From Pandoraea pneumonica (GTDB lineage Bacteria; Pseudomonadota; Gammaproteobacteria; Burkholderiales; Burkholderiaceae): DNA of 64,000 bases. Under the pieces are notes generated by a model. That model did no database searches. It was not told where the DNA came from and saw nothing but the letters and a program-made list of their open reading frames with translations. The stretch spans positions 248,001 through 312,000 of the forward strand of contig NZ_CABPSK010000002.1 in the NCBI RefSeq assembly GCF_902459645.1, read 5' to 3'. Both the position numbers and the translations under genes were made by a program. Positions 1-64,000 of this stretch are shown here, piece after piece. Positions within the stretch are counted from its first letter, which is position 1; every line of letters starts with the position of its first letter.

Positions 1-29
1 CAATCGAAGTTTTGTGCCGTTACCGACCT

Positions 30-1664
30 TTACCGCCCTGCTTTTCGCGCCGCGCGAATCATGTCGCTCGCGCGCTCGGCAATCATGATCGTCGGGGAGT
101 TGGTGTTGCCCGACGTGATCACCGGCATGACCGACGCATCGACCACCCGCAAGTTCTGCACACCCCGCACGCGCAATTGCGCATCGACCACGGCGCTGCG
201 ATCGTCTGCGCGCCCCATGCGGCAGGTACCTACCGGATGGAAGATCGTCGTGCCGATGTCGCCCGCGGCACGCTTCAAATCTTCATCGGTTTGATAAGAC
301 GGCCCTGGTAAATATTCGCGTGGTTCGTAACGCGCAAATGCCGGTGCGCCCACAATGCGGCGCGTGAGTTTGATCGCCTCCGCCGCGACCGCCAAATCCG
401 CTTCCGTCGATAAGTAGTGCGGCGCAATCGCGGGCGCTTCGCGCACATCGGGTGACGTCAAATGCACATTGCCGCGCGACGTCGGCCGCAAGTTGCAAAC
501 CGATGCCGTGAACGCGTTGAACTTGTGCAACGGCTCGCCAAATCGATCGAGCGACAACGGTTGCACGTGATATTCCAAATCGGGGCGCGCAACATCATCG
601 CGACTCTTCGCAAACGCACCGAGTTGCGACGGTGCCATGCTCATCGGTCCACGCTGCGCAAACGCGTACTGCATGCCGATCTTGAGCTTGCCCCACAAAC
701 TGTTCGCCGTGAGATTCAACGTCGTCACACCGCGCAGCTTGTACACCGTGCGCAGTTGCAAATGGTCCTGCAAGTTCTCGCCCACGCCGGGCAAATCGGA
801 CACGACATCGATGCCAAAACCACGCAGCCGCTCGCCATCGCCAATGCCCGACACTTCGAGCAGATGCGGAGAGTTCACCGCGCCCGCTGCGAGGATGACT
901 TCAGCACGCGCGAGCGCCGTGTAGTCGTCGTTACCGCCGCGATACGACACGCCGGTGCACCGCGTGCCCTCGAACAACAGCTTGTTCACGCTCGCGCCGG
1001 TAATCACCGTCAGATTCGGGCGCTCGCTGGCCGGTCGCAGGAAACCCTTCGCAGCACTCCAGCGCACACCGCGCCGCTGATTCACTTCGAAGTAGCCAAT
1101 ACCGAAGTTATCGCCGCGATTGAAATCGTCCGTTTTCGGAATGCCGATTTGCTCGGCGGCATCGGCGAACGAATCGAGCACGCGCCACGACAAGCGCTGC
1201 TTTTCCACGCGCCATTCGCCACCGCTGCCGTGAAACTCGGAGCCGCCCTTGTAGTGATCTTCGCTGCGCTTGAACAGCGGCAGCACGTTGTCCCAGCGCC
1301 AGCCGTCGTCACCGGTCGCATCGGCCCACACGTCGTAATCTTCGCGTTGGCCGCGCATGTAAATCATGCCGTTGATCGATGAACTGCCGCCCAGCACACG
1401 CCCACGCGGATACGCGAGCGAACGCCCATTGAGCCCGGCTTCGGCCTGCGTGCGATAGAGCCAATCGGTGCGCGGATTTCCGATGCAATAGAGATATCCG
1501 ACAGGAATGTGAATCCAGTGATAGTCGTCTTTGCCGCCGGCCTCGAGCAGCAGCACATTGACATCGCGGTCTTGCGTCAGTCGATTGGCCAGCACACACC
1601 CGGCCGAACCTGCCCCCACGATCACGTAATCGAAGGTCTCTTCCTTAGCTGCCTGCTTGCTCAT
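30..1664 (-). CDS. hpdH: GMC-family dehydrogenase, probable 3-hydroxypropionate dehydrogenase
   Basis: This 544-residue flavoprotein oxidises a primary alcohol with FAD. The N-terminal Rossmann motif VIVGAGSAG (about residues 14-22), the GMC signature RGRVLGGSSSINGM near residue 90, and the C-terminal HPVGTCRMG and NTNSPTIMIAERASD motifs carrying the catalytic His/Asn are all visible, and the length is normal for choline dehydrogenase-like GMC enzymes. It is the second gene of an operon behind mmsA, with a LysR gene divergent from mmsA. In Pseudomonas and Cupriavidus the same three-gene layout degrades 3-hydroxypropionate to malonate semialdehyde (HpdH) and then acetyl-CoA (MmsA). The substrate is inferred from this context; choline or another alcohol dehydrogenase is the alternative. 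Confidence 0.8.
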   Translation of the reverse strand: MSKQAAKEETFDYVIVGAGSAGCVLANRLTQDRDVNVLLLEAGGKDDYHWIHIPVGYLYCIGNPRTDWLYRTQAEAGLNGRSLAYPRGRVLGGSSSINGMIYMRGQREDYDVWADATGDDGWRWDNVLPLFKRSEDHYKGGSEFHGSGGEWRVEKQRLSWRVLDSFADAAEQIGIPKTDDFNRGDNFGIGYFEVNQRRGVRWSAAKGFLRPASERPNLTVITGASVNKLLFEGTRCTGVSYRGGNDDYTALARAEVILAAGAVNSPHLLEVSGIGDGERLRGFGIDVVSDLPGVGENLQDHLQLRTVYKLRGVTTLNLTANSLWGKLKIGMQYAFAQRGPMSMAPSQLGAFAKSRDDVARPDLEYHVQPLSLDRFGEPLHKFNAFTASVCNLRPTSRGNVHLTSPDVREAPAIAPHYLSTEADLAVAAEAIKLTRRIVGAPAFARYEPREYLPGPSYQTDEDLKRAAGDIGTTIFHPVGTCRMGRADDRSAVVDAQLRVRGVQNLRVVDASVMPVITSGNTNSPTIMIAERASDMIRAARKAGR

Positions 1665-1770
1665 TCCCGCCAGTCTCCATCGATCGCGCAGCGTTCGCCG
1701 TAGTGCGACGCCGGCTCATGTGCGGCGCCCGAGTGAGGTGGACTGCGCCCACCGCCATCGGGTTCATTTT

Positions 1771-3279
1771 TTACTTCGCAACCGGCATCGTAAATTCCGC
1801 GCCCTTCGCAATGCTGTCCGGCCAGCGCTGCATCACGCTCTTGAAGCGCGTATAGAAGCGCACGCCCTCTTCGCCATACGCATGATGATCACCGAACAGC
1901 GAGCGCTTCCAGCCGCCGAACGATTGCCACGCCATCGGCACCGGAATCGGCACGTTAATGCCCACCATGCCGATCTTCACCTGACGCGAGAACGCACGCG
2001 CCACACCGCCATCGCTCGTGAAGCACGACACGCCGTTACCATACTCGTGCGCATTCACGAGCTCGATCGCAGCCGCGAGATCGGGCACACGCACCACCGC
2101 GAGCACCGGGCCAAAAATCTCTTCGCGATAAATCGTCATCTCGGTCGTGACGTTGTCGAACAGCGTGCCGCCGAGGAAGAAGCCCTTCTCGTACCCCGCC
2201 ACCTGCAAACCGCGTCCATCGACGAGCAACTCGGCCCCCGCCGCCACGCCTTGCGCAATATAGTCCTCGATCTTCGCCTTGTGCGCGGCCGTGACCACCG
2301 GCCCCATTTCGGCGGCTTCGTCCGTGCCCGGCCCGATGCACAGCGCCTTCACACGCGGCACCAGCGCCTCGACGAGACGATCGGCCACCTGCCCCACCGC
2401 CACGGCCACCGAAATCGCCATACAACGTTCGCCCGCCGAACCGTACGCGGCACCGATCAACGCATCGACCGCTTGATCGAGATCGGCATCGGGCATCACC
2501 ACCAGATGATTCTTCGCGCCGCCCAGCGCCTGCACGCGCTTGCCGCGGCGCGTGCCTTCCGTATAGATGCATTCGGCAATCGGCGTGGAGCCCACGAACG
2601 ACAGCGCTTCCACATCGGGGTGTGCGAGCAATGCGTCCACCGCCACTTTGTCGCCTTGCACGACGTTGAACACGCCGTCAGGCAAACCGGCTTCGCGCAG
2701 CAATTCCGCCATCAACAAACTCGCCGACGGATCGCGCTCGGACGGCTTCAACACGAACGTATTACCGCAGGCCAGCGCGATGGGGAACATCCACATCGGC
2801 ACCATCGCGGGGAAGTTGAACGGCGTGATGCCAGCGCACACGCCGACCGGCTGACGCAGATGCCAGTTGTCGATGCCGCCGCCGATGTTGTCGCTATGCT
2901 TGCCCATCAACAGTTGCGGCGCACCACACGCATATTCGACGATCTCGATGCCGCGCGTGACTTCGCCACGGGCATCGGAAAACACCTTGCCATGCTCACG
3001 CGAGATGATCCGCGCAAGGTCGTCCTGATGCGCATCGAGCAGCGCCTTGAACTTGAACAACACACGCGCGCGCTTGAGCGGCGCCGTCTCCGACCACGCA
3101 GGCAAGGCCGCTTTTGCCGCCGCGACCGCCGCATCGACGTCGGCCTCGCTCGCCAGCGCCACGCGGGCGCTTACCGCGCCTTCGGCGGGGTTGTAGACAT
3201 GGGCGAAGCGCTCGCTGCGACCGGCCACCAACTGACCGTCGATAAAGTGCTGCACGGTAGGAATATCAGCGTTGCTCAT
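1771..3279 (-). CDS. mmsA: CoA-acylating (methyl)malonate-semialdehyde dehydrogenase
   Basis: The 502-residue aldehyde dehydrogenase converts malonate or methylmalonate semialdehyde plus CoA and NAD to acetyl- or propionyl-CoA. The NAD-binding segment ITPFNFP (N155), the segment ALGGAKNH (251-258), where most aldehyde dehydrogenases have a general-base Glu but MmsA does not, and the catalytic Cys286 in [10 protein letters not shown] identify MmsA. The ATG at 3279 begins [10 protein letters not shown]; the frame stays open upstream, but that extension has no family similarity. It is the promoter-proximal gene of the operon with the GMC dehydrogenase and faces the LysR gene across about 250 bases. 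It may also serve valine or beta-alanine catabolism. Confidence 0.92.
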
Positions 3280-3533
3280 GTTCGTTTTCCCCGAATCCGG
3301 TCTCTGCGTGGAATGGCGAGACCGCCGTGTGCCGCAGTGCAGCACGACGTCGTACGCCAAAAGTGATTGCGTAGCGTACTGCCGCAGCGCCGCGCGATCC
3401 AATGAGAAAAAATGAAAAGCAATATAAGATCCGCTTATGTTGCTGCGCGCGAGGCAAGACAACGCCGGGAATCGCATACGCCGCACTCTCCCGCCACCCC
3501 GACCGCCTTGATCGCCCATCTCACGGGATCTGA

Positions 3534-4409
3534 ATGGAACTCGCTCATCTCCGCGCCTTCGTCGCTATCGCCCATGAGGGCAACCTCACGCGGGCGGCGC
3601 AGCGTCTGCATCTGACGCAGCCGGCAGTGAGTCTGCAAGTCAAAGCGCTTCAGGAAGCGTTGCGCCTCACCCTCTTCACCCGCACGGCACAAGGGCTGGC
3701 GCTCACGCGCGACGGTCAGGCGCTGCTGCCACTCGCCGAGCGCATGCTGGCTGCGCTAGCCGATCTGCAACAAGCCGCTGGCGCCTTGCGAGAGACCGTG
3801 CGTGGCCGCCTGCGCATCGGCACCATCCTCGATCCGGAATTCACGCGGCTGGGTGCGTTTCTCAAGCGCCTTGTCGAGTCGTATCCGCAGATCGAGACGG
3901 CGCTACGGCACGGCATGTCGGGCTCGGTGCTGCAACAGATCGCGCGCGGCGAACTCGATGTCGGCTTCTATCTTGGCCGACCTGACGGCGACCGCTTTCA
4001 CACCATTACGCTCACGCCGTTCTCGTATCAGGTGCTGGCCCCAGCGGGCTGGCGCGAACGCGTGGCCCGACGCGGTTGGCGAGAACTGGCTGCGCTGCCG
4101 TGGATCTGGACACCGCCCGAATCCGCCCACCACCGTCTGCTTTCGGCCATATTCGGCGCGTTGGACGTTTCACCCGTGAAAGTGGCCGAAGTCGATCAGG
4201 AGCCGTCGATGCTCGATCTCGTGAAGTCGGGCATCGGCCTGTCGCTCATGCGCGACTCGATCGCGCTGCGCGAAGCCCGCGCGCACGGGCTGGTGATTGC
4301 CGACGGCGTCGCGGTACCCACCGAACTCACGTTCGTCACACTGGCGGCGCGCCGCGACGAACCCGCCATCGCCGCCGCCTTGCAACTGGTCGCGGCGGTC
4401 TGGGCATGA
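3534..4409 (+). CDS. hpdR: LysR-type regulator divergent from mmsA
   Basis: This 291-residue LysR-type transcription factor has an N-terminal winged helix-turn-helix (about residues 3-60, with [22 protein letters not shown]) and a C-terminal periplasmic-binding-like effector domain from about residue 90. It is transcribed away from mmsA, the usual place for a LysR activator of the adjacent operon. In the known 3-hydroxypropionate systems HpdR sits in this position and responds to 3-hydroxypropionate. The symbol rests on that synteny and not on a sequence comparison. Confidence 0.85.
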
Positions 4410-4648
4410 CAGAATACCGGCGGCTGCCGCCACGCCTCACCGGGTGTGAGAGCCGCCATAGGCCCGCCAGCGAAGCGGGCCATGCGGCCAATGCAGCCAC
4501 GCCCAGGCGACTACCGGCCCCCGCAATTCATTCCCATGACATGGTTTCCCTCAGGCGGCCTGTCATGTCGAATCGTCACTGAAGTTCTACAATTCAGAGT
4601 CCGCCCCACCCATTTGCGCGGGGCAGCCTCTCTACAAGGATGTTGATC
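4410..4648. other. Intergenic region before fumC with a GC-rich hairpin
   Basis: No gene is seen here. A 7-bp stem (GGCCCGC at about 4461, GCGGGCC at about 4475) lies after the LysR stop codon but lacks a following T-run, so it is at best a weak terminator. The fumC promoter should lie in the more AT-rich stretch around 4560-4600. Confidence 0.35.
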
Positions 4649-6037
4649 ATGTCTGTGAGAATGGAACGCGATACCTTCGGCGAAATTGCAGTGCCTGCCG
4701 ATCGTCTGTGGGGTGCACAAACGCAGCGCTCGCTGCAAAACTTCAAGATTTCCTCGGAAAAGATGCCGCGCGAACTCGTGCGCGCACTGGCCCGCGTGAA
4801 GCGCGCCGCCGCGGAAGTCAACAAGGACCTGGGCGTGCTCGACGCCAAGAAGGCCGACGCCATCATCAAGGCCGCCGACGAAGTCGTCGCGGGCCAGCAT
4901 GACGACGAATTCCCGCTGGCCGTGTGGCAAACCGGCTCGGGCACGCAGTCGAACATGAACATGAACGAAGTGCTCGCCAACCGTGCCAGCGAATTGCTCG
5001 GCGGCGTGCGCGGCGAAGAGCGTCTCGTGCATCCGAACGACGACGTGAACAAGGGCCAGTCGTCGAACGACGTGTTCCCGACAGCCATGAGCGTGGCCGC
5101 CCTCGACGCCCTCATCAACCACCTCAAGCCCAGCGTCGGCCAACTGCGCGACACGCTCGCCGCGAAGGCCCACGCCTACGACAACATCGTCAAAATCGGC
5201 CGCACTCACCTGCAAGACGCCACGCCGCTCACGCTGGGTCAGGAAATCTCGGGCTGGGTCGCACAACTCGATCACGGTCTGAAGCACGTCGACGACGCCC
5301 TGCCCCACGTGGCTGAACTCGCCCTGGGCGGCACCGCAGTCGGCACCGGTCTGAATGCGCATCCGGAATTCGCCAAGAAAGTGGCCGACGCGCTCGCCCG
5401 CGATACGGGCTTGCCGTTCGTCACGGCGCCGAACAAGTTCGAAGCGCTCGCCGCCAACGACGCCATCGTCAACGCCCACGGCACGCTCAAGACGCTCGCC
5501 GCCAGCCTGATGAAGATTGCCAACGACGTGCGCTGGCTCGCTAGCGGCCCGCGCTGCGGCATCGGCGAATTGCAGATTCCGGAAAACGAACCGGGCAGCT
5601 CGATCATGCCGGGCAAGGTCAACCCGACCCAGTGCGAAGCGATGACCATGCTTTGTTGTCAGGTGCTGGGCAACGACGTCGCGATCAACATCGGCGGCTC
5701 GATGGGCAACTTCGAACTGAACGTGTTCAAGCCCATGCTCATTCACAACTTCCTGCAAAGCGTACGCGTGCTGGCCGACGGCTCGGTCAGCTTCAACGAC
5801 AACTGCGCCATCGGCATCGAGCCGAACCGTGCGCGCATCGGCAACCTGCTCGAAGAGTCGCTGATGCTCGTGACCGCGCTCAATCCGCATATCGGCTACG
5901 ACAAGGCCGCCGCAATCGCGAAGAAGGCGCACAAGGAAGGCACCACGCTCAAGGCAGCGGCGCTGGCACTGGGCCACGTCACGGCCGAACAGTTCGACGC
6001 CTGGGTGCGCCCGGAGCAAATGGTCGGTAAGCGCTAA
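4649..6037 (+). CDS. fumC: Class II fumarate hydratase
   Basis: The 462-residue enzyme interconverts fumarate and malate in the TCA cycle as an iron-independent homotetramer. The signature [11 protein letters not shown] around residues 313-323, the [14 protein letters not shown] segment near residue 97 and [14 protein letters not shown] are diagnostic of FumC. The ATG at 4649 ([10 protein letters not shown]) is preferred because AAGGA at 4636-4640 lies 8 bases upstream; an in-frame ATG at 4640 overlaps that ribosome-binding site. The gene is monocistronic or followed closely by the LysR gene at 6080. Confidence 0.96.
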
Positions 6038-6079
6038 GCGCCGCACCAACCACCCCGCCCACAGGAGACCCCGCCGCGC

Positions 6080-6982
6080 ATGCCCATCTCGCCGTTGCCG
6101 CCACTGCACTGTCTTGTTGCATTCGACGCTGCCGTGCGGCACGCGAGCTTCACCCGCGCGGCGGCGGAACTCAATCTCACCCAAAGCGCGGTCAGCCGTC
6201 AGATCGCGCAACTCGAAGAGTTTCTCGGGCGCACGCTTTTCACGCGCGAACATCGCACCCTGCGCCTCACGGTCGCGGGCCAGCGCTACGCCGAACAGAT
6301 TCAACGCCTGCTCAACGAGTGCGCCGAGGCCACCGCCGACCTCATGAAGCGACGCGGCGACCTTGAACTCACCGTCGCGTGCTCGTCGGGCGTCGCCGTG
6401 TTGTGGATGACCCCGCAACTCATGCGCTTTCGCGCCGACCACCCCGATGTGAAGATTCGCGTGATCGTCAAAGATGGCATCACGTCGCTCTCAGCGTCTG
6501 AATTCGATCTCGGCGTCTACTACGTGCGCAACGATCTGCCGCCGGATTTCGCGGGACGGCGGCTCTTCGACGAAGAAGTCTTCCCCGTCTGCGCCCCCGC
6601 CTATCTCGACGGCCGCACCCTCAAACCGGCCGATCTCGTGAACGAAACGCTGCTGTTCATCGAAGACGGTCAGCGCAAATGGATGTCGTGGCCCGACTGG
6701 TTCGAATTGCAAGGCGTGAGTGCGCCTAAATCGCCGCGCATGGTCAGCGCCAATTACTACCCGCTACTCGTGCAAATGGCCATCGAAGGCGGCGGCATCG
6801 TGATGGGCTGGCGTCATATGATCGATCCGTGTCTCGAGGCCGGTTTGCTCGTCAAAGCCTGCGATTCTCACGCGAGTCTCGGCGGCGGCTACTACCTCGT
6901 GTGGCCTGCCGATCGCCATGAGCATGCCGCAGCGCGAATTTTCCGCAATTGGATCTACTCGCAAATTCGTTTGCCATCATAG
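6080..6982 (+). CDS. LysR-type regulator, GcvA-like
   Basis: The 300-residue LysR protein starts PLPPLHCLVAFDAAVRHASF, the typical beginning of GcvA/AmpR-type members, with the helix-turn-helix TRAAAELNLTQSAVSRQIAQL at about residues 25-45. The effector-binding domain follows from about residue 93. An AGGAGA motif about 11 bases upstream supports the start. It lies between fumC and an MFS gene on the same strand. Its target is unknown; the downstream symporter/amidohydrolase pair is a reasonable guess. Confidence 0.85.
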   Translation: MPISPLPPLHCLVAFDAAVRHASFTRAAAELNLTQSAVSRQIAQLEEFLGRTLFTREHRTLRLTVAGQRYAEQIQRLLNECAEATADLMKRRGDLELTVACSSGVAVLWMTPQLMRFRADHPDVKIRVIVKDGITSLSASEFDLGVYYVRNDLPPDFAGRRLFDEEVFPVCAPAYLDGRTLKPADLVNETLLFIEDGQRKWMSWPDWFELQGVSAPKSPRMVSANYYPLLVQMAIEGGGIVMGWRHMIDPCLEAGLLVKACDSHASLGGGYYLVWPADRHEHAAARIFRNWIYSQIRLPS

Positions 6983-7197
6983 GTTTACGGCGGCTTTGAG
7001 AAAGTTGCTATGCGCTACACGCATGGCAACATGCGGAATTATCGTTTCTCCTGTCATTTTGTCTGTCCTATGTTGTGGTCCATCCGCACATGTCCGCGCC
7101 GTATGGCGGGCATGATCCGACAAAAAAGCAGGCGTATTACCGGTATGACGTGATTTCTCGCACGCGACGGACGCCACCCATCCTCCGGGAGACCCAG

Positions 7198-8499
7198 ATG
7201 CAGGCGACCTACGCAGTGCCTCAAGACAACCTGGACCGCCAACGCCGTCACGCCATTGTGGCGACGGTGATCGGCAACGGTCTGGAATGGTTCGACTTCA
7301 CTGTTTATAGCTTTTTCGCGGCGATTATCGCCAAGCAGTTCTTCCCCACGGGCGACGACCTCTCGTCGTTCCTGCTGGCGGTGGCCACCTTCGGCGTGGG
7401 CTTCTTCATGCGTCCGGTCGGCGGCATCGTCCTCGGCGTGTACTCCGACCGCGTGGGCCGCAAAGCCGCGCTCTCGCTCACCATCTTGTTGATGGCGGCA
7501 GGCACCGCGATGATCGGCCTCGCGCCGACCTACGACCAGATCGGTCTGGCAGCGCCCGTGATCATCGTGCTCGCTCGCTTGCTGCAAGGCTTCTCGGCCG
7601 GTGGCGAAATGGGCGGTGCGACGGCCTTCCTGACGGAATACGCCCCGCCCAATCAGCGCGCGTATTACTCGGCATGGATTCAATCGAGCATCGGCTTTGC
7701 CGTGCTGCTCGGTGCCGCCGTGGGCACGTTCGTGACGACCGAACTCGACAAGGCATCGCTCGAATCGTGGGGCTGGCGTGTGCCGTTCATCGTGGGGATG
7801 TTGATCGGCCCGGTCGGCTTCTACATCCGTAGCAAGATCGACGAGACGCCGACGTTCCAACACGCAGAGAAGTCGAATACGCCGCTGCGCGACGTGTTCT
7901 CGAAGTACCCGCGCGAAACGCTCGCGAGCTTCTCGATGGTCGTGTTGTGGACGATTTGCACCTACGTGCTGCTGTTCTACATGCCGACGTATGCCCAGCG
8001 CGTGCTGAAGCTGCCCGCGTCGGATGGTTTCACCGCAGGTATGGTCGGTGGCGCGATGATTTTGGTGTTCGCACCGGTCGTGGGACGTCTGGCAGACCGC
8101 TTCGGCCGCCGTCCGTTCCTGTCGGGCTCCGCACTGCTGATTCTGCTGCTCGCATGGCCGATGTTCACGTACCTGAACGTGGCGCCGGGCCTGCAATCGC
8201 TGCTCACGTTCCAGATCGTGTTCGGCCTGCTCATCGCCTGCTACACGGGCCCGATTCTCGCGGCGTTCTCGGAGTTGTTCCCGGCACAGGTGCTCTCGAC
8301 CGGCCTGTCGGTGGCGTACAACTTCGCCGTGACGATCTTCGGCGGTTTCGCCGCGCTCATCATCACGTGGCTGATCGCCCGCACGGGCAGCAACATGGCC
8401 CCGGCGATCTACGTGATCATCGCGGCGGCCATCAGCCTCGTCGGTACGCGCTTCGTGAAGCCGCTGCCTAAGGTGGCTAACTCGACGACCAAGGCGTAA
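7198..8499 (+). CDS. MHS-family MFS metabolite:proton symporter
   Basis: This 433-residue inner-membrane protein has about 12 hydrophobic segments. The opening IVATVIGNGLEWFDFTVYSF and the loop DRVGRKAALSLTI are typical of the metabolite:H+ symporter family (ShiA, KgtP, ProP relatives), which import organic acids or osmolytes. The ATG at 7198 has CGGGAGA just upstream. The gene precedes an amidohydrolase, so the substrate may be what that enzyme hydrolyses. The substrate cannot be read from sequence. Confidence 0.85.
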   Translation: MQATYAVPQDNLDRQRRHAIVATVIGNGLEWFDFTVYSFFAAIIAKQFFPTGDDLSSFLLAVATFGVGFFMRPVGGIVLGVYSDRVGRKAALSLTILLMAAGTAMIGLAPTYDQIGLAAPVIIVLARLLQGFSAGGEMGGATAFLTEYAPPNQRAYYSAWIQSSIGFAVLLGAAVGTFVTTELDKASLESWGWRVPFIVGMLIGPVGFYIRSKIDETPTFQHAEKSNTPLRDVFSKYPRETLASFSMVVLWTICTYVLLFYMPTYAQRVLKLPASDGFTAGMVGGAMILVFAPVVGRLADRFGRRPFLSGSALLILLLAWPMFTYLNVAPGLQSLLTFQIVFGLLIACYTGPILAAFSELFPAQVLSTGLSVAYNFAVTIFGGFAALIITWLIARTGSNMAPAIYVIIAAAISLVGTRFVKPLPKVANSTTKA

Positions 8500-8511
8500 G
8501 CGTTCTGCATC

Positions 8512-8541
8512 AAAGGCGCGTCCTCAAGGGCGCGCCTTTTT
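8512..8541 (+). terminator. Rho-independent terminator after the MFS gene
   Basis: A perfect 9-bp stem (AAAGGCGCG 8512-8520, CGCGCCTTT 8531-8539) with a 10-base loop runs into a T-run. It separates the symporter from the amidohydrolase, so the two genes probably have separate or only partly coupled transcripts. Confidence 0.8.
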
Positions 8542-8626
8542 GCTTTTCCCGTTTCGCAACATCGCTACATCGCGGTAACTCTGCATTTCTGCACCACCAC
8601 TCAAACAACGTCCAAGGAACTCCCCC

Positions 8627-9859
8627 ATGTCCGTTACCCTGCTTCGCGGCGGCAATGTGCTCGACGCTGCCGCCGGCCGCTTGCTCGCGCGCCACGACGT
8701 CGCCATCGAGGGCAACCGCATCACCGCCGTCTCGGCCACGCCGCTCGACATCGCGGGTGCGACCGTCATCGATGTGACCGGCAAGACCGTCATGCCCGGC
8801 ATGATCGATTGCCACGTGCACGTGCTCGCCTCCCATCCGAACCTCGGCACCAACGCGAGTCAGCCCAATGTGCTGACGGTGCTCAAGTCGCTGCCGATCA
8901 TGCAAAGCATGCTCAACCGAGGCTTCACGACCGTGCGTGACGCCGGCGGTGCCGATTGGGCATTGCAACAGGCGATCGAGCAAGGCGTGATTCCGGGGCC
9001 GCGCATTTTCCCGTCGGGCAAGGCGCTCTCGCAAACCGGCGGACACGGCGATTTCCGTCCGCGCAGCGATGTACTCGAGCCGTGCTCGTGCGCGTTCCGT
9101 GCAGGCGCGATCGGGCGCGTGGTCGACGGTGTCGATCCCATCCGTCTGGCCGTGCGTGAAGAGATTCAGAAGGGCGCGACGCAGATCAAGTTGATGGCAT
9201 CGGGCGGTGTCGCCTCGCCGGTCGATCCGATTGCGAACACGCAATATTCAGAAGACGAAATTCGCGCCGCAGTTGCTGAGGCGGAAGCGGCGCAAACGTA
9301 TGTGATGGCCCACGCGTACACGCCGAAGGCCATTGCCCGTGCGGTGCGATGCGGTGTGCGCACGATCGAACACGGCAACCTGTGCGATGCCGAGACGGCC
9401 AAGTTGATGGCGGAGAAAGGCGCGTATGTCGTGCCGACGCTGGTGACCTACGATGCGCTCGCCAAAGACGGCGCGTCGCTGGGCTTGCCGCCGGAGTCGG
9501 TCGCGAAGGTGGAGAGCGTGCAACGCGCGGGCCGCGAGTCGCTGTCGATCTATCGCGATGCTGGCGTGAAGATGGGCTTCGGCTCCGACTTGCTGGGCGA
9601 CATGCACAAGTACCAGTCGGACGAGCTGACGATACGCGCCGATGTGCTGGGCGCTGCCGATACGCTGCGTTCCGCCACCGTCATCGGTGCCGAGATTCTG
9701 AACCGTGTGGGTGAGCTGGGCGTCATCGCCCCGGGCGCGCTCGCCGACGTGCTCGTCATCGACGGCAACCCGCTGGAAGCCATCGACGTGTTGACCGGTC
9801 AGGGCGAAGGCATTCAGTGGGTGTTCAAGGACGGTAAGGTCGCAAAGCAGCCGCATTAA
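8627..9859 (+). CDS. Imidazolonepropionase-like amidohydrolase
   Basis: The 410-residue metal-dependent amidohydrolase has the expected metal set: H63 and H65 in DCHVHV, a candidate carboxylated K188 in IKLMASGG, H229, H249 in EHGN and catalytic D321 in GSDLL. C-terminal ADVLVIDGNPL completes the composite beta-sandwich. This subgroup includes Xaa-Pro dipeptidases and carboxypeptidases acting on small N-acyl or dipeptide substrates. No signal peptide is visible, so it is cytoplasmic. The nearby organic solute symporter suggests uptake and hydrolysis of an external amide or peptide. Confidence 0.85.
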   Translation: MSVTLLRGGNVLDAAAGRLLARHDVAIEGNRITAVSATPLDIAGATVIDVTGKTVMPGMIDCHVHVLASHPNLGTNASQPNVLTVLKSLPIMQSMLNRGFTTVRDAGGADWALQQAIEQGVIPGPRIFPSGKALSQTGGHGDFRPRSDVLEPCSCAFRAGAIGRVVDGVDPIRLAVREEIQKGATQIKLMASGGVASPVDPIANTQYSEDEIRAAVAEAEAAQTYVMAHAYTPKAIARAVRCGVRTIEHGNLCDAETAKLMAEKGAYVVPTLVTYDALAKDGASLGLPPESVAKVESVQRAGRESLSIYRDAGVKMGFGSDLLGDMHKYQSDELTIRADVLGAADTLRSATVIGAEILNRVGELGVIAPGALADVLVIDGNPLEAIDVLTGQGEGIQWVFKDGKVAKQPH

Positions 9860-9882
9860 TCGGTATTACGAACGCAGCAACA

Positions 9883-9919
9883 AAAAACGCCGTGACGCGC
9901 ACAACGTCACGGCGTTTTT
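9883..9919. terminator. Bidirectional terminator between convergent genes
   Basis: A 15-bp perfect inverted repeat (9883-9897 with 9905-9919, loop of 7) has A-run and T-run flanks, so it can stop transcription from both the amidohydrolase (+) and the DASS transporter (-). Confidence 0.9.
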
Positions 9920-9932
9920 CATGTTGGTGAAA

Positions 9933-11312
9933 TTAGCGCCACAGCATCCAAGCGAAGGCCGTAATCACCATCACGCAGATCAGGTTGATGAAGAAGCCCG
10001 CTTGCACCATACGGCGCTGAGGCACCTGTCCTGTGCCGAACACGATCGCGTTGGGCGGGGTCGCCACGGGCAGCATGAAGGCACACGATGCGCCGATGCC
10101 GATCACCATGGTGAGCAGCGCTTCGGGAAACCCCAGCGACACCGAGATCGTGGCGAAAATCGGCACCAGAATCGCCGCACTGGCCGTGTTGCTCGTGAGC
10201 TCAGTCAGAAAGACGATGAACGCCGCAGTGATGAGCAGAACCGCCAGCGTGTGACTCATCGAGAAGACACTCGATACGCCATGCGCCATCACCTCACTTG
10301 CCCCCGAATTGCGCAGCACCACGCTCAACGTCAGCCCGCCGCCAAAGAGCAGCAACACGCCCCAGTCGGTGTGCTCCTGAATTTGCTTCCAACTGGCCAC
10401 GCCGGTCATGCCGATCAGCACGGCAGCAGACAACGCGATGAGCGTATCCAATTGCTTCACGCCACCGAGCCATGCACTCAGTTGTTGACTAAAGATCCAA
10501 CTCAACACGGTGCCGCCGAAGATCACGACCGCCACCACGCGTTGCTGCGTCCAGACCATCGGCTCCGTTTCGATCTGAATTTTCTGATCGAGTCGCGGGC
10601 GCAACACCACATAGGTCGTCATCACCATCAGCGGCAACAGTACGGCGACTAACGGCACACCGAATTTCGCCCACGTCAGAAAATCGATGCCGAGATGCGT
10701 TGCCACCATCGCGTTGGGCACGCTGCCGACGATGGTGCCCAAGCCGCCGATATTCGCGCTATAGGCAATGCCTAGCAGCAGGAAGGTCACGGTGTTGCGA
10801 TCGGAGCGCGTGTCGAGTTGCGCAAGAATGCCGAGCGCGAGCGGCAACATCATCGACGTGGTCGACGTGTTGTTCACCCACATCGACATGAGCGCCGTGG
10901 CACCGAACAGCATCCACGCGGCGCGACTCATGCGGCCACCGGCGAGATGCAGCAGCCGGTTCGCGAGAAAGCGGTCGAGTCCTTGCACGCGTAGCGCTGT
11001 CGCCAGCGCAAATCCGCCAAAGAACAGAAACACGATGGGATGCGCGAACGACTGAAGTGCTGCGGGAGTTTCCAAAATGCCGAGCAGCACGGCGAGCACA
11101 GGCACCATCAGCGCCGTCATCGTGAGATGCACGGCTTCGGAGAGCCACAACACGGCGACAAAGGCCGCGAGCGCGAGCCCTCGGTTGGTTTTGTCCTCGA
11201 ATGGCAGCACGAGAATCATCGTCACCATCATCAAGGCGCTGGCGGCCAGCACCCACATATCCCGCGTGGACAGCGCCCAGGCCTGCCCCACTTTTTCAGC
11301 AATCTGGTTCAT
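9933..11312 (-). CDS. DASS (SLC13) family sodium/dicarboxylate transporter
   Basis: This 459-residue inner-membrane protein has about 11-12 hydrophobic segments and the two SNT-type sodium/substrate motifs of the divalent anion:Na+ symporter family: NNTSTTSMMLP in the first half and TSNTASAAILVP in the second. The family imports succinate, malate, citrate or sulfate. The start MNQIAEKVGQ is preceded by AGGAGA. It stands alone, upstream of a terminator shared with the amidohydrolase gene. Confidence 0.88.
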   Translation of the reverse strand: MNQIAEKVGQAWALSTRDMWVLAASALMMVTMILVLPFEDKTNRGLALAAFVAVLWLSEAVHLTMTALMVPVLAVLLGILETPAALQSFAHPIVFLFFGGFALATALRVQGLDRFLANRLLHLAGGRMSRAAWMLFGATALMSMWVNNTSTTSMMLPLALGILAQLDTRSDRNTVTFLLLGIAYSANIGGLGTIVGSVPNAMVATHLGIDFLTWAKFGVPLVAVLLPLMVMTTYVVLRPRLDQKIQIETEPMVWTQQRVVAVVIFGGTVLSWIFSQQLSAWLGGVKQLDTLIALSAAVLIGMTGVASWKQIQEHTDWGVLLLFGGGLTLSVVLRNSGASEVMAHGVSSVFSMSHTLAVLLITAAFIVFLTELTSNTASAAILVPIFATISVSLGFPEALLTMVIGIGASCAFMLPVATPPNAIVFGTGQVPQRRMVQAGFFINLICVMVITAFAWMLWR

Positions 11313-11618
11313 CTCCTGTTCCCTCGTTCGATGTTGTCATCTTCATCAGCGGCACCCGTACCGCATCGGGGGGTGATCGGGTGCCGGGATTAGATGCCAA
11401 ATTGTCGAAGTAGCGCCAAGGAAAAGGCCCAAATATGGGGTTTCCGGTCGGTTCGCGGGGAACTTGAGATGTCCACTTGGTGAAACATGAATAGGGAAAC
11501 CGAAAGCGCGTCGCATCGAACGGCAGAAGAATGACCTCCGCTACGTCAGGTAGCGCAGGTACATGACGAAGCATTTCCTTTTCCTGATACCGCGCACATC
11601 AGAGGAAGCCCACTCAAC
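11313..11618. other. Intergenic region, no gene recognised
   Basis: The stretch holds the divergent promoters of the DASS transporter and the orphan gene at 11619. It is visibly richer in A/T than the flanking coding DNA. Short open frames here look like chance, and I see no RNA gene. Confidence 0.4.
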
Positions 11619-12713
11619 ATGCTGCCCCAATATGCCTTTGCCTCTCCTTGGCGATATCGAAACTCCGGTAATTACGCTGTCTCTCCCTTCAATGCGGCAA
11701 AGCCCGATACCGAGATTCAACCAACCAAGATCGCCGAAGGTCGATCACGACTGGAACTTCAGCATGACATCGTCGCAAGACTTGACGCATTAAAAAACGT
11801 CGCGTGGCAGACGGGAGATAAGCCCTTCGAGTTGCTCCCCACAGCACAGATCGATGCGGCTATCGAGAGTCTTGACGCAGCGATGAAGAAGGTGGACGCG
11901 ACGGTGTGGGACGCAACCCGGGTTCCAGGGTTTCACCGCAATCCGCTGCACTTTTTCCGTCATTACGCGCGCAAGCAGAGCGGCATGTGCGACGTGGAGA
12001 AAATGTCGAAGTCGGCACGAAAGCTTCACGAAAGTTTGCAGCATCTCGACAGCGCACTCCACGGCCTGCTCAAGTCGACCTCAGCCTTGTGCGCCAGCGA
12101 ACCGAGTGCCGAAGACAGTCTCAAGCAAGCGAGTGTGCTGCGAGATGTCCGCACGCATCTCGATGAGGCTCGGCAATGTCTGCCTAAATCAAAGAATCGG
12201 TTCAACGTGAAAGCGACGTTGATCGCGCTGTTTACAGTTCTCTCGACCGTCTGCGCGATTTGTGCGATTGCGATACCCGGTGGCGTCATCCCCGCGCTGG
12301 GAGCGCTTGGCGTCTTGTGCATTGTCGCGAGCGGGATCAACACCATCCTCAACCAGCGCTTCTATCAACGCGATGCCGGGTGGGACAAATTCTCAACCAC
12401 CATAGACAAGTTCCACGACCTAACCATCAACCAACTGGAGCAAAGCATGCACGCGATGAACACCTATCACATGCGCAAGGGCATCGAAGATCTCAAGGCC
12501 ATGGGGGAAAACCGCGACCGCCGCATTGAAAATCTCACAAAAATGGTGGGAAACACCGACCGTCGCGTTGAAACGCTCGCACAAACGGTGAGCAACATCG
12601 CGAATGACGTCTCCGCAATTCGAACTGAATTCAGCGCCGAAATGGCGTCGCTCCGAGCCACGATGCAAGACATGCGGCGCGACTTCGAAGCCGCACGCGT
12701 AGTGAAGGCATGA
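11619..12713 (+). CDS. Orphan membrane-hairpin/coiled-coil protein of unknown function
   Basis: I do not recognise this 364-residue protein. It has no signal peptide, a helical polar N-terminal half, a hydrophobic hairpin at about residues 198-246 interrupted by PGG, and a charged helical tail. The tail carries two near-identical 14-residue units, ENRDRRIENLTKMV (297-310) and GNTDRRVETLAQTV (311-324), which suggest a coiled coil. AGAGGA lies about 11 bases before the ATG. Base composition is less GC-rich than its neighbours. The shape (TM hairpin plus coiled coil) resembles secreted translocator/effector proteins, but no secretion genes are nearby; a plain membrane-anchored scaffold is equally possible. 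Confidence 0.65.
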   Translation: MLPQYAFASPWRYRNSGNYAVSPFNAAKPDTEIQPTKIAEGRSRLELQHDIVARLDALKNVAWQTGDKPFELLPTAQIDAAIESLDAAMKKVDATVWDATRVPGFHRNPLHFFRHYARKQSGMCDVEKMSKSARKLHESLQHLDSALHGLLKSTSALCASEPSAEDSLKQASVLRDVRTHLDEARQCLPKSKNRFNVKATLIALFTVLSTVCAICAIAIPGGVIPALGALGVLCIVASGINTILNQRFYQRDAGWDKFSTTIDKFHDLTINQLEQSMHAMNTYHMRKGIEDLKAMGENRDRRIENLTKMVGNTDRRVETLAQTVSNIANDVSAIRTEFSAEMASLRATMQDMRRDFEAARVVKA

Positions 12714-12730
12714 CCGCTGGCTGTGCCAAC

Positions 12731-12760
12731 AAAAAAGGGCAGCCCCTTTGGGCTGCCCTT
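12731..12760 (-). terminator. Terminator of trpS
   Basis: An 11-bp stem (AAGGGCAGCCC 12735-12745 with 12750-12760) and 4-base loop are followed on the minus strand by TTTTTT. It may also act weakly on the plus-strand gene ending at 12713. Confidence 0.85.
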
Positions 12761-12787
12761 CTCTACATCTGACGCGTTTGCGCAGGG

Positions 12788-13816
12788 TTACTTCTTCCAA
12801 CCCGGCGTCACAAACACCGAGCGAACATCTTCCAGCGTTTGCGAAACGGTTTCGCGGGCGCGTTCCGTGCCAGCACGCAGCATGTCCCACACGTAGTCCG
12901 GGTTCTTCGCGTACTCTTCGCGGCGCTCGCGCATCGGGCGCAGCAGCTCTTGCAGACGATCTTCCAGACGCGCCTTCACCTTCGAGTCGCCCAGACCGCC
13001 ACGCACGTAGTGGTCCTTCATGGCTTGCAGGCCTTCCTTGTCTTCGTCGAACGCGTCGAGATACGCGAACGCGACGTTGCCTTCCAGGTGGCCCGGGTCT
13101 TCCACGCGCAAGTGCAGCGGATCGGTATAGCAGTTCTTCACCGCCTTGCGAATCTCATCCGGCGTGGACGAAATGTTGATCACGTTGCCGAGCGACTTGC
13201 TCATCTTCGCCTTGCCGTCGATCCCCGGCAGACGCCCGATCGGCGGCACGAGTGCTTTCGTTTCGACCAGAATCTCGCGATCGGCCAGCCGGTTCAGGCG
13301 ACGCACGATTTCGTTCGTCTGCTCGATCATCGGCAGTTGGTCTTCGCCCACCGGCACGAGCGTGGCGCGGAACGCCGTGATGTCGGCGGCCTGGCTCACC
13401 GGGTACGTGAGAAAGCCTGCCGGAATATCGCGTTCGAAGTTGCGCAGGCCGATTTCCGTCTTCACGGTCGGGTTGCGCTCGAGGCGAGCCACCGTGACGA
13501 GGTTCAGGTAGTAGAACGTGAGTTCGGTGAGTTCGGGCAGCCACGTTTGCACGCAGATGGTGGTCACGCTCGGATCGATGCCGACGGCCAGATAGTCGAG
13601 CGCCACTTCCGAGACGTTGCGGTGCACCTTGCCGCGATCGTCCGTGTTATCGGTGAGCGCCTGCGCGTCGGCCACGAGCACGAATTGCTTGTATTCATGC
13701 TGATAGGCGACGCGGTTCTTCAGACTGCCGACGTAGTGACCCAGATGCAGCGGGCCGGTCGGGCGGTCACCCGTAAGAATGACCTTGCGGTCCGCAGGCG
13801 ACTTCGAAACACTCAT
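12788..13816 (-). CDS. trpS: Tryptophan--tRNA ligase
   Basis: The 342-residue class I aminoacyl-tRNA synthetase charges tRNA(Trp). The HIGH-type motif appears as LHLGHYVG (about residues 24-31) and the KMSKS loop as KAKMSKSLG near residue 204. The C-terminal helical region is of normal length. The ATG at 13816 ([10 protein letters not shown]) is chosen because GGAGAG lies 5 bases upstream; another in-frame ATG four codons earlier overlaps that site. Confidence 0.94.
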
Positions 13817-14112
13817 TTTTCTCTCCATAATCAACTGCTTATCCAACCGCTTAGGCGGGCGGACGCCCAGTGCCGAGCCGCTGTCGCGAGCCCGTCCGGC
13901 GCCGAGTCCACCCACTCGCGAAAACCGTAACTCCCGAATGGTAGCGCGTTGGCCGAATGCCGGTATGGAAACGCCTGCGAGGGCGGGTGAATTTGGGCAG
14001 TGATACACCGGTACATGGACGGGCGCGCCGCAATCTCACCGGATCAAAAAAAATGCCGTTCAGTCTTGCCACTGAACGGCATTTACAGCTTATCAATCGA
14101 TGCTACGTCCGC
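13817..14112. other. Region upstream of trpS, with the IOR terminator
   Basis: It holds the trpS promoter and leader and, at its right end, the terminator of the oxidoreductase gene. I looked for a T-box-like leader but none is recognisable. Confidence 0.3.
14046..14084 (-). terminator. Terminator of the indolepyruvate oxidoreductase gene
   Basis: A perfect 14-bp stem (14051-14064 with 14071-14084, loop of 6) is followed on the minus strand by a run of eight T. Confidence 0.93.
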
Positions 14113-17100
14113 TTACCGCGCCGTCACCACCGGAATGCCCTTGAGCGACTTGCCGCTGCTACATGCATGCGCGAGGGCTTCGGCCACTGCGGCGCCCGTG
14201 GACGGCGTGACATCGAGGCGGCCCGCAATCGTCGCTTCGACGCGCTTGGCCATCACCAGATTCGCCAGCTTCACGTGCCCGTAGCCGCGAATCTTCGCGG
14301 GCACTTCTGCCAACGCGGCCACGTCGGCCAGCGTCTCGGCGCTCAGACCCGCCAGCGCCTGACCGATGGTCGCGCGGTAGTCAGCGATCAACTGACGCTC
14401 CATACGGCGCTCCAGCGTGTAGCCGAAAACATCAAGCGCACCGCCGCGCAGACCGCGCAGCTTCGCCATGCCACGCAACACCGGCCACAGCCACGGACCG
14501 ATCGTCACCTTCTTCGGCACGCCACCGTCCTTGCCACGCGCGATCAGCGGCGGGGCCATGTGGAACTCAAGACGGAAGTCGCGGCCCGGCTTGCCGTCGA
14601 AAGTCTCGCCCAACGCATCGGTGAACGACGTCTCGGCGTACAAACGCGCCACTTCGTACTCGTCCTTGTACGCCATCAACCGCGAAAGCTGCTGCGCCAC
14701 CGCACGCGACAGACGTCCCGGCGCTCCGGCCACACGCGTTTCCGCATCGGCCACGTCTTTCACGAAGCTAGCGAACTGCGCTGCATACGCCGCGCTTTGA
14801 TACTTCGTGAGCAAATCGACGCGATGCGCCACGAGTTCGTCGAACGACATGTCAGCAGCCACCGGCGCATGCACCGGCTGATTCACGGCCTTCGCCGTCG
14901 TCTGCGTGAGCGCCGTCGGGTCGCCTGCGGCCAGACGCCCAATGGCCAGCGCCAGTTGGTTCATCGGCACCGCGACGTTGTTCAGTTCGATAGCACGTTG
15001 CAGCGCGGCCAGCGACACCGGCACCAGCCCCAGTTGCCATGCGAAGCCGAGCATGATGATGTTCGCGCCCATCGTATCGCCCAGGAAACGCTGCGCCAGC
15101 GCCTGCGCATCGCATGCGTCGAGCTTGTCGTTACCGGCTGCATGACGCATCTTCGCGAGCAGCGCATCGGCGTGCAGATTCGCGTCGGGGTTCTGTACAA
15201 ACGTCGCGTTCGGAATCGCATGCGTATTCACCACCACACGCGTGCGATCGCGGCGCACGGTTTGCAGCGCATCGGCGCTCGCCCCCACCACCATGTCGCA
15301 TGCCAGCAGCACGTCGGCTTGCTGCGTATCGATACGCACCTGATTGAGTGCCTGCGGCGTATTCGCAAAACGCACGAACGACAGCACCGCCCCGCCCTTC
15401 TGCGCGAAGCCCATGAAGTCGAGCACCGAGGCGCTCTTGCCTTCGAGGTGCGCCGCCATCGTGATGAGCGCGCCAATCGTCACCACGCCCGTGCCACCCA
15501 CGCCCGTGACCATGATGTCGAACGGGGCATCGCCTGCGAGCGCTGTCGGCTCCGGCAGTGCATTCAATCGCCCTTCGAACGCCGCCTGATCGAACGCCGC
15601 CGCGAGCGCCTTCTTCAGCGCCGCGCCCTTCACGGATACGAAACTCGGGCAGAAACCGTTCACGCACGAGAAGTCTTTGTTGCACGACGACTGGTCGATG
15701 CGGCGCTTGCGGCCCATCGCCGTCTCGACCGGCTCGACCGACAGGCAGTTCGACGCCACGCCGCAATCGCCGCAGCCCTCGCACACGGCTTCATTGATGA
15801 ACAGACGGCGATCCGGATTCGGGAATTCGTTTTTCTTCCGGCGACGACGCTTTTCCGCCGCACAGGTCTGGTCGTAAATGAGCACGGTCGCGCCAGCGAT
15901 CTCGCGCAACTCGCGCTGCACGGCATCGAGTTCGCTGCGGTGATGGAACGTCGTGCCCTTCGGGAACTGACCTTCGTGACCGATGTACTTCTCCGGTTCG
16001 TCGCTCACCACCACCAGCTTGGCGATGCCCTCGGCTTCGACCTGACGCGCGATCTGCGGCACCGAAATCGAACCGTCGACCGGCTGGCCGCCGGTCATGG
16101 CAACCGCGTCGTTGTAGAGAATCTTGTAGGTGATGTTCGCCTTCGAGGCGACCGCCTGACGAATCGCGAGCAGACCCGAGTGGAAGTACGTGCCGTCACC
16201 CAAGTTCTGGAAGACGTGCGGACGTTTGGTGAAGTTCGAATGTGCGGCCCAGTCGACACCTTCGCCGCCCATCTGAATCAGACCGGTCGTATCGCGGTCC
16301 ATCCACGACGCCATGAAGTGACAGCCGATACCCGCCTGCGCGATGGAGCCGTCGGGCACCTTGGTCGACGTGTTGTGCGGGCATCCCGAGCAGAAATACG
16401 GCACGCGGCGCACGCCGTCGGCTTCGTTCGACAGGATGTCGTGTGCCACGAGATCGACCACACGCTCGCGGCGATCGAGCGCCGGGCGATGCTTGGCAAT
16501 CCACTCGGCAAACACCGGCAGCACGCGCGACGGACGCAGTTCGCCCAGCGCGGAGAGCAGCGCACGGCCATCGGTATCGGTTTTACCGAGCACGATGGGA
16601 CGCGAGCCGGTCGTGCGGTTGTATAGGTACTGCTTGATCTGCTGCTCGACGACCGGGCCCTTCTCTTCGATGACGAGAATTTCCTTGAGGCCCGAGACAA
16701 AGCTATCGAGACGCGACATTTCCAGCGGGAACGACAACCCCACCTTGTAGATGCGCACGCCTGCGGCCGCGAGATCGTCGATGGTGATGTCCAGACGGCG
16801 CAGCGTCTCCATCAGGTCGAGGTGCGCCTTGCCGCAAGTGACGATGCCGATATCGGCATCTGGCGTCGGCGCAATCCATTTGTCGATGCTGTTCACACGG
16901 GCGAAGGCGCGCACGGCGTCGAGCTTGGCGGCCAAACGCGTTTCGAGCGCGAGGCTCGGCAGGTCGGGCCAGCGATTGTGCAGGCCGCCTTCGGGGGTGA
17001 CGTAATCGAGCGGCTCGGCCCAATCGGTGCGGATCTTATCGAGGTCGACGGTGCCGCGCGACTCCACAGTTTCCGAGATGGCTTTCAAGCCTGCCCATGC

Positions 17101-17730
17101 GCCCGAGAACCGCGACAACGCGTAGCCGTAGAGGCCGAATTCAACGAGTTCGCCGATATCGGCCGGGTTCAGCACCGGCATGCTCCACGACATCATCGTG
17201 AAGTCGCTCTGGTGCGGCATCGACGACGACACGCAACCGTGATCGTCACCCGCCACCACCAGCACGCCGCCGTGGCGCGACGCGCCGTAAGCGTTGCCAT
17301 GCTTGAGCGCGTCGCCTGCGCGATCCACGCCCGGGCCCTTGCCGTACCACATGCCGAACACGCCTTCGACAGTGCGTTCCGGGTCGGCTTCCACGCGTTG
17401 CGTGCCCATCACGGCCGTGCCGCCGAGCTCTTCGTTGATCGCGGGCAGGAACTTGACCTTGGCGGCGTCGAGCAGCTTCTTCGCCTTCCACAACTGTTGA
17501 TCCACGCCCCCGAGCGGTGAGCCACGATAGCCGCTGATAAAACCGGCGGTGTTCAGGCCACGCGCGGCATCGAGCTGGTGTTGCATCAGCAGAATGCGTA
17601 CGAGAGCTTGCGTACCGGTGAGGAAAATCTGGCCGCGGCGAGCCGTGAGCGCGTCGGAGAGCTGATAGTCGGGATGGGCCAGCGGGTTGGCCGTGGGCGT
17701 CGCAAGCGCGGCGCGCATGGGGGCATTCAT
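14113..17730 (-). CDS. Fused indolepyruvate:ferredoxin oxidoreductase
   Basis: This 1205-residue enzyme oxidatively decarboxylates aryl 2-keto acids (from Trp, Phe, Tyr) to aryl-acyl-CoA, passing electrons to ferredoxin or a related carrier. A keto-acid-binding alpha-like domain is N-terminal (SGYRGSPLGGVDQQLW), the TPP-binding domain with GDGTYFHSGL follows near residue 513, and a Cys cluster CEGCGDCGVASNC near residue 648 can hold [4Fe-4S]. A gamma-type domain starting VTGVGGTGVV near residue 738 ends the protein, so subunits separate in archaea are fused here, as is usual in Proteobacteria. AGGAGA lies 6 bases before the ATG at 17730. The divergent Lrp/AsnC gene is its likely regulator. 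Confidence 0.93.
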   Translation of the reverse strand: MNAPMRAALATPTANPLAHPDYQLSDALTARRGQIFLTGTQALVRILLMQHQLDAARGLNTAGFISGYRGSPLGGVDQQLWKAKKLLDAAKVKFLPAINEELGGTAVMGTQRVEADPERTVEGVFGMWYGKGPGVDRAGDALKHGNAYGASRHGGVLVVAGDDHGCVSSSMPHQSDFTMMSWSMPVLNPADIGELVEFGLYGYALSRFSGAWAGLKAISETVESRGTVDLDKIRTDWAEPLDYVTPEGGLHNRWPDLPSLALETRLAAKLDAVRAFARVNSIDKWIAPTPDADIGIVTCGKAHLDLMETLRRLDITIDDLAAAGVRIYKVGLSFPLEMSRLDSFVSGLKEILVIEEKGPVVEQQIKQYLYNRTTGSRPIVLGKTDTDGRALLSALGELRPSRVLPVFAEWIAKHRPALDRRERVVDLVAHDILSNEADGVRRVPYFCSGCPHNTSTKVPDGSIAQAGIGCHFMASWMDRDTTGLIQMGGEGVDWAAHSNFTKRPHVFQNLGDGTYFHSGLLAIRQAVASKANITYKILYNDAVAMTGGQPVDGSISVPQIARQVEAEGIAKLVVVSDEPEKYIGHEGQFPKGTTFHHRSELDAVQRELREIAGATVLIYDQTCAAEKRRRRKKNEFPNPDRRLFINEAVCEGCGDCGVASNCLSVEPVETAMGRKRRIDQSSCNKDFSCVNGFCPSFVSVKGAALKKALAAAFDQAAFEGRLNALPEPTALAGDAPFDIMVTGVGGTGVVTIGALITMAAHLEGKSASVLDFMGFAQKGGAVLSFVRFANTPQALNQVRIDTQQADVLLACDMVVGASADALQTVRRDRTRVVVNTHAIPNATFVQNPDANLHADALLAKMRHAAGNDKLDACDAQALAQRFLGDTMGANIIMLGFAWQLGLVPVSLAALQRAIELNNVAVPMNQLALAIGRLAAGDPTALTQTTAKAVNQPVHAPVAADMSFDELVAHRVDLLTKYQSAAYAAQFASFVKDVADAETRVAGAPGRLSRAVAQQLSRLMAYKDEYEVARLYAETSFTDALGETFDGKPGRDFRLEFHMAPPLIARGKDGGVPKKVTIGPWLWPVLRGMAKLRGLRGGALDVFGYTLERRMERQLIADYRATIGQALAGLSAETLADVAALAEVPAKIRGYGHVKLANLVMAKRVEATIAGRLDVTPSTGAAVAEALAHACSSGKSLKGIPVVTAR

Positions 17731-17969
17731 CGTGTATCTCCTGAACCCCGTGCGGCCTGCTGGGGGCATCGACCGGTCCTGGGGGGATCGATGCTGCGGC
17801 CGAGCTTCGGGGGCGTGTCGTTATGTTCGTTGTCGCGCCCGGCCCAACGGGGACAGGCGAGCGTCCGTATGGAAGCAGTGTATGGGCAGGCAGGAGAAAG
17901 ATTTTTACTATTTCACTCCGTTTGGCGCAGAATACGAAACGTTCATTTCGAAATAGCGGATTTTGAAAA

Positions 17970-18431
17970 ATGGAATTACTCGACAACTTTGCGCGGCAGA
18001 TCCTGCGGTTGTTACAGATCGACTCGCGCCGCTCGGCGCAGGAGCTCTCCGAAAACGTGGGGCTGTCGGCAACGCCGTGTTGGCGGCGCATCAAGGAGAT
18101 GGAGCAAAACGGCGTGATCCAGCGCTACACGGTGCTGCTCGATCGCGAGAAGTTGGGGCTGCATGTATGTGCGCTCGCGCATGTACAACTCACGCGCCAC
18201 ACGGAAGGCGGGACGGAACAGTTCGAGCGTGAAATCCGCACGTGTCCCGAAGTGACCGAGTGCTACAGCACGACCGGCGAGGCCGACTACATCCTGAAAA
18301 TCGTGGCGCCGGACATCAAGGCGTACGACGCCTTCCTGCACGAACACATCTTCCGACTGCCCGCCGTCGCTCACGTCAAAACGAGCGTGGTGCTGCGCGA
18401 GATTAAGTTCGATACGAGTTTGCCGGTCTAA
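17970..18431 (+). CDS. Lrp/AsnC-family regulator
   Basis: The 153-residue protein has an N-terminal helix-turn-helix (ILRLLQIDSRRSAQELSENVGLS as its first helices, about residues 11-55) and a C-terminal RAM ligand/oligomerisation domain (GEADYILKIVAPDIKAY at about 98-114). It is divergent from the indolepyruvate oxidoreductase gene, so aromatic or branched amino acids or keto acids are plausible effectors. It sits 128 bases before the precursor peptide gene on the same strand, so read-through into the RiPP-like cluster is possible. Confidence 0.9.
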   Translation: MELLDNFARQILRLLQIDSRRSAQELSENVGLSATPCWRRIKEMEQNGVIQRYTVLLDREKLGLHVCALAHVQLTRHTEGGTEQFEREIRTCPEVTECYSTTGEADYILKIVAPDIKAYDAFLHEHIFRLPAVAHVKTSVVLREIKFDTSLPV

Positions 18432-18466
18432 CCGGCTGCGACAAATTCGGAGTTCGCCCATATACA

Positions 18467-18478
18467 TTGACGCGTCAA
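18467..18478. promoter_or_regulatory. 12-bp palindrome upstream of the precursor gene
   Basis: TTGACGCGTCAA is a perfect palindrome 82 bases before the precursor start. It includes a TTGAC half that could be a -35 element, so a regulator bound here would occlude the promoter. This is inference; no matching regulator is known. Confidence 0.4.
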
Positions 18479-18496
18479 CTCCGGATAGTGCGAAAA

Positions 18497-18521
18497 CGTC
18501 GAGATCACCCGAGTCTCGACG
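18497..18521 (+). promoter_or_regulatory. Leader hairpin upstream of the precursor gene
   Basis: CGTCGAGA (18497-18504) and TCTCGACG (18514-18521) form a perfect 8-bp stem with a 9-base loop in the presumed 5' leader. There is no T-run, so it is more likely a leader structure or operator than a terminator for the Lrp gene. Confidence 0.4.
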
Positions 18522-18559
18522 ATCCGTCCCTCAAAACAAGCCTATCGGAGGGCTTTCGC

Positions 18560-18718
18560 ATGCAATCGCAAGACCCCGTTCCTAACCCATTCCCCAACCC
18601 TGACGAATCGATCGTTACCGAGGGTGCCATCGAAGACGATGGCCTGAAGGAAATCCCCGATTTCGAAGTCATCTCAGTCGAAGGCTGCCTGAGCAGCTCG
18701 AACGTTCTCGGATTCTGA
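18560..18718 (+). CDS. Candidate RiPP precursor peptide
   Basis: This 52-residue peptide is the likely substrate of the downstream radical SAM enzymes. The ATG at 18560 has GGAGGG at 18547-18552, 7 bases upstream, the strongest ribosome-binding site in the cluster, so the longer open frame from 18467 is not used. The peptide is acidic (11 Asp/Glu, one Lys), Pro/Asn-rich at the start, and has a hydrophobic strand-like segment IPDFEVISVEG (32-42) suited to binding a PqqD-type recognition element. The C-terminal CLSSSNVLGF (43-52) contains the only Cys and is the presumed core. Its position before maturase genes and its composition make it a precursor; the family is unknown to me. Confidence 0.75.
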   Translation: MQSQDPVPNPFPNPDESIVTEGAIEDDGLKEIPDFEVISVEGCLSSSNVLGF

Positions 18719-18730
18719 ACGCACCTCGCC

Positions 18731-18750
18731 GCTCCGGCGTACGCCGGAGC
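18731..18750 (+). promoter_or_regulatory. Perfect 20-bp palindrome between precursor and maturase genes
   Basis: GCTCCGGCGTACGCCGGAGC is a perfect inverted repeat located 12 bases after the precursor stop and 22 bases before the first radical SAM start. No T-run follows, so it probably stabilises the short precursor mRNA or attenuates read-through, giving more substrate than enzyme, as is common in RiPP operons. Confidence 0.6.
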
Positions 18751-18772
18751 CGACGGAAAACGGGAGAATCCG

Positions 18773-19780
18773 ATGAAACAGGTGCATTGGCTGCATACCC
18801 CCCTGTTCGCAAAGTGGTACGTCACCAATCGCTGCAATCTCCGCTGTCGGCACTGTTATCTCGACGACTACACGCTGAGGCCGCCCCTTGGGCGATTGCT
18901 AGACGTCGCGGATGAACTGTCGGATGCGGGCGTTCGTAGTGTCGCCATCTTGGGCGGAGAGCCGCTCACTCGAGATGATCTTGAGTTGCTCATGGGGCGC
19001 CTCACCACGCTCGGGATTACCACCCGCATCGCCACAAACGGTATGTATGCCACGCCGGAGCGTGTCCTGAGCCTCATAGAGCACGGGGCAAGCGCATTTC
19101 AAGTCAGCCTTGAGGGCGCAACGGCAGAGGCCTGCGAAGCGATACGGGGGCCGAATACCTTCCCTCGAATCACTGCCGGTGTCGAAGCGCTAGTGGCCGG
19201 TGGTGCCTGCGTCACGCTCGCGTACACCATGACGGCGCAGAACTACCGACAGTTACCGCAATGTCTTGATCTGGCAGAAAAGCTGGGCGTCTCGGAAGTG
19301 AAGCTCGCCCCGTTCATCCCGACCGGTTCAGGGGCAAAGGCAGCGCAGGCACTGAGCCTTACGCCAGTCATTTGCCGCGAAATCGTGACTTCACTTTCAG
19401 CGGCTTGCGCAAAACATCCCGGCCTAAAGATCGACGGTGGACCTTTCCTCCGGCGCATCGCCATCACTCCTCGCGCTACTCAACACATGCAACAACGTGG
19501 CACGTTCGGATGCGGCGCCGGAACCACCACGATCATCATCAACAGCGATCTTTCCGTCTCCGCTTGCGACATGAGAACGCAAAGCGAGCGAACGACCCGC
19601 CGCCTCGGAGAAGGCACATCGCTTGCCGATATTTGGCGGGATTCACCGCTATTCGCACGGTGGAGAGATCAGACAGACCGTGCTGATTTTGCGGGTGTGC
19701 ATCAACATGGCTGTCATCTCGCATACCAGTCTTACGGCAAAGACTTGTTTGGCAACGAGGCGATTCGTGATGAAAGGTGA
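18773..19780 (+). CDS. Radical SAM enzyme with partial SPASM domain
   Basis: The 335-residue protein has the radical SAM [4Fe-4S] motif CNLRCRHC (C21, C25, C28), the SAM-binding GGEP at 61-64, and a C-terminal SPASM/twitch-like region with C247, C265 (SACDM) and C314 (HGCH). Spacing such as INSDLSVSACDM and LADIWRDSP matches SPASM proteins, but there are fewer Cys than in a full two-cluster SPASM domain. Such enzymes form C-S, C-C or C-O cross-links, or remove groups, on precursor peptides. GGGAGA is 7 bases upstream. The stop overlaps the MFS start by 11 bases. Likely modifies the 52-residue peptide. Confidence 0.85.
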   Translation: MKQVHWLHTPLFAKWYVTNRCNLRCRHCYLDDYTLRPPLGRLLDVADELSDAGVRSVAILGGEPLTRDDLELLMGRLTTLGITTRIATNGMYATPERVLSLIEHGASAFQVSLEGATAEACEAIRGPNTFPRITAGVEALVAGGACVTLAYTMTAQNYRQLPQCLDLAEKLGVSEVKLAPFIPTGSGAKAAQALSLTPVICREIVTSLSAACAKHPGLKIDGGPFLRRIAITPRATQHMQQRGTFGCGAGTTTIIINSDLSVSACDMRTQSERTTRRLGEGTSLADIWRDSPLFARWRDQTDRADFAGVHQHGCHLAYQSYGKDLFGNEAIRDER

Positions 19781-21023
19781 CGTGTCGTTGTCGAAAGACC
19801 TACGACTTTGGCGACGACTCGCACTAACGCAGGCACTGCTAGGGCCAGAGATATTTTCAATGGCCATACTCGTCATCTTTTTCGTCGAGTATGCCGGGTT
19901 CAGCTTTTCCGTATTCAGCACATTTACTGCGAGTCTTTTCGTTCTGAACTGGCTGTTGGAGGTGCCCGCAGGGGCTTGCGCAGATAGGTTTGGGCGAAAG
20001 AAATGCCTGATTGCGGGAAACACGATTTATGTCGGCGCAATCGTCCTATTGGTCGTCGCGAATAATCATCTCTCTCTGGCGTTTGTCGCACTGATGTATG
20101 CCGTCGGTAGTTGCCTGGCTAGCGGCACGTTTCAAGCCACGATGTATGAAGCATTCGCCGCACGCCAGGCAACCCCGCAGTTCCACGCCGTCATGGCGGA
20201 AGCAACAGGTCTCGGGCTTTGGGGTGCCGCACTTGCCGCCACTGTCGGTGGGTGGCTAGCGGGTTACTCGCTCGCATTGCCCCTTCTGTTGGATGCGGCG
20301 GCCCTTGCTCTGCTCACGCTCTACCTGCTGCTGCGAATGCCGTCCGCAACGCATCGGGAATTGTCAGCACCTGCCGAACCATCGCTCTCGATTCGAAACG
20401 TGCTCGCTTCGGCATGGCGCATTACGCTGACCTCGCCAACGCTCTGCGTGTTATTCGCCGGATTGGCCATCACATTCGCATGCGTGCGCGCTTCCTTTAA
20501 CGCGTACCAGCCACTCATGCTCGATACGGGCATTCCGGTGAAGTACTTCGGCGCTGCGTTCTGTGGACTTGTTCTGCTTGGCGGGGGCGTCGCCAAGCTG
20601 TTTTCGAAACTCCCCAAACCGTGGCTGGATCGAGGGTATCCGGAACTCGTCGTCATCGCGGTTTTCATCGCGGGATTGCTCCCCTTCGCGCTTATGGAAA
20701 CGTCCCCGATATTGTTGTTGCTGAGCGTGGCGGCGCATCAATTGGTTCGCGGGATATTCCCGTCGTACTACAGCTATCGCATCAATCGCGAGATCCCTAG
20801 CGGCACACCTGCCAGAACCACGGTGCTATCCATCGCCAATCTCATTCGTGCGCTACTGACCGCGCTCGCGGTGTTTGGCATTGGTGCCCTTGCGGAAAAC
20901 GTCGATCTCACTACCGCTTACCGGTTGATCAATACGCTCGCGATTGCGGCCTTAATCGTGCTTGTGACCCTCTCTCACCGTTCCCGCGACAATGTTGGCA
21001 CTTCCCATCCCTCAGACAATTAG
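19770..21023 (+). CDS. MFS transporter of the RiPP-like cluster, presumed exporter
   Basis: The 417-residue protein has about 12 membrane segments and the MFS motif A form DRFGRKKCLIAG after helix 2. The ATG at 19770 (MKGDVSLSKD) is chosen because membrane segments begin shortly afterwards and ACGAGG lies about 10 bases upstream. It overlaps the first radical SAM gene by 11 bases and the second by 32 bases, so it belongs to the same transcript. Export of the mature peptide or product is inferred from context; uptake of a product cannot be excluded. Confidence 0.82.
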   Translation: MKGDVSLSKDLRLWRRLALTQALLGPEIFSMAILVIFFVEYAGFSFSVFSTFTASLFVLNWLLEVPAGACADRFGRKKCLIAGNTIYVGAIVLLVVANNHLSLAFVALMYAVGSCLASGTFQATMYEAFAARQATPQFHAVMAEATGLGLWGAALAATVGGWLAGYSLALPLLLDAAALALLTLYLLLRMPSATHRELSAPAEPSLSIRNVLASAWRITLTSPTLCVLFAGLAITFACVRASFNAYQPLMLDTGIPVKYFGAAFCGLVLLGGGVAKLFSKLPKPWLDRGYPELVVIAVFIAGLLPFALMETSPILLLLSVAAHQLVRGIFPSYYSYRINREIPSGTPARTTVLSIANLIRALLTALAVFGIGALAENVDLTTAYRLINTLAIAALIVLVTLSHRSRDNVGTSHPSDN

Positions 21024-22239
21024 CCTAACGATCACCACCGAATGTGGCTCCCGGTGCCCGCATTGTTATCTTGTTGAGACGGACGAAATCGGTCGTCACC
21101 GTTTGTCTGTTGCCGATGTGGAAAACGTCGTGGAAGACGCCGCGAAAAATGGCGTTCATATGATGGTCGTTTCTGGCGGCGACCCACTTCGGCACCCTGA
21201 CCTCGACCCCATACTTCGCACGATTCGTCGACATCGAATTCTGCCGCTGCTCGGCATTTCCGGTGACTATCTGCTGTCTGCACACATTGCGTTGTTGACC
21301 GAATTGGGCATCCCTTGTGTTCAAGTCAGTCTCGATTCAGCCACTGCATCGCTGCACGATAGTCGTCGCGGGATAGGCAGCTTTCGCAACGTGATGGCAA
21401 ACGTCGAGCGGCTGCAAAACGCCGGAATCCTCGTCAATATCGCGGCCTGTCTGAGCATGGAGAACCGCTCCGAGCTCGTTCCGCTACTCGACCTAGCGAA
21501 GCAACTCGATATCCACAAAGTCAAAATCGCCTTCTACGAGCAGGTTGGGCCAATTCAGGGGGCAACGGTAATTCCCGAGTCCACGCGCGCAAAGTTACTC
21601 TCGCTGACGAAACACTTCGCTGACGCCAACGATTGGTCCGACCGTGTTGTTGTGCTGGGTTACGACTTCCATAGTGGTGAACGATTGCCGACACGCGCCA
21701 TGGGTCGGCCACCGATTGTCGTCACAGCTGACGGCACGCTTCGAAGCGGCGAGGATGGCCCCGGATTTGGTCATTTGCGCGAAGCCAACACCCTGTCGTA
21801 TCAATACAGAGCGTGGCTAAGTGAACGAATCTCGAACTATTTCGATGCAGTCATTTCTCTGCACAGTAGTCATTTAGGCATCCGATCCATTCTCGATGTG
21901 AACGAAGGACTTCCTTGCAATGGCATTGTGTTTGCCGAGGGCGGCTTACATACGGTCCTGATCCGCGATGGACTCGACTGGCCGCTTGACCAATTCACCG
22001 TGCTTCACGAACTCGGACACATCGCGACGGGCACATTGCGCGCCAATGTTCAGCGCGAATACCGCGCCGATGACGAGAGGATGGCGAACTTGTGGGCGCT
22101 CGAATGCATACGTCCCGTCATACGACCCGATGAGTTTCCGTACTACGTGCGCGATGCGAAAACGTCCGAACACGCGCTCTATACCCGCATTACCCAGCGT
22201 CTCGCGGGCGACGTGATTCCCCCAACAATATCGGAGTGA
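20992..22239 (+). CDS. Radical SAM protein fused to an ImmA/IrrE-type metallopeptidase domain
   Basis: This 415-residue protein is two enzymes in one chain. The first about 270 residues are a radical SAM domain with CGSRCPHC (C18, C22, C25), SGGDP at 61-65 and a C-terminal remnant VVTADGTLRSGEDG resembling a SPASM segment that has lost its cysteines. Residues about 285-405 look like an ImmA/IrrE (COG2856-like) zinc peptidase: HELGH (339-343) and, 19 residues on, E362-RMANLWALECIRP, matching the third zinc ligand helix E-x-x-A-N-x-x-A. The obvious reading is modification plus leader cleavage. The ATG overlaps the MFS gene by 32 bases; the ribosome-binding site is weak, suggesting translational coupling. 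Confidence 0.82.
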   Translation: MLALPIPQTISLTITTECGSRCPHCYLVETDEIGRHRLSVADVENVVEDAAKNGVHMMVVSGGDPLRHPDLDPILRTIRRHRILPLLGISGDYLLSAHIALLTELGIPCVQVSLDSATASLHDSRRGIGSFRNVMANVERLQNAGILVNIAACLSMENRSELVPLLDLAKQLDIHKVKIAFYEQVGPIQGATVIPESTRAKLLSLTKHFADANDWSDRVVVLGYDFHSGERLPTRAMGRPPIVVTADGTLRSGEDGPGFGHLREANTLSYQYRAWLSERISNYFDAVISLHSSHLGIRSILDVNEGLPCNGIVFAEGGLHTVLIRDGLDWPLDQFTVLHELGHIATGTLRANVQREYRADDERMANLWALECIRPVIRPDEFPYYVRDAKTSEHALYTRITQRLAGDVIPPTISE

Positions 22240-22499
22240 AAGCTGTGTATCGATTTAACAAATCGCTAGTCGAGCGCAAGCACGACAGAAGTCTTTTTAA
22301 CGCGAACACCTTCGAGATACTCCGCTTCAACGAAGCCGGGTATCGACTCATCACCGAGTTCCGAAACGCAGATTTCTCACTCGACGACTTCCTACGGATC
22401 GCGTGTTCGTATTTTCCCAACGAAGACTCGGCGCGCGCCTTTTTTCACCGTTGCCTGCAACAGAACGTGTTTTGCACTTCGGTCGAAATTCCCGCTTGA
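22236..22499 (+). CDS. PqqD-like peptide-recognition (RRE) protein
   Basis: The 87-residue protein starts with GTG in a GTGA overlap with the previous stop. SLFNANTFEILRFNEAGYRLITEF (positions 19-42) has the beta-hairpin plus helix pattern of PqqD (lfN..t..i..lN..G..i), followed by a helical C-terminal half ending in a Cys-containing segment. PqqD-fold proteins bind the leader of a RiPP precursor and present it to radical SAM enzymes. Its overlap with the radical SAM-peptidase gene fits this role. Recognition is by pattern, and the homology is short. Confidence 0.75.
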   Translation: MKAVYRFNKSLVERKHDRSLFNANTFEILRFNEAGYRLITEFRNADFSLDDFLRIACSYFPNEDSARAFFHRCLQQNVFCTSVEIPA

Positions 22500-22524
22500 C
22501 GCCGGTTTCGTTTTTCGTTAAAAA

Positions 22525-22544
22525 TGCGAATGATTCTTATTTAA
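22525..22544 (+). promoter_or_regulatory. Candidate Fur box upstream of the heme operon
   Basis: TGCGAATGATTCTTATTTAA lies in an AT-rich patch between the PqqD-like gene and the heme receptor. It resembles the Fur consensus of repeated GATAAT hexamers, with GAATGAT and TTCTTAT units, and iron-responsive heme uptake loci normally carry such a site. No hemP-like small gene is visible after it. Confidence 0.65.
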
Positions 22545-22715
22545 GAACGACAAGTTCGTTGTCCCAAGGCCGAAAAACATGCGGCCGGGTGGCACGAGAT
22601 TTCGCCAGCCGCGCCTGCCAGCGTGCTCCGCCCTGTCATACGACACCGCGGAACACGACGATTGCCACGAGCGCTTGCCAGCCAGCAACGGGGTTATTTG
22701 CACTGGGAGCCAGCA

Positions 22716-25178
22716 GTGAAGCAGTCGTCGAGCGGCGGGGACCGCCAATTTGTCATGACCACGCGCCGGGGACACGGCGCCACCACTTCGATTCGTACCG
22801 GCCACAGCGCCGGTCATCGCATCGAAGACTCGCGCAGCGAACGCGCTCGTGAGAACCGTCGGCGCCTGCGTCCGCTGGTGCGCGCGGTGTTTGCCGCTGT
22901 CTGGTTGCCTGCCGGAATGTCTGCCGCCTACGCGCAGCAAGCCCCGGCACCGGTCGATGCCACGACGTCGGCCGCACCGGCCGTCCAGCTCGCCCAGACA
23001 TCGCCCAAAGCACCGCTGCAAGTCGCCGAAGTCCAGCTGAGAGATGTGAACGTGACAGCCACGCGCACGCCCACCGAATCGGTTCGCACACCGGCCTCGA
23101 TCTCGGTCATCACCGATCAGGACCTCGAAGAGCAGCAAGCCCAAGACATCAAGGAGGCGCTGCGCTACGAGCCCGGCGTCACGGTGCGCCGTGCCCCCTA
23201 TCGCCCCGGCTCGGCCGCGCTGGGCGGCGGGCGTGACGGCAACTCGAGCATCAATATCCGAGGTCTCGAAGGCAACCGCGTCGCCCTCTTCGAAGACGGC
23301 ATTCGCATGCCGTCCGGTTACTCGTTCGGCCCGCTCGAAGCCGGTCGCGGCGACTACATGAGTATGGACATCCTGCGCCGCATCGAAATCTTGCGTGGCC
23401 CGGCATCGTCGCTCTACGGCAGCGACGGCCTGACCGGCGTGGTCAACTTCCTGACCAAAGATCCGCAAGATTTGCTCGATACCTTCGGCAAGTCGACCTA
23501 CTTCTCGCTGCGCCCGTACTACAACTCGATGGACCGCAGCTTCGGCACCACGGCCCAAGCCGCCTGGGGCGGCGAGCAGTGGCAGGGCATGGTGATCATC
23601 GACGGCAACAAGGGCCACGAACTCGACAGCCACGGCAGCAACAACACCGCCAGCACCGCGCGCACCACCGCCAATCCGCAAGACAGCAATGGCGACTCGG
23701 TGCTGGGTAAGCTCGTGTTCAAGGCGACGCCGACCTCGACCTTCAAGCTCACCGCCGAGAACGTGCGCCGCCGCGTCGACACCCGCGTGCTGTCCGCCGT
23801 CAATCCGCCGACGACCCTCGGGCTGACCACCAGCGACCGCTTAGAGCGCAACCGCGTCAGCCTCGACTACGACTTCAACGACGCGTCGCAAGCGTATGTG
23901 CAGAACGTGCACGCGCTGTTCTACTACCAAGACGCCAAGAACAATCAGTACGCGTACGAAAAACGCACCGCAGGCGATCGTACGCGCGACAACACGTACA
24001 AAGAACGCACCATCGGCGGCTCGCTGCAAGCCGAGAGCAACTTCGTGACCGGCCCGCTCGCCCACAAGCTCGTGTACGGCACGGACGCGAGCAGCGCCTT
24101 CATCACCAGCTATCGCAACGGCACGGTGCCAGGGGCGGGTGAATCGTTCCCGAACAAGGCGTTCCCCGATACCGACTACACGCTCTTCGGTGCGTTCTTG
24201 CAGGATGAAATCCGTTACGGCGCGCTGACCGTCACGCCGGGCATCCGTTACGACGCCTACTGGCTCTCGCCCAAGCAAAACGACCCGCTGTATGTTTCGC
24301 AATCGGCGAGCGGTCAACCGGTCGCCCCCACCTCGTCGAACGACTCGGCGTTCTCGCCGCGTCTGGCGATCATGTATGAAATTGCGCCGTCGCTGATTCC
24401 GTACGTGCAATACGCGCGCGGCTTCCGTACCCCGACGCCCGATCAGGTCAACAACGGCTTTGCGAACCCGCTGTATGGCTACATGTCGATCGCCAACCCG
24501 AACCTCAAGCCGGAAACGAGCGACACGGTGGAACTCGGTCTGCGCGGGCGTCTGGCCACCACGTTGGGGCCGGTCACGTATAGCACCGCGGTGTTTGCGG
24601 GCAACTACCGCAACTTCATCTCGCAGCAGAACATCAGCGGTTCGGGCCGCCCGAACGATCCGCTCATCTATCAGTACGTGAACTTCAGCCGCGCCCGGAT
24701 TCAAGGCTGGGAAGGCCGCGCGACGTGGGCACTCAAAGGCGGTGTGACGCTGCGCACGGCGATGGCCTATACGCACGGTACGACGGAAGACGATGGTTCG
24801 AGCAGCCAGCCGCTCAACACCATCAACCCGTTCTCGATGGTGCTGGGCGTGCGCTACGAGCCGAACAGCACGTGGTTCGCACAAGCCGACCTGCTGTTCC
24901 AGGCCGCCAAGTCGCAAAGCCAGATCGCGAAGACCTGCACCTCGGGCACGCAGCAGAACCAAAACTGCTGGGCACCGGGCTCGTCGATCGTGCTCGACCT
25001 CTCGGGCGGTTATCACATCAACAAACACGCCACGGTTTATGCGGGCGTCTACAACGTGTTCGATCGCAAGTACTGGAATTGGTCGGACGTGCGCAACATC
25101 GCCGAGACGTCGAACGTGAAGGACGCGTATTCGGCACCGGGCCGCAGCGTGGCTGTGAGCCTGAAATTGCAGTACTGA
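22716..25178 (+). CDS. hmuR: TonB-dependent outer-membrane heme receptor
   Basis: This protein of about 820 residues binds heme or hemoproteins at the cell surface and imports heme using TonB energy. A signal peptide ends at SAAYAQQAP, the plug begins at DVNVTATRTP with ITDQDLEEQQAQDIKEAL, and the barrel carries GFRTPTPDQ and NPNLKPETSDTVELGLRG, corresponding to the FRAP and NPNL boxes of heme receptors. It ends in an aromatic residue (KLQY). The start is uncertain: GTG at 22716 has GGGAG nearby, GTG at 22623 and ATG at 22755 are alternatives. It is the first gene of the hmu operon. Confidence 0.9.
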   Translation: MKQSSSGGDRQFVMTTRRGHGATTSIRTGHSAGHRIEDSRSERARENRRRLRPLVRAVFAAVWLPAGMSAAYAQQAPAPVDATTSAAPAVQLAQTSPKAPLQVAEVQLRDVNVTATRTPTESVRTPASISVITDQDLEEQQAQDIKEALRYEPGVTVRRAPYRPGSAALGGGRDGNSSINIRGLEGNRVALFEDGIRMPSGYSFGPLEAGRGDYMSMDILRRIEILRGPASSLYGSDGLTGVVNFLTKDPQDLLDTFGKSTYFSLRPYYNSMDRSFGTTAQAAWGGEQWQGMVIIDGNKGHELDSHGSNNTASTARTTANPQDSNGDSVLGKLVFKATPTSTFKLTAENVRRRVDTRVLSAVNPPTTLGLTTSDRLERNRVSLDYDFNDASQAYVQNVHALFYYQDAKNNQYAYEKRTAGDRTRDNTYKERTIGGSLQAESNFVTGPLAHKLVYGTDASSAFITSYRNGTVPGAGESFPNKAFPDTDYTLFGAFLQDEIRYGALTVTPGIRYDAYWLSPKQNDPLYVSQSASGQPVAPTSSNDSAFSPRLAIMYEIAPSLIPYVQYARGFRTPTPDQVNNGFANPLYGYMSIANPNLKPETSDTVELGLRGRLATTLGPVTYSTAVFAGNYRNFISQQNISGSGRPNDPLIYQYVNFSRARIQGWEGRATWALKGGVTLRTAMAYTHGTTEDDGSSSQPLNTINPFSMVLGVRYEPNSTWFAQADLLFQAAKSQSQIAKTCTSGTQQNQNCWAPGSSIVLDLSGGYHINKHATVYAGVYNVFDRKYWNWSDVRNIAETSNVKDAYSAPGRSVAVSLKLQY

Positions 25179-25278
25179 TCCTTCGGGATAGTCAGACGAT
25201 GCGCCCGCCGCCGCGCGGGCGCCTGCCAGCTAACTTCAAGCCACCTGCCAGCAAGCTACCGCAACAAAGGAATTTGCC

Positions 25279-26382
25279 ATGATGAATGCTCAGAACGCCA
25301 CCGCCGCTGCCAACGCAGTGTTTCCCGCACTCGCCGACGTCACCCGTCTGCGCAGCGAATTCCAACGCGTGAAGACCGAACAGAATCTGCGCGATCGCGA
25401 CGCCGCTGCCGCACTCGGTGTGTCCGAAGGCGAGACTGTTGCCGCGTTTGTCGGTGAACACGTCGTGCGCCTGCGCCCCGACTTCATCGAGATTGTCGAA
25501 GCGCTGCCCGCACTGGGTCGCGTCATGGCGCTCACGCGCAACAATGCCGCCGTGCACGAAAAGGATGGCCCCTACGAGAAGCTCTCGCATAACGGCACCA
25601 TCGGTCTGGGCCTCGGCAAAGAACTCGATCTGCGCATCTTCTATCACCAGTGGGCCTACGGTTACGCCGTCGAAACGCCAGCCGAGAACGGTCCGCGCCG
25701 CTCGCTGCAATTCTTCGATAAGACCGGCACCGCCGTGCACAAGATGTTCCTGCGCGACCACAGCGATGTTGCCGCGTACGACGCGCTCGTCGCGAAGTTC
25801 CGCGCCGACGATCAGACCCCGGGGGAACACGTTGTCGCCGCCGACGCGCCGAAGGCCGAGACGCCCGACGCCGACATCGACGTTGCCGCGTTCCAGCGCG
25901 ACTGGCTCGCCATGACCGACACGCACCAGTTCTTCGACATGCTTCGCCGTCACGGCGTATCGCGCGCGCAAGCTTTGCGTCTCGCGCCCGCAGAGCACGC
26001 GCAACGCGTACCCGCATCGTCGGTGCGCACGCTGCTCGACGATGCTGCGGGCACCGACCTGCCGATCATGGTGTTCGTGGGCAATGCCGGGATGATTCAG
26101 ATTCACACCGGCCCGGTGAAGAACATCCGCGTGATGGGGCCGTGGGTCAATGTGCTCGACGCTGGCTTCAACCTGCACCTGCGCGAAGACCTCGTCGCCA
26201 CCGCTTGGGTCGTGCGCAAGCCGACGTCGGACGGCATCGTGTCGTCGCTCGAATTGCTCGACGCCTCGGGCATGGTGATTGCCATGTTCTTTGGTGAGCG
26301 CAAACCGGGTCAGGCCGAACGCGAAGACTGGCGTGCAACGCTGGGTCGCGTGGCCGCTGCCACCGCTGTGACGGGAGCGTGA
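25279..26382 (+). CDS. hmuS: Hemin-degrading/heme-trafficking factor HmuS
   Basis: The 367-residue cytoplasmic protein belongs to the HemS/ChuS/HmuS family, a duplicated fold visible as two related halves (GRVMALTRNNAAVHEKDGPY in the first, DLPIMVFVGNAGMIQIHTGP in the second). It receives heme from the ABC importer and stores it or opens the ring to release iron. GGAA lies just upstream of the ATG. Its stop overlaps the hmuT start (GTGA), so translation is coupled. Confidence 0.92.
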   Translation: MMNAQNATAAANAVFPALADVTRLRSEFQRVKTEQNLRDRDAAAALGVSEGETVAAFVGEHVVRLRPDFIEIVEALPALGRVMALTRNNAAVHEKDGPYEKLSHNGTIGLGLGKELDLRIFYHQWAYGYAVETPAENGPRRSLQFFDKTGTAVHKMFLRDHSDVAAYDALVAKFRADDQTPGEHVVAADAPKAETPDADIDVAAFQRDWLAMTDTHQFFDMLRRHGVSRAQALRLAPAEHAQRVPASSVRTLLDDAAGTDLPIMVFVGNAGMIQIHTGPVKNIRVMGPWVNVLDAGFNLHLREDLVATAWVVRKPTSDGIVSSLELLDASGMVIAMFFGERKPGQAEREDWRATLGRVAAATAVTGA

Positions 26383-27389
26383 GCGTGAAAACGAAATTCG
26401 ACGCACGTGACGCCCATGACACGCTCACGCGCACGTCATCGGTGACGTCCGTGGGTGTGCCGGGCAACGCTGCCCGGCGAGCGCTGCTCACGGGCGGCAT
26501 GGCCGTTGCGGCGGGGGCGTGGCTCTCGCCGCTCGCGTCGGCGTGGGCGGCCACGCCCGCCCCCGGTGCCAATGCAACGGGGCCTAAAACGGGACCAGAA
26601 GCGGGGCCGAAGCGCGTTGTCGTTGCGGGCGGCGCGCTGACGGAAATCGTCTACGCGCTCGGTGCGCAGGACCGTGTGGTGGCCAACGACCTCACCAGCC
26701 TTTACCCCGAAGCCGCCACGAAGCTGCCGAAGATTGGCTATCTGCGCACGCTCTCCGCCGAGGGCGTGTTGTCGCTGCATCCCGATCTGTTGCTCGCGGG
26801 CGCCGAAGCCGGGCCGCCGAACGTGCTCACGCAGATCGCCGCGGCGGGCGTGCCGGTGAAGCGATTCACGCACGGTTACACGGCCGAGTTGGTGCGCGAC
26901 AACATTCGCGATGTCGCCGCCGCGATGCGCCTGAACGACGACGGCGCACGCGTGGCCGGGCGCTTCATGGCGGACTGGCAGAAAGCGCGCGACGAGATTA
27001 CGCAACGCTATGGCAAGCAACGCCGACCACGTGTGTTGTTCATCCTTGGCCACACCGGCAATCAGGTGATGGTCGCGGGTCAGGACACCGCCGCCGACGC
27101 GATGCTCGCCTACGCCGGTGCCGACAACGCTCTCTCTGGCTTTACGGGCTACCGCCCGCTCACGGCAGAAGCCGCGGTGGCCGCGCAGCCCGATGTGCTG
27201 CTCACCACGACGACTGGGCCGTCGAGCGCCGATCCGGCGGCGACGTTGCTGGCACAGCCGGGGTTGGCGAACACGCCTGCGGGACGCGCCAAGCGAGTGG
27301 TGAGCTTCGATGCGCTCTATCTGCTCGGCTTCGGTCCGCGTCTGCCACAGGCCGTGGCGGAACTCGCGCAGCGCGTGCACGCCGCGTAA
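26379..27389 (+). CDS. hmuT: Periplasmic hemin-binding protein HmuT
   Basis: This 336-residue solute-binding protein delivers heme to HmuUV. The N-terminus has ARRALLTGGMAVAAGAW (32-48), a twin-arginine-like signal following an unusually long n-region, then a cleavage area near SAWAATPAP. The mature part has the two-lobed class III binding-protein pattern (VVVAGGALTEIVYALGAQDR and DVLLTTTTGP). The GTG start overlaps the hmuS stop; a later in-frame start cannot be excluded. Confidence 0.9.
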   Translation: MSVKTKFDARDAHDTLTRTSSVTSVGVPGNAARRALLTGGMAVAAGAWLSPLASAWAATPAPGANATGPKTGPEAGPKRVVVAGGALTEIVYALGAQDRVVANDLTSLYPEAATKLPKIGYLRTLSAEGVLSLHPDLLLAGAEAGPPNVLTQIAAAGVPVKRFTHGYTAELVRDNIRDVAAAMRLNDDGARVAGRFMADWQKARDEITQRYGKQRRPRVLFILGHTGNQVMVAGQDTAADAMLAYAGADNALSGFTGYRPLTAEAAVAAQPDVLLTTTTGPSSADPAATLLAQPGLANTPAGRAKRVVSFDALYLLGFGPRLPQAVAELAQRVHAA

Positions 27390-27461
27390 ATCGCGCCGGG
27401 CGTCTGCTTTTGGCGACCGGCCCGCTATAGGTCAGCTGTAGGTCAGCAATTGAACGAAGAT

Positions 27462-28577
27462 ATGTCAGCCGCTCCCCCGCTCAACGCGCCGTCGCCATCG
27501 CGCGCCGTCGTTCGCCCTGTCACAGGCATCGCTCGCCGTCGTCCGCCACGATGGCTGGTGATGACCGTCCTCGTCTCATTGCTTGCACTCGCCGTGCTGG
27601 CGGCGCTGTGCGGGGGCGCGTACCGGATCGCGCCGGGCGAAGCCATCACGGCGCTGTTTCGTGGCGCCACTGGCGATTTCGTACAAGATCAGGCACGCAG
27701 CGTGATGTTGCAGATTCGTCTGCCGCGCATCGTGCTCGGCATGCTCGTCGGCGCGGGTTTCGGTGCCGCTGGCGCAGCGTTACAGGCGTTGTTTCGCAAC
27801 CCGCTTGCCGACCCCGGTCTGATCGGCGTCGCGAGCGGTGCGGCGCTGGGTGCGGCGGGTGTCATCGTGATGGGCGGCGTATTGCTGCCCGCGGCGCTGG
27901 CAGCATCGCTCGGGCTCTGGATGCTGCCGTTGGCGGCGTTCGTTGGCGCACTGGGCGTCACCGCGCTCGTGTATCGGCTAGCTGCGGGTCGTGGCCGTCT
28001 CGCCCTGCCCTTGCTGCTGCTCGCGGGTATCGCCATCAACGCGATTTCCGGCGCTGCGATTGGCTTGCTGACGTATCTCGCGAACGACACGCAACTGCGC
28101 ACGCTCACGTTCTGGACACTCGGCAGCCTAGGCGGCGCGCAATGGCCGATGCTGGCCGTGATCGTGTGGCCGGTGGCACTCGGCATTGTGGTGCTGGCGA
28201 GTCAGTGCCGCTCGCTCAACGCGCTGCTGCTCGGTGAAGCCGAAGCGTTGCATCTAGGCGTGGCCGTGCAGTCGGTAAAGCGCCGAGTGATGGTCGCGTG
28301 TGCGTTGTGCGTGGGGGCTCTCGTGGCATCGAGCGGGATGATCGGCTTCATCGGCTTGATTGCACCGCATATCGTGCGGCTGGTGGTCGGCCCCGATCCG
28401 CGCGCGGTGCTGCCTGCGGCGGCGCTGTTCGGCGCGATTCTGACATTGCTCGCCGACCTCGTCGCTCGCACGTGGGTGTCGCCTGCGGAGTTGCCGCTCG
28501 GCATTCTGACGGCACTGCTCGGCGCCCCCTTCTTCCTGATGCTGCTGTGGCGACGCCGTGGCCAGTTCGGGTTGTGA
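27462..28577 (+). CDS. hmuU: Hemin ABC transporter permease HmuU
   Basis: This 371-residue FecCD-type permease has about ten membrane helices. NPLADPGLIGVASGAALGA, the EAEALHLGV coupling helix and FIGLIAPHIVRLVVGPD near the C-terminus are family hallmarks. It forms the inner-membrane channel with HmuV. The ATG at 27462 is taken as start; a TTG at 27450 in the same frame is possible. There is a 72-base gap after hmuT. Confidence 0.92.
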   Translation: MSAAPPLNAPSPSRAVVRPVTGIARRRPPRWLVMTVLVSLLALAVLAALCGGAYRIAPGEAITALFRGATGDFVQDQARSVMLQIRLPRIVLGMLVGAGFGAAGAALQALFRNPLADPGLIGVASGAALGAAGVIVMGGVLLPAALAASLGLWMLPLAAFVGALGVTALVYRLAAGRGRLALPLLLLAGIAINAISGAAIGLLTYLANDTQLRTLTFWTLGSLGGAQWPMLAVIVWPVALGIVVLASQCRSLNALLLGEAEALHLGVAVQSVKRRVMVACALCVGALVASSGMIGFIGLIAPHIVRLVVGPDPRAVLPAAALFGAILTLLADLVARTWVSPAELPLGILTALLGAPFFLMLLWRRRGQFGL

Positions 28578-28643
28578 AATACGGAATGGGAACCGTGGAA
28601 CGACGAACGTGACGCGAGCCCCGAGACCCGACAGGACTTCATC

Positions 28644-29492
28644 ATGCTTAGTGCCCACAATCTGACGATCGCCCATACCGATTCGCCCGTGCTCGACGGT
28701 CTGTCGCTCGATATCCGTCCCGGTGAATTGCTCGTGCTGCTCGGGCGCAATGGCGCGGGTAAGAGCACATTGCTCAAAGCGCTTGCGGGCGAGCCGATGT
28801 CGCCGCGTGCGCAAGTGTCGGGCGCCATCACACTCAACGGTGCGCATCTGTCGCAATACACCACCGCAGCACTCGCCCGTTTGCGTGCCGTGCTGCCGCA
28901 AACGGCGCAGTTGTCGTTTCCGTTCAGCGCGTTGGAAATCGTGACCATGGGGCGGCTGCCGTTTTCGACGCCACGTCGCGGCAACGCACGCGGCGCGAGC
29001 GATACCGATATCGCCACGGCAGCGCTGGAGCGCGTGGGCGCTGGGCCGCTGTTGCATCGCGACGTGACAACGCTTTCTGGCGGGGAATGGGCGCGCGTGC
29101 AATTCGCGCGAGTGCTGGCGCAGTTGTGGCCTTCGGACGCGGCGGGTGAATCTTCGATCCCGTCGGTGCCGCGCTATTTGCTGCTCGACGAGCCGACGGC
29201 GGCGCTAGATCTTGCGCATCAACATCATCTGCTTGCGCTCACGCGTGAACTCGCGAAGTCGTGGGGATTCGGTGCGATGGCCATCGTGCACGACGTCAAC
29301 CTCGCCGCGCGTCATGCGGACCGTATGGCGCTGCTGGCCGATGGCCGCATTCTGGCGACGGGCACGCCACGCGAAATCATGCGCGCCGACCTCATCGAGC
29401 AGACGCTCGGCCTGCCCGTTCACGTGATTACCCCCGACATTGCGCATCTGTCGGCAGGCGCCGCTGGCGTGCCGATTGCGTTACCGGCGTAG
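28644..29492 (+). CDS. hmuV: Hemin ABC transporter ATPase HmuV
   Basis: The 282-residue ATPase powers heme import. Walker A GRNGAGKST (34-42), signature LSGGE (144-148), Walker B YLLLDEPTAALD (178-189) and a switch His in AIVHDVN are intact. It closes the operon, converging on the cyclodeaminase-family gene with only 15 bases between stops and no clear terminator. Confidence 0.94.
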   Translation: MLSAHNLTIAHTDSPVLDGLSLDIRPGELLVLLGRNGAGKSTLLKALAGEPMSPRAQVSGAITLNGAHLSQYTTAALARLRAVLPQTAQLSFPFSALEIVTMGRLPFSTPRRGNARGASDTDIATAALERVGAGPLLHRDVTTLSGGEWARVQFARVLAQLWPSDAAGESSIPSVPRYLLLDEPTAALDLAHQHHLLALTRELAKSWGFGAMAIVHDVNLAARHADRMALLADGRILATGTPREIMRADLIEQTLGLPVHVITPDIAHLSAGAAGVPIALPA

Positions 29493-29507
29493 GCCGATGC
29501 ACATCGC

Positions 29508-30479
29508 TCACGCCTCCGGCACGCCGTCCTTTTTGAGATTGGCACGCGCGCACAGCACCGCTGCCAGATCCCACAGCGCATAACCCACGCTCTTGAAGAG
29601 CACCGGGCCGCTTGCACGGAAACGGTCGGGGGTGATGATCGCGTCGAGCAACGGTGCCGCCCGGCCCCAATCGATCGCCGCGTGCAGTAAATCACCGGCT
29701 TCGTGTTTGACTTCCCACGTATCGACAACGAGCGTGCCGCGCACCGCGGCGTCACGGCACAACTGCGGCGGCAGTTCGCGCATATCGGGGCGGAAAGCGC
29801 CTACGCCTGCGACGAAGATGTCGTCGCGCCAGCGCATCGCGTCGCTATCGGGCAGTACCGGCTCGCTGCTGGTGGTTGCGGTGATGACGATACTCACAGT
29901 GCTCAACACCGGCTCGATAGCATCGACGACCGTGGCTTCGACGCCGAGCGTGGCCGCATGATCGGCCAACGCGTGAGCGCGCTCCGGGCTGCGCGAGAAA
30001 ATCATGAAGTGACGCGTGCCCATGCCCGCCGCAAAGGCTTCCAGATGTGCTCGCGCCTGTACACCCGCGCCAACGATCAGCACCGGCCCCTGCGGACGTG
30101 GCGCGAACTTGCGCGCGGCAAACAAGGTGACAGCAGCCGTGCGACGCCCGGTGACCGTCGGGCCGTCGAGCAGCATCAGGCGCTCGCCGGTATGCGGATC
30201 GAACACCATCACTTCGCCGATGATCGATGGCTTGCCCGCGCGGCAGTTCTCCGGATGCACGGTGATGTGCTTGGTCATCGCCACGTCGCGATTGGCGGCG
30301 GGCATCACAAGCAACACGCCGCCACGACGGCCGCGTTCAGGTTCGGTCAGGGGAAAGTGCAGACGCTCCGGCGCTCGCGCCGTGCCCGAGCGCATCTCCA
30401 TGAGCATGGCCTCGATACCGTCGGCCAATTGCGGATAAGGTAGCAACTGCGCGGTTTGCCGCGCATCCAGCGTGATCAT
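29508..30479 (-). CDS. Ornithine cyclodeaminase/mu-crystallin family protein
   Basis: The 323-residue NAD(P)-dependent protein has the family Rossmann motif VLIVGAGVQARAHLEAF (about 126-142), the active-site region MTKHITVHPEN and the C-terminal IFVAGVGAFRPDMRELP. Members act as ornithine cyclodeaminase, alanine dehydrogenase, or reductases of cyclic imino acids such as pyrroline-2-carboxylate. The exact reaction is not readable. CGGAGA lies 7-8 bases before the ATG at 30479. It stands alone between hmuV and pbpC. Confidence 0.85.
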   Translation of the reverse strand: MITLDARQTAQLLPYPQLADGIEAMLMEMRSGTARAPERLHFPLTEPERGRRGGVLLVMPAANRDVAMTKHITVHPENCRAGKPSIIGEVMVFDPHTGERLMLLDGPTVTGRRTAAVTLFAARKFAPRPQGPVLIVGAGVQARAHLEAFAAGMGTRHFMIFSRSPERAHALADHAATLGVEATVVDAIEPVLSTVSIVITATTSSEPVLPDSDAMRWRDDIFVAGVGAFRPDMRELPPQLCRDAAVRGTLVVDTWEVKHEAGDLLHAAIDWGRAAPLLDAIITPDRFRASGPVLFKSVGYALWDLAAVLCARANLKKDGVPEA

Positions 30480-30656
30480 CGATGTGTCTCCGCTACAGGG
30501 CGTGTGCGCGCACACCGTTGGGGGATCGACCCGCCACCGACACATCGCGTCACGCATTGCCAAGTCTGATTTTTAGTGTAGCGCGCATCGCGTCGACGCG
30601 TCTGCCCCATCCAAAATTAAACCGCGCAATCCTTGTTGCGGAATAAGCACATACGC

Positions 30657-32942
30657 TTAGCGACTCGCATTGCGCATGCGCTTGCCGTCGTTCACGCTCG
30701 CTCCGCGTACCTCGAAACGAACACTGTCGCGAACCGCGCCGGATGCGTCGACGAGTTCGAGCGTATGGCGTCCCGGCCAGGGCAGCCAGCTTACGCGTGC
30801 GCTGCCACTCAGCGGCTTGCCATCGAGTCGCCATGCGGCACCTTTGGGCCACGCCGCCGCCACTTGAAACCACAAGCGTTGATTCGCCGGGGGAATGTCG
30901 GGGTCGAGTGCAACGATGGTGCCATCGGCCGGCCCCGCGATGCGCCATAGCGGGCCGCTCGGGGCTTTCGACGCCAGCGACGATAACGCGATAGTGCTCT
31001 GCGCCGTACCGGCGAGAAACCACTCTTCGCGCGCGGGTTCGACATGCTCGGCGTACTGCACTGCGACATGCTCGACGCCTGCGGGCGGCGCGGGCGGCAG
31101 GCTGGCCGTGCGGCGGTGCAAATAATCCATGACGCGGTGCCAGATGGGCGCCGCGCCAGACACACCGGAGACATCCCACATCGGCGCGCCGTCCGCATTC
31201 CCAACCCAGACACCGACCGTGTAACGGCGCGAATATCCCACCGCCCAGTTGTCGCGCATGTCTTTGCTCGTGCCGGTCTTCACCGCGGTCCAGTAACGCG
31301 TGGAGAGCGGGCTGTCGAGCCCGAACGTACGCGTGCGCGCCTGACGATCGGAGAGCATGTCCGAGACGATAAAACTCACTTGCGGCGAGAAAACGGTCGT
31401 CCGCGAACTCGCGTTGGCGTTGGCGTTGGCGTTGGCAGCGAGTTTGCCGTTGCTGGCGCGCGAGGACGCGGGCATCAGGTCACGCGTGTCGCTCGCCACA
31501 CCGTTGTTGGCCAGCGCACGGTAGGCGTTGGTCAGCGAAAGCAAGGTGACGTCTGCGCTGCCCAGCGCGAGGCTGTAACCGTAGTAATCGCCGCTTTGGG
31601 TGAGCGGCAGCCCCAGCGACACTAACGTCTGCGCGAAGCGGCGTGGCGTCACCATGACCAGCGTGCGCACCGCTGGCACGTTCAGCGACGATGCCAGCGC
31701 CGTGCGCGCACTCACCCACCCCTTGAAGTGCCGGTCATAGTTTTGGGGAATGTATAGGCCACCGCCTGTCGGCAGGTCCAGCGGCGAGTCGTCGAGCAAC
31801 GATGCCGCCGTCATCCGTTGTTCCCCAATCGCTTGTGCGTAGAGGAATGGCTTGAGCGTCGAGCCCGCCTGACGCAACGACGTCACCCCATCGACCTGCG
31901 CCGCCGCCGACAATGCACCCGACGAACCTACCCACGCGAGGATATCGCCACTGGCGTTGTCGATGACCACCAGCGCACCGTCCTGAACATTGCGCCCGCG
32001 CCCTGGGGCACCCAGTTCGCGCAGCGTCTGTTGCAGCGTGGTGACGGCCATACGCTGTAAGTTGGCATCGAGCGTACTCGTCAAACGCGTTCCCGCCGGA
32101 GGCCGACTTGCCGAGAACACACGGCGTGCAAAGTGCGGCGCCAGGCTGACCGCGTCCCGTGTGGTCATCACGCTGGCGGGCCGCGAGAACACGAGCTGCG
32201 TGTACCCCTCCAAGCCGTTGCAGTCGTTAGCAGCGCCGCCCTGCCCGCTTGCCGAATTCATATCGCGCAAGATGCCGCACGCGCGCTGCGAAACCCGTGC
32301 AGCGGGCGCATTCGGCGCGCGCAGCAGCGCAACGGCGATGGCGGACTCCCGTGCGTCCAACCCGATCGGCAGCTTGCCGAAGAGCGTCTGCGACACGGCC
32401 GAGATCCCAACCAGTTCGCCGCGGAATGGCACGAGATTCAGATACGCCTCGAGAATTTGATCTTTACGCCAGCGTTGTTCGAGCCACACGGCGGTCGCCG
32501 CTTGGCCGACCTTCTGCGTCATCGAGCGATTGCGCGTGTTCGGCCGCAAATCGTCGTCGAGCAAACCTGCCAGTTGCATCGTCAACGTCGAAGCACCTCG
32601 CGTGCGGGAATGCCAGAGATTGCCCCACGCGGCAGCGGCAACCCCTCGCCAGTCAACGCCGCTGTGCTCGTAAAAGCGCTTGTCTTCCGACACGATCAAC
32701 GCCTGCCGGAACGCGGGCGATACATCGGCCAATGTGACCCAATCGCCGCGCTGCGCTCGCATATCTGCACGCAGACGCTGCAACGGCTGCCCGTGGCGAT
32801 CCAGCAGAATCCAGTCCGATGCGCGCCAGTCTTGCCGCACGTCGTCGAACGACGGCACGGCATGCGCAGGCTGCACCGCCTGTAGCGTGCAAAGCGCGAG
32901 GGCGATGACGGCGGAGGCCGTCAGTCGGCGAACATCAAGCAC
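30657..32942 (-). CDS. pbpC: Penicillin-binding protein 1C
   Basis: The bifunctional peptidoglycan synthase of about 761 residues has a signal/anchor (VIALALCTLQAVQPAHA), a glycosyltransferase domain with catalytic EDKRFYEH near residue 84, a transpeptidase domain with STLK near residue 361, SSLN and KTGT near residue 554, and the C-terminal BiPBP_C domain. GTG at 32942 is preferred because TGGAGA lies about 9 bases upstream; the frame also opens at GTG 33005. It overlaps the YhhN gene by 8 bases and follows the A2M gene, matching the pbpC-A2M pairing of Gram-negative bacteria. It contains an Asn-Ala repeat (see 31411-31434). Confidence 0.93.
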   Translation of the reverse strand: MLDVRRLTASAVIALALCTLQAVQPAHAVPSFDDVRQDWRASDWILLDRHGQPLQRLRADMRAQRGDWVTLADVSPAFRQALIVSEDKRFYEHSGVDWRGVAAAAWGNLWHSRTRGASTLTMQLAGLLDDDLRPNTRNRSMTQKVGQAATAVWLEQRWRKDQILEAYLNLVPFRGELVGISAVSQTLFGKLPIGLDARESAIAVALLRAPNAPAARVSQRACGILRDMNSASGQGGAANDCNGLEGYTQLVFSRPASVMTTRDAVSLAPHFARRVFSASRPPAGTRLTSTLDANLQRMAVTTLQQTLRELGAPGRGRNVQDGALVVIDNASGDILAWVGSSGALSAAAQVDGVTSLRQAGSTLKPFLYAQAIGEQRMTAASLLDDSPLDLPTGGGLYIPQNYDRHFKGWVSARTALASSLNVPAVRTLVMVTPRRFAQTLVSLGLPLTQSGDYYGYSLALGSADVTLLSLTNAYRALANNGVASDTRDLMPASSRASNGKLAANANANANASSRTTVFSPQVSFIVSDMLSDRQARTRTFGLDSPLSTRYWTAVKTGTSKDMRDNWAVGYSRRYTVGVWVGNADGAPMWDVSGVSGAAPIWHRVMDYLHRRTASLPPAPPAGVEHVAVQYAEHVEPAREEWFLAGTAQSTIALSSLASKAPSGPLWRIAGPADGTIVALDPDIPPANQRLWFQVAAAWPKGAAWRLDGKPLSGSARVSWLPWPGRHTLELVDASGAVRDSVRFEVRGASVNDGKRMRNASR
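31411..31434. repeat. Hexanucleotide tandem repeat inside pbpC
   Basis: GCGTTG is repeated four times in tandem and encodes alternating Ala-Asn residues on the minus strand, inside the transpeptidase region before SSRTTVFSPQ. Copy changes keep the frame and would only change loop length. Confidence 0.9.
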
Positions 32943-33720
32943 CGCGCACGTCTCCACGATTTCCACGCGTTGCGCCGTCGCTGTCTGTGCCGTCACCCCT
33001 GCCACCCCCGCGACTCCCGGGAACGTGAGACACGCTCCCCGGACGTTCGGCCAGAATGCCAGCCGTGAGCAGCAGTTGCGCCAGTGCGTAAAGAATCCAG
33101 ATGGCGTATTCCTGCGCGGGCACGCTGCCGACGAAGCGTGTGGTGCCGATCAGCGCGTCCGACACCGTGAACAGCAATGCCCCGACCGCGGCCCACTCAC
33201 CGCTGACACCGGCAAGTAGCGCCGCCGAGGCCATCATGGCCAACACGATCACGTAGCAGACCACGGGCGCCTTCAATTCCCCCATGCCGGGCCAATACAT
33301 CACGTAAGCGAGCGCCGCCGTGACCCATACCAGCACGATGGCGATTCGATGCCACCCCGGCACTTGCGACCAACGGCGGCGAACGCGCCAGAACAAGACG
33401 AAGTAGGCCAAGTGCGCCAGCAGAAACGCACCGAGGCCCAGCACGAACCCTTGCGCCATCTCCGGCAACGCCAGCAGGACATCGCCCGCACCAGAGAAAA
33501 TCAGTGCCGCACACAGCCACCCACGCTCGCCGGGTACGCGGTGATATAGCGCCGCGAACAACAACAGCGCACACAGGAACACCTTCGCGACCGCTTGATC
33601 GGGATACGGTGCCCCGCGCAATGAGATCGCATACCCGGCACCCGCGGCAGCGGCCAGCCACCAGAAGCGCCGGGATTCGCGCGGCAAAACCGCCGACGGC
33701 TGGAAGAAGTTCGACGTCAT
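32935..33720 (-). CDS. YhhN-family membrane protein (lysoplasmalogenase-like)
   Basis: The 261-residue protein has about eight hydrophobic segments and YhhN/TMEM86 motifs: FSGAGDVLLALP and the later TVSDALIGTTRF, each with the conserved Asp. TMEM86B cleaves the vinyl-ether bond of lysoplasmalogens, but the bacterial role is unsettled. The tail after the last helix is polar and Gly/Asp-rich. The gene sits between A2M and pbpC, 22 bases after the A2M stop and overlapping pbpC. Confidence 0.8.
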   Translation of the reverse strand: MTSNFFQPSAVLPRESRRFWWLAAAAGAGYAISLRGAPYPDQAVAKVFLCALLLFAALYHRVPGERGWLCAALIFSGAGDVLLALPEMAQGFVLGLGAFLLAHLAYFVLFWRVRRRWSQVPGWHRIAIVLVWVTAALAYVMYWPGMGELKAPVVCYVIVLAMMASAALLAGVSGEWAAVGALLFTVSDALIGTTRFVGSVPAQEYAIWILYALAQLLLTAGILAERPGSVSHVPGSRGGGRGDGTDSDGATRGNRGDVRGA

Positions 33721-33742
33721 AACGTCCTCATGCTCCGATTCA

Positions 33743-36700
33743 TCACTTGGCCGGAATGACCTGCACCGGCGCGTTGGGCGACTCGCCATACATGGCCGGT
33801 TCGTACATCGCCTCGACACGCGTGGGCGGCGTCGCAAACTTGCCGACGTTATTCAGGCGCACTGTGTATTCGATACGGTGTTGGCCCTTCGGCAGGTAGT
33901 CGTAATAGGCACGGTAGACATCCTGCGCGCGCTCCTCGAACGCTGGCATCGCGCCTTCGCTGCGCTCGCCCTGCGTCGCAATCGCAGAATCACGACCCAG
34001 CCCGCCGCCCAATACCGTTGCGCCGCCCGGCAGCGGATCGCTCACGACGACCCAGCGCATATCGGCTTGCGCATCGATATCGAGGCGCACGCGCAACACG
34101 GCACCGCGAACAAAGTTGTCGCCCGATTTGTCGGCGGCATCCTGCACCTGCACCGTACGCGTGACCCGATAACCCGCCGAGAACGGTGCCTTGAGCGGCA
34201 CCGCTGCGAGGCTTTGAATCGTCGCCCACGGCTTGCCTGCACCGCCCTGATCCAGCCGCAGCACGTCGCGTCCGCTATCGGACCCGGGTGCGGCCTGCGC
34301 GAGCCAAGGCAGCGATACCGGCGGCGGCACGGTGCCCGCTTTCAGCTTGTCCCAGTCGACGGTCTGAACGCCGCCGCTCGTCTGGTTGTCGCGCTGCCAC
34401 TGGATCGCCGTCTGGCCCGTCGGGGTGTCGCGTTCGAAACGCGCCGAGAAGCGATCGACCGCCAGCCCGCCCCAGACGTTTGCCGTCGTCGTCGACCATG
34501 CCCCGCGCGACTGCAAACCGAGCAAACCAATGACCAAACGCGGCATCTCGTCCTTCCACGCCGGGTTGGCGTTCATCAGCAACGCCAAGCGTGCGGCGTT
34601 GGTCTCGGGGCCAACCATCAGCCACCAGAGCCCGTCGCTCGACTGTGTCGAGAAGCCCACGCGGGTGCCCTGATACGACAGCCGTGCACGCAGAATCTGC
34701 TCGGCCTGCGCCATTTGCTCGGCACGCTGCGGCACGTCGGGCAGACGTTGCAAGATGGCGTACCAGTCGATGACGGCCGACGTCGGCCAGTCGTTCGGCG
34801 CAATCGTCAGGGAACTGAGCATGCGCGCGTTGGCGCGGCCGTAGCGCGAAAGCGCTTCGATCGCCGTGAGCTTACGCAGCGTTAGGTCGTCACGCGGAGC
34901 CCAGAACTTGCGCGTCAAGCGTCCTTCGACAAACGCCGCCAACCCGTCTTCCATGCGCGCGAGCGCATCGTCGGGGATGGCATACGCCGGGTCGAGCGCC
35001 TTGGCCTCATTGCTGACAGCAAGCAGATAGGCGGTCAGCGTGTCGCTGCCCTGATTCGCAAAACCTTCCTGCGGCGGGAAGTAACTCGCCAAACCGTCTT
35101 CGTCGAGGTACGACGGCAGCGTGCCCGTCACGCGCTTCCACTGCGCGACATCACGCAATCCCAACGCCTTCGACGCCTGTTGTTCGAGGCAGGCATATGG
35201 ATACAGCTCGAACCAGCGCTTCACGCCCGGCAACCCCTGAGACAAGCGCGGCTGCAAACTCACACGCACGCCGCCGCGCAGCTTGCCAGTGCTGTCTGCC
35301 ACGGCCCCGGCGGGCGGTGCCATCGGCAACGTGAGGCTGCCTTCCACTTGCGTCAATACCGACTGCTGCACGGTCGCCGGCAACGCGGGCTGTATGTCCT
35401 GCCCCACCTTGATGGCGTCGCTCGCGGCCGCACCACCCCCTGCCGCCGGTGCTTGTGCAGAGACTTCCCACAACACGCGTTGCGCACGCGTATCCGCCAG
35501 CCCCGTCGGTGCGGTCACTTCCCACGCCACTTCGCGGGACTCCCCTGCCGGGATGTCGACCCGTTGCGGTGCCAGCGTGAGTTGTGTCGCCCGAGCGGTC
35601 AATTGCACCTGCATGGCGTGCTGCGTGGTGTTGCGCACGGTAAATTGCGCGCGATAGTTATCGCCCTCGCGCACCAACGGCGGCAGCCCCGAGATCAGTT
35701 GCAGATCCTGTGTCGTGCGGATCGTCGCCGTCCCCGTGCCAAACCAGCCGAGGGCCTTCGCACTCGGGTCACCCGGCTTTCCGTCGTCGGCAATCGCCAC
35801 GATGCGGAAGCTCGAAATCGCGTCGTTGAGCGGCACGTCGACGCTCGCCTCGCCCTTGTCGTCGAGCACCACGCGCGGTTGCCACAGCAGCAACGTATCG
35901 AACAACTCACGCGTCGGGCTCTTACCCCCGCCCCCACCTGCCGGTACGGCTTTACGGCCGTAGTGTCGGCGGCCAATGATCTCCATCTGCGCCGTCGCCG
36001 TCGTCACGCTGTAGCTGCGGCGCTGCCACATGGCGTCGAGCAGATTCCAACTGGTGTTCGGTGCCAACTCCAGCAGCGCCTCGTCTACGGCGGCAAGCGC
36101 CACTTCCGAGCCGGCCGGCATGGGCTTGCCGTCTGGTTGAGTGACCTTGATACGCACCTTCGCATGACCGCGCACCGGGTACGTCGCCGCGTCTGGTTTG
36201 ACTTCAATGCCAAGACGCTGACCCGCGGTCCCCACGCGAAGCTCCGTCACCCCAAAGCGATAGGCGGGCTTGCCCAGATCGACCAGCCCGGTCGGCGCTT
36301 GATATTCACGTCCCTCGTACCAGAACGCCCGGAACCATTCGAGCGGCTGCTTCCAGCCCCACTGGAAGAACGAATACCACGGCACTTCATGAATGCGGCC
36401 TCGCACCGCCAACACCGACACATAGACGTTAGGCCCCCACGACGGGTCGACCTTGAGCGAGATGTTCGGATCCTTGCCCGAAATCTCCATCGTGCGCGTC
36501 TCGATCACGCCCTCGCGCTCGATCGCCACGAGTGCCGTCGCCGTACGGAACGGCATGCGCACCTGCAATTTGGCCGTCTCGCCCGGCTCATAGCTGCGGC
36601 GCTCCGGCAGCACATCCATACGATCGGTGTTATCGCCGCCAAACCACACCTCCCCGCGCCCGGTGACCCAGACGCTGGTCGTGGCCGTGCTCAGATTGCT

Positions 36701-39700
36701 CTTGTCGTCTTTCGCTTGCGCCACCAGCGTGATTTCACCCGGTTGCGTGAGCGACACGTCGCACGACAACAGTCCGCGATCGTCGGTCTTGCCGCTACAT
36801 ACCGTCCCAAGGTCCTTCACCTCGGTGCGGTTGTCGTAGGCGTAGAAGCCACCCACCATGCGCTTGCGGCTACTGGTGGTGATGCGCGCTTCAGCACGCA
36901 CGTCCATCGCCACGCCAGACTTGGGTTTGCCTTGCAGGTCGAGCGCAAGCGCCTTCACGGGCAGCTTGTTCGTCACCGATACCCAGCTTTCGCTGCGCAC
37001 CCCGGTAATCAGATTCGCCGGCCACAGCGTGGCGTTGCCGCGCAGCGTCTGAATCTCGCCATTCGGATCGGCAAAGCTGGCCTCCAGCACCAAATCGCTC
37101 GGCCGGTCGACCTTCGGCAGATCTTTGAGCGTGAGACTGCCAGCACCATTGCGATCAAGCACCAGCCGCTGCTTGTCGGCCACGAGCTTCTGATCGCTCG
37201 CCCCCGCCCCTTCGTCGCCATTCTGGTCGTCGTCGTCCGACGCACCAGCTTGTGCCGAGGGTGGGCGATAAGGCGTGAAGCTAAAGTCGTCGTAGCCGTC
37301 GAACGTCAGGTCGCGCGGGCGCATCAATGCCGACACGCGCACCGGCAAATTCCCGGCCGGCCCGCCTGCCACGTAATTCACCTGCACGTTCAGCGGCGCT
37401 TCCGTCTTGTTGATGAGCGGTGACTTCGCAGCGTCTCGCACGCCGATGCTGCCCGCCAACACCGGCAGCCGGAACGCTTCGACGCGGAAGTGCCCCGCAT
37501 CGAGCGACGCCGGGTAGTTGGGCGGACGCTTGTCACCGTCGGTGTAGTCGAGCGTCACCGAGTACTCGCCAAGCTTGGCGCCCTGAGGAATCTGGAAGGT
37601 GTTCTCCGCTAACCGGCCGTTACGCCACGTCACCGGTTGCGTGTAGGTCTGCCCGGAGCCTTCGTGTGTGATCGTCAGTTGCGACGGCAAACCACCCGGC
37701 AGCGACAACCCCTGCATCGTCTCCTGACGAATGAAATGTTTCATCGACACGGTTTCACCGACGCGGAACAGCATGCGGTCGAACACCGTTTGCGCACGCA
37801 CGGTCGGGCTGCTGCCGCCATCCGTCGGCACATGGAAGCGCCACGGCTCGATGCCGCGATTCCAGTCCGAGGAAACGAATGCCATATCGGGATCATTGCC
37901 CTGCGTGCGAGCCACGACAAAGTAGCCCGATCGGCTGCTCTTCTCGCAGTACTTGTAGCTCTCGAATGGCTTGTCGATCTTCGCAACGCCCGTCTTGTCG
38001 GTCACGGCGGTCGCGACTTCATTACCGTCGCAATCAAGCACGCGAACGTTAGCGTTGGGCACGGGCTGCCCCTTATCCAGCGTCGTGACCCAGGCCACGG
38101 CGTTGTCGCGCCCCATCTTGAAATGCACGCCGAGATTGGTGACCAGCACGGTCGTGCGCACATACATCGGCAGCGATTTGCCGAGCAGCGCCGCCCCCAG
38201 CGAGGGGGATGCCAGTTCCACCACGTAGAAGCCCGGCTTCTGGAACGGAATGCCGACAACCTCGAACGGGCGCGGGTCCTTTTCTTTCGGCACCGGTAGC
38301 GTCAACGCCTGCACGCCTTGCAGCCCAGAGAGCAGCGACAGGCTGCGCGTGTCGTAACGCGTCACTTTGTCTTCGACCGTAGCCGCAGCGTTGGGACCGA
38401 AGCTGTCCTTGGCCGCCGGGCCCGAGAGAATCGACGGCATTTCGGTGGCAATCTGCTTGCGCGTCATCCAGGTTTCGTCGAAACGGCGCACGCGAGACAG
38501 CCACGTCAAGACCTGCGCATCGTCGTCCACACGCAGTTGCATCGTGCGGCCGTTGATCGCCGCCTCGCCCGCCACGCCCAGGCCATTGATCTGCAACGCC
38601 GGTTCGACCTTGCGCAACGTCACGGGCAGCATCGGCGGCATGCCGGGCTCGGCAAAGCGCTCGACGATGCCGAACGGTGCTGCGGCAAACTTCGCCAGCG
38701 GCGGCATCGTCGACGTCTTGGTGCGAAGCGGAAACTCGCTCGCGTTGGCGAGCGGTCTGCCGCTGTCGTCGGTGAAGCCCTTCGGGAGGTTGATCGTCAG
38801 CTCGGCCTTTTCGGGGAACGGGGCATCGAAGGTCACATCGGTGACGCTCGACGCACGATCGTTCGCGTCGAATTTTGGACTGCGTTCCGCCCCGGCGCCT
38901 TCCACGCGCAGCTTGGCGGCCATGTCGCGTGCGACCGGCGAATTGAACGTCAGGCGTAGCGGGCGCAGCGGCGTGCACGGGGCGTTGGCGTTCTCGCGCT
39001 CACAACTAAAGCTCGCCGTGAACGGCTCCCGGACGTCGTATTCGAAGGGTCTTGACTGACGCGTGGCCACGCCCGACGGCGTTGCAATGCCTGCGCCCCA
39101 GACGAAATGCATCTTGGCACCGGCAGCCAACGTGCGATTGCATTGCAGCATCACAACGCGCTGCGCCTGCTTTTCCAGATTGAATCGCTTGAGGAGTGCC
39201 GTGCGGGCATCGCCCTCGATCCACTTCACGCCGATGCGCTCACCAATGCCTTCGGTCTCGCACCAAGCGTTTTTGCGCACGCTGGCCGGATCGGCTTCGC
39301 CGTTCAGCGTGAGGACGAATATCTGGTTTTCATCGATGGGACCGTACGACGGGCGAATGCCCGTCACGGCGGGGCCGCCGGTATTGAACGCGTAGCGCGT
39401 CGTGCCGGACAGCGCGGCGCCGGACACCGCCGACAAACCGCTACGCATCTCGACCGTGCATTTCGCGCCGGGCGGCAGCGATTGCTTGAAGTCGTACACC
39501 CAGATTTTGGGTTCGAGCCAATGGCCGTCGCCAGTGAGCTTCGGGTCGGAGCAGCGCACCGTGGCAGGTGCCTGTGCTCGCGGGTCACCCGCTGGGACGA
39601 TGGCCTCGTCGAACTTCACGACGACTTGGTCGACGCTAGCGACTTCGCCCTGGGGACTCACACTCGTCACACGTGCGGCCTGTGCAGGCGACGCCGAGAA

Positions 39701-39769
39701 AATGACAAGGCTCAGTGCCGCCCACGCCAAAGGCGCTACCGGCCAGACTCGTTGCGTTCGGCTATGCAT
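33743..39769 (-). CDS. Bacterial alpha-2-macroglobulin (large form)
   Basis: This 2008-residue periplasmic protein traps proteases and is thought to guard the cell envelope together with PBP1C. A Sec signal ends at ASPAQAARV with no lipobox Cys, so it should be soluble or anchored otherwise. Repeated MG domains fill the first 1100 residues, and the thioester motif CLEQ near residue 1527 lies in YACLEQQASKALG, so covalent trapping should be possible. The ATG at 39769 has GGGAGGAG just upstream, which excludes the longer open frame. It is the first gene of A2M-yhhN-pbpC. Confidence 0.92.
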   Translation of the reverse strand: MHSRTQRVWPVAPLAWAALSLVIFSASPAQAARVTSVSPQGEVASVDQVVVKFDEAIVPAGDPRAQAPATVRCSDPKLTGDGHWLEPKIWVYDFKQSLPPGAKCTVEMRSGLSAVSGAALSGTTRYAFNTGGPAVTGIRPSYGPIDENQIFVLTLNGEADPASVRKNAWCETEGIGERIGVKWIEGDARTALLKRFNLEKQAQRVVMLQCNRTLAAGAKMHFVWGAGIATPSGVATRQSRPFEYDVREPFTASFSCERENANAPCTPLRPLRLTFNSPVARDMAAKLRVEGAGAERSPKFDANDRASSVTDVTFDAPFPEKAELTINLPKGFTDDSGRPLANASEFPLRTKTSTMPPLAKFAAAPFGIVERFAEPGMPPMLPVTLRKVEPALQINGLGVAGEAAINGRTMQLRVDDDAQVLTWLSRVRRFDETWMTRKQIATEMPSILSGPAAKDSFGPNAAATVEDKVTRYDTRSLSLLSGLQGVQALTLPVPKEKDPRPFEVVGIPFQKPGFYVVELASPSLGAALLGKSLPMYVRTTVLVTNLGVHFKMGRDNAVAWVTTLDKGQPVPNANVRVLDCDGNEVATAVTDKTGVAKIDKPFESYKYCEKSSRSGYFVVARTQGNDPDMAFVSSDWNRGIEPWRFHVPTDGGSSPTVRAQTVFDRMLFRVGETVSMKHFIRQETMQGLSLPGGLPSQLTITHEGSGQTYTQPVTWRNGRLAENTFQIPQGAKLGEYSVTLDYTDGDKRPPNYPASLDAGHFRVEAFRLPVLAGSIGVRDAAKSPLINKTEAPLNVQVNYVAGGPAGNLPVRVSALMRPRDLTFDGYDDFSFTPYRPPSAQAGASDDDDQNGDEGAGASDQKLVADKQRLVLDRNGAGSLTLKDLPKVDRPSDLVLEASFADPNGEIQTLRGNATLWPANLITGVRSESWVSVTNKLPVKALALDLQGKPKSGVAMDVRAEARITTSSRKRMVGGFYAYDNRTEVKDLGTVCSGKTDDRGLLSCDVSLTQPGEITLVAQAKDDKSNLSTATTSVWVTGRGEVWFGGDNTDRMDVLPERRSYEPGETAKLQVRMPFRTATALVAIEREGVIETRTMEISGKDPNISLKVDPSWGPNVYVSVLAVRGRIHEVPWYSFFQWGWKQPLEWFRAFWYEGREYQAPTGLVDLGKPAYRFGVTELRVGTAGQRLGIEVKPDAATYPVRGHAKVRIKVTQPDGKPMPAGSEVALAAVDEALLELAPNTSWNLLDAMWQRRSYSVTTATAQMEIIGRRHYGRKAVPAGGGGGKSPTRELFDTLLLWQPRVVLDDKGEASVDVPLNDAISSFRIVAIADDGKPGDPSAKALGWFGTGTATIRTTQDLQLISGLPPLVREGDNYRAQFTVRNTTQHAMQVQLTARATQLTLAPQRVDIPAGESREVAWEVTAPTGLADTRAQRVLWEVSAQAPAAGGGAAASDAIKVGQDIQPALPATVQQSVLTQVEGSLTLPMAPPAGAVADSTGKLRGGVRVSLQPRLSQGLPGVKRWFELYPYACLEQQASKALGLRDVAQWKRVTGTLPSYLDEDGLASYFPPQEGFANQGSDTLTAYLLAVSNEAKALDPAYAIPDDALARMEDGLAAFVEGRLTRKFWAPRDDLTLRKLTAIEALSRYGRANARMLSSLTIAPNDWPTSAVIDWYAILQRLPDVPQRAEQMAQAEQILRARLSYQGTRVGFSTQSSDGLWWLMVGPETNAARLALLMNANPAWKDEMPRLVIGLLGLQSRGAWSTTTANVWGGLAVDRFSARFERDTPTGQTAIQWQRDNQTSGGVQTVDWDKLKAGTVPPPVSLPWLAQAAPGSDSGRDVLRLDQGGAGKPWATIQSLAAVPLKAPFSAGYRVTRTVQVQDAADKSGDNFVRGAVLRVRLDIDAQADMRWVVVSDPLPGGATVLGGGLGRDSAIATQGERSEGAMPAFEERAQDVYRAYYDYLPKGQHRIEYTVRLNNVGKFATPPTRVEAMYEPAMYGESPNAPVQVIPAK

Positions 39770-39977
39770 GCCGGACTCCTCCCTGTTTCTGGTCTTCCGG
39801 ATTCTACCCCGCACCTTTTGGCATCTCGAACCATTTCCCATGACATCGGTGTGCAATGACAGCAATTCGGATTCCAGATAGCAAAGCTTCGGAAAATCTG
39901 CGTGTGGGCCTCAGACTCGGCCTATGTCACACTGGCAACTTCCTGTCTTCGCGCCCCTTCGGCGCCATCTGCTGCCC

Positions 39978-40493
39978 ATGTCGATCGCCTTTCTCCACCC
40001 GAAGAAGAATGCGCTGGTCTATCTGGTCAAGATTCTTACCGGGTCGCTGATCGTCTGGTTCGGCCTGCGAGCTGCCGGTTTTCCCGAGCCTTATTGGGCG
40101 ATGATTTCGCTCATTATCGTGACCGAGCCCGACCCGCTACAGGCGCGCAGCAACTTCAAGGCGCGCTCGATCAACACGATCAGCGGTGCGATCGTGGCGT
40201 GTATTGTCTTGCTGGTGATGGGGCCGGGCTTGCCGGCCATGCTGGTGGGAATCACCATCGCCACACTCGCGGCGATGCTGGTGCAGAACTATCCGGCCAA
40301 TTGGCGGCTGGGGCCGGCCACGGTCGTCATTCTGATGTCCGCCGCACTGAGCGGTCAGGGACAAGGGCTGCACGAGGAACTGAGCCTCGCGATGTTGCGC
40401 GTGATCGAGGTGTTGGTCGGCTCGACCGTCGCGCTCATCATGTCGCTGATCTATGGGCGATACATCAAGCCCAGGTTGATGCCGGAGGACTAA
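39978..40493 (+). CDS. FUSC-like inner-membrane protein
   Basis: The 171-residue protein has about five to six hydrophobic segments and the FUSC/aromatic acid exporter-type start KNALVYLVKILTGSLIVW followed by YWAMISLIIVTEPDP. Full-length FUSC exporters are much larger, so this is the membrane half only, as seen in the short DUF939-like family. ATG 39978 is chosen by where similarity starts; ATG 39924 in the same frame is possible, and neither has a good ribosome-binding site. Confidence 0.7.
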   Translation: MSIAFLHPKKNALVYLVKILTGSLIVWFGLRAAGFPEPYWAMISLIIVTEPDPLQARSNFKARSINTISGAIVACIVLLVMGPGLPAMLVGITIATLAAMLVQNYPANWRLGPATVVILMSAALSGQGQGLHEELSLAMLRVIEVLVGSTVALIMSLIYGRYIKPRLMPED

Positions 40494-40512
40494 GTCCGCC
40501 GGCCCGGCCCGA

Positions 40513-41025
40513 TCAGTCGTCCGAGCCGCTCACCCGGCGCACGCCCGTGCTGCGTGCCAGATAGTGCAGCGGCAGCGAGTTACTGCGCTTGAAGGCGCTC
40601 AACACGATGTTCGAGCGCACGTTTTCCACGCCCGGCACCTGCATCAGGCGCTTCATCACGAAGGCCGACAAGGCATTGAGATCCGGCACGACGATGCGCA
40701 GCAGGTAGTCAGCCTCGCCCACCACCGCGTGGCATTCGAGGACTTCCGGCAAGAGATCGATCTCGGCCTGAAAACGCTCGATGACGTGGTCGCCATGATG
40801 TTGCAGGCGTAGCGTCGTGAACGCCGTCACCCCAAGGCCCAGAACTTCGGGCCGCAACACCACCCGATACCCCTCGATGATGCCCGCCGCTTCAAGTCGC
40901 TGAAGCCGCCGGCCGATCTGCGACGCCGAGAGCGCCACATCTTTGGCCAACTCGTGATGCGTGGCCCGTCCGTCCTTCTGCAAGGACTCCAACAGGGACA
41001 GATCGTAGCTATCCAGATCAACCAT
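40513..41025 (-). CDS. Lrp/AsnC-family regulator of phhA (PhhR-like role)
   Basis: The 170-residue Lrp-type protein has an N-terminal helix-turn-helix (SLLESLQKDGRATHHELAKD, about 10-29) and a RAM domain (GEADYLLRIVVPDLNAL). It is divergent from phenylalanine hydroxylase across 142 bases containing repeated GCGCAT half-sites, so it probably controls phhA in response to an aromatic amino acid. CGGAGAA is 6 bases before the ATG at 41025. Confidence 0.9.
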   Translation of the reverse strand: MVDLDSYDLSLLESLQKDGRATHHELAKDVALSASQIGRRLQRLEAAGIIEGYRVVLRPEVLGLGVTAFTTLRLQHHGDHVIERFQAEIDLLPEVLECHAVVGEADYLLRIVVPDLNALSAFVMKRLMQVPGVENVRSNIVLSAFKRSNSLPLHYLARSTGVRRVSGSDD

Positions 41026-41087
41026 GACGATTCTCCGCAATAAATCGCTTATTTTTGCGAACTTTATGCAAACGGCTTTCACCACAG

Positions 41088-41120
41088 GCGCATTATGCGC
41101 CCATTTCGCATGCCATGCGC
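41088..41120. promoter_or_regulatory. Candidate Lrp operator between the regulator and phhA
   Basis: GCGCATTATGCGC (41088-41100) is a 6+1+6 palindrome, followed by a further CGCAT (41107-41111) and ATGCGC (41115-41120). The repeated half-sites lie about 50-80 bases upstream of phhA. Confidence 0.5.
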
Positions 41121-41167
41121 ACTACACTTTCAATCATTGTTACAGCCTTTATTGAGACGTAAGCATC

Positions 41168-42013
41168 ATGTCCACCACCGCCATGCTCCAGGAGCAATTC
41201 GACGCCGGTCTCACGACCCGGCCCGACTTCACCATCGATCAACCCGTCGAGCAATACGGCGCGGTCGATCACGCGGTGTGGCAACAGCTTTACGAACGCC
41301 AGACCGCGATGCTGCCCGGTCGTGTGTGCGACGCCTTCATGGATGGCATTCGCGCACTCGACATGGACGCCCGCCGCGTGCCGGAGTTCGCCCGTCTGAA
41401 CGAAAAGCTCATGGCGGCCACCGGCTGGCAGGTGGTGGCGGTGCCCGGACTCGTGCCGGACGACGTCTTCTTCAACCATCTGGCGAATCGCCGTTTTCCT
41501 GCTACGTGGTGGATGCGCCGCCCCGATCAGCTCGACTACCTGCAAGAACCCGACTGCTTTCACGATGTGTTCGGTCACGTGCCGTTGCTTGCCAACCCGG
41601 TATTCGCCGACTTCATGCAAGCCTACGGTCAGGCCGGCAAGTTTGCGCAGGAAATCGGCGCGTTGCCGCTGCTCGCCCGCCTGTACTGGTACACGGTCGA
41701 ATTCGGCCTGATGCGCGATGGCGATGGCCTGCGCATTTATGGCGCCGGCATCGTCTCGAGCCGTGGCGAAACCGAGTTCTCACTGACCTCGCGCGAGCCG
41801 AACCGCATCGGCTTCTCGCTGGACCGGGTACTGCGTACGGAATACCGCATCGACACGTTCCAACAAACGTACTTCGTCATCGACGACTTCGCCCAGTTGT
41901 TCGACGCCATGCGCGCCGACTTGCCCGCGCTGTTCAAGGCCCTGGCCACTGCACCGTCGTTCGCCGCTAACGCCCGCCTGCCGCAAGATACGCAGATCGT
42001 TCTGCCGGCATAA
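41168..42013 (+). CDS. phhA: Phenylalanine-4-hydroxylase
   Basis: The 281-residue non-heme iron enzyme converts phenylalanine to tyrosine with tetrahydropterin and O2. The iron ligands are H132 and H137 in FHDVFGHVPL and E178 in YTVEFGL. It is the single-domain bacterial form, without a regulatory ACT domain. phhB, which recycles the pterin, follows after two hairpins. Confidence 0.96.
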   Translation: MSTTAMLQEQFDAGLTTRPDFTIDQPVEQYGAVDHAVWQQLYERQTAMLPGRVCDAFMDGIRALDMDARRVPEFARLNEKLMAATGWQVVAVPGLVPDDVFFNHLANRRFPATWWMRRPDQLDYLQEPDCFHDVFGHVPLLANPVFADFMQAYGQAGKFAQEIGALPLLARLYWYTVEFGLMRDGDGLRIYGAGIVSSRGETEFSLTSREPNRIGFSLDRVLRTEYRIDTFQQTYFVIDDFAQLFDAMRADLPALFKALATAPSFAANARLPQDTQIVLPA

Positions 42014-42083
42014 CGGCCCGGCCCGATCGCTTCGGGCCGTTTCCGATATTGGCACCGCCCGCCCTCGGGATCTCACCCGAGGG
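42012..42083 (+). terminator. Two hairpins between phhA and phhB
   Basis: AACGGCCC/GGGCCGTT (42012-42019 with 42034-42041) is followed by only three T, and CCCTCGGG/CCCGAGGG (42062-42069 with 42076-42083) has no T-run. They probably attenuate, but may not fully stop, phhA transcription before phhB. Confidence 0.5.
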
Positions 42084-42202
42084 TGGGATCTTGCACGCAC
42101 GTGCCATCTGCCTGTGAAACAATAGCCATTCGACGGGCTCAAAAGGCGCGTCGATTCGATATTCGATTCGTACTGTACTGAATACGCTTTGAAAGGAATG
42201 CC

Positions 42203-42508
42203 ATGACAACACGACTCTCATCCGAGGCGCGCGCCGAACTGGCCGAAAAACTACCCGAGTGGCATCAGGTAGTCGGTCGCGACGCCATCCAGCGCAGCTT
42301 CACGTTTCACGATTTCAATGAGGCGTTCGGCTTCATGACGCAGGTTGCGCTCAAGGCCGAAAAGATGAATCACCATCCGGAGTGGTTCAACGTCTACAAC
42401 AAGGTCGACATCACGCTGTCCACGCACGATGCCGACGGTCTTACCCAACGCGACGTCGATCTGGCGCTCGCCATCGATCAGTTTGCCGGCGATCGCGCCT
42501 CGGCCTGA
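42203..42508 (+). CDS. phhB: Pterin-4a-carbinolamine dehydratase
   Basis: The 101-residue enzyme dehydrates the carbinolamine made by PhhA so that the cofactor can be reduced again. [21 protein letters not shown] (positions 56-76) carries the family His-His-Pro and distal His. GAAAGGA precedes the ATG. It acts directly with PhhA. Confidence 0.95.
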
Positions 42509-42644
42509 TCTCGGGCGTCGCACTCGTCAACTTCTCACCCAGCATCGGACGGTATCGCGGCCCATCGAGACATCTCGATAACACTCAAGGCCCGGTCCGC
42601 ACCGATGCCGCGGTTAGCTTCACCATCCCCGCTTATTCAGCGTG

Positions 42645-43097
42645 TCAGCCTTTCGGCGCGAGCAACGTGCCGCGACACTGCTTGCTGCCGCAATGGCAGG
42701 CGTACTCTCGCTTGAGTTTGGCGGTGTAACGCGCATCGATCACCAGACCGTAATCATAGAAAAGCTCTTCGCCTTCGTCGATATCGCGCATGGCGTAGAT
42801 CTGTACGTGTTTTCCCTCTTCGCGGGCTTCGCAATTCGGTGCGCACGAGTGGTTGATCCAGCGGGCGTTATTGCCGTCGACTTTGCCGTCGATGCAACGG
42901 CCGTCTTCCAGACTGAAGTAGAAGGTGTGCGTGGGGTGCTCGGGGTCGTGCGGATGCCGGCGCAAGGCTTCTTTCCACGAAATGATCTCGCCCTTGTACT
43001 CGATCACGCGCTCGCCCTTTTTGAGGCGCCGGATCGCGTACACACCCTTGCCGTGGACGCCGGACTTTCTGACTTCGATTCTGCGCTTAGCTGACAT
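42645..43097 (-). CDS. SET-domain protein-lysine methyltransferase
   Basis: The 150-residue protein is an almost bare SET domain: GKGVYAIRRLKKGERVIEY at the N-side, NHSCAPNC (82-89) and ELFYDYG (111-117) forming the SAM/substrate pocket, and a post-SET zinc-binding tail CHCGSKQCRG (C134, C136, C141). This is the eukaryote-like Cys-tail type found in some bacteria. The target protein is unknown. The ATG at 43097 starts at the domain edge; the longer open frame upstream reads through the neighbouring terminator and is rejected. Confidence 0.88.
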   Translation of the reverse strand: MSAKRRIEVRKSGVHGKGVYAIRRLKKGERVIEYKGEIISWKEALRRHPHDPEHPTHTFYFSLEDGRCIDGKVDGNNARWINHSCAPNCEAREEGKHVQIYAMRDIDEGEELFYDYGLVIDARYTAKLKREYACHCGSKQCRGTLLAPKG

Positions 43098-43177
43098 GTA
43101 TATGCGACGAGTTTCGTGGGTACAAAAGAGCGCAGTGTACAGGGCCGCGCCGGTCATGTGCGTGACAAGTCCCGACG

Positions 43178-43208
43178 AAAAAAAACGCCACCCATGCCGG
43201 ATGGCGTT
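43178..43208 (-). terminator. Terminator of the Cys-rich MarR gene
   Basis: AACGCCA (43184-43190) pairs with TGGCGTT (43202-43208), followed on the minus strand by about nine T. Confidence 0.7.
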
Positions 43209-43254
43209 CCCCCCTCGTTCGCGCCGCGTATGCGTTGCGACGAATGTCCGGCGC

Positions 43255-43896
43255 TCACACCTTGCTGTAGAGCTTCCAGACCTTGCGCTGCGTGGCGATG
43301 TCGGCGTCCTCGTGCGAATTGCAATCGAGAGGAATTCGCGAATCGTCGTACGTCGCATTGAAGTGATTGCAGTGGTACTGCCCTTTGCCACGCGGTGCCG
43401 CTTCGAAGTGCGTGCAGGTCAGGCACATGCGCTGCGGTGGCATGTCGCCCCGCTCTTGCATCGTGAAGACGAGTTTGACGAGCGCGCGGTAGAGCTGGGC
43501 ACATTCCTTGTCGCCCAGCGAATCGGCGGCGGTCGTCAGGAAGTTGGGCCACTGCGACGCCCGCTTGGCGGCGGTACGGCCGCGAGCAGTGAGTCGAAGT
43601 GCCAGTGCCCGGCCGTCGTTGGCATCGCGCCTTTTCTCGACCAGCCCTTTGGATTCCAGTGTGCTCACGGCCTCGCTGACCGTGGCCGATGTGAGTGCGG
43701 CATCCTCCGCAATCTCGCCCAATCGCATCGGCACGCCACGCGAGAGCAAGAGCGTCAGAATCTCGCCCTGCGTCGGCGTCAATCCAGCCAATGCCGCGCC
43801 CTCCCAGGCGTGGCTCCGTAACGCTGTCCCCATGCGCAACAAACCTGCCGTTACGCGCTTGGAGAGCGCTTCATCTAGTGGGGTCGGAGTAGCCAT
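43255..43896 (-). CDS. MarR-family regulator with C-terminal four-Cys motif
   Basis: The 213-residue protein has a winged helix (TPTQGEILTLLLSRGVPMRL onward, about 40-105, with RDANDGRALALRLT as the wing). An extra C-terminal region carries C158-x2-C161, C176 and C192, a spacing that could hold zinc or an Fe-S cluster. Most MarR proteins are about 150 residues long and lack this tail. No obvious target gene is adjacent; the SET gene lies downstream on the same strand, but beyond a terminator. Confidence 0.85.
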   Translation of the reverse strand: MATPTPLDEALSKRVTAGLLRMGTALRSHAWEGAALAGLTPTQGEILTLLLSRGVPMRLGEIAEDAALTSATVSEAVSTLESKGLVEKRRDANDGRALALRLTARGRTAAKRASQWPNFLTTAADSLGDKECAQLYRALVKLVFTMQERGDMPPQRMCLTCTHFEAAPRGKGQYHCNHFNATYDDSRIPLDCNSHEDADIATQRKVWKLYSKV

Positions 43897-44731
43897 GATT
43901 TTCGTTAGGATTTCTAAAAACTATACGTCGGTAAAACAGCTTGTCAAATTTACTCGCAGGCGGTGCATCACACGATATGCCTTGCCTTTCCATCAATTTC
44001 GGCGCCCCGCCCGGGGGAAACCCTGACCCACTTCCGTGTCGATACGCGACGGCAAGTCGCTGTTGAACCTGCCTTCCCGCCACGATTCCATTGTGTGTTC
44101 TGAGTCGAATTTTGGCGTATCAGTTCTTGTACTGATCTCCCAAATCCTAGGCGGAATGTTTACAAAATATTGGTGTCCTGCTCACTCGGCGGTCGAATCG
44201 TGACAGCGTCAAAAACATTTCGCATCCCATGCGAATTGGCGCGCCGCCCCAATAGATGTAACGCCTCGGCTTGTCTCGCACCCCGCACCAATTTCAGCCA
44301 ACCGTGCAAAGCCGCGCCGGACTTGGCTCGCAGGCCGTAGCGACGCTTTTTGTTGCCCCGGTGTCCCTGTTACGTCCCCCAAAAAACTGGCTCGAACATC
44401 GAGAGATCCGCGTCGCTTTATCGCATGCGAGCGCGTATACGAAACGCGCATTCGTTTCGAACAAAACGCAAATGTTCTGAAACACGAACGACGACCCTCG
44501 GTCGCGTTACGAGACGTTCTGCAAAAAATTCGGGGGATGAGCGGATCGGCATGTCCGGTGAGGCCACCTTTTTGACATGCGAAGTGAAGAAATAGACGAC
44601 GCCCGCGATTTCGCGCGTTACAGCCAATAAAACCAACATCAATCACTTCTGACAACACGCGCGGTACGTCACAAAAACAGAGTGGCGAGATTGTAGCCGC
44701 GAACCTCGCACGCCACGCGAGAACGTCAAAA

Positions 44732-44740
44732 TTATCCACA
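44732..44740 (+). promoter_or_regulatory. dnaA_box: DnaA box
   Basis: Perfect TTATCCACA match to the DnaA consensus. Confidence 0.75.
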
Positions 44741-44782
44741 AAACCGTGTTTTCGGGGGTCTCTTGCACAATATTTAGGCGCC

Positions 44783-44791
44783 TGTGGATAA
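44783..44791 (-). promoter_or_regulatory. dnaA_box: DnaA box
   Basis: TGTGGATAA, a perfect consensus box on the minus strand, followed 3 bases later by a one-mismatch copy TCTGGATAA (44795-44803). Confidence 0.75.
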
Positions 44792-44953
44792 CTTTCTGGA
44801 TAAGTTATCGGAGTACGTGTGCATGGGTTCGGGATAACTTGCCAATCTTTCCACAGGGGGCAAAAACTGTTCAGAGTTGTTCTTGGGATACCCGCTGTTT
44901 GTCCATCCAGTTCTCAATCGGGCAAGTGGCTGTTTACACGGCGTTAACTGTGG

Positions 44954-44962
44954 TTATCCACA
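44954..44962 (+). promoter_or_regulatory. dnaA_box: DnaA box
   Basis: Perfect TTATCCACA embedded in CTGTGGTTATCCACAG, which adds a reverse half-site on the other strand. Confidence 0.75.
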
Positions 44963-45165
44963 GCAGTGGGCTGCCTTTGTTAACTACTACTATGTATACA
45001 TACAGTAAACCTATTAAAACCTTAAAACCTTGCTACGAGCGCCGCAAAAAACGGAAAACCCTGTCAGGACGAACAGTGGAAAACGCAGCGCTTGCGATGC
45101 GTGTACTAGTGGCTCGCCAAGAGGCTCACTAAGGCCTGAGAAGCCTCAGAGAAACCGTGCAGGCA

Positions 45166-45194
45166 ATAAAAAACCCCGCCAAGGCGGGGTTTCG
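45166..45194 (-). terminator. Terminator of the kef-ybdK operon
   Basis: AAACCCCGCC (45171-45180) and GGCGGGGTTT (45183-45192) form the stem, with a run of six T on the minus strand. Confidence 0.85.
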
Positions 45195-45245
45195 TAACAC
45201 CGATCGCAGAACGACGGCTTCAGGTAGCTCACTCAGGCGGTCAAA

Positions 45246-46361
45246 TCAGGCTGCCCATCGCAAGCACTGCTGCCGAACCATCTCATTGAGCGACTTCGCG
45301 TCCGCATGAATCTGACGCAGCCAGACCGCGTCGTTGGTGCCTGACGCCACGAGCTGACGGATCTCCTCGCACGCGGCTTCGGCTTCGAGCACCACTGCGT
45401 GAGGCTTGATGATCTCCAGCGTTTGCGAAATATGCTGCCCCAACGTGGTGCGCTCACCGCTTTGCGGATCGACGTAAGCACCTTCCAAACCGAAACGGCA
45501 GGCTTCGAAGCGGTTGAACGTATAAACGAGGTAATCGTCCTCGCTGAGCGTGAACGGGCGTTCCTCGAGCAGATAACGGGCCAGAGACTGGATGTAACAG
45601 GCGATGGCAGCCGCGCGATCGACCGATAAGGGGGTATCCATCACTCGGACTTCGATCGTCCCAAAGCCCGGTTTTGGACGGATATCCCAGTAAAAGTCTT
45701 TCATGCTCTCGACAACGCCGGTTTTGACCATCTTGTCGAAGTACGTCTCGAAGTCTTCCCACTTGAGCACGAACGGCGCACGGCCCGAGAGCGGAAACGC
45801 GAACACCGAGTTCAAACGCGCCGAATGGAAGCCCGTATCGACCCCCTGCACGTACGGCGAAGACGCCGACAGCGCAATAAAGTGCGGGATATAACGCGAC
45901 ATCGCGTGTAGCAGATACAAGGCGCTGTCGGGGTCCGGGCAGCCGATGTGAACGTGCTGACCGAAGACCGTGAACTGCTTCGCGAGATAACCGTAAAGCT
46001 CGGAGAGGAAATGGAAGCGCGGCGAGTCGTAAATCGTGCGCTCGCTCCAGCGCTGAAACGCGTGGGTGCCACCGCCGCACAAACCGACGTTGAGTTGCTC
46101 GCTGGCCGCGACCAGCACGTCGCGCACACGCCGCAATTGCGAGACGGCGTCGCTGTGGTGATGGCAGATATCGGTCGAAAGCTCGATCATGCTTTCGGTC
46201 ATTTCCGGTTTGATTTCTCCCGGATGCGTCTCCTTGGCGACCAGCCGCATGACATCGGAGGCCGCCTTCGTCAGATCGTAATCGTGGCGATTGACGATCT
46301 GCATTTCCAGCTCGACACCGAAGGTGCACGGCTTCGAGGGAATGAATTCTTCTAATGACAT
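45246..46361 (-). CDS. ybdK: YbdK-type carboxylate-amine ligase (GCS2 family)
   Basis: The 371-residue ATP-dependent ligase belongs to the glutamate-cysteine ligase 2 family: [11 protein letters not shown] near residue 14, QHVHIGCPD near residue 134 and [14 protein letters not shown] near residue 233 are family blocks. YbdK of E. coli has weak glutamate-cysteine ligase activity; the physiological substrate is uncertain. It starts 3 bases after the Kef-like antiporter gene, so the two are co-translated. Confidence 0.9.
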
Positions 46362-46364
46362 GGC

Positions 46365-47570
46365 TTAATCCTTCCGTTCACCGACAAGGGCCAATGCCCA
46401 ATAGACCACCAACGGCCCAACCAGTTGCAGCAACGCGATGGTGCACATCACCACGGCCTTGAGCATCGGGTCGAACTGCGGGTAGATGTCGTACGTGTCG
46501 GCAACGAGTACGAGCGCAAGACTGGCCATCGGGCAAAGCGCCAGGCCAAGCGCAACGGCTTGTTTGTAACTGATGCCGGCCGGATGGGCGACGGCGACCG
46601 TCCCAACCACCTTGGCCAGCAAACGCACCACGATGATCGCTGCTGCGGCCACACCGCCGATCACCACGTATTGCCACTGGAAAGCCAGTGACGTAAGCAC
46701 GAAGAGCACCACAGCGAGCAGCCATCCGGCCGTGCCGAAGTACGCCGGCCAGAGCTGCGGACGCTCGTCGAGATTCCGGAAAATGATGCCGGCGAGCAGC
46801 AGCGTGAGCGAGTTGGGCAGCTTGAGCATGTGCACCAGCGCGACCATCAGCATGATCAGACCGATCAGCATCACAAACGCATGGTGGTCCTGGCTGCCGA
46901 ACTTACGGAACACCAGATTGCAGGCCTTGGCCAGCACGAACGCCAGCACGATCGAGCCGATCAGCAGATACAGCGGATGGAACAACACTACCCAATAGCT
47001 CGAGTGGTACGTCTGGTGCATCCAGCCATAGACGAGCTTGACGGCGACCACCGCGTAAATGCTGTTGAGCGCAGCAAGGGCTAGCAGTCGCTCCGTGACC
47101 TGACCTTCGGCGCGCAACTCGTTCTTGAGCTGAACGACCACCGCAGGCGAGGTCGCCATGCTGATCGACGCGATGAGCATCGACGTGAGCGGCGCGACGT
47201 TGAACACTCGCAGCACCGCGTAGACGGCGATGAGGGTCAGTAACGCTTCAAGCGCGCTGGTGACGATCAGCCACGAATTCGCCCGCATCCATTTCAGATT
47301 CAGGCGGCTGCCGAGTTCGAACAGCAGCAGACCGAGGGCCAGGTCGATCAGTAGCCGGATGGCCGCGCTCGTTTGCGCGTCCAGCATCGATGAAAGGCCC
47401 AACGTACCGCCGACCAGCCCGACCACCGCGTAACCGGTGATGCGCGGCAGGCGCAGTCTCCGGAAACAGATTTCTCCTGCCAGACCGGCAAATACCAATG
47501 CCAGACCAGCGAAGAAAACGGGATCAGGCGCCGGCGGCCAGCCCGGGAAAAGGGACAGTTCCGACGTCAT
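46365..47570 (-). CDS. CPA2/Kef-type cation:proton antiporter
   Basis: The 401-residue membrane protein has about 12 hydrophobic segments with the CPA2 pattern (GYAVVGLVGGTLGLS, LLFELGSRLNL, SMATSPAVVVQLKNEL). It has no C-terminal TrkA-N nucleotide-binding domain, unlike KefB/KefC. It exchanges K+ or Na+ for protons. Pairing with a gamma-glutamyl-ligase homologue is notable because Kef channels are gated by glutathione adducts. Confidence 0.88.
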   Translation of the reverse strand: MTSELSLFPGWPPAPDPVFFAGLALVFAGLAGEICFRRLRLPRITGYAVVGLVGGTLGLSSMLDAQTSAAIRLLIDLALGLLLFELGSRLNLKWMRANSWLIVTSALEALLTLIAVYAVLRVFNVAPLTSMLIASISMATSPAVVVQLKNELRAEGQVTERLLALAALNSIYAVVAVKLVYGWMHQTYHSSYWVVLFHPLYLLIGSIVLAFVLAKACNLVFRKFGSQDHHAFVMLIGLIMLMVALVHMLKLPNSLTLLLAGIIFRNLDERPQLWPAYFGTAGWLLAVVLFVLTSLAFQWQYVVIGGVAAAAIIVVRLLAKVVGTVAVAHPAGISYKQAVALGLALCPMASLALVLVADTYDIYPQFDPMLKAVVMCTIALLQLVGPLVVYWALALVGERKD

Positions 47571-48000
47571 ATTGCTCGCTTTGCGCCGCTTGACGGCGCA
47601 TCAAGTGGTGAAAAGGAAAAGAATGTCGCGCGCGGGGTTGCAGACAAAAAGACAAATGCGCGACGAACCCTTAGGGTTGGGCCCATTTTGCCACACTCGG
47701 TTTGGAGGGCTCTTTCAGGGGGTGTCCCCGCCCGGGAAGCCCCGCCGTCTGGGGCTTGCTTGATGCCAGGTTCCTGAAGACGGCGCCGCAGGCGAATCCC
47801 GGCGAGTCAGCCCTACCGCCAAGGGGAAAAGTGCCGGGGGCAAGCGCGCAGCGCGACGCCCCGCCTGTGGCGGGCCTTGAACCCCAAGGGGGTCAGATTC
47901 GATTTATTTGGGGAGAGATCAGAGATTACAGCCCACGCAGCCGATGCAGTCGACCTACGCGGCGAACGGCCGGTCGGCCGGTTTCATCTGTCGAAGCGGG
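47571..48000. other. Intergenic region between the Kef-like gene and mnmC
   Basis: No gene is seen. A 7-bp stem AAGCCCC/GGGGCTT (47737-47743 with 47751-47757) may help end mnmC transcription but lacks a clear T-run. The Kef promoter lies in the left part. Confidence 0.4.
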
Positions 48001-50085
48001 TCAGGCCTTGCGAAGCGCCTGCAACAGAAACCGGGCCGGGTCGATGGCGTCGGCCAGGTCGCTACCGATGGGCCACGGTTCGCCTTCGATCTGGCTGGCG
48101 ACCAATTCGGCACACAGCGAAGCGAACACAAGTCCGCGAGAACCGAACGCAAAGCTCGCGTACAGGCCTGACAGGCGAGGCAGGTCCCGCAGGTGCCCCC
48201 CGGCCAGCCGACGGCGCTCCGGCGCGCTGCTGGCGATTGCGGCCATTTCCGGCAACTGCCCGGCCATTGGCATCCGGTCGGTGACGAGCGCCCGGAACGC
48301 CGTGCGCCCGCCAAGCTCGGCGGCGGCGCTCTCGCTCCCCAGTCCGCCGTCTTCGTCACCGAGCATTCGCGCGTGGCCGGGCAGCAAGGCAGCGAGGCGG
48401 CGCAGATTCGCTTGGTGGTCGCCGACACGCACGTCGGTCGCCGGATCGTCGAATCCGTACGTGGCACCGGTGATCGGTCCCGCGCCGCCCAGTGGCGACG
48501 GGGCGACGTAGCCTTCGCCGCAGACCGGGATGCGAAGGTCAGGCAGCGAATCCGGCGGTAGAAAGGTCAATTGACCGCGCACGCGTTTGACGGGGATGAA
48601 CTCGGGGGCGAGATAAGGGCCGAGCAGCCGTTGCGACTCGTCTGCGGCGGTGACGATCGCGACCGCGGCGTCGGCCAACACCCGGCCGGCTTCGTCGAGC
48701 GCCACCCAGCGGCCGTCGCGTCGTTCCAGCCGGTCGACGCTCACCCCGTAGCGGGCATCGAGCGCGGGGCCCGCCGCCACGAGTTCCGCGCGGCACAGCA
48801 TCGCTGGCGCCAGCCAGCCGCCCTCGGGGAACCAGAGCCCGCCATACGCCAGCGTCTCTCCGGCGAGTGCCGACGCCTGTGCGGCGTCCACCCACTTCAC
48901 GTATTCCTCGGGATAGCCCTGCACCGTGACGAGTTGCGCCAAGCTTTTCGCCTCCTCGTCGTTCGTCGCGACTTGCAACAGGCCGTCGGCGCGTCCGGGC
49001 AGGCCGCCCGGCAGCGTGCGCCATTGCGAAAGCGCGTAGAGGAAACCGGCGCGCGTGAGGCGCGCGAGCACGTTGTCGTCCGCGGACAACTGCGGATGGA
49101 AGACGCCCGCCGGGTTACCGGACGCGGCCGACCCCGGCGCTTCCGCCCGTTCGAACAGCTTTACCCGCCAGCCGCGCGCGACTAACCGCAGCGTCATCGC
49201 CGCCCCGGCCATGCCTGCACCGATGACGATCGCTGTCGGGGGCTCGGCGGCAGCCTCGTCGAGCGGGGCCGGAGCCGAGCCGGTCACGTGCCCTGCCCCG
49301 TCTTCACGCCATTGCGAGGCGGCGGGCGGGTCGTAACGACGCATGCGATACGGCGGCGCATAGGGCCCCGCCAGCGTCTCGGGTTCGTGCCCGAAGCCCG
49401 GGCGCTGCCCCACTTGAAAACCGGCAGCGATCAGGTCGCGCCGCACCGGTTCGAGACTGGTGTAAGTCGAGAGCGTGGCGCCATCGCGGGCCAGCTTGCC
49501 GAGCGCCTTGAAGACAGGCGCTGACCACATCTCGGGGTTCTTGACGGGCGCAAAGCCGTCGAGAAAAAACGCGTCCGCACCGACCCGCAAGTCGGGCATC
49601 AGAGTGAAAAAGTCGCCGAATCCAATGCTCAACACAACGCCAGGGGCCGGTTCCAGCCGGTGCCAACCCGCTACCGGCAACGGCCACATATCGCACAGCC
49701 GTTGTGCGAGCGGCGCGAGTTCGGTCATGCCCGGTTGCAGCATCAGGGGTTCGAGCATCCGGCGCAGATCGCGCGGACGGAATGGGTATTTTTCGACGGA
49801 AACGAAATGTAGCCGCTTGGCCCGTAGCGGGTCGTCACGCCATGCCGCCCACGTCGCCAGAAAATTCAGCCCAAGACCGAACCCCGTCTCGACGATCACA
49901 AACTGATCGCGCTCCCGCCAGCGCTCGGGTAACCCGTTGCCCTCGAGAAAGACATGACGTGCCTGGCCGAGTGCGCCGTCGGTGCGGTGATAAACGTCGT
50001 CGAATCGGGCGGAATAAGGCGTGCCTGCCGCCGTCGTCTCCGGTTCGGCCGGAACGATGGGACCCAAATCCGGGCGGCGCTTCAC
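48001..50085 (-). CDS. mnmC: Bifunctional tRNA wobble-uridine enzyme MnmC
   Basis: The 694-residue protein completes the mnm5s2U34 modification of tRNA. The N-terminal half is a SAM methyltransferase (VETGFGLGLNFLATW), and the C-terminal half, from about residue 290, is an FAD oxidoreductase with AIVIGAGMAGAAMTLRL that removes the carboxymethyl group. GTG at 50085 is chosen because it overlaps the ClC stop by 4 bases (GTGA). It works downstream of MnmE/MnmG, and mnmE is also in this window. Confidence 0.93.
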   Translation of the reverse strand: MKRRPDLGPIVPAEPETTAAGTPYSARFDDVYHRTDGALGQARHVFLEGNGLPERWRERDQFVIVETGFGLGLNFLATWAAWRDDPLRAKRLHFVSVEKYPFRPRDLRRMLEPLMLQPGMTELAPLAQRLCDMWPLPVAGWHRLEPAPGVVLSIGFGDFFTLMPDLRVGADAFFLDGFAPVKNPEMWSAPVFKALGKLARDGATLSTYTSLEPVRRDLIAAGFQVGQRPGFGHEPETLAGPYAPPYRMRRYDPPAASQWREDGAGHVTGSAPAPLDEAAAEPPTAIVIGAGMAGAAMTLRLVARGWRVKLFERAEAPGSAASGNPAGVFHPQLSADDNVLARLTRAGFLYALSQWRTLPGGLPGRADGLLQVATNDEEAKSLAQLVTVQGYPEEYVKWVDAAQASALAGETLAYGGLWFPEGGWLAPAMLCRAELVAAGPALDARYGVSVDRLERRDGRWVALDEAGRVLADAAVAIVTAADESQRLLGPYLAPEFIPVKRVRGQLTFLPPDSLPDLRIPVCGEGYVAPSPLGGAGPITGATYGFDDPATDVRVGDHQANLRRLAALLPGHARMLGDEDGGLGSESAAAELGGRTAFRALVTDRMPMAGQLPEMAAIASSAPERRRLAGGHLRDLPRLSGLYASFAFGSRGLVFASLCAELVASQIEGEPWPIGSDLADAIDPARFLLQALRKA

Positions 50086-51866
50086 TCGCCCTCCCGCTCT
50101 TCGGTCACGATCTCGATCAGCCCGGGCAACGACACCACGCCCAGCCATCGGCCGTCGGCTGCCGCGACGGGAATCCAGTCGGCATGCATCTTTGCAACGG
50201 ATCGCAACGCGCTCACCAGCGCCATTTCGCCGTCGAGCGGCTTACAGGCGCTGACGATTTCGGTCCATTGTTCCGGCTTGCCCGTCGCCTGCCGCCGCCA
50301 CCAACTCGCGGCGTCCAGCGTGCCGACCAGCCGTCCGTCGTCCGCACGAACGACCAGATTGCGGTAGCCCGTGTCGACGAATCGCTCGCCAATGGACTCT
50401 GCCGAACTGGCGGCGCTGATCACGGCATCGCTAGCCTTGATGTCCACGACCAGCGACGACAGCCGCATCTGACTGGCTTCACCGGTCATCGACAGCCAGC
50501 GCCCGGCCACCTGATTGCGGCGTAGTGACTTGGCGTACACCGAGTCTTCGCGCAACGTTTGTGCGGTGAGATAGGCGGTGACGCAGGCCAGCATGAGCGG
50601 CAGCACCACCTGATAACTCAGCGTCATCTCGAAGATCATCAGAATCGACATAAGCGGCGCGTAGGTGGTGGCGGCGAGAAACGCGCCCATACCGACCACT
50701 GCGTAGCTGCTTGCGACCGATGCCGTGGCCGGTGCCAGTGCGTTCATGGCCAGACCGTAGAGGCTGCCGAGCGCCGCGCCGACGAAGAGCGTCGGGGTGA
50801 ACACGCCGCCCACCGCGCCCGACCCCGCCGAAGACGCCGTCGCCAGCACCTTGAACACCAGCACCATGGCGAGTGCCTGCCACGCCCAGTGCGTGTGGAG
50901 AATCGAGTTCACCACGCTGTAGCCGTTGCCCCAGACCTGCGGCACTTGCAGCGAGAGCACCCCGACGATCAGTCCACCGAGCCCAAGCCGTACGAAAAGC
51001 GGCAGCGGCAACGCACCGAACCGTTCCTTCGCCGTGTCGAGCAGGCGCAGGAAAAGCGGCGCGAGCACGCCCGCGAGGATGCCTAAGCCGACATAAAAGA
51101 ACACTTCCCAGCCCGACACGAAGTCGAAGCGCGGCATCTGATACACCGCTTCGTAACCGAGAAACTGGCGGATGACGATATTGGCGATGACCGAGGCGAC
51201 GACCAGCGGCCCAAGCGTGGCCGTGGAAATCGAGCCGTAGACGATCTCGGAGATGAACAACGCACCGGCGATCGGCGCGTTATACGCGGAGGTGATGCCG
51301 GCGGTCGCGCCGCAGGCGACGAGCAAACGCAGCCGTTCCGGGGGGAACGCCAGCACCCGGCCCACGAGCGAGGCGAACATCGCGGCGAGCTGCACCATCG
51401 GCCCTTCCCGCCCGATCGACGCGCCCGACGCCACGGAGAACAGCGACGACGTGCTTTTCACCAGCGTCTGACGCAGGCTCAGCACCCCGGTGCCGATGGC
51501 AATGGCCTCCATGTAGTCGTCGGAGCCCTTTTTGGGCACCCAGAGCGTGGCGTACTGGAGGATCAACCCGGCGAAGAGGCCGCCCGCCGTCGGCAATAGC
51601 AGGCGCTGCCACCAGTTGAGGTTTTGCGCGAGCTCGACCATGCCGCTGTGATGACCGGCGAGCAGAAATTGCAGCCCGGAGAGTGCTTCGCGAAACGCGA
51701 CGGTGGCCAACGCACCCAACAGACCGACGATGCCGGCAAGCAGCAGCGTGATTTGCAGGGTGTTGGGCGCGAACTGACGGCGCACCCACACGACGACGGG
51801 CAATTTGGCCCAGGCGGACACTGCTGACACGGATAGGAGACTGTCGTGATCGAAATTGGGTCTCAT
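50082..51866 (-). CDS. ClC-family chloride channel/antiporter
   Basis: The 594-residue membrane protein has the ClC core with GREGPMVQ (152-159), where E154 is the gating glutamate typical of Cl-/H+ exchangers, and GSGAVGGVFTP as the later ion-binding loop. The usual first motif GSGIP is replaced by GSDDYMEAI. After the last helix a C-terminal part of about 130 residues looks like a pair of CBS domains (LSSLVVDIKASDAVI, DWIPVAAADGRWLGVV). It is co-translated with mnmC. Confidence 0.9.
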   Translation of the reverse strand: MRPNFDHDSLLSVSAVSAWAKLPVVVWVRRQFAPNTLQITLLLAGIVGLLGALATVAFREALSGLQFLLAGHHSGMVELAQNLNWWQRLLLPTAGGLFAGLILQYATLWVPKKGSDDYMEAIAIGTGVLSLRQTLVKSTSSLFSVASGASIGREGPMVQLAAMFASLVGRVLAFPPERLRLLVACGATAGITSAYNAPIAGALFISEIVYGSISTATLGPLVVASVIANIVIRQFLGYEAVYQMPRFDFVSGWEVFFYVGLGILAGVLAPLFLRLLDTAKERFGALPLPLFVRLGLGGLIVGVLSLQVPQVWGNGYSVVNSILHTHWAWQALAMVLVFKVLATASSAGSGAVGGVFTPTLFVGAALGSLYGLAMNALAPATASVASSYAVVGMGAFLAATTYAPLMSILMIFEMTLSYQVVLPLMLACVTAYLTAQTLREDSVYAKSLRRNQVAGRWLSMTGEASQMRLSSLVVDIKASDAVISAASSAESIGERFVDTGYRNLVVRADDGRLVGTLDAASWWRRQATGKPEQWTEIVSACKPLDGEMALVSALRSVAKMHADWIPVAAADGRWLGVVSLPGLIEIVTEEREGE

Positions 51867-51913
51867 GGTATCGACCGACGACTTAATTTGAAAGCGCGGG
51901 ACCGGCGAAAAAC

Positions 51914-51931
51914 TGAGTGTTGCTCAGATAA
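51914..51931 (+). repeat. TGAG-N6-TCAGATAA repeat, copy 1
   Basis: TGAGTGTTGCTCAGATAA. The TGAG...CTCA part is itself an inverted repeat. Confidence 0.7.
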
Positions 51932-52134
51932 CGTCGTTTTGGGCGCTGTGAGAGTGCTTTTCTAGTAGGTGACCGGCTGCGACGAAGACTTTGGCTGGCG
52001 CGATGATTTTCTCCGGATTGGAATTCGCGGGCCTGATTACCGCAAGGATCGAATTTCAGCGCCCGGACTATTTAGCACCCGACCTGCTTTCAGCGACTTT
52101 GGCCGAACGCAATTTCACCTGCCGCTCAAAAATA

Positions 52135-52152
52135 TGAGCAACCCTCAGATAA
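52135..52152 (+). repeat. TGAG-N6-TCAGATAA repeat, copy 2
   Basis: TGAGCAACCCTCAGATAA, 221 bases after copy 1. The next 20 or so bases (AGGCATTTTCGAATGAGGC) resemble those after copy 3. Confidence 0.7.
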
Positions 52153-52273
52153 GGCATTTTCGAATGAGGCTTTTTGCGGGGGCGCCGTCTGCGTTGCTTA
52201 TCCATGCGATCGATTCCAGAGCCGCGCCACCTACCCCGTGATTTTCCGCATGTTCCGAATTTGCTCCGACTTC

Positions 52274-52291
52274 TGAGCACCATTCAGATAA
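52274..52291 (+). repeat. TGAG-N6-TCAGATAA repeat, copy 3
   Basis: TGAGCACCATTCAGATAA, 139 bases after copy 2 and followed by a GAGGCTCT segment similar to copy 2. Confidence 0.7.
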
Positions 52292-52590
52292 AGGTAATTT
52301 ACGAGGCTCTGACGGGTGCGCGGAGTGGATTGGAACCTTATTTCTCGACATGCGCTGGATGACCTGCACCGTTTTCTGCGCACCGGATTAGGCGACATTC
52401 CCGCTATGGGCCAACAGCATTCGCAAGCAGCCAGCGCGGTGCTGCATAGACGCCGCCGTGCGACCGACCATGTGACGCGCAATGTGACCGTCATGCGAGC
52501 GTCATATCAGTGAGAAACGAACTGGTCACATTCCATGCAGTGAAATAGAATGGCACGCAATCGAAATTGGAACTGAAAAGTAATACCCGA

Positions 52591-53046
52591 ATGCCAGTCA
52601 GTAAAAAAGCCACACAAAAATCACCCGTGTGTCTGGAAGAGCAGTTGGGTTTCGCGTTGTACTCGGCGTCGCTTGCCATGACAAAAGCGCACAAGCCGAT
52701 GCTCGACAGACTCGGGCTGACGTACTCGCAATATCTCGCGATGGTCGTGCTGTGGGAGCAGGACGATATCGCCGTCAATCAGCTCGGCGCACGTCTCGGG
52801 CTCGACTCAGGCACACTCACCCCGTTGCTGAAAAGACTGGAATCTATGGGGCTTTTGACGCGTCGGCGGGGGCAAGAGGACGAGCGTCAGGTATTCATCG
52901 ACCTCACCCCGCGCGGTGCAAATTTGCGTCGTGAAGCGCGCCTGGTCCCCGCGCAAATTCAGGCCGCTACCGGTCAATCCGACACCGCGCAAAAGACCTT
53001 ACGCAATCTCTTGCTGCAACTGCGCGACGCCCTTGGCGAAGCCTGA
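52591..53046 (+). CDS. OhrR-like MarR-family regulator
   Basis: The 151-residue protein aligns in pattern with OhrR/MgrA: EQLGFALYSASLAM, LTYSQYLAMVVLWE, LGLDSGTLTPLLKRLE and DERQVFIDLT. In OhrR the peroxide-sensing Cys sits in QLCFALYS; here that position is Gly20 and the only nearby Cys is C14. No ohr peroxidase gene is adjacent. ATG 52591 is used; an upstream TTG at 52567 is possible. Confidence 0.85.
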   Translation: MPVSKKATQKSPVCLEEQLGFALYSASLAMTKAHKPMLDRLGLTYSQYLAMVVLWEQDDIAVNQLGARLGLDSGTLTPLLKRLESMGLLTRRRGQEDERQVFIDLTPRGANLRREARLVPAQIQAATGQSDTAQKTLRNLLLQLRDALGEA

Positions 53047-53086
53047 AAAAAACAAAACGCGCGCCTCTCGTGAGAAAGGCGCGCGT
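53045..53086 (-). terminator. Terminator between convergent OhrR-like and DedA genes
   Basis: ACGCGCGCCT (53057-53066) and AGGCGCGCGT (53077-53086) form a 10-bp stem, with a T-rich run on the minus strand, so it mainly ends the DedA transcript. Confidence 0.85.
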
Positions 53087-53115
53087 CACTAAGTTGTGCG
53101 CAATCTAATGGCTGA

Positions 53116-54063
53116 TCAGTTCGTCGGTACGAGCATCTCGAAGCCGTCGATTTTCTGTACGGTGTAGCCAGCGTCGCGCCATGCGTCGAGACCGCCGAGC
53201 AACGGACGCACTTCCGAGAAGCCCTGTTGCCGCAATTGCTGAGCGAGCCGCGCGGCGGTGACCTCGTTCGGGCACGCACAAAACACCACAATCCGCCGGT
53301 CGCGCGGAATATCTCTGAGCATGTTGGCGATGTCGTCCGGCTCGATGGCGAGCGCGCCCGGGATGGTGAACGGATCGACCGCGCGCCGCGCCGCCGAGCG
53401 CACGTCGATGACCACCGGCGTGATTTCGTCCTTCATCCATTGCTCAAGCGTTTGCACGCCGATGCGCGCCATGCGCAGCGAGCGCAGCAGCCGATAGCGG
53501 TTGAGCCATCGGTTGAGCAGGTAGAGCGCGAAAATCACCACCACCAGCCAGAGCACGCCCCGGCCCAGCGCATCGAAGGCGTCGAGCACAGACACGATGT
53601 GCGACGCGAAGCCCACGCCGAGCGCCACGGCGACCCCCGACCACAGCATTGCGCCGAGCGCGTCGTAGAGCAGAAACTTACGCCACGACACACCCAGCGC
53701 CCCAGCCATCGGCACCGACAGTGCGGACAGACCCGGCACGAAGCGCGCGAACAACAGCACGCGCACGCCGTAGCGGCCCATCGACCCTTCGGTGCGGCTA
53801 ACGCAGGTGTCGGGCGAGATCGACAGGCGGCACATCAATCGCAGAATGTGGTGACCGTAGCGACGCCCGGCCAGAAACCAGATGGTGTCCCCGAGCAGTG
53901 CGGCGACGGTCGCCAGCGCGACGATACCGGCGGCTGGAAACAGCGCCGTCGACGCCGTGACGATGAGGGTGGGATAGGCGGGCAACGGCAGGCCGAGCGC
54001 CTGTCCGAAGATGTTCAGAAAGACGAGCCAGAATCCATAGCGGGCAATCAGATCGAACAACAT
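53116..54063 (-). CDS. DedA-family membrane protein fused to a rhodanese domain
   Basis: The 315-residue protein has an N-terminal DedA (SNARE-associated/VTT) domain of about 185 residues with ARFVPGLSALSVPMAGALG (107-125) and about five hydrophobic segments. A cytoplasmic rhodanese domain follows from about residue 210 with active-site loop CACPNEVT (262-269). DedA proteins are thought to flip lipid carriers; the rhodanese part suggests sulfur or redox handling. The two-domain fusion is known in Betaproteobacteria. The partner substrate is unknown. Confidence 0.88.
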   Translation of the reverse strand: MLFDLIARYGFWLVFLNIFGQALGLPLPAYPTLIVTASTALFPAAGIVALATVAALLGDTIWFLAGRRYGHHILRLMCRLSISPDTCVSRTEGSMGRYGVRVLLFARFVPGLSALSVPMAGALGVSWRKFLLYDALGAMLWSGVAVALGVGFASHIVSVLDAFDALGRGVLWLVVVIFALYLLNRWLNRYRLLRSLRMARIGVQTLEQWMKDEITPVVIDVRSAARRAVDPFTIPGALAIEPDDIANMLRDIPRDRRIVVFCACPNEVTAARLAQQLRQQGFSEVRPLLGGLDAWRDAGYTVQKIDGFEMLVPTN

Positions 54064-54229
54064 GCCGTTACCTGTGGCGAATTTGCGTACCTATTTACGC
54101 AATAACGCATCGTATCCTTCGCGCGTGTCCGCCAGTAGCCCGGAATGCGAAAAGTATTGTTGCTCTTTTGGAACGATCGCCGCAGCTATCGCGGTATTAG
54201 TGCGGCGCTATTGCTTAATTAACGGGCCA

Positions 54230-55795
54230 TCAATGCCCCATCGACGCCTTCGCACCGCGCTTGGGCTTCGTTACCCAGACGAGCGCCGCCATCGCGAGAA
54301 ACACATAGCCAGACAGGTGGAACACGTCGTTGGTCGCCAACATGAACGACTGTCGCGTCACCAGATCGTTGAGCACGCCGATTTCCGCCCCGTTGACGAG
54401 CCCTAAGCCCTGCCGCAATTGGTCGAGATAGCTCGTCGTGGCATCCGAATACGGGGTGACGCTTTCCGCCAGACGCGCGTGGTGGTAAATCGCCCGGTCT
54501 TCCCACATCGTCGTGCTGACGGCGGTACCGATCGCCCCCGATAGCGTGCGGAAGAAGTTCGACAGCCCCGAGGCCGCCGCCAGCCGGTCGTCCGTAATGC
54601 TCGATAGTGTGATGGTCGTGACCGGCACGAAGAAGCACGCAATGCCGATGCCCTGCACCAAACGCGGCTCGATCACCTTCGCGAACGACAAATTCAACGC
54701 GAAGTGCGAATTCCAGAACGACACCCCCGCGAACACGAAGAAGGCGAACGAGGCCACGGCGCGCAAGTTCAGTTTGTCCATGTTCTGCCCGATGATCGGC
54801 GAGAGCACTAGCGCCAGCAATCCGACGGGGGCGGTGGCCAGCCCCGCTTTACCCGCCGTGTAATCCATCACCGTTTGCAGCCAGAGCGGGAAGATCACGA
54901 CCGAGGCGAAAAACGTCATAAAGCCGAACGAGATCACCACCACGCCGAGCGCGAAATTGCGGTCTTTGAAGAGCGTGAGATCGACGATAGGTTTATCGGA
55001 AGTGAGCTCCCAGAGAATCAGAAAGGATAAACAAACGGCGGCGGTGATCGCGAGCGTGACGATCAGGCCGTTGTTGAACCAGTCGCGATCTTTGCCGAGG
55101 TCGAGCATCATTTGCAGCGAGCCCACGCCGACGGCGAGCAGCACCAACCCGACGAGATCGATGGGAATCATCTGCGTTTTGGTTTCATGCCCGCGTAGCA
55201 GGAGGTAGCACGCGACCGCCGAGAAAATGCCGACGGGCACGTTGATGTAGAAGATCCACGGCCACGTGTAGTTGTCGGTGATCCAGCCACCGACCACCGG
55301 CCCGAAGATGGGCGCGACGATCACCGTCATCGCCCATAAGCCGAGCGCGAGACCGCGTTTTTTCTCGGGAAAACTGCGCAGCAGAATGGTTTGCGAGAGC
55401 GGCACCATCGGGCCGGACACCAGCCCTTGCAGCAGCCGGAAGAACACCAGCGATTCCATGTTCGGCGCAAGGCCGCACAACATCGAGGCAATCGTGAACA
55501 GCGTGACCGACGTCACGAACAGCCGGACTTCCCCGACGCGACGCGCCAGCCATCCGGTGAGCGGCACGGCGATGGCGGCGGCTACCGCGTACGAGCTGAT
55601 GACCCACGTGCCCTGACTGTTCGAGACGCCCACACTGCCCGCAATGGTGGGCACGGCCACGTTGGCGATCGACGTGTCGAGCACTTCCATGAAGGTGCCG
55701 AGTGCAAGCCCAACCGTGAGGATGGCCAGTCGCCCACCGGTGAGCGGTGCGCCCTGAGGCGCGGCGGTGGGGCTGGCGGTGGCGGCGTCGGACAT
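54230..55795 (-). CDS. EmrB/QacA-type (DHA2) multidrug MFS pump
   Basis: The 521-residue protein has 14 predicted membrane segments. EVLDTSIANVAVPTIAG matches motif D of DHA2 transporters, and ISSYAVAAAIAVPLTGWLARRVG matches motif A. DHA2 pumps of this type usually work with an EmrA membrane-fusion protein, but no emrA is seen in the window. Confidence 0.88.
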   Translation of the reverse strand: MSDAATASPTAAPQGAPLTGGRLAILTVGLALGTFMEVLDTSIANVAVPTIAGSVGVSNSQGTWVISSYAVAAAIAVPLTGWLARRVGEVRLFVTSVTLFTIASMLCGLAPNMESLVFFRLLQGLVSGPMVPLSQTILLRSFPEKKRGLALGLWAMTVIVAPIFGPVVGGWITDNYTWPWIFYINVPVGIFSAVACYLLLRGHETKTQMIPIDLVGLVLLAVGVGSLQMMLDLGKDRDWFNNGLIVTLAITAAVCLSFLILWELTSDKPIVDLTLFKDRNFALGVVVISFGFMTFFASVVIFPLWLQTVMDYTAGKAGLATAPVGLLALVLSPIIGQNMDKLNLRAVASFAFFVFAGVSFWNSHFALNLSFAKVIEPRLVQGIGIACFFVPVTTITLSSITDDRLAAASGLSNFFRTLSGAIGTAVSTTMWEDRAIYHHARLAESVTPYSDATTSYLDQLRQGLGLVNGAEIGVLNDLVTRQSFMLATNDVFHLSGYVFLAMAALVWVTKPKRGAKASMGH

Positions 55796-56243
55796 GCAAT
55801 GCGTCTCCCTGAGGTGGCGACGGCGATCTCGTGTCGCCTGTCATGCCGGATCATTCCGAATATTGGATGGTGCCGCAGATTCACGGGGGATGTGCGACGC
55901 AAGTTTGGTAACAGCGCTCTAATTGCGACCCTTACGCTTCGTTGGCTCGCTTGCACAGTGGTGAACCGCGTGGAACGTGCGTCCTACAAGGGTTTGCCCG
56001 AAATCGTCGTCGTACTGCATGCGGCGGATGCGGTAAAACCCCGTCCGTTGGCGATCACGAGACGTTTTTGGCACTTGACGCCAGTGATCGTACAAGCTTG
56101 AATCGCCGATGACGCCCGATGCGGAGGTTTTCGCGTCGCTGCCCCTGGGCGTTGTCGTGCTGGCTCATAAAAACCAAAGACTCGCACCGCGCGCTACGCG
56201 CCAACGGTGCCGGGCAACGGCAAAAAACCACAGGAACAGCCCC
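55796..56243. other. Intergenic region, no gene recognised
   Basis: It holds the divergent promoters of the EmrB-like gene and the MHYT gene. Open frames on both strands lack coding features; an upstream extension of the MHYT frame to 56109 has no similarity to that family. Confidence 0.4.
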
Positions 56244-57038
56244 ATGCAACCAGGCAGCGTCATTCCCCTTCAGTACGGCGAGTTTCTCGTCCTGCTCTCG
56301 TTTCTGATTTCCGCGCTCGGTGCCTATGTGGCGCTCGTGGCCGCATCGCGCATTCGTAACGAAGACGGCGGCATCAGCGTCGGCTATCTGGCCGTCTCGG
56401 CGCTTGCGTTGGGCGGCATCGGCATCTGGGGTATGCATTTCATCGGCATGGCCGCGCAGCGCATGCCGTTCCCGGTCTCGTATGCGTTATGGCAGACCGT
56501 GGGCAGTCTCGCACTCGCCGTGGTCGTGTCGGGTGCGGCGCTCTGGTACGTGGCGCAGGCGCCCTATCGCAACGCCATGCACTGTGTGATCGCTGGCGTC
56601 GCTGGCGGTCTCGGCATCGCCGGTATGCACTATCTCGGCATGAACGCGGTGCGCACGCAGGCTGTCTTCCAATGGGATACGACCATCATCGCCCTGTCGA
56701 TCCTCATCGCGATGGTGGCGGCGAGCGTGGCGCTGTGGCTGGCGTTCCATTTGCAGACTAGTCTGCAACGCGCGCTCGCGGCGATTGTCATGGCCATCGC
56801 GGTGTGCGGCATGCACTACACCGGCATGTTGGCGGGAACGATGATCTGTACGGCGCAAACGCGCGCACAAGTCAGCCCGCGCTTGCAGGGCGATCTGCTG
56901 CCGTATGGCGTCTTTGCGATTGCCTGCATCGTGCTGCTCGGCATGGGGACGTTGCTCTATCGCACGTCGCGCCGACGCCGTGAGCGCATGGCGGCGCGAC
57001 TCGACGCCGTGATGCAGCAGCGCACCGGGCACGTTTGA
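56244..57038 (+). CDS. MHYT-domain integral membrane sensor protein
   Basis: The 264-residue protein has about seven membrane helices and three MHYT repeats: GMHFIGM, GMHYLGM and GMHYTGM, whose Met/His residues may bind copper or sense O2/NO. No GGDEF, EAL or kinase domain follows, so it is the stand-alone form. AGGA lies about 9 bases before the ATG at 56244. Confidence 0.88.
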   Translation: MQPGSVIPLQYGEFLVLLSFLISALGAYVALVAASRIRNEDGGISVGYLAVSALALGGIGIWGMHFIGMAAQRMPFPVSYALWQTVGSLALAVVVSGAALWYVAQAPYRNAMHCVIAGVAGGLGIAGMHYLGMNAVRTQAVFQWDTTIIALSILIAMVAASVALWLAFHLQTSLQRALAAIVMAIAVCGMHYTGMLAGTMICTAQTRAQVSPRLQGDLLPYGVFAIACIVLLGMGTLLYRTSRRRRERMAARLDAVMQQRTGHV

Positions 57039-57103
57039 TCGATCAGCAAAGGGGCGATTAACCGCTTACACGAAGCCTCACGCGAAGTTCTCCCCAAGAA
57101 TGC

Positions 57104-57139
57104 AAAACGCCGGTCCATCGAAAGACGGACCGGCGTTTT
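57104..57139. terminator. Bidirectional terminator
   Basis: A 13-bp stem (57104-57116 with 57127-57139) ends in A4/T4 on either side, between the convergent MHYT and 57183 genes. Confidence 0.85.
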
Positions 57140-57182
57140 GTTTCAGTGGTTAGGACGTGCTGTTACGCGCACACGCGGCGAT

Positions 57183-57401
57183 TCAATGCAGGATAGGGCT
57201 ACTGGCACCAACGGGCATGACGTCGCCCGTCTCGATCAGGTCGGCAATGAAGAACGGTTCGGTGTTGAGTTCACGTGATGCCCCGGGTTGGCCGGCGTAC
57301 CAGCGCACCATCGCCATGTCGCCCAGCACACGGGTCACGATGCCGATGGCGCCTTGTGGCACTGCGATGTGATTGGATTTGACGATCGATCCGACTTTCA
57401 C
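57183..57401 (-). CDS. Small conserved-looking protein of unknown function
   Basis: The 72-residue protein starts with GTG at 57401, preceded by AGGAG with 6-base spacing, which fixes the start. The segment VGSIVKSNHIAVPQGAIGIV resembles a small beta-barrel (KOW/SH3-like) with alternating hydrophobic residues. I cannot assign a function. Confidence 0.6.
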   Translation of the reverse strand: MKVGSIVKSNHIAVPQGAIGIVTRVLGDMAMVRWYAGQPGASRELNTEPFFIADLIETGDVMPVGASSPILH

Positions 57402-57463
57402 TTGAGTCTCCTGCGAATAACGAAAAACGACGCGCCGCGCGGTGCTTTCATGCGGGCGAATCG

Positions 57464-58048
57464 TCATCCGACTATACCGTATTGCGCAGTCGACTTCCCC
57501 GATTTCTCCGGCATCGTGGTGAAAATTCCATCGTGTCCGTCGCCATGGTGTTCAGCCAGCACGCGGTAGTGCGGCCCGCGCGGCGTGCGCACGGAATGCA
57601 CCAGCACATAGCCATCGCAATGCCACGAGAGCGGACGGGGATACGGATCTGAGGGCGCGCGCCGCGCATGTCGCAGCAGCGTCACGTGTGGCCGGAACGA
57701 CTGCGTGACGACACGTGCGCCCGTGGCACGCCATTGCGAGAGCAGCGTATCGCGCGTGGCGATCAGACTCTCGGGCACCGCGGGCGCACCGGCCCAGACG
57801 ATCTTGCGATCGGACCAAAAGCCCAGATGATCGAAGGTAAGCGAGAACGGCGCGAGTGGCGTGCGCTGCATCAGGGCGAGTAGCACCGGCAGCCGGGCGG
57901 GATCGACCTCGTCGAGAAAGGCGAGCGTCAGGTGAAGCGTCTGTGCGCGAAGCACGCGCCCGCCGCATTCCGAATGAGCGGCCACCGCCCATTCGTGAAG
58001 CTGCGCGCGCACGCCCGGCCCAGGCCAAAGGGCAAGGAAAAGTCGCAT
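57464..58048 (-). CDS. thpR: RNA 2',3'-cyclic phosphodiesterase (2H family)
   Basis: The 194-residue 2H phosphoesterase has two HxT catalytic motifs: H39-L-T41 in TLHLTLAFL and H121-V-T123 in RPHVTLLRH. It opens 2',3'-cyclic phosphates on RNA ends; the old name is 2'-5' RNA ligase. The ATG at 58048 begins MRLFLALWPG, the normal start of the family. Confidence 0.92.
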   Translation of the reverse strand: MRLFLALWPGPGVRAQLHEWAVAAHSECGGRVLRAQTLHLTLAFLDEVDPARLPVLLALMQRTPLAPFSLTFDHLGFWSDRKIVWAGAPAVPESLIATRDTLLSQWRATGARVVTQSFRPHVTLLRHARRAPSDPYPRPLSWHCDGYVLVHSVRTPRGPHYRVLAEHHGDGHDGIFTTMPEKSGKSTAQYGIVG

Positions 58049-58118
58049 GAGAACACCAGTCGTTGTGTCCTGCTGATGACTCTCATAGTAGACGGGCGGC
58101 GGCGCGAATTCCAGCCGC

Positions 58119-58490
58119 TCAGTTGGTCGACACGCCCGTATTGATGCCGTTGCGGCGACCGCGACGCGGCGTTTCCGCGGGCTTTTCGTCGGTTTTGGCT
58201 TGCACCGGCGGGTGCATGATGCTGTTCCAGTTGTTCTGGATGGCGGCGTCGGTGTTGTCGCGCGAGACGGCGCGCGAAATGTCGGCGCTCGGGTTGAAAG
58301 CGGGCGCGTTTGCCGCGTTACCTGCTCCGGCGGCAGCCGTCGAGTTGCCAGGGGCCGGGGTGTTCTGTGCGTGTGCGGACGGCGTCGCCAGCAGCGCGGC
58401 GGCAATGGCGACGGGCAGCGTGAGCCACAGCGCCGTGCGCGCGGACAAACGAGCGGCGCGCGGGGAATGGGCAAACGTGGGGTGGGCCAT
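58119..58490 (-). CDS. Small secreted protein of unknown function
   Basis: The 123-residue protein has a Sec signal (hydrophobic ALWLTLPVAIAAALLATPSA, cleavage near SAHAQ), then a low-complexity Ala/Asn/Gly stretch and a basic, Arg-rich tail (TPRRGRRNG). GAGAG precedes the ATG at 58490. It is the last of three small exported-protein genes on the same strand. Confidence 0.6.
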   Translation of the reverse strand: MAHPTFAHSPRAARLSARTALWLTLPVAIAAALLATPSAHAQNTPAPGNSTAAAGAGNAANAPAFNPSADISRAVSRDNTDAAIQNNWNSIMHPPVQAKTDEKPAETPRRGRRNGINTGVSTN

Positions 58491-58577
58491 GGAATTCTCT
58501 CGGGACGACACCGGCGCAGCCGCGGCCCACGGTTACGTGGGGGCGCGTGCTATCGCGGTGTCTGGGGTTCTGAAATG

Positions 58578-59135
58578 TCAGTAAGCGCCGGTGGGCGGTC
58601 TCCAGCCCGGGGGCGGCGGAGGCGGAGGTGCGTAACGCTGCGCCGGTTGCATCGGCTGCGAAGATACCATGTCGCCTCGCACAGGTACGCGATTGCCATA
58701 GGCGTACATGCACTGAACGTAGGCCTGATCATAGCGGCTTTGCGTCATATATGCAGACGACTGGGCGTTGCCCAGACCGACGGCGCTGCCGGTCAGCAGA
58801 CCGGCACCGGCGCCGATGGCGGCCCCTGAGCCGCCGCCGAAAGCGGCACCTGCGGCAGCGCCGATGGCGGTACCGATGACCGCACTGCCGATCGCGCTGG
58901 TGTTGGCGGCGCTGGCGGTATCCATGCCGCCGTTTTGGCCTGAGGCGAACTGACGACAGTTGAAGTCGTCCTGCCGGAACTGATCGAACGATTTATTCGT
59001 GCCCGGCAGCGCCATGACGCTTGGGCCGCCCGGCACGACGGCGCAGCCAGCGAGCGTTGCGGCGGCGGCCACGATGGCCAGCGGGGTGGCAATACGGCGC
59101 TTGGAGAGCTTGGAGAAGAACGATTCGAATGACAT
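58578..59135 (-). CDS. Glycine-zipper outer-membrane lipoprotein
   Basis: The 185-residue protein has a lipobox LAGC (about residue 28-31), a central glycine-zipper helix (AIGAAAGAAFGGGSGAAIGA) able to insert in membranes, two further Cys, and a Pro-rich tail (PPPPPPPGWRPP). Such proteins sit in the outer membrane; the role is unknown. Confidence 0.75.
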   Translation of the reverse strand: MSFESFFSKLSKRRIATPLAIVAAAATLAGCAVVPGGPSVMALPGTNKSFDQFRQDDFNCRQFASGQNGGMDTASAANTSAIGSAVIGTAIGAAAGAAFGGGSGAAIGAGAGLLTGSAVGLGNAQSSAYMTQSRYDQAYVQCMYAYGNRVPVRGDMVSSQPMQPAQRYAPPPPPPPGWRPPTGAY

Positions 59136-59149
59136 GCGGCGCCTCCCGA

Positions 59150-59497
59150 TCAGTTAGCCGGCTGCGCCGGCACTTCGCGCCAGCCTGCCGGGCAGGTTTT
59201 TACGTACGGGTAGTAGGCACCGGCCTTGTCGCAGTAATACCAGGTGTCGCTGCCCTCACCGGGTTGACCGGGTTGCGCGCTCGCTTGCGGTTGTTCGATG
59301 TATTGCTGCGGTTGGCTGGGCACGACGACAACGGGCGGCGCGTAATACGGGGCCGAGTAGTACGGATACGGGTACGCGTAGGGATAGAAGCCGGGGCCTA
59401 CCCAGACGCGCACACCGCCACGCCAGGCAAAGGCACTGCCGCTCATGAGCGCGGCGGCCACGGCGACGAAACCGAGGACAACAGGTAAACGTTTCAC
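59150..59497 (-). CDS. Secreted Tyr/Pro-rich small protein
   Basis: The 115-residue protein has a Sec signal (VVLGFVAVAAALMSGSAFA), a Tyr/Pro-rich middle (FYPYAYPYPYYSAPYYAPP) and a conserved-looking C-terminal module WYYCDKAGAYYPYVKTCPAGW with two Cys that may form a disulfide. This end module occurs in many Burkholderiales small exported proteins. It begins the run of three exported-protein genes. Confidence 0.7.
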   Translation of the reverse strand: MKRLPVVLGFVAVAAALMSGSAFAWRGGVRVWVGPGFYPYAYPYPYYSAPYYAPPVVVVPSQPQQYIEQPQASAQPGQPGEGSDTWYYCDKAGAYYPYVKTCPAGWREVPAQPAN

Positions 59498-59703
59498 GGC
59501 ACAGACCTCGAAAGAACTGACTCCCGGCGCGGTGGATTCCGCCTCGCGTACGCGCGTCGCACTTGAATTGGATGTGACGACACAACGCCCTGGAGTTGAC
59601 GCTTCGGAGTCTAGGCCCGTCCCTTCGGCGTAGCAATTACGGTGCCTGTTAGAAGTGTTTCAAAGCATTACGTTTTTTACGAAGATCCGCATCAACAAAC
59701 GAT

Positions 59704-60069
59704 CTACCGAGGGGGTACGGTGGCTTTCAGATCGGCCAGATAACGCGCTACGAGACGTCGACTTTGCGTGAGATCTGCGAGCTTCCGATCGAGCTTTTCG
59801 ACCTCTTGCGAGAGGGCGTCGACGATGTCGTCGCAGCGCTCGAATGCCGGTTGATCGCCGCGCATGCAGGGCAGTAGCACGCGAATGGTGTCGATCTTCA
59901 AACCGGCGGCGCTGAGCAAACGAATACGACGTGCGACTTGCGCATCTTCATCGTCGTAATCGCGATATCCCGCGCCAGTTCGTGCCGGGCGCAACAGCCC
60001 TTCTTGTTCGTAATAGCGCAGCATCCGTTCGCTCACGCCGGTGCTGTGTGCCAGTTCTCCGATTCGCAT
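59704..60069 (-). CDS. MerR-family regulator
   Basis: The 121-residue protein has a MerR winged helix (MRIGELAHSTGVSERMLRYY, 1-20, with RTGAGYRDYDDED as wing) and a long dimerisation helix; its C-terminal part is short with two Cys (C88, C99 region). It is divergent from a class IV aminotransferase-like gene whose promoter region has a MerR-type operator. Confidence 0.88.
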   Translation of the reverse strand: MRIGELAHSTGVSERMLRYYEQEGLLRPARTGAGYRDYDDEDAQVARRIRLLSAAGLKIDTIRVLLPCMRGDQPAFERCDDIVDALSQEVEKLDRKLADLTQSRRLVARYLADLKATVPPR

Positions 60070-60127
60070 TGCTCGTTGACTCCGTGGTGTTGGGGGCGCG
60101 TGTTGCCAACAAAGTTGGCACGAGGGC

Positions 60128-60158
60128 TTGACCTTGACAGCGCTGTCAGAGTTTAGCC
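60128..60158 (+). promoter_or_regulatory. MerR-type promoter/operator
   Basis: TTGACC (-35, 60128-60133) and a TTTAGC-like -10 (60152-60157) are about 18-19 bases apart. Between them lies the perfect palindrome TGACAGCGCTGTCA (60135-60148). This spacing is the hallmark of MerR-controlled promoters, and it points to the gene at 60237. Confidence 0.65.
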
Positions 60159-60236
60159 TGTGTGCCTGCGTCGATGTGACGGCGCGCTCAACCCACGGCC
60201 AGGCATGGCTAAGAACGGCTCGATCAGGAGATCAAC

Positions 60237-61103
60237 ATGGCAACAGCAGCACGCAGCGAGACGGCTTCGCGCTCGCAATTCATCACGCAAATTACGCGCG
60301 GTCGTGCCGACGACAGTGCTCAACCGGCGACTGCGGACGATCTCTCGCCGCTGGCGTTTGCTGGCTACGCGCATTTCACAGCGATGCAAGTCCGCGACGG
60401 TGGTGTGCGCGGGTTGGATCTGCATCTGGCGCGCTTGCGGCATGCATCGTTGCGGATGTTCGGACAAGCGCTGCCGGACGATGTCGTGCGCGAATCGCTA
60501 CGGGCGGCGCTGCGTGAGAGCGCGGGCGATTTGTCGCTGACGGCGACGATCTATTCGCCTGCAGGCGAGTTCACGGTGGCGGGCGACGACATTGCGCCGT
60601 CGTTGCTGATCCGCACTGGCGAGGCATGGACGGGGCTGGCTGGCAATTCCCCGTCGCTAAGCCTTGCAACGTTCGAGCATGAGCGCGTGTTGCCCGAGGT
60701 CAAGCACGTGGGTGAAGTCGCTAAGACGTGGTTCTTGCGAGAGGCCGTCGCGCGCGGCTTCGACGACGCGGCATTCAAAGATCGCGCCGGGCGGTTGAGC
60801 GAAGCGTCGATTTGGAATCTGGCGTTTTGGGATGGCGAGGCCGTGATCTGGCCGAAGGCCGCGATGCTCGGCGGCACGACGATGGGCATCTTGCGACGTC
60901 AGTTGACGCTGTTGGGCGTGCCGCAACGCGATCAGGAAATTACGGTGAACGACTTGCGAGAGATGCGAGGCGCGGTCGTGATGAACTCATGGACACCGGG
61001 CATTGCGATTCATCAGATCGACGAAGTGCCGATCCCGGTCGATCCGCACTTCGTGGCGTTGCTGCATCGCGCTTACGCGGCGGAGCCGCTTGTCATGCCG
61101 TGA
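60237..61103 (+). CDS. Class IV aminotransferase-family PLP protein
   Basis: The 288-residue protein has the fold-type IV pattern: K156 in PEVKHVGE is the candidate PLP lysine and E189 in LSEASIWNL the ring-nitrogen Glu, as in branched-chain aminotransferase and aminodeoxychorismate lyase. GGAG is 9 bases before the ATG. Its substrate is not clear; it is the probable target of the divergent MerR protein. Confidence 0.82.
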   Translation: MATAARSETASRSQFITQITRGRADDSAQPATADDLSPLAFAGYAHFTAMQVRDGGVRGLDLHLARLRHASLRMFGQALPDDVVRESLRAALRESAGDLSLTATIYSPAGEFTVAGDDIAPSLLIRTGEAWTGLAGNSPSLSLATFEHERVLPEVKHVGEVAKTWFLREAVARGFDDAAFKDRAGRLSEASIWNLAFWDGEAVIWPKAAMLGGTTMGILRRQLTLLGVPQRDQEITVNDLREMRGAVVMNSWTPGIAIHQIDEVPIPVDPHFVALLHRAYAAEPLVMP

Positions 61104-61133
61104 GCGATGCTAGCGTGACGACCGCCAAGGTCA

Positions 61134-62528
61134 TCACTTCCCGATACAAAACCGGCTAAAGATCACCCCGAGCAAATCATCCGACGTGAACTCACCGGTG
61201 ATGGTGCTCAGTTGCTCTTGCGCGAGTCGCAATTCTTCCGCGAACAGGTCCAACGCGCCCGCGTTTTGCCGCGCGTGCGCGTCGGCCATGTCGATATGCT
61301 CACGTGCGGCGCGCAGCGCGCTCAGGTGCCGCTCGCGTGCGAGGAACACGCCTTCGTTACCCGCTTGCCAACCAGCGATCTTGAGCAGCTCCGCGCGCAG
61401 CAGATCGATGCCCTGCCCGCCTTTTGCCGAAAGCCGCACGCCGAGGGGCGCGGTGCCCTCCTTCGGCAACACCGTCGCGGGCTCGCTCGCCAAATCGGTC
61501 TTGTTGAACACGCGCACGATCGGCACATGCTTCGGCAACTGCTTGGCGATAACTTCGTCTTCTGCCGTCATGCCCGTGCGCGAATCGAGCAGATGCAGCA
61601 CCGCATCGGCCTTCGCAATTTCGCTCCAGCTCCGCTCGATACCGATACGCTCGACTTCATCCTCCGTCTCGCGCAACCCGGCCGTGTCGATGATGTGCAG
61701 CGGAATGCCGTCGATCTGAATGGTCTGCTGCACCTTGTCGCGCGTAGTGCCCGCGATGGGCGTCACAATCGCCAACTCAGCCCCGGCCAACGCATTGAGC
61801 AACGACGACTTGCCCACGTTCGGCTGCCCGGCGAGCACCACGTTGATGCCCTCGCGCAGCAACGCGCCCTGCCGCGCTTGCGAGAGCACCTGCGCCAACT
61901 GCGTGCGAATGCGCTCAAGCTGGCCGAATGCGTCGGCCGCTTCCAGAAAATCGATTTCTTCTTCCGGGAAATCCAGCGTCGCTTCGACCAGCATGCGCAG
62001 GTGAATCACCAGATCCACCAGCGAATGAATCTCGCGCGAGAACGCACCGTCGAGCGAACGGCTCGCCGAACGCGCGGCGGCTTCGGTGCTGGCTTCGATC
62101 AGATCGGCAACGGCTTCGGCCTGCGCCAGATCGAGCTTGTCGTTGAGAAACGCGCGGTGCGTGAATTCACCCGGCTCGGCCAGACGCACGCCGAGTGCAG
62201 CGCCCTCGTCGATGCAACGCTGCAAGAGCAGTTGCAGCACGATGGGGCCGCCGTGGCCTTGCAACTCCAGCACATCCTCGCCCGTGTACGAATTCGGACC
62301 CGGGAAGTACAGCGCAATGCCGCGATCGAGCGCGTCGCCCGCAGCATCGAGAAACGGCAGATACGACGCATGACGCGCCTTCAACGGCTGCCCGACGAGC
62401 TTCGCGATCACGCGTTGCACGGCGTCGCCCCGATGCTTGCCGAAGGACACACGCACCACGCCAATCCCACCACGTCCGGGGGCGGTGGCGATGGCGGCAA
62501 TCGGGGCGGCGTTGGAGGTAGCGCTCAT
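61134..62528 (-). CDS. mnmE: tRNA modification GTPase MnmE
   Basis: The 464-residue GTPase acts with MnmG on U34 of tRNAs. It has an N-terminal tetrahydrofolate-binding domain, a G domain with GQPNVGKS (234-241) and DTAGLR (281-286), and the C-terminal CIGK motif with C461. The ATG at 62528 gives the normal length; the open frame upstream belongs to the intergenic spacer with the yidC terminator. Confidence 0.96.
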
Positions 62529-62590
62529 AAGTCGGATCGTTGAAAAGCGGGGGAACGTCGAAAAACAGGGCTCATTCTGACATGCACCAA

Positions 62591-62623
62591 ACAAAACCGC
62601 CCGCGAGTGACACTCGCGGGCGG
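62591..62623 (-). terminator. Terminator of yidC
   Basis: A 13-bp GC-rich inverted repeat (62597-62609 with 62611-62623) is followed on the minus strand by TTTTGTTT, ending transcription before mnmE. Confidence 0.88.
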
Positions 62624-62673
62624 CTTCATTCGTCAGACGGCGAAATCCGGGGAGACCGGACTTCTCAACCTGC

Positions 62674-64000
62674 TTACGCGGGTTTCTTGTCCTTCTTCTG
62701 GCCAAGCATCCGGTTGATCGACCATTGCTGGGCAATCGACAGGGTGTTGTTGACCACGTAGTACAGCACCAGGCCCGAGGGCAAGAAGAGGAACATGACC
62801 GAGAAAATCAGCGGCATGAACATCATCATCTTGGCTTGCATCGGATCCGGCGGCGTCGGGTTCAGCTTGGTCTGAATGAACATCGACACGGCCATCAGCA
62901 CCGGCAGGATGTAATACGGATCCTGCGTCGAAAGGTCATGAATCCAGCCCAGCCACGGCGCGCCGCGCATTTCCACCGACGACAGCAGCACCCAGTACAG
63001 CGCAATGAACACCGGAATCTGAATCACGATCGGAATACAGCCGCCGAACGGATTGACCTTCTCGGTCTTGTACAGCTCCATGAGCGACTGGTTCATCTTC
63101 TGCGGATCGCCCTTATAGCGTTCGCGCAGCGCCTGCATCCGCGGCGTGATTTCCTTCATGCGCGCCATCGACTTGTAGCTTGCTGCCGACAGCGGGAAGA
63201 ACACCAGCTTGATGATCACGGTCACGGCGATGATCGCCCAACCCCAGTTACCGATCAGGCCATGCAGCTTCGAGAGCAGCCAGAACAGCGGCTTGGCGAG
63301 GATGGTGAAGTAACCGTAGTCCTTCGTCAGCTCCAGGCCCGGCGCAATCTGCTCGAGCATGTGCTCTTCCTGCGGACCGGCGAACAGACGGGCATCGACC
63401 GTTTGCGTGCCGCCTGCCGGAATGCTCGCGAGCGGCTCTTTCACGCCAACGCGATACAGGCCGTTGTCGATCTTGCCGATGTAGTTGTCGCGCGGCACAC
63501 CTTCCTTCGGAATCCAGGCCGTGGCGAAGTAATGCTGCACCATGCCGATCCAGCCGTCGCTCGACTGCTTGTTGTACTTGGCCTTGTCCTTGTCGATGTC
63601 GCTAAACGTCACCTTCTGGAACTTGTCTTCGCTGCTGTAGACCGTCGGACCCGTGAACGTGTGCGAGAACTTCGCGCCGCTGATTTCACGGCCGTCGCGC
63701 ACGAGTTCCATGTACAGCGTCGGCTTGATCGGGGCGTCGGTCTTGTTGACGATCGTGTTCGACACGTCGATCACGTAGCTGCCGCGATGGAACGTGTAGG
63801 CACGCACCAGTTGCAGGCCGCCCTTGACCGGCGATTCGAACTTCACGGTCAGCGAGTCGCCCGTCATCGTGGTCGGGCCCGGCACTTGCGTGAAGATGTC
63901 GTTGTGGTTCGGGAAGTCGCCGCCGATCAGACCCGTGCGAGCGTAGTACTGATGGCTCGGGGTGTTATCGAACAGCACGACATGCTTGTCCGCTTCATCG
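62674..64000 (-). CDS. yidC: Membrane protein insertase YidC, partial (5' end outside window)
   Basis: The frame is open to the window edge, so the N-terminal part is missing; about 440 residues are seen. The periplasmic domain is followed by [21 protein letters not shown], the cytosolic loop with [33 protein letters not shown], and the Met-rich helix near the end, closing with KKDKKPA. It inserts membrane proteins alone or with SecYEG. rnpA, rpmH and dnaA are expected beyond the window. Confidence 0.96.

Follow-up and report, generated by a model that had tools for sequence, protein, structure and literature searches.

What product could come from a short peptide encoded beside two radical SAM proteins, one of them ending in an HExxH domain, and is that domain a protease or an oxygenase? 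The question is raised by a cassette of five genes read in one direction (18560-22499) in our window, a 64,000-nucleotide stretch of a Pandoraea pneumonica contig. That the cassette is a RiPP cluster is well supported by the conserved precursors at all five other loci carrying it and by the predicted RRE fold of its last gene, and we judge it to be a RiPP family that is new but of a generally known kind. Our overall reading, to which we assign a probability of about 0.72, is of a horizontally acquired RiPP cassette with RRE-guided double radical SAM modification, M78-like cleavage and MFS export.

A five-gene cassette recurs in two phyla

Reading of the open reading frames bore out the layout given in the original prediction, namely five co-directional genes at 18560-22499, the first (18560-18718) encoding a 52-residue peptide and the last four overlapping, by 11, 32 and 4 bases where 4-32 had been claimed. 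The features are as follows.

18433..22500 (approximate limits), no strand: whole cassette, probably inserted (GC3, flanking-gene comparison)
18560..18718, + strand: precursor peptide, 52 aa, one Cys (ORF read, precursor alignment)
18724..18756, + strand: GC-rich hairpin in the gap from precursor gene to enzyme gene; possibly an attenuator (z -2.06)
18773..19780, + strand: radical SAM protein 1, 335 aa (Pfam/NCBIfam scan, alignment)
19770..21023, + strand: MFS transporter, probable exporter, 417 aa (MFS_1 match)
20992..22239, + strand: radical SAM protein 2 with HExxH domain, whole gene, 415 aa
20992..21840, + strand: radical SAM domain of protein 2, without auxiliary Cys motif (Pfam, alignment, predicted fold)
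21844..22239, + strand: C-terminal HExxH domain of protein 2, putative M78-like zincin (alignment; below Pfam cut-off)
22236..22499, + strand: gene 5, stand-alone protein of predicted RRE fold, 87 aa, GTG start

Across loci, support for the hairpin as an attenuator is mixed: z is below -2 at three of the six, two have long stems similar to those of shuffles, and one has none. A promoter and terminator scan made no terminator call at 18724..18756, and the sites it listed were not above shuffles.

Six bacterial genomes from two phyla are known to carry the cassette: three Pandoraea (including that of the window), Burkholderia territorii, Caballeronia sp. and a Halobacteriovoraceae MAG. Gene 5 is present at four of these loci; it has no match in P. 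nosoerga, and the MAG contig stops inside the second radical SAM gene, leaving gene 5 beyond view. The P. nosoerga copy has decayed, so the function of the cassette must be dispensable.

Scanning genome contigs with protein 2 alone returned no relative. An alignment of the protein 1 C-terminus returned five loci; because that scan relied on just two short peptide patterns, divergent members may have been missed. Two scans of viral contigs returned no relative. Among plasmids, protein 2 matched 44 records, none with one place covering 80% of the query, and protein 1 matched 20, of which 13 covered 80% and 10 were annotated mftC. Further regions listed were two of Rhizobium and one of Paraburkholderia. 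An Indioceanicola plasmid cluster encoding one PqqD-family and three radical SAM proteins was rejected: the motif described below is absent from its annotated small peptide, HExxH is found in none of the three radical SAM proteins, and the two that were placed in the tree group with PqqE, which sits on a long branch. A further hit in the order of the MAG scored 161.2 bits, where three intact members reach 532.6 to 554.5 and the decayed copy 208.6. By its sequence it is a longer SPASM protein rich in Cys, no [VI][ED]G.C-type motif lies within 1.5 kb of it, and it was set aside. The cluster had been called undescribed, and the open-licence papers searched contained no description of it.

Protein 2 joins a radical SAM domain to a putative M78-like domain

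Protein 2 has a secure radical SAM domain (PF04055, 72.4 bits versus a cut-off of 29.5), and in the predicted structure the fold of that domain is nearest SuiB, SkfB, PqqE and MoaA; the AlbA model scores 41 bits against a cut-off of 850. The HExxH part, about 130 residues long and nearest M78, has His339, Glu340, His343 and Glu362 invariant in all four full-length members. The fusion itself stands as originally proposed, but its label of ImmA/IrrE peptidase fares less well, since PF06114 (M78, ImmA/IrrE) gives 13.4 bits against a cut-off of 22 (E 0.07) on the window protein and 15.9 bits on its HExxH domain alone. Three of the four full-length members match PF06114, with a best E-value of 0.0019 when the whole protein is scanned and of 2.3e-4 when the domain is scanned alone. 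M78 stays below cut-off, and the radical SAM-HExxH fusions already known turned out to be oxygenases (PMC12636437), which makes 'peptidase' the weakest label in the cassette. The domain had no PDB sequence match up to E 10. The matches listed for the protein 2 fold include no M78 structure, but the radical SAM part fills that list, so its silence on M78 says nothing.

The fusion poses one clean question, protease or oxygenase. The precedent for the latter is ChlBH, an alpha-ketoglutarate-dependent hydroxylase at first annotated as a metallopeptidase (PMC12636437); by this account the HExxH domain would be an iron/alpha-ketoglutarate oxygenase, a radical crosslink would be followed by hydroxylation, and general proteases would remove the leader. 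We consider this unlikely. The mod_HExxH model TIGR04267 found no match up to E 10 in the whole genome, in a search that lacks a positive control because none of 14 control genomes exceeded its cut-off either, and the domain alone matched no NCBIfam model in any of the four members, while PF06114 was matched by three. The alignment also places an ERxxNLWxL pattern after HExxH, which fits M78.

The precursor segment is fixed while the other proteins diverge

A short ORF with a single Cys precedes the gene for radical SAM protein 1 at all six loci, and the six precursors share the consensus F-x-x-[IV]-x-V-[ED]-G-C-[LM]-S-S, in which F, V, G, C, S and S are invariant. In the window this segment is FEVISVEGCLSS, residues 35-46 of the 52-residue precursor. 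A conserved precursor in related clusters, on which the original prediction had staked itself, is found as a motif-bearing ORF at five of five other loci, and its recurrence with homologous radical SAM genes makes the cluster more than chance. The precursors P0001 and P0017 matched no NCBIfam family. The tail after SS varies from 3 to 42 residues, which leaves the limits of the core uncertain.

Identity between loci drops to 27-59% in the other proteins, and the best-kept enzyme retains about 43% across the two phyla over which the precursor segment is fixed. A segment kept amid such divergence suits a single small, conserved product more than it suits a bacteriocin under diversification, and it is the pattern expected of cofactors derived from peptides and of comparable small products, few of which are known. 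We think that the product is probably one small compound (a cofactor, metallophore or signal) and not a variable bacteriocin family; the segment marks the exact residues to examine. A diversifying bacteriocin or antimicrobial RiPP, with MFS export giving self-protection, would suit a patchy, horizontally acquired cassette that has its own transporter and whose proteins, within Pandoraea, diverge far beyond the flanks, but conservation of the segment across phyla is the reverse of what diversification predicts and no further cassette gene could serve for immunity, so we regard this as quite improbable.

Radical SAM protein 1, gene 5 and the transporter

Protein 1 matches PF04055 with 72.2 bits (cut-off 29.5) and SPASM (PF13186) with 15.5 bits, under the cut-off of 21.5, so that 'partial SPASM' was a fair description. 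Six of its Cys, comprising CxxxCxxC and three auxiliary residues (Cys247, Cys265 and Cys314, the last in VHQHGCH), are invariant in the five proteins aligned, the decayed P. nosoerga copy being left out. The best NCBIfam model is MftC (TIGR03962; 107.5 bits, cut-off 265). PqqE (TIGR02109) gives 68.8 bits under a cut-off of 381.35, ScmE and ScmF 66.5 and 80.6 (cut-offs 400), and StsB 71.1 (cut-off 625). For a viperin-like defence role, the comparison with prokaryotic viperins yielded 51.6 bits over residues 14-124 only, likely generic radical SAM similarity.

Gene 5 had been called PqqD-like. On the sequence side this found no support, with no Pfam or NCBIfam family matched, no link to one PqqD-family protein and nothing convincing in a PDB sequence search (best E 0.03, DddI); on the structural side there is a confident predicted fold (pLDDT 90.8), and the solved structures nearest to it belong to RiPP enzymes that carry RRE domains, at a best Foldseek E of 0.018 with none at 0.001 or better. 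We predict from this model that gene 5 is a RiPP recognition element (RRE).

These two proteins could suggest a mycofactocin-like redox cofactor, with protein 1 as an MftC acting on the precursor C-terminus and gene 5 as MftB. MftC is indeed the top NCBIfam model for all three radical SAM 1 proteins scanned out of five (107.5, 129.2 and 118.3 bits), and three MftA peptides end in IDGMCGVY, by eye like SVEGCLSS. Yet all three scores fall far under 265 bits, none of the six precursors ends in Val-Tyr, the cassette has no MftD, MftE or MftF gene, the tree places three MftC proteins apart from the group formed by radical SAM 1 and 2, and hhalign of gene 5 against one MftB found nothing; we find this explanation very doubtful.

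The transporter named in the original prediction is confirmed by MFS_1 (59.6 bits, cut-off 33.4), and it is a probable exporter. Its gene sits between both radical SAM genes at all five Burkholderiaceae loci. At the Halobacteriovoraceae locus, where the contig ends in the second of these genes, no MFS gene lies between them, so the generality of putative MFS export is uncertain.

Probable horizontal acquisition of the cassette

No cassette was detected in 29 of the 32 Pandoraea genomes, and five of six checked Pandoraea lack it between the two flanking genes, which there are separated by 47-137 bases. GC3 is 0.61-0.64 in the cassette versus 0.77-0.82 in six neighbour genes, cassette proteins diverge within Pandoraea far more than the flanks do, and the insertion site differs between genera. 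The best explanation is a horizontally acquired, self-contained RiPP unit. A heme- or iron-linked metallophore, proposed because the Pandoraea cassette precedes a TonB heme receptor operon (heme-receptor and heme-type ABC genes follow it in the window), is highly improbable given that the receptor gene occurs without the cassette in five of six checked Pandoraea and that the Burkholderia and Caballeronia copies adjoin other genes.

Proposed mechanism

The analysis establishes the genes and their conservation, the fixed precursor segment and, as a prediction, the RRE fold. Within the reading that we prefer, the sequence of events, the target residues, cleavage, export and product are inferred as follows. 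Gene 5 would hold the precursor, most likely via the FExIxV strand, and present the residues after it, G-C-[LM]-S-S, to both radical SAM enzymes. Radical SAM protein 1, MftC-like with a reduced SPASM region, would make the first modification there, most probably at the sole Cys as a thioether or by some other oxidative change; radical SAM protein 2 may make a second change or help with the first. Its M78-like HExxH domain would then cut out the modified core, and the MFS protein would export the small product. A bolder version, which we offer tentatively and think rather unlikely, is a new RiPP class in which a bifunctional radical SAM 2/M78-like zincin modifies and releases a Cys-based cofactor, metallophore or signal from Gly-Cys-Leu/Met-Ser-Ser, all carried by one interphylum mobile cassette. 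M78 proteases are repressor-cutting regulators; if the bifunctional version were true, they would gain a biosynthetic role. With only five genes in 4 kb, one expression experiment could test the set.

Comparison with known systems

Novelty had been argued partly from the radical SAM-HExxH fusion; that argument carries less weight than claimed, since such fusions are known: ChlBH-type proteins likewise combine both domains in one RiPP-cluster protein, as PMC12636437 describes. Protein 2 differs from them in being unmatched by mod_HExxH and in its HExxH part of about 130 residues, nearest M78. Nor are two radical SAM proteins in one RiPP cluster new, as thuricin CD, where two such enzymes make thioethers on the precursor, and ruminococcin C indicate. 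Like thuricin CD-type sactipeptide clusters the cassette has two radical SAM enzymes, but it has one Cys and an MFS transporter, and the StsB and AlbA models score far below cut-off (71.1/625 and 41/850 bits). The SynChlorMet cassette also contains two radical SAM proteins, ScmE and ScmF; both are named radical SAM/SPASM, and protein 1 is far below their cut-offs.

With mycofactocin (MftA, MftB, MftC) the cassette shares a short precursor, a separate small partner protein, an MftC-type radical SAM enzyme and, by eye, a hydrophobic-acidic-Gly-Cys stretch near the precursor end. It differs in having a second radical SAM protein, which carries HExxH, and only three auxiliary Cys, besides lacking the Val-Tyr end and, within the cassette, the later Mft genes, with the MftC model below cut-off. 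PQQ biosynthesis (PqqA, PqqD, PqqE) uses a radical SAM enzyme and a separate RRE protein on a small conserved core. The cassette has no PqqB or PqqC and falls below the PqqE cut-off (68.8 versus 381.35), but it too pairs a radical SAM enzyme with a separate protein of predicted RRE fold.

Organization of the cassette and its precursors

Five genes of the window very probably make up a RiPP cassette (probability roughly 0.93). As the original prediction had it, the open reading frames are co-directional and the last four genes overlap, by 11, 32 and 4 bases.

Genes of the cassette in the window
18560-18718, same direction as the other four genes, precursor peptide of 52 residues
18773-19780, same direction as the other four genes, radical SAM protein 1
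19770-21023, same direction as the other four genes, MFS transporter
20992-22239, same direction as the other four genes, radical SAM protein 2 with a C-terminal HExxH domain
22236-22499, same direction as the other four genes, gene 5, a protein of 87 residues

The radical SAM domains of proteins 1 and 2 and the MFS domain passed their Pfam cut-offs, and the window proteins stayed under the cut-offs of the SPASM and M78 (ImmA/IrrE-type peptidase) models.

A short ORF with a common segment lies 5′ of the radical SAM 1 gene at all six loci, the window included. The F, V, G, C, S and S of this segment are invariant in all six precursors, and the residue following the Cys, the only one in each peptide, is Leu in five and Met in one. 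Ahead of the Phe stand 34, 30, 28 and 36 residues in four precursors, 13 in Caballeronia and 6 in the Halobacteriovoraceae MAG, so the latter two carry little conventional leader. Recognition of the precursor would probably reside in the FExIxV stretch. Three to six residues follow the SS in five precursors; the MAG precursor has 42 there, many of them basic. Beyond the precursors, the motif [VI][ED]GC[LM]SS was absent from the window and the loci examined. Across 15 pairs, the codons of a 12-codon segment picked for its conservation were identical (69), synonymous (69) or nonsynonymous (42), with synonymous exceeding nonsynonymous changes in 11 pairs, falling below them in 3 and equalling them in 1. 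In the MAG locus (L017, 6196-6460) the precursor gene lies, by eye, between the arms of an inverted repeat, AACCGGGTTAA / TTAACCCGGTT.

The radical SAM proteins and the HExxH domain

Six Cys of protein 1 are invariant in the five aligned members (P. nosoerga excluded). Three belong to the radical SAM motif; the other three lie close to the C-terminus, the final one within an invariant VHQHGCH. This complement is smaller than a full SPASM set. MftC was the top named match of all three members scanned, at 107.5 to 129.2 bits, below the cut-off of 265. Protein 2 keeps its radical SAM Cys in 5/5 members and lacks an auxiliary Cys motif, and HExxH with a downstream Glu is present in all four full-length members. 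For this domain, originally labelled a peptidase, M78 is the best Pfam match, under the cut-off (E 0.012 in the window protein, 2.3e-4 in the best member, no match in one of four). We lean towards reading the domain as a putative protease. The predicted structure of protein 2 (pLDDT 80.8, with low-confidence stretches that take in the radical SAM Cys loop) has a radical SAM part that, as modeled, resembles SuiB, SkfB, PqqE and MoaA.

An 18-row tree placed the two radical SAM proteins in separate clades (support 100/98 for protein 1 and 100/99 for protein 2) that joined each other (97/96) apart from seven reference proteins, with long branches for PqqE and NirJ and no resolution within protein 1. 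Because the rows are so few, these groupings are suggestive only.

Distribution, gene order and genomic setting

The genome sets searched were overlapping samples rather than a census. With at most four candidates scored per genome, the protein 2 search was positive in 5 of 398 family genomes, the source genome among them; in 399 order genomes the source genome was the sole match. Protein 1 alignment searches matched 3/32 genomes of the genus and only the source genome among 369 class and 339 phylum genomes. A contig scan recovered four of these loci and one further locus, so that those outside the window are in Pandoraea nosoerga, P. bronchicola, Burkholderia territorii, Caballeronia sp. and the Halobacteriovoraceae MAG, giving six in total. 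Searches in the MAG's order and phylum matched 2/129 and 2/290 genomes; the second match in both, G844 from the same order, is a different protein and not a cassette member.

All five Burkholderiaceae loci, that of the window among them, keep the order radical SAM 1, MFS, radical SAM 2, and four of the five also have gene 5. At the MAG locus the two radical SAM genes lie next to each other, the second being cut off by the contig end. The P. nosoerga copy (L010, 9239-12095) is decayed: its radical SAM 1 gene is interrupted and has lost an internal part, its protein 2 ends ahead of the HExxH part and gene 5 has no match at the locus; its precursor and MFS genes are apparently intact.

GC3 is 0.61-0.64 for the five cassette genes versus 0.77-0.82 for six neighbours. 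In five of six cassette-free Pandoraea checked, the flanking genes lie 47 to 137 bases apart; in the sixth, the receptor-side flank had no match. Read by eye, the Burkholderia copy lies downstream of a metK-like gene and the Caballeronia copy adjoins flagellar-like genes. Between the window and P. bronchicola, flanking proteins are 86-97% and cassette proteins 31-49% identical; across the three Pandoraea loci at one chromosomal site (window, L009 and L010), cassette proteins share 31-59%, and the flanking proteins in the window are 86-97% identical to those of the other two. Protein 1 of the window is about as close to the MAG, of a different phylum (43% identity), as to P. bronchicola (45%); in the MFS and protein 2 comparisons the Pandoraea copies do group with one another. 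Either recurrent acquisition at this site or unusually fast evolution is possible.

Directly 3′ of the cassette in three Pandoraea is a receptor gene. In the window it opens a TonB heme/hemoglobin receptor operon (22623-29489: receptor, a gene without family match, a substrate-binding-like protein, an ABC permease and a heme-type ABC ATPase), preceded at 22515-22545 by a stretch that, by eye, resembles a Fur-type site.

Proposed account and comparison with known systems

The account in which gene 5 presents the precursor, the radical SAM proteins modify GC[LM]SS, the HExxH domain cuts and the MFS protein exports is likely as a whole, its inferred steps included; each single chemical step is held less firmly, and a Cys thioether as the putative first modification is tentative.

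Groups of radical SAM genes also occur on two plasmids. That of Indioceanicola profundi (L022, 5041-9865) carries a different cluster, which encodes three radical SAM proteins alongside one PqqD-family and one NTF2-like protein and adjoins TIR and SIR2 genes; that of Rhizobium acidisoli (L024, 2049-6357) has an aldo/keto reductase gene, then three adjacent radical SAM genes.

The expectation that the set is undescribed agrees with the titles and abstract openings of the matches listed, which give no account of the five genes, in a search of open-licence papers. The strings GCLSSS, VEGCLSS, VDGCLSS and VEGCMSS did not occur in the papers searched. M78 goes without mention in the accessible part of a paper on leader peptidases (PMC10885120) and is named once in PMC13381572. 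HExxH enzymes are treated in PMC12636437, which points to a Nature Chemistry 2024 study of radical SAM-HExxH fusions.

The cassette represents a RiPP family that is real, rare and apparently undescribed, and whose small core is conserved. Every single part is of a known kind, and the novelty lies in the combination of genes and precursor.
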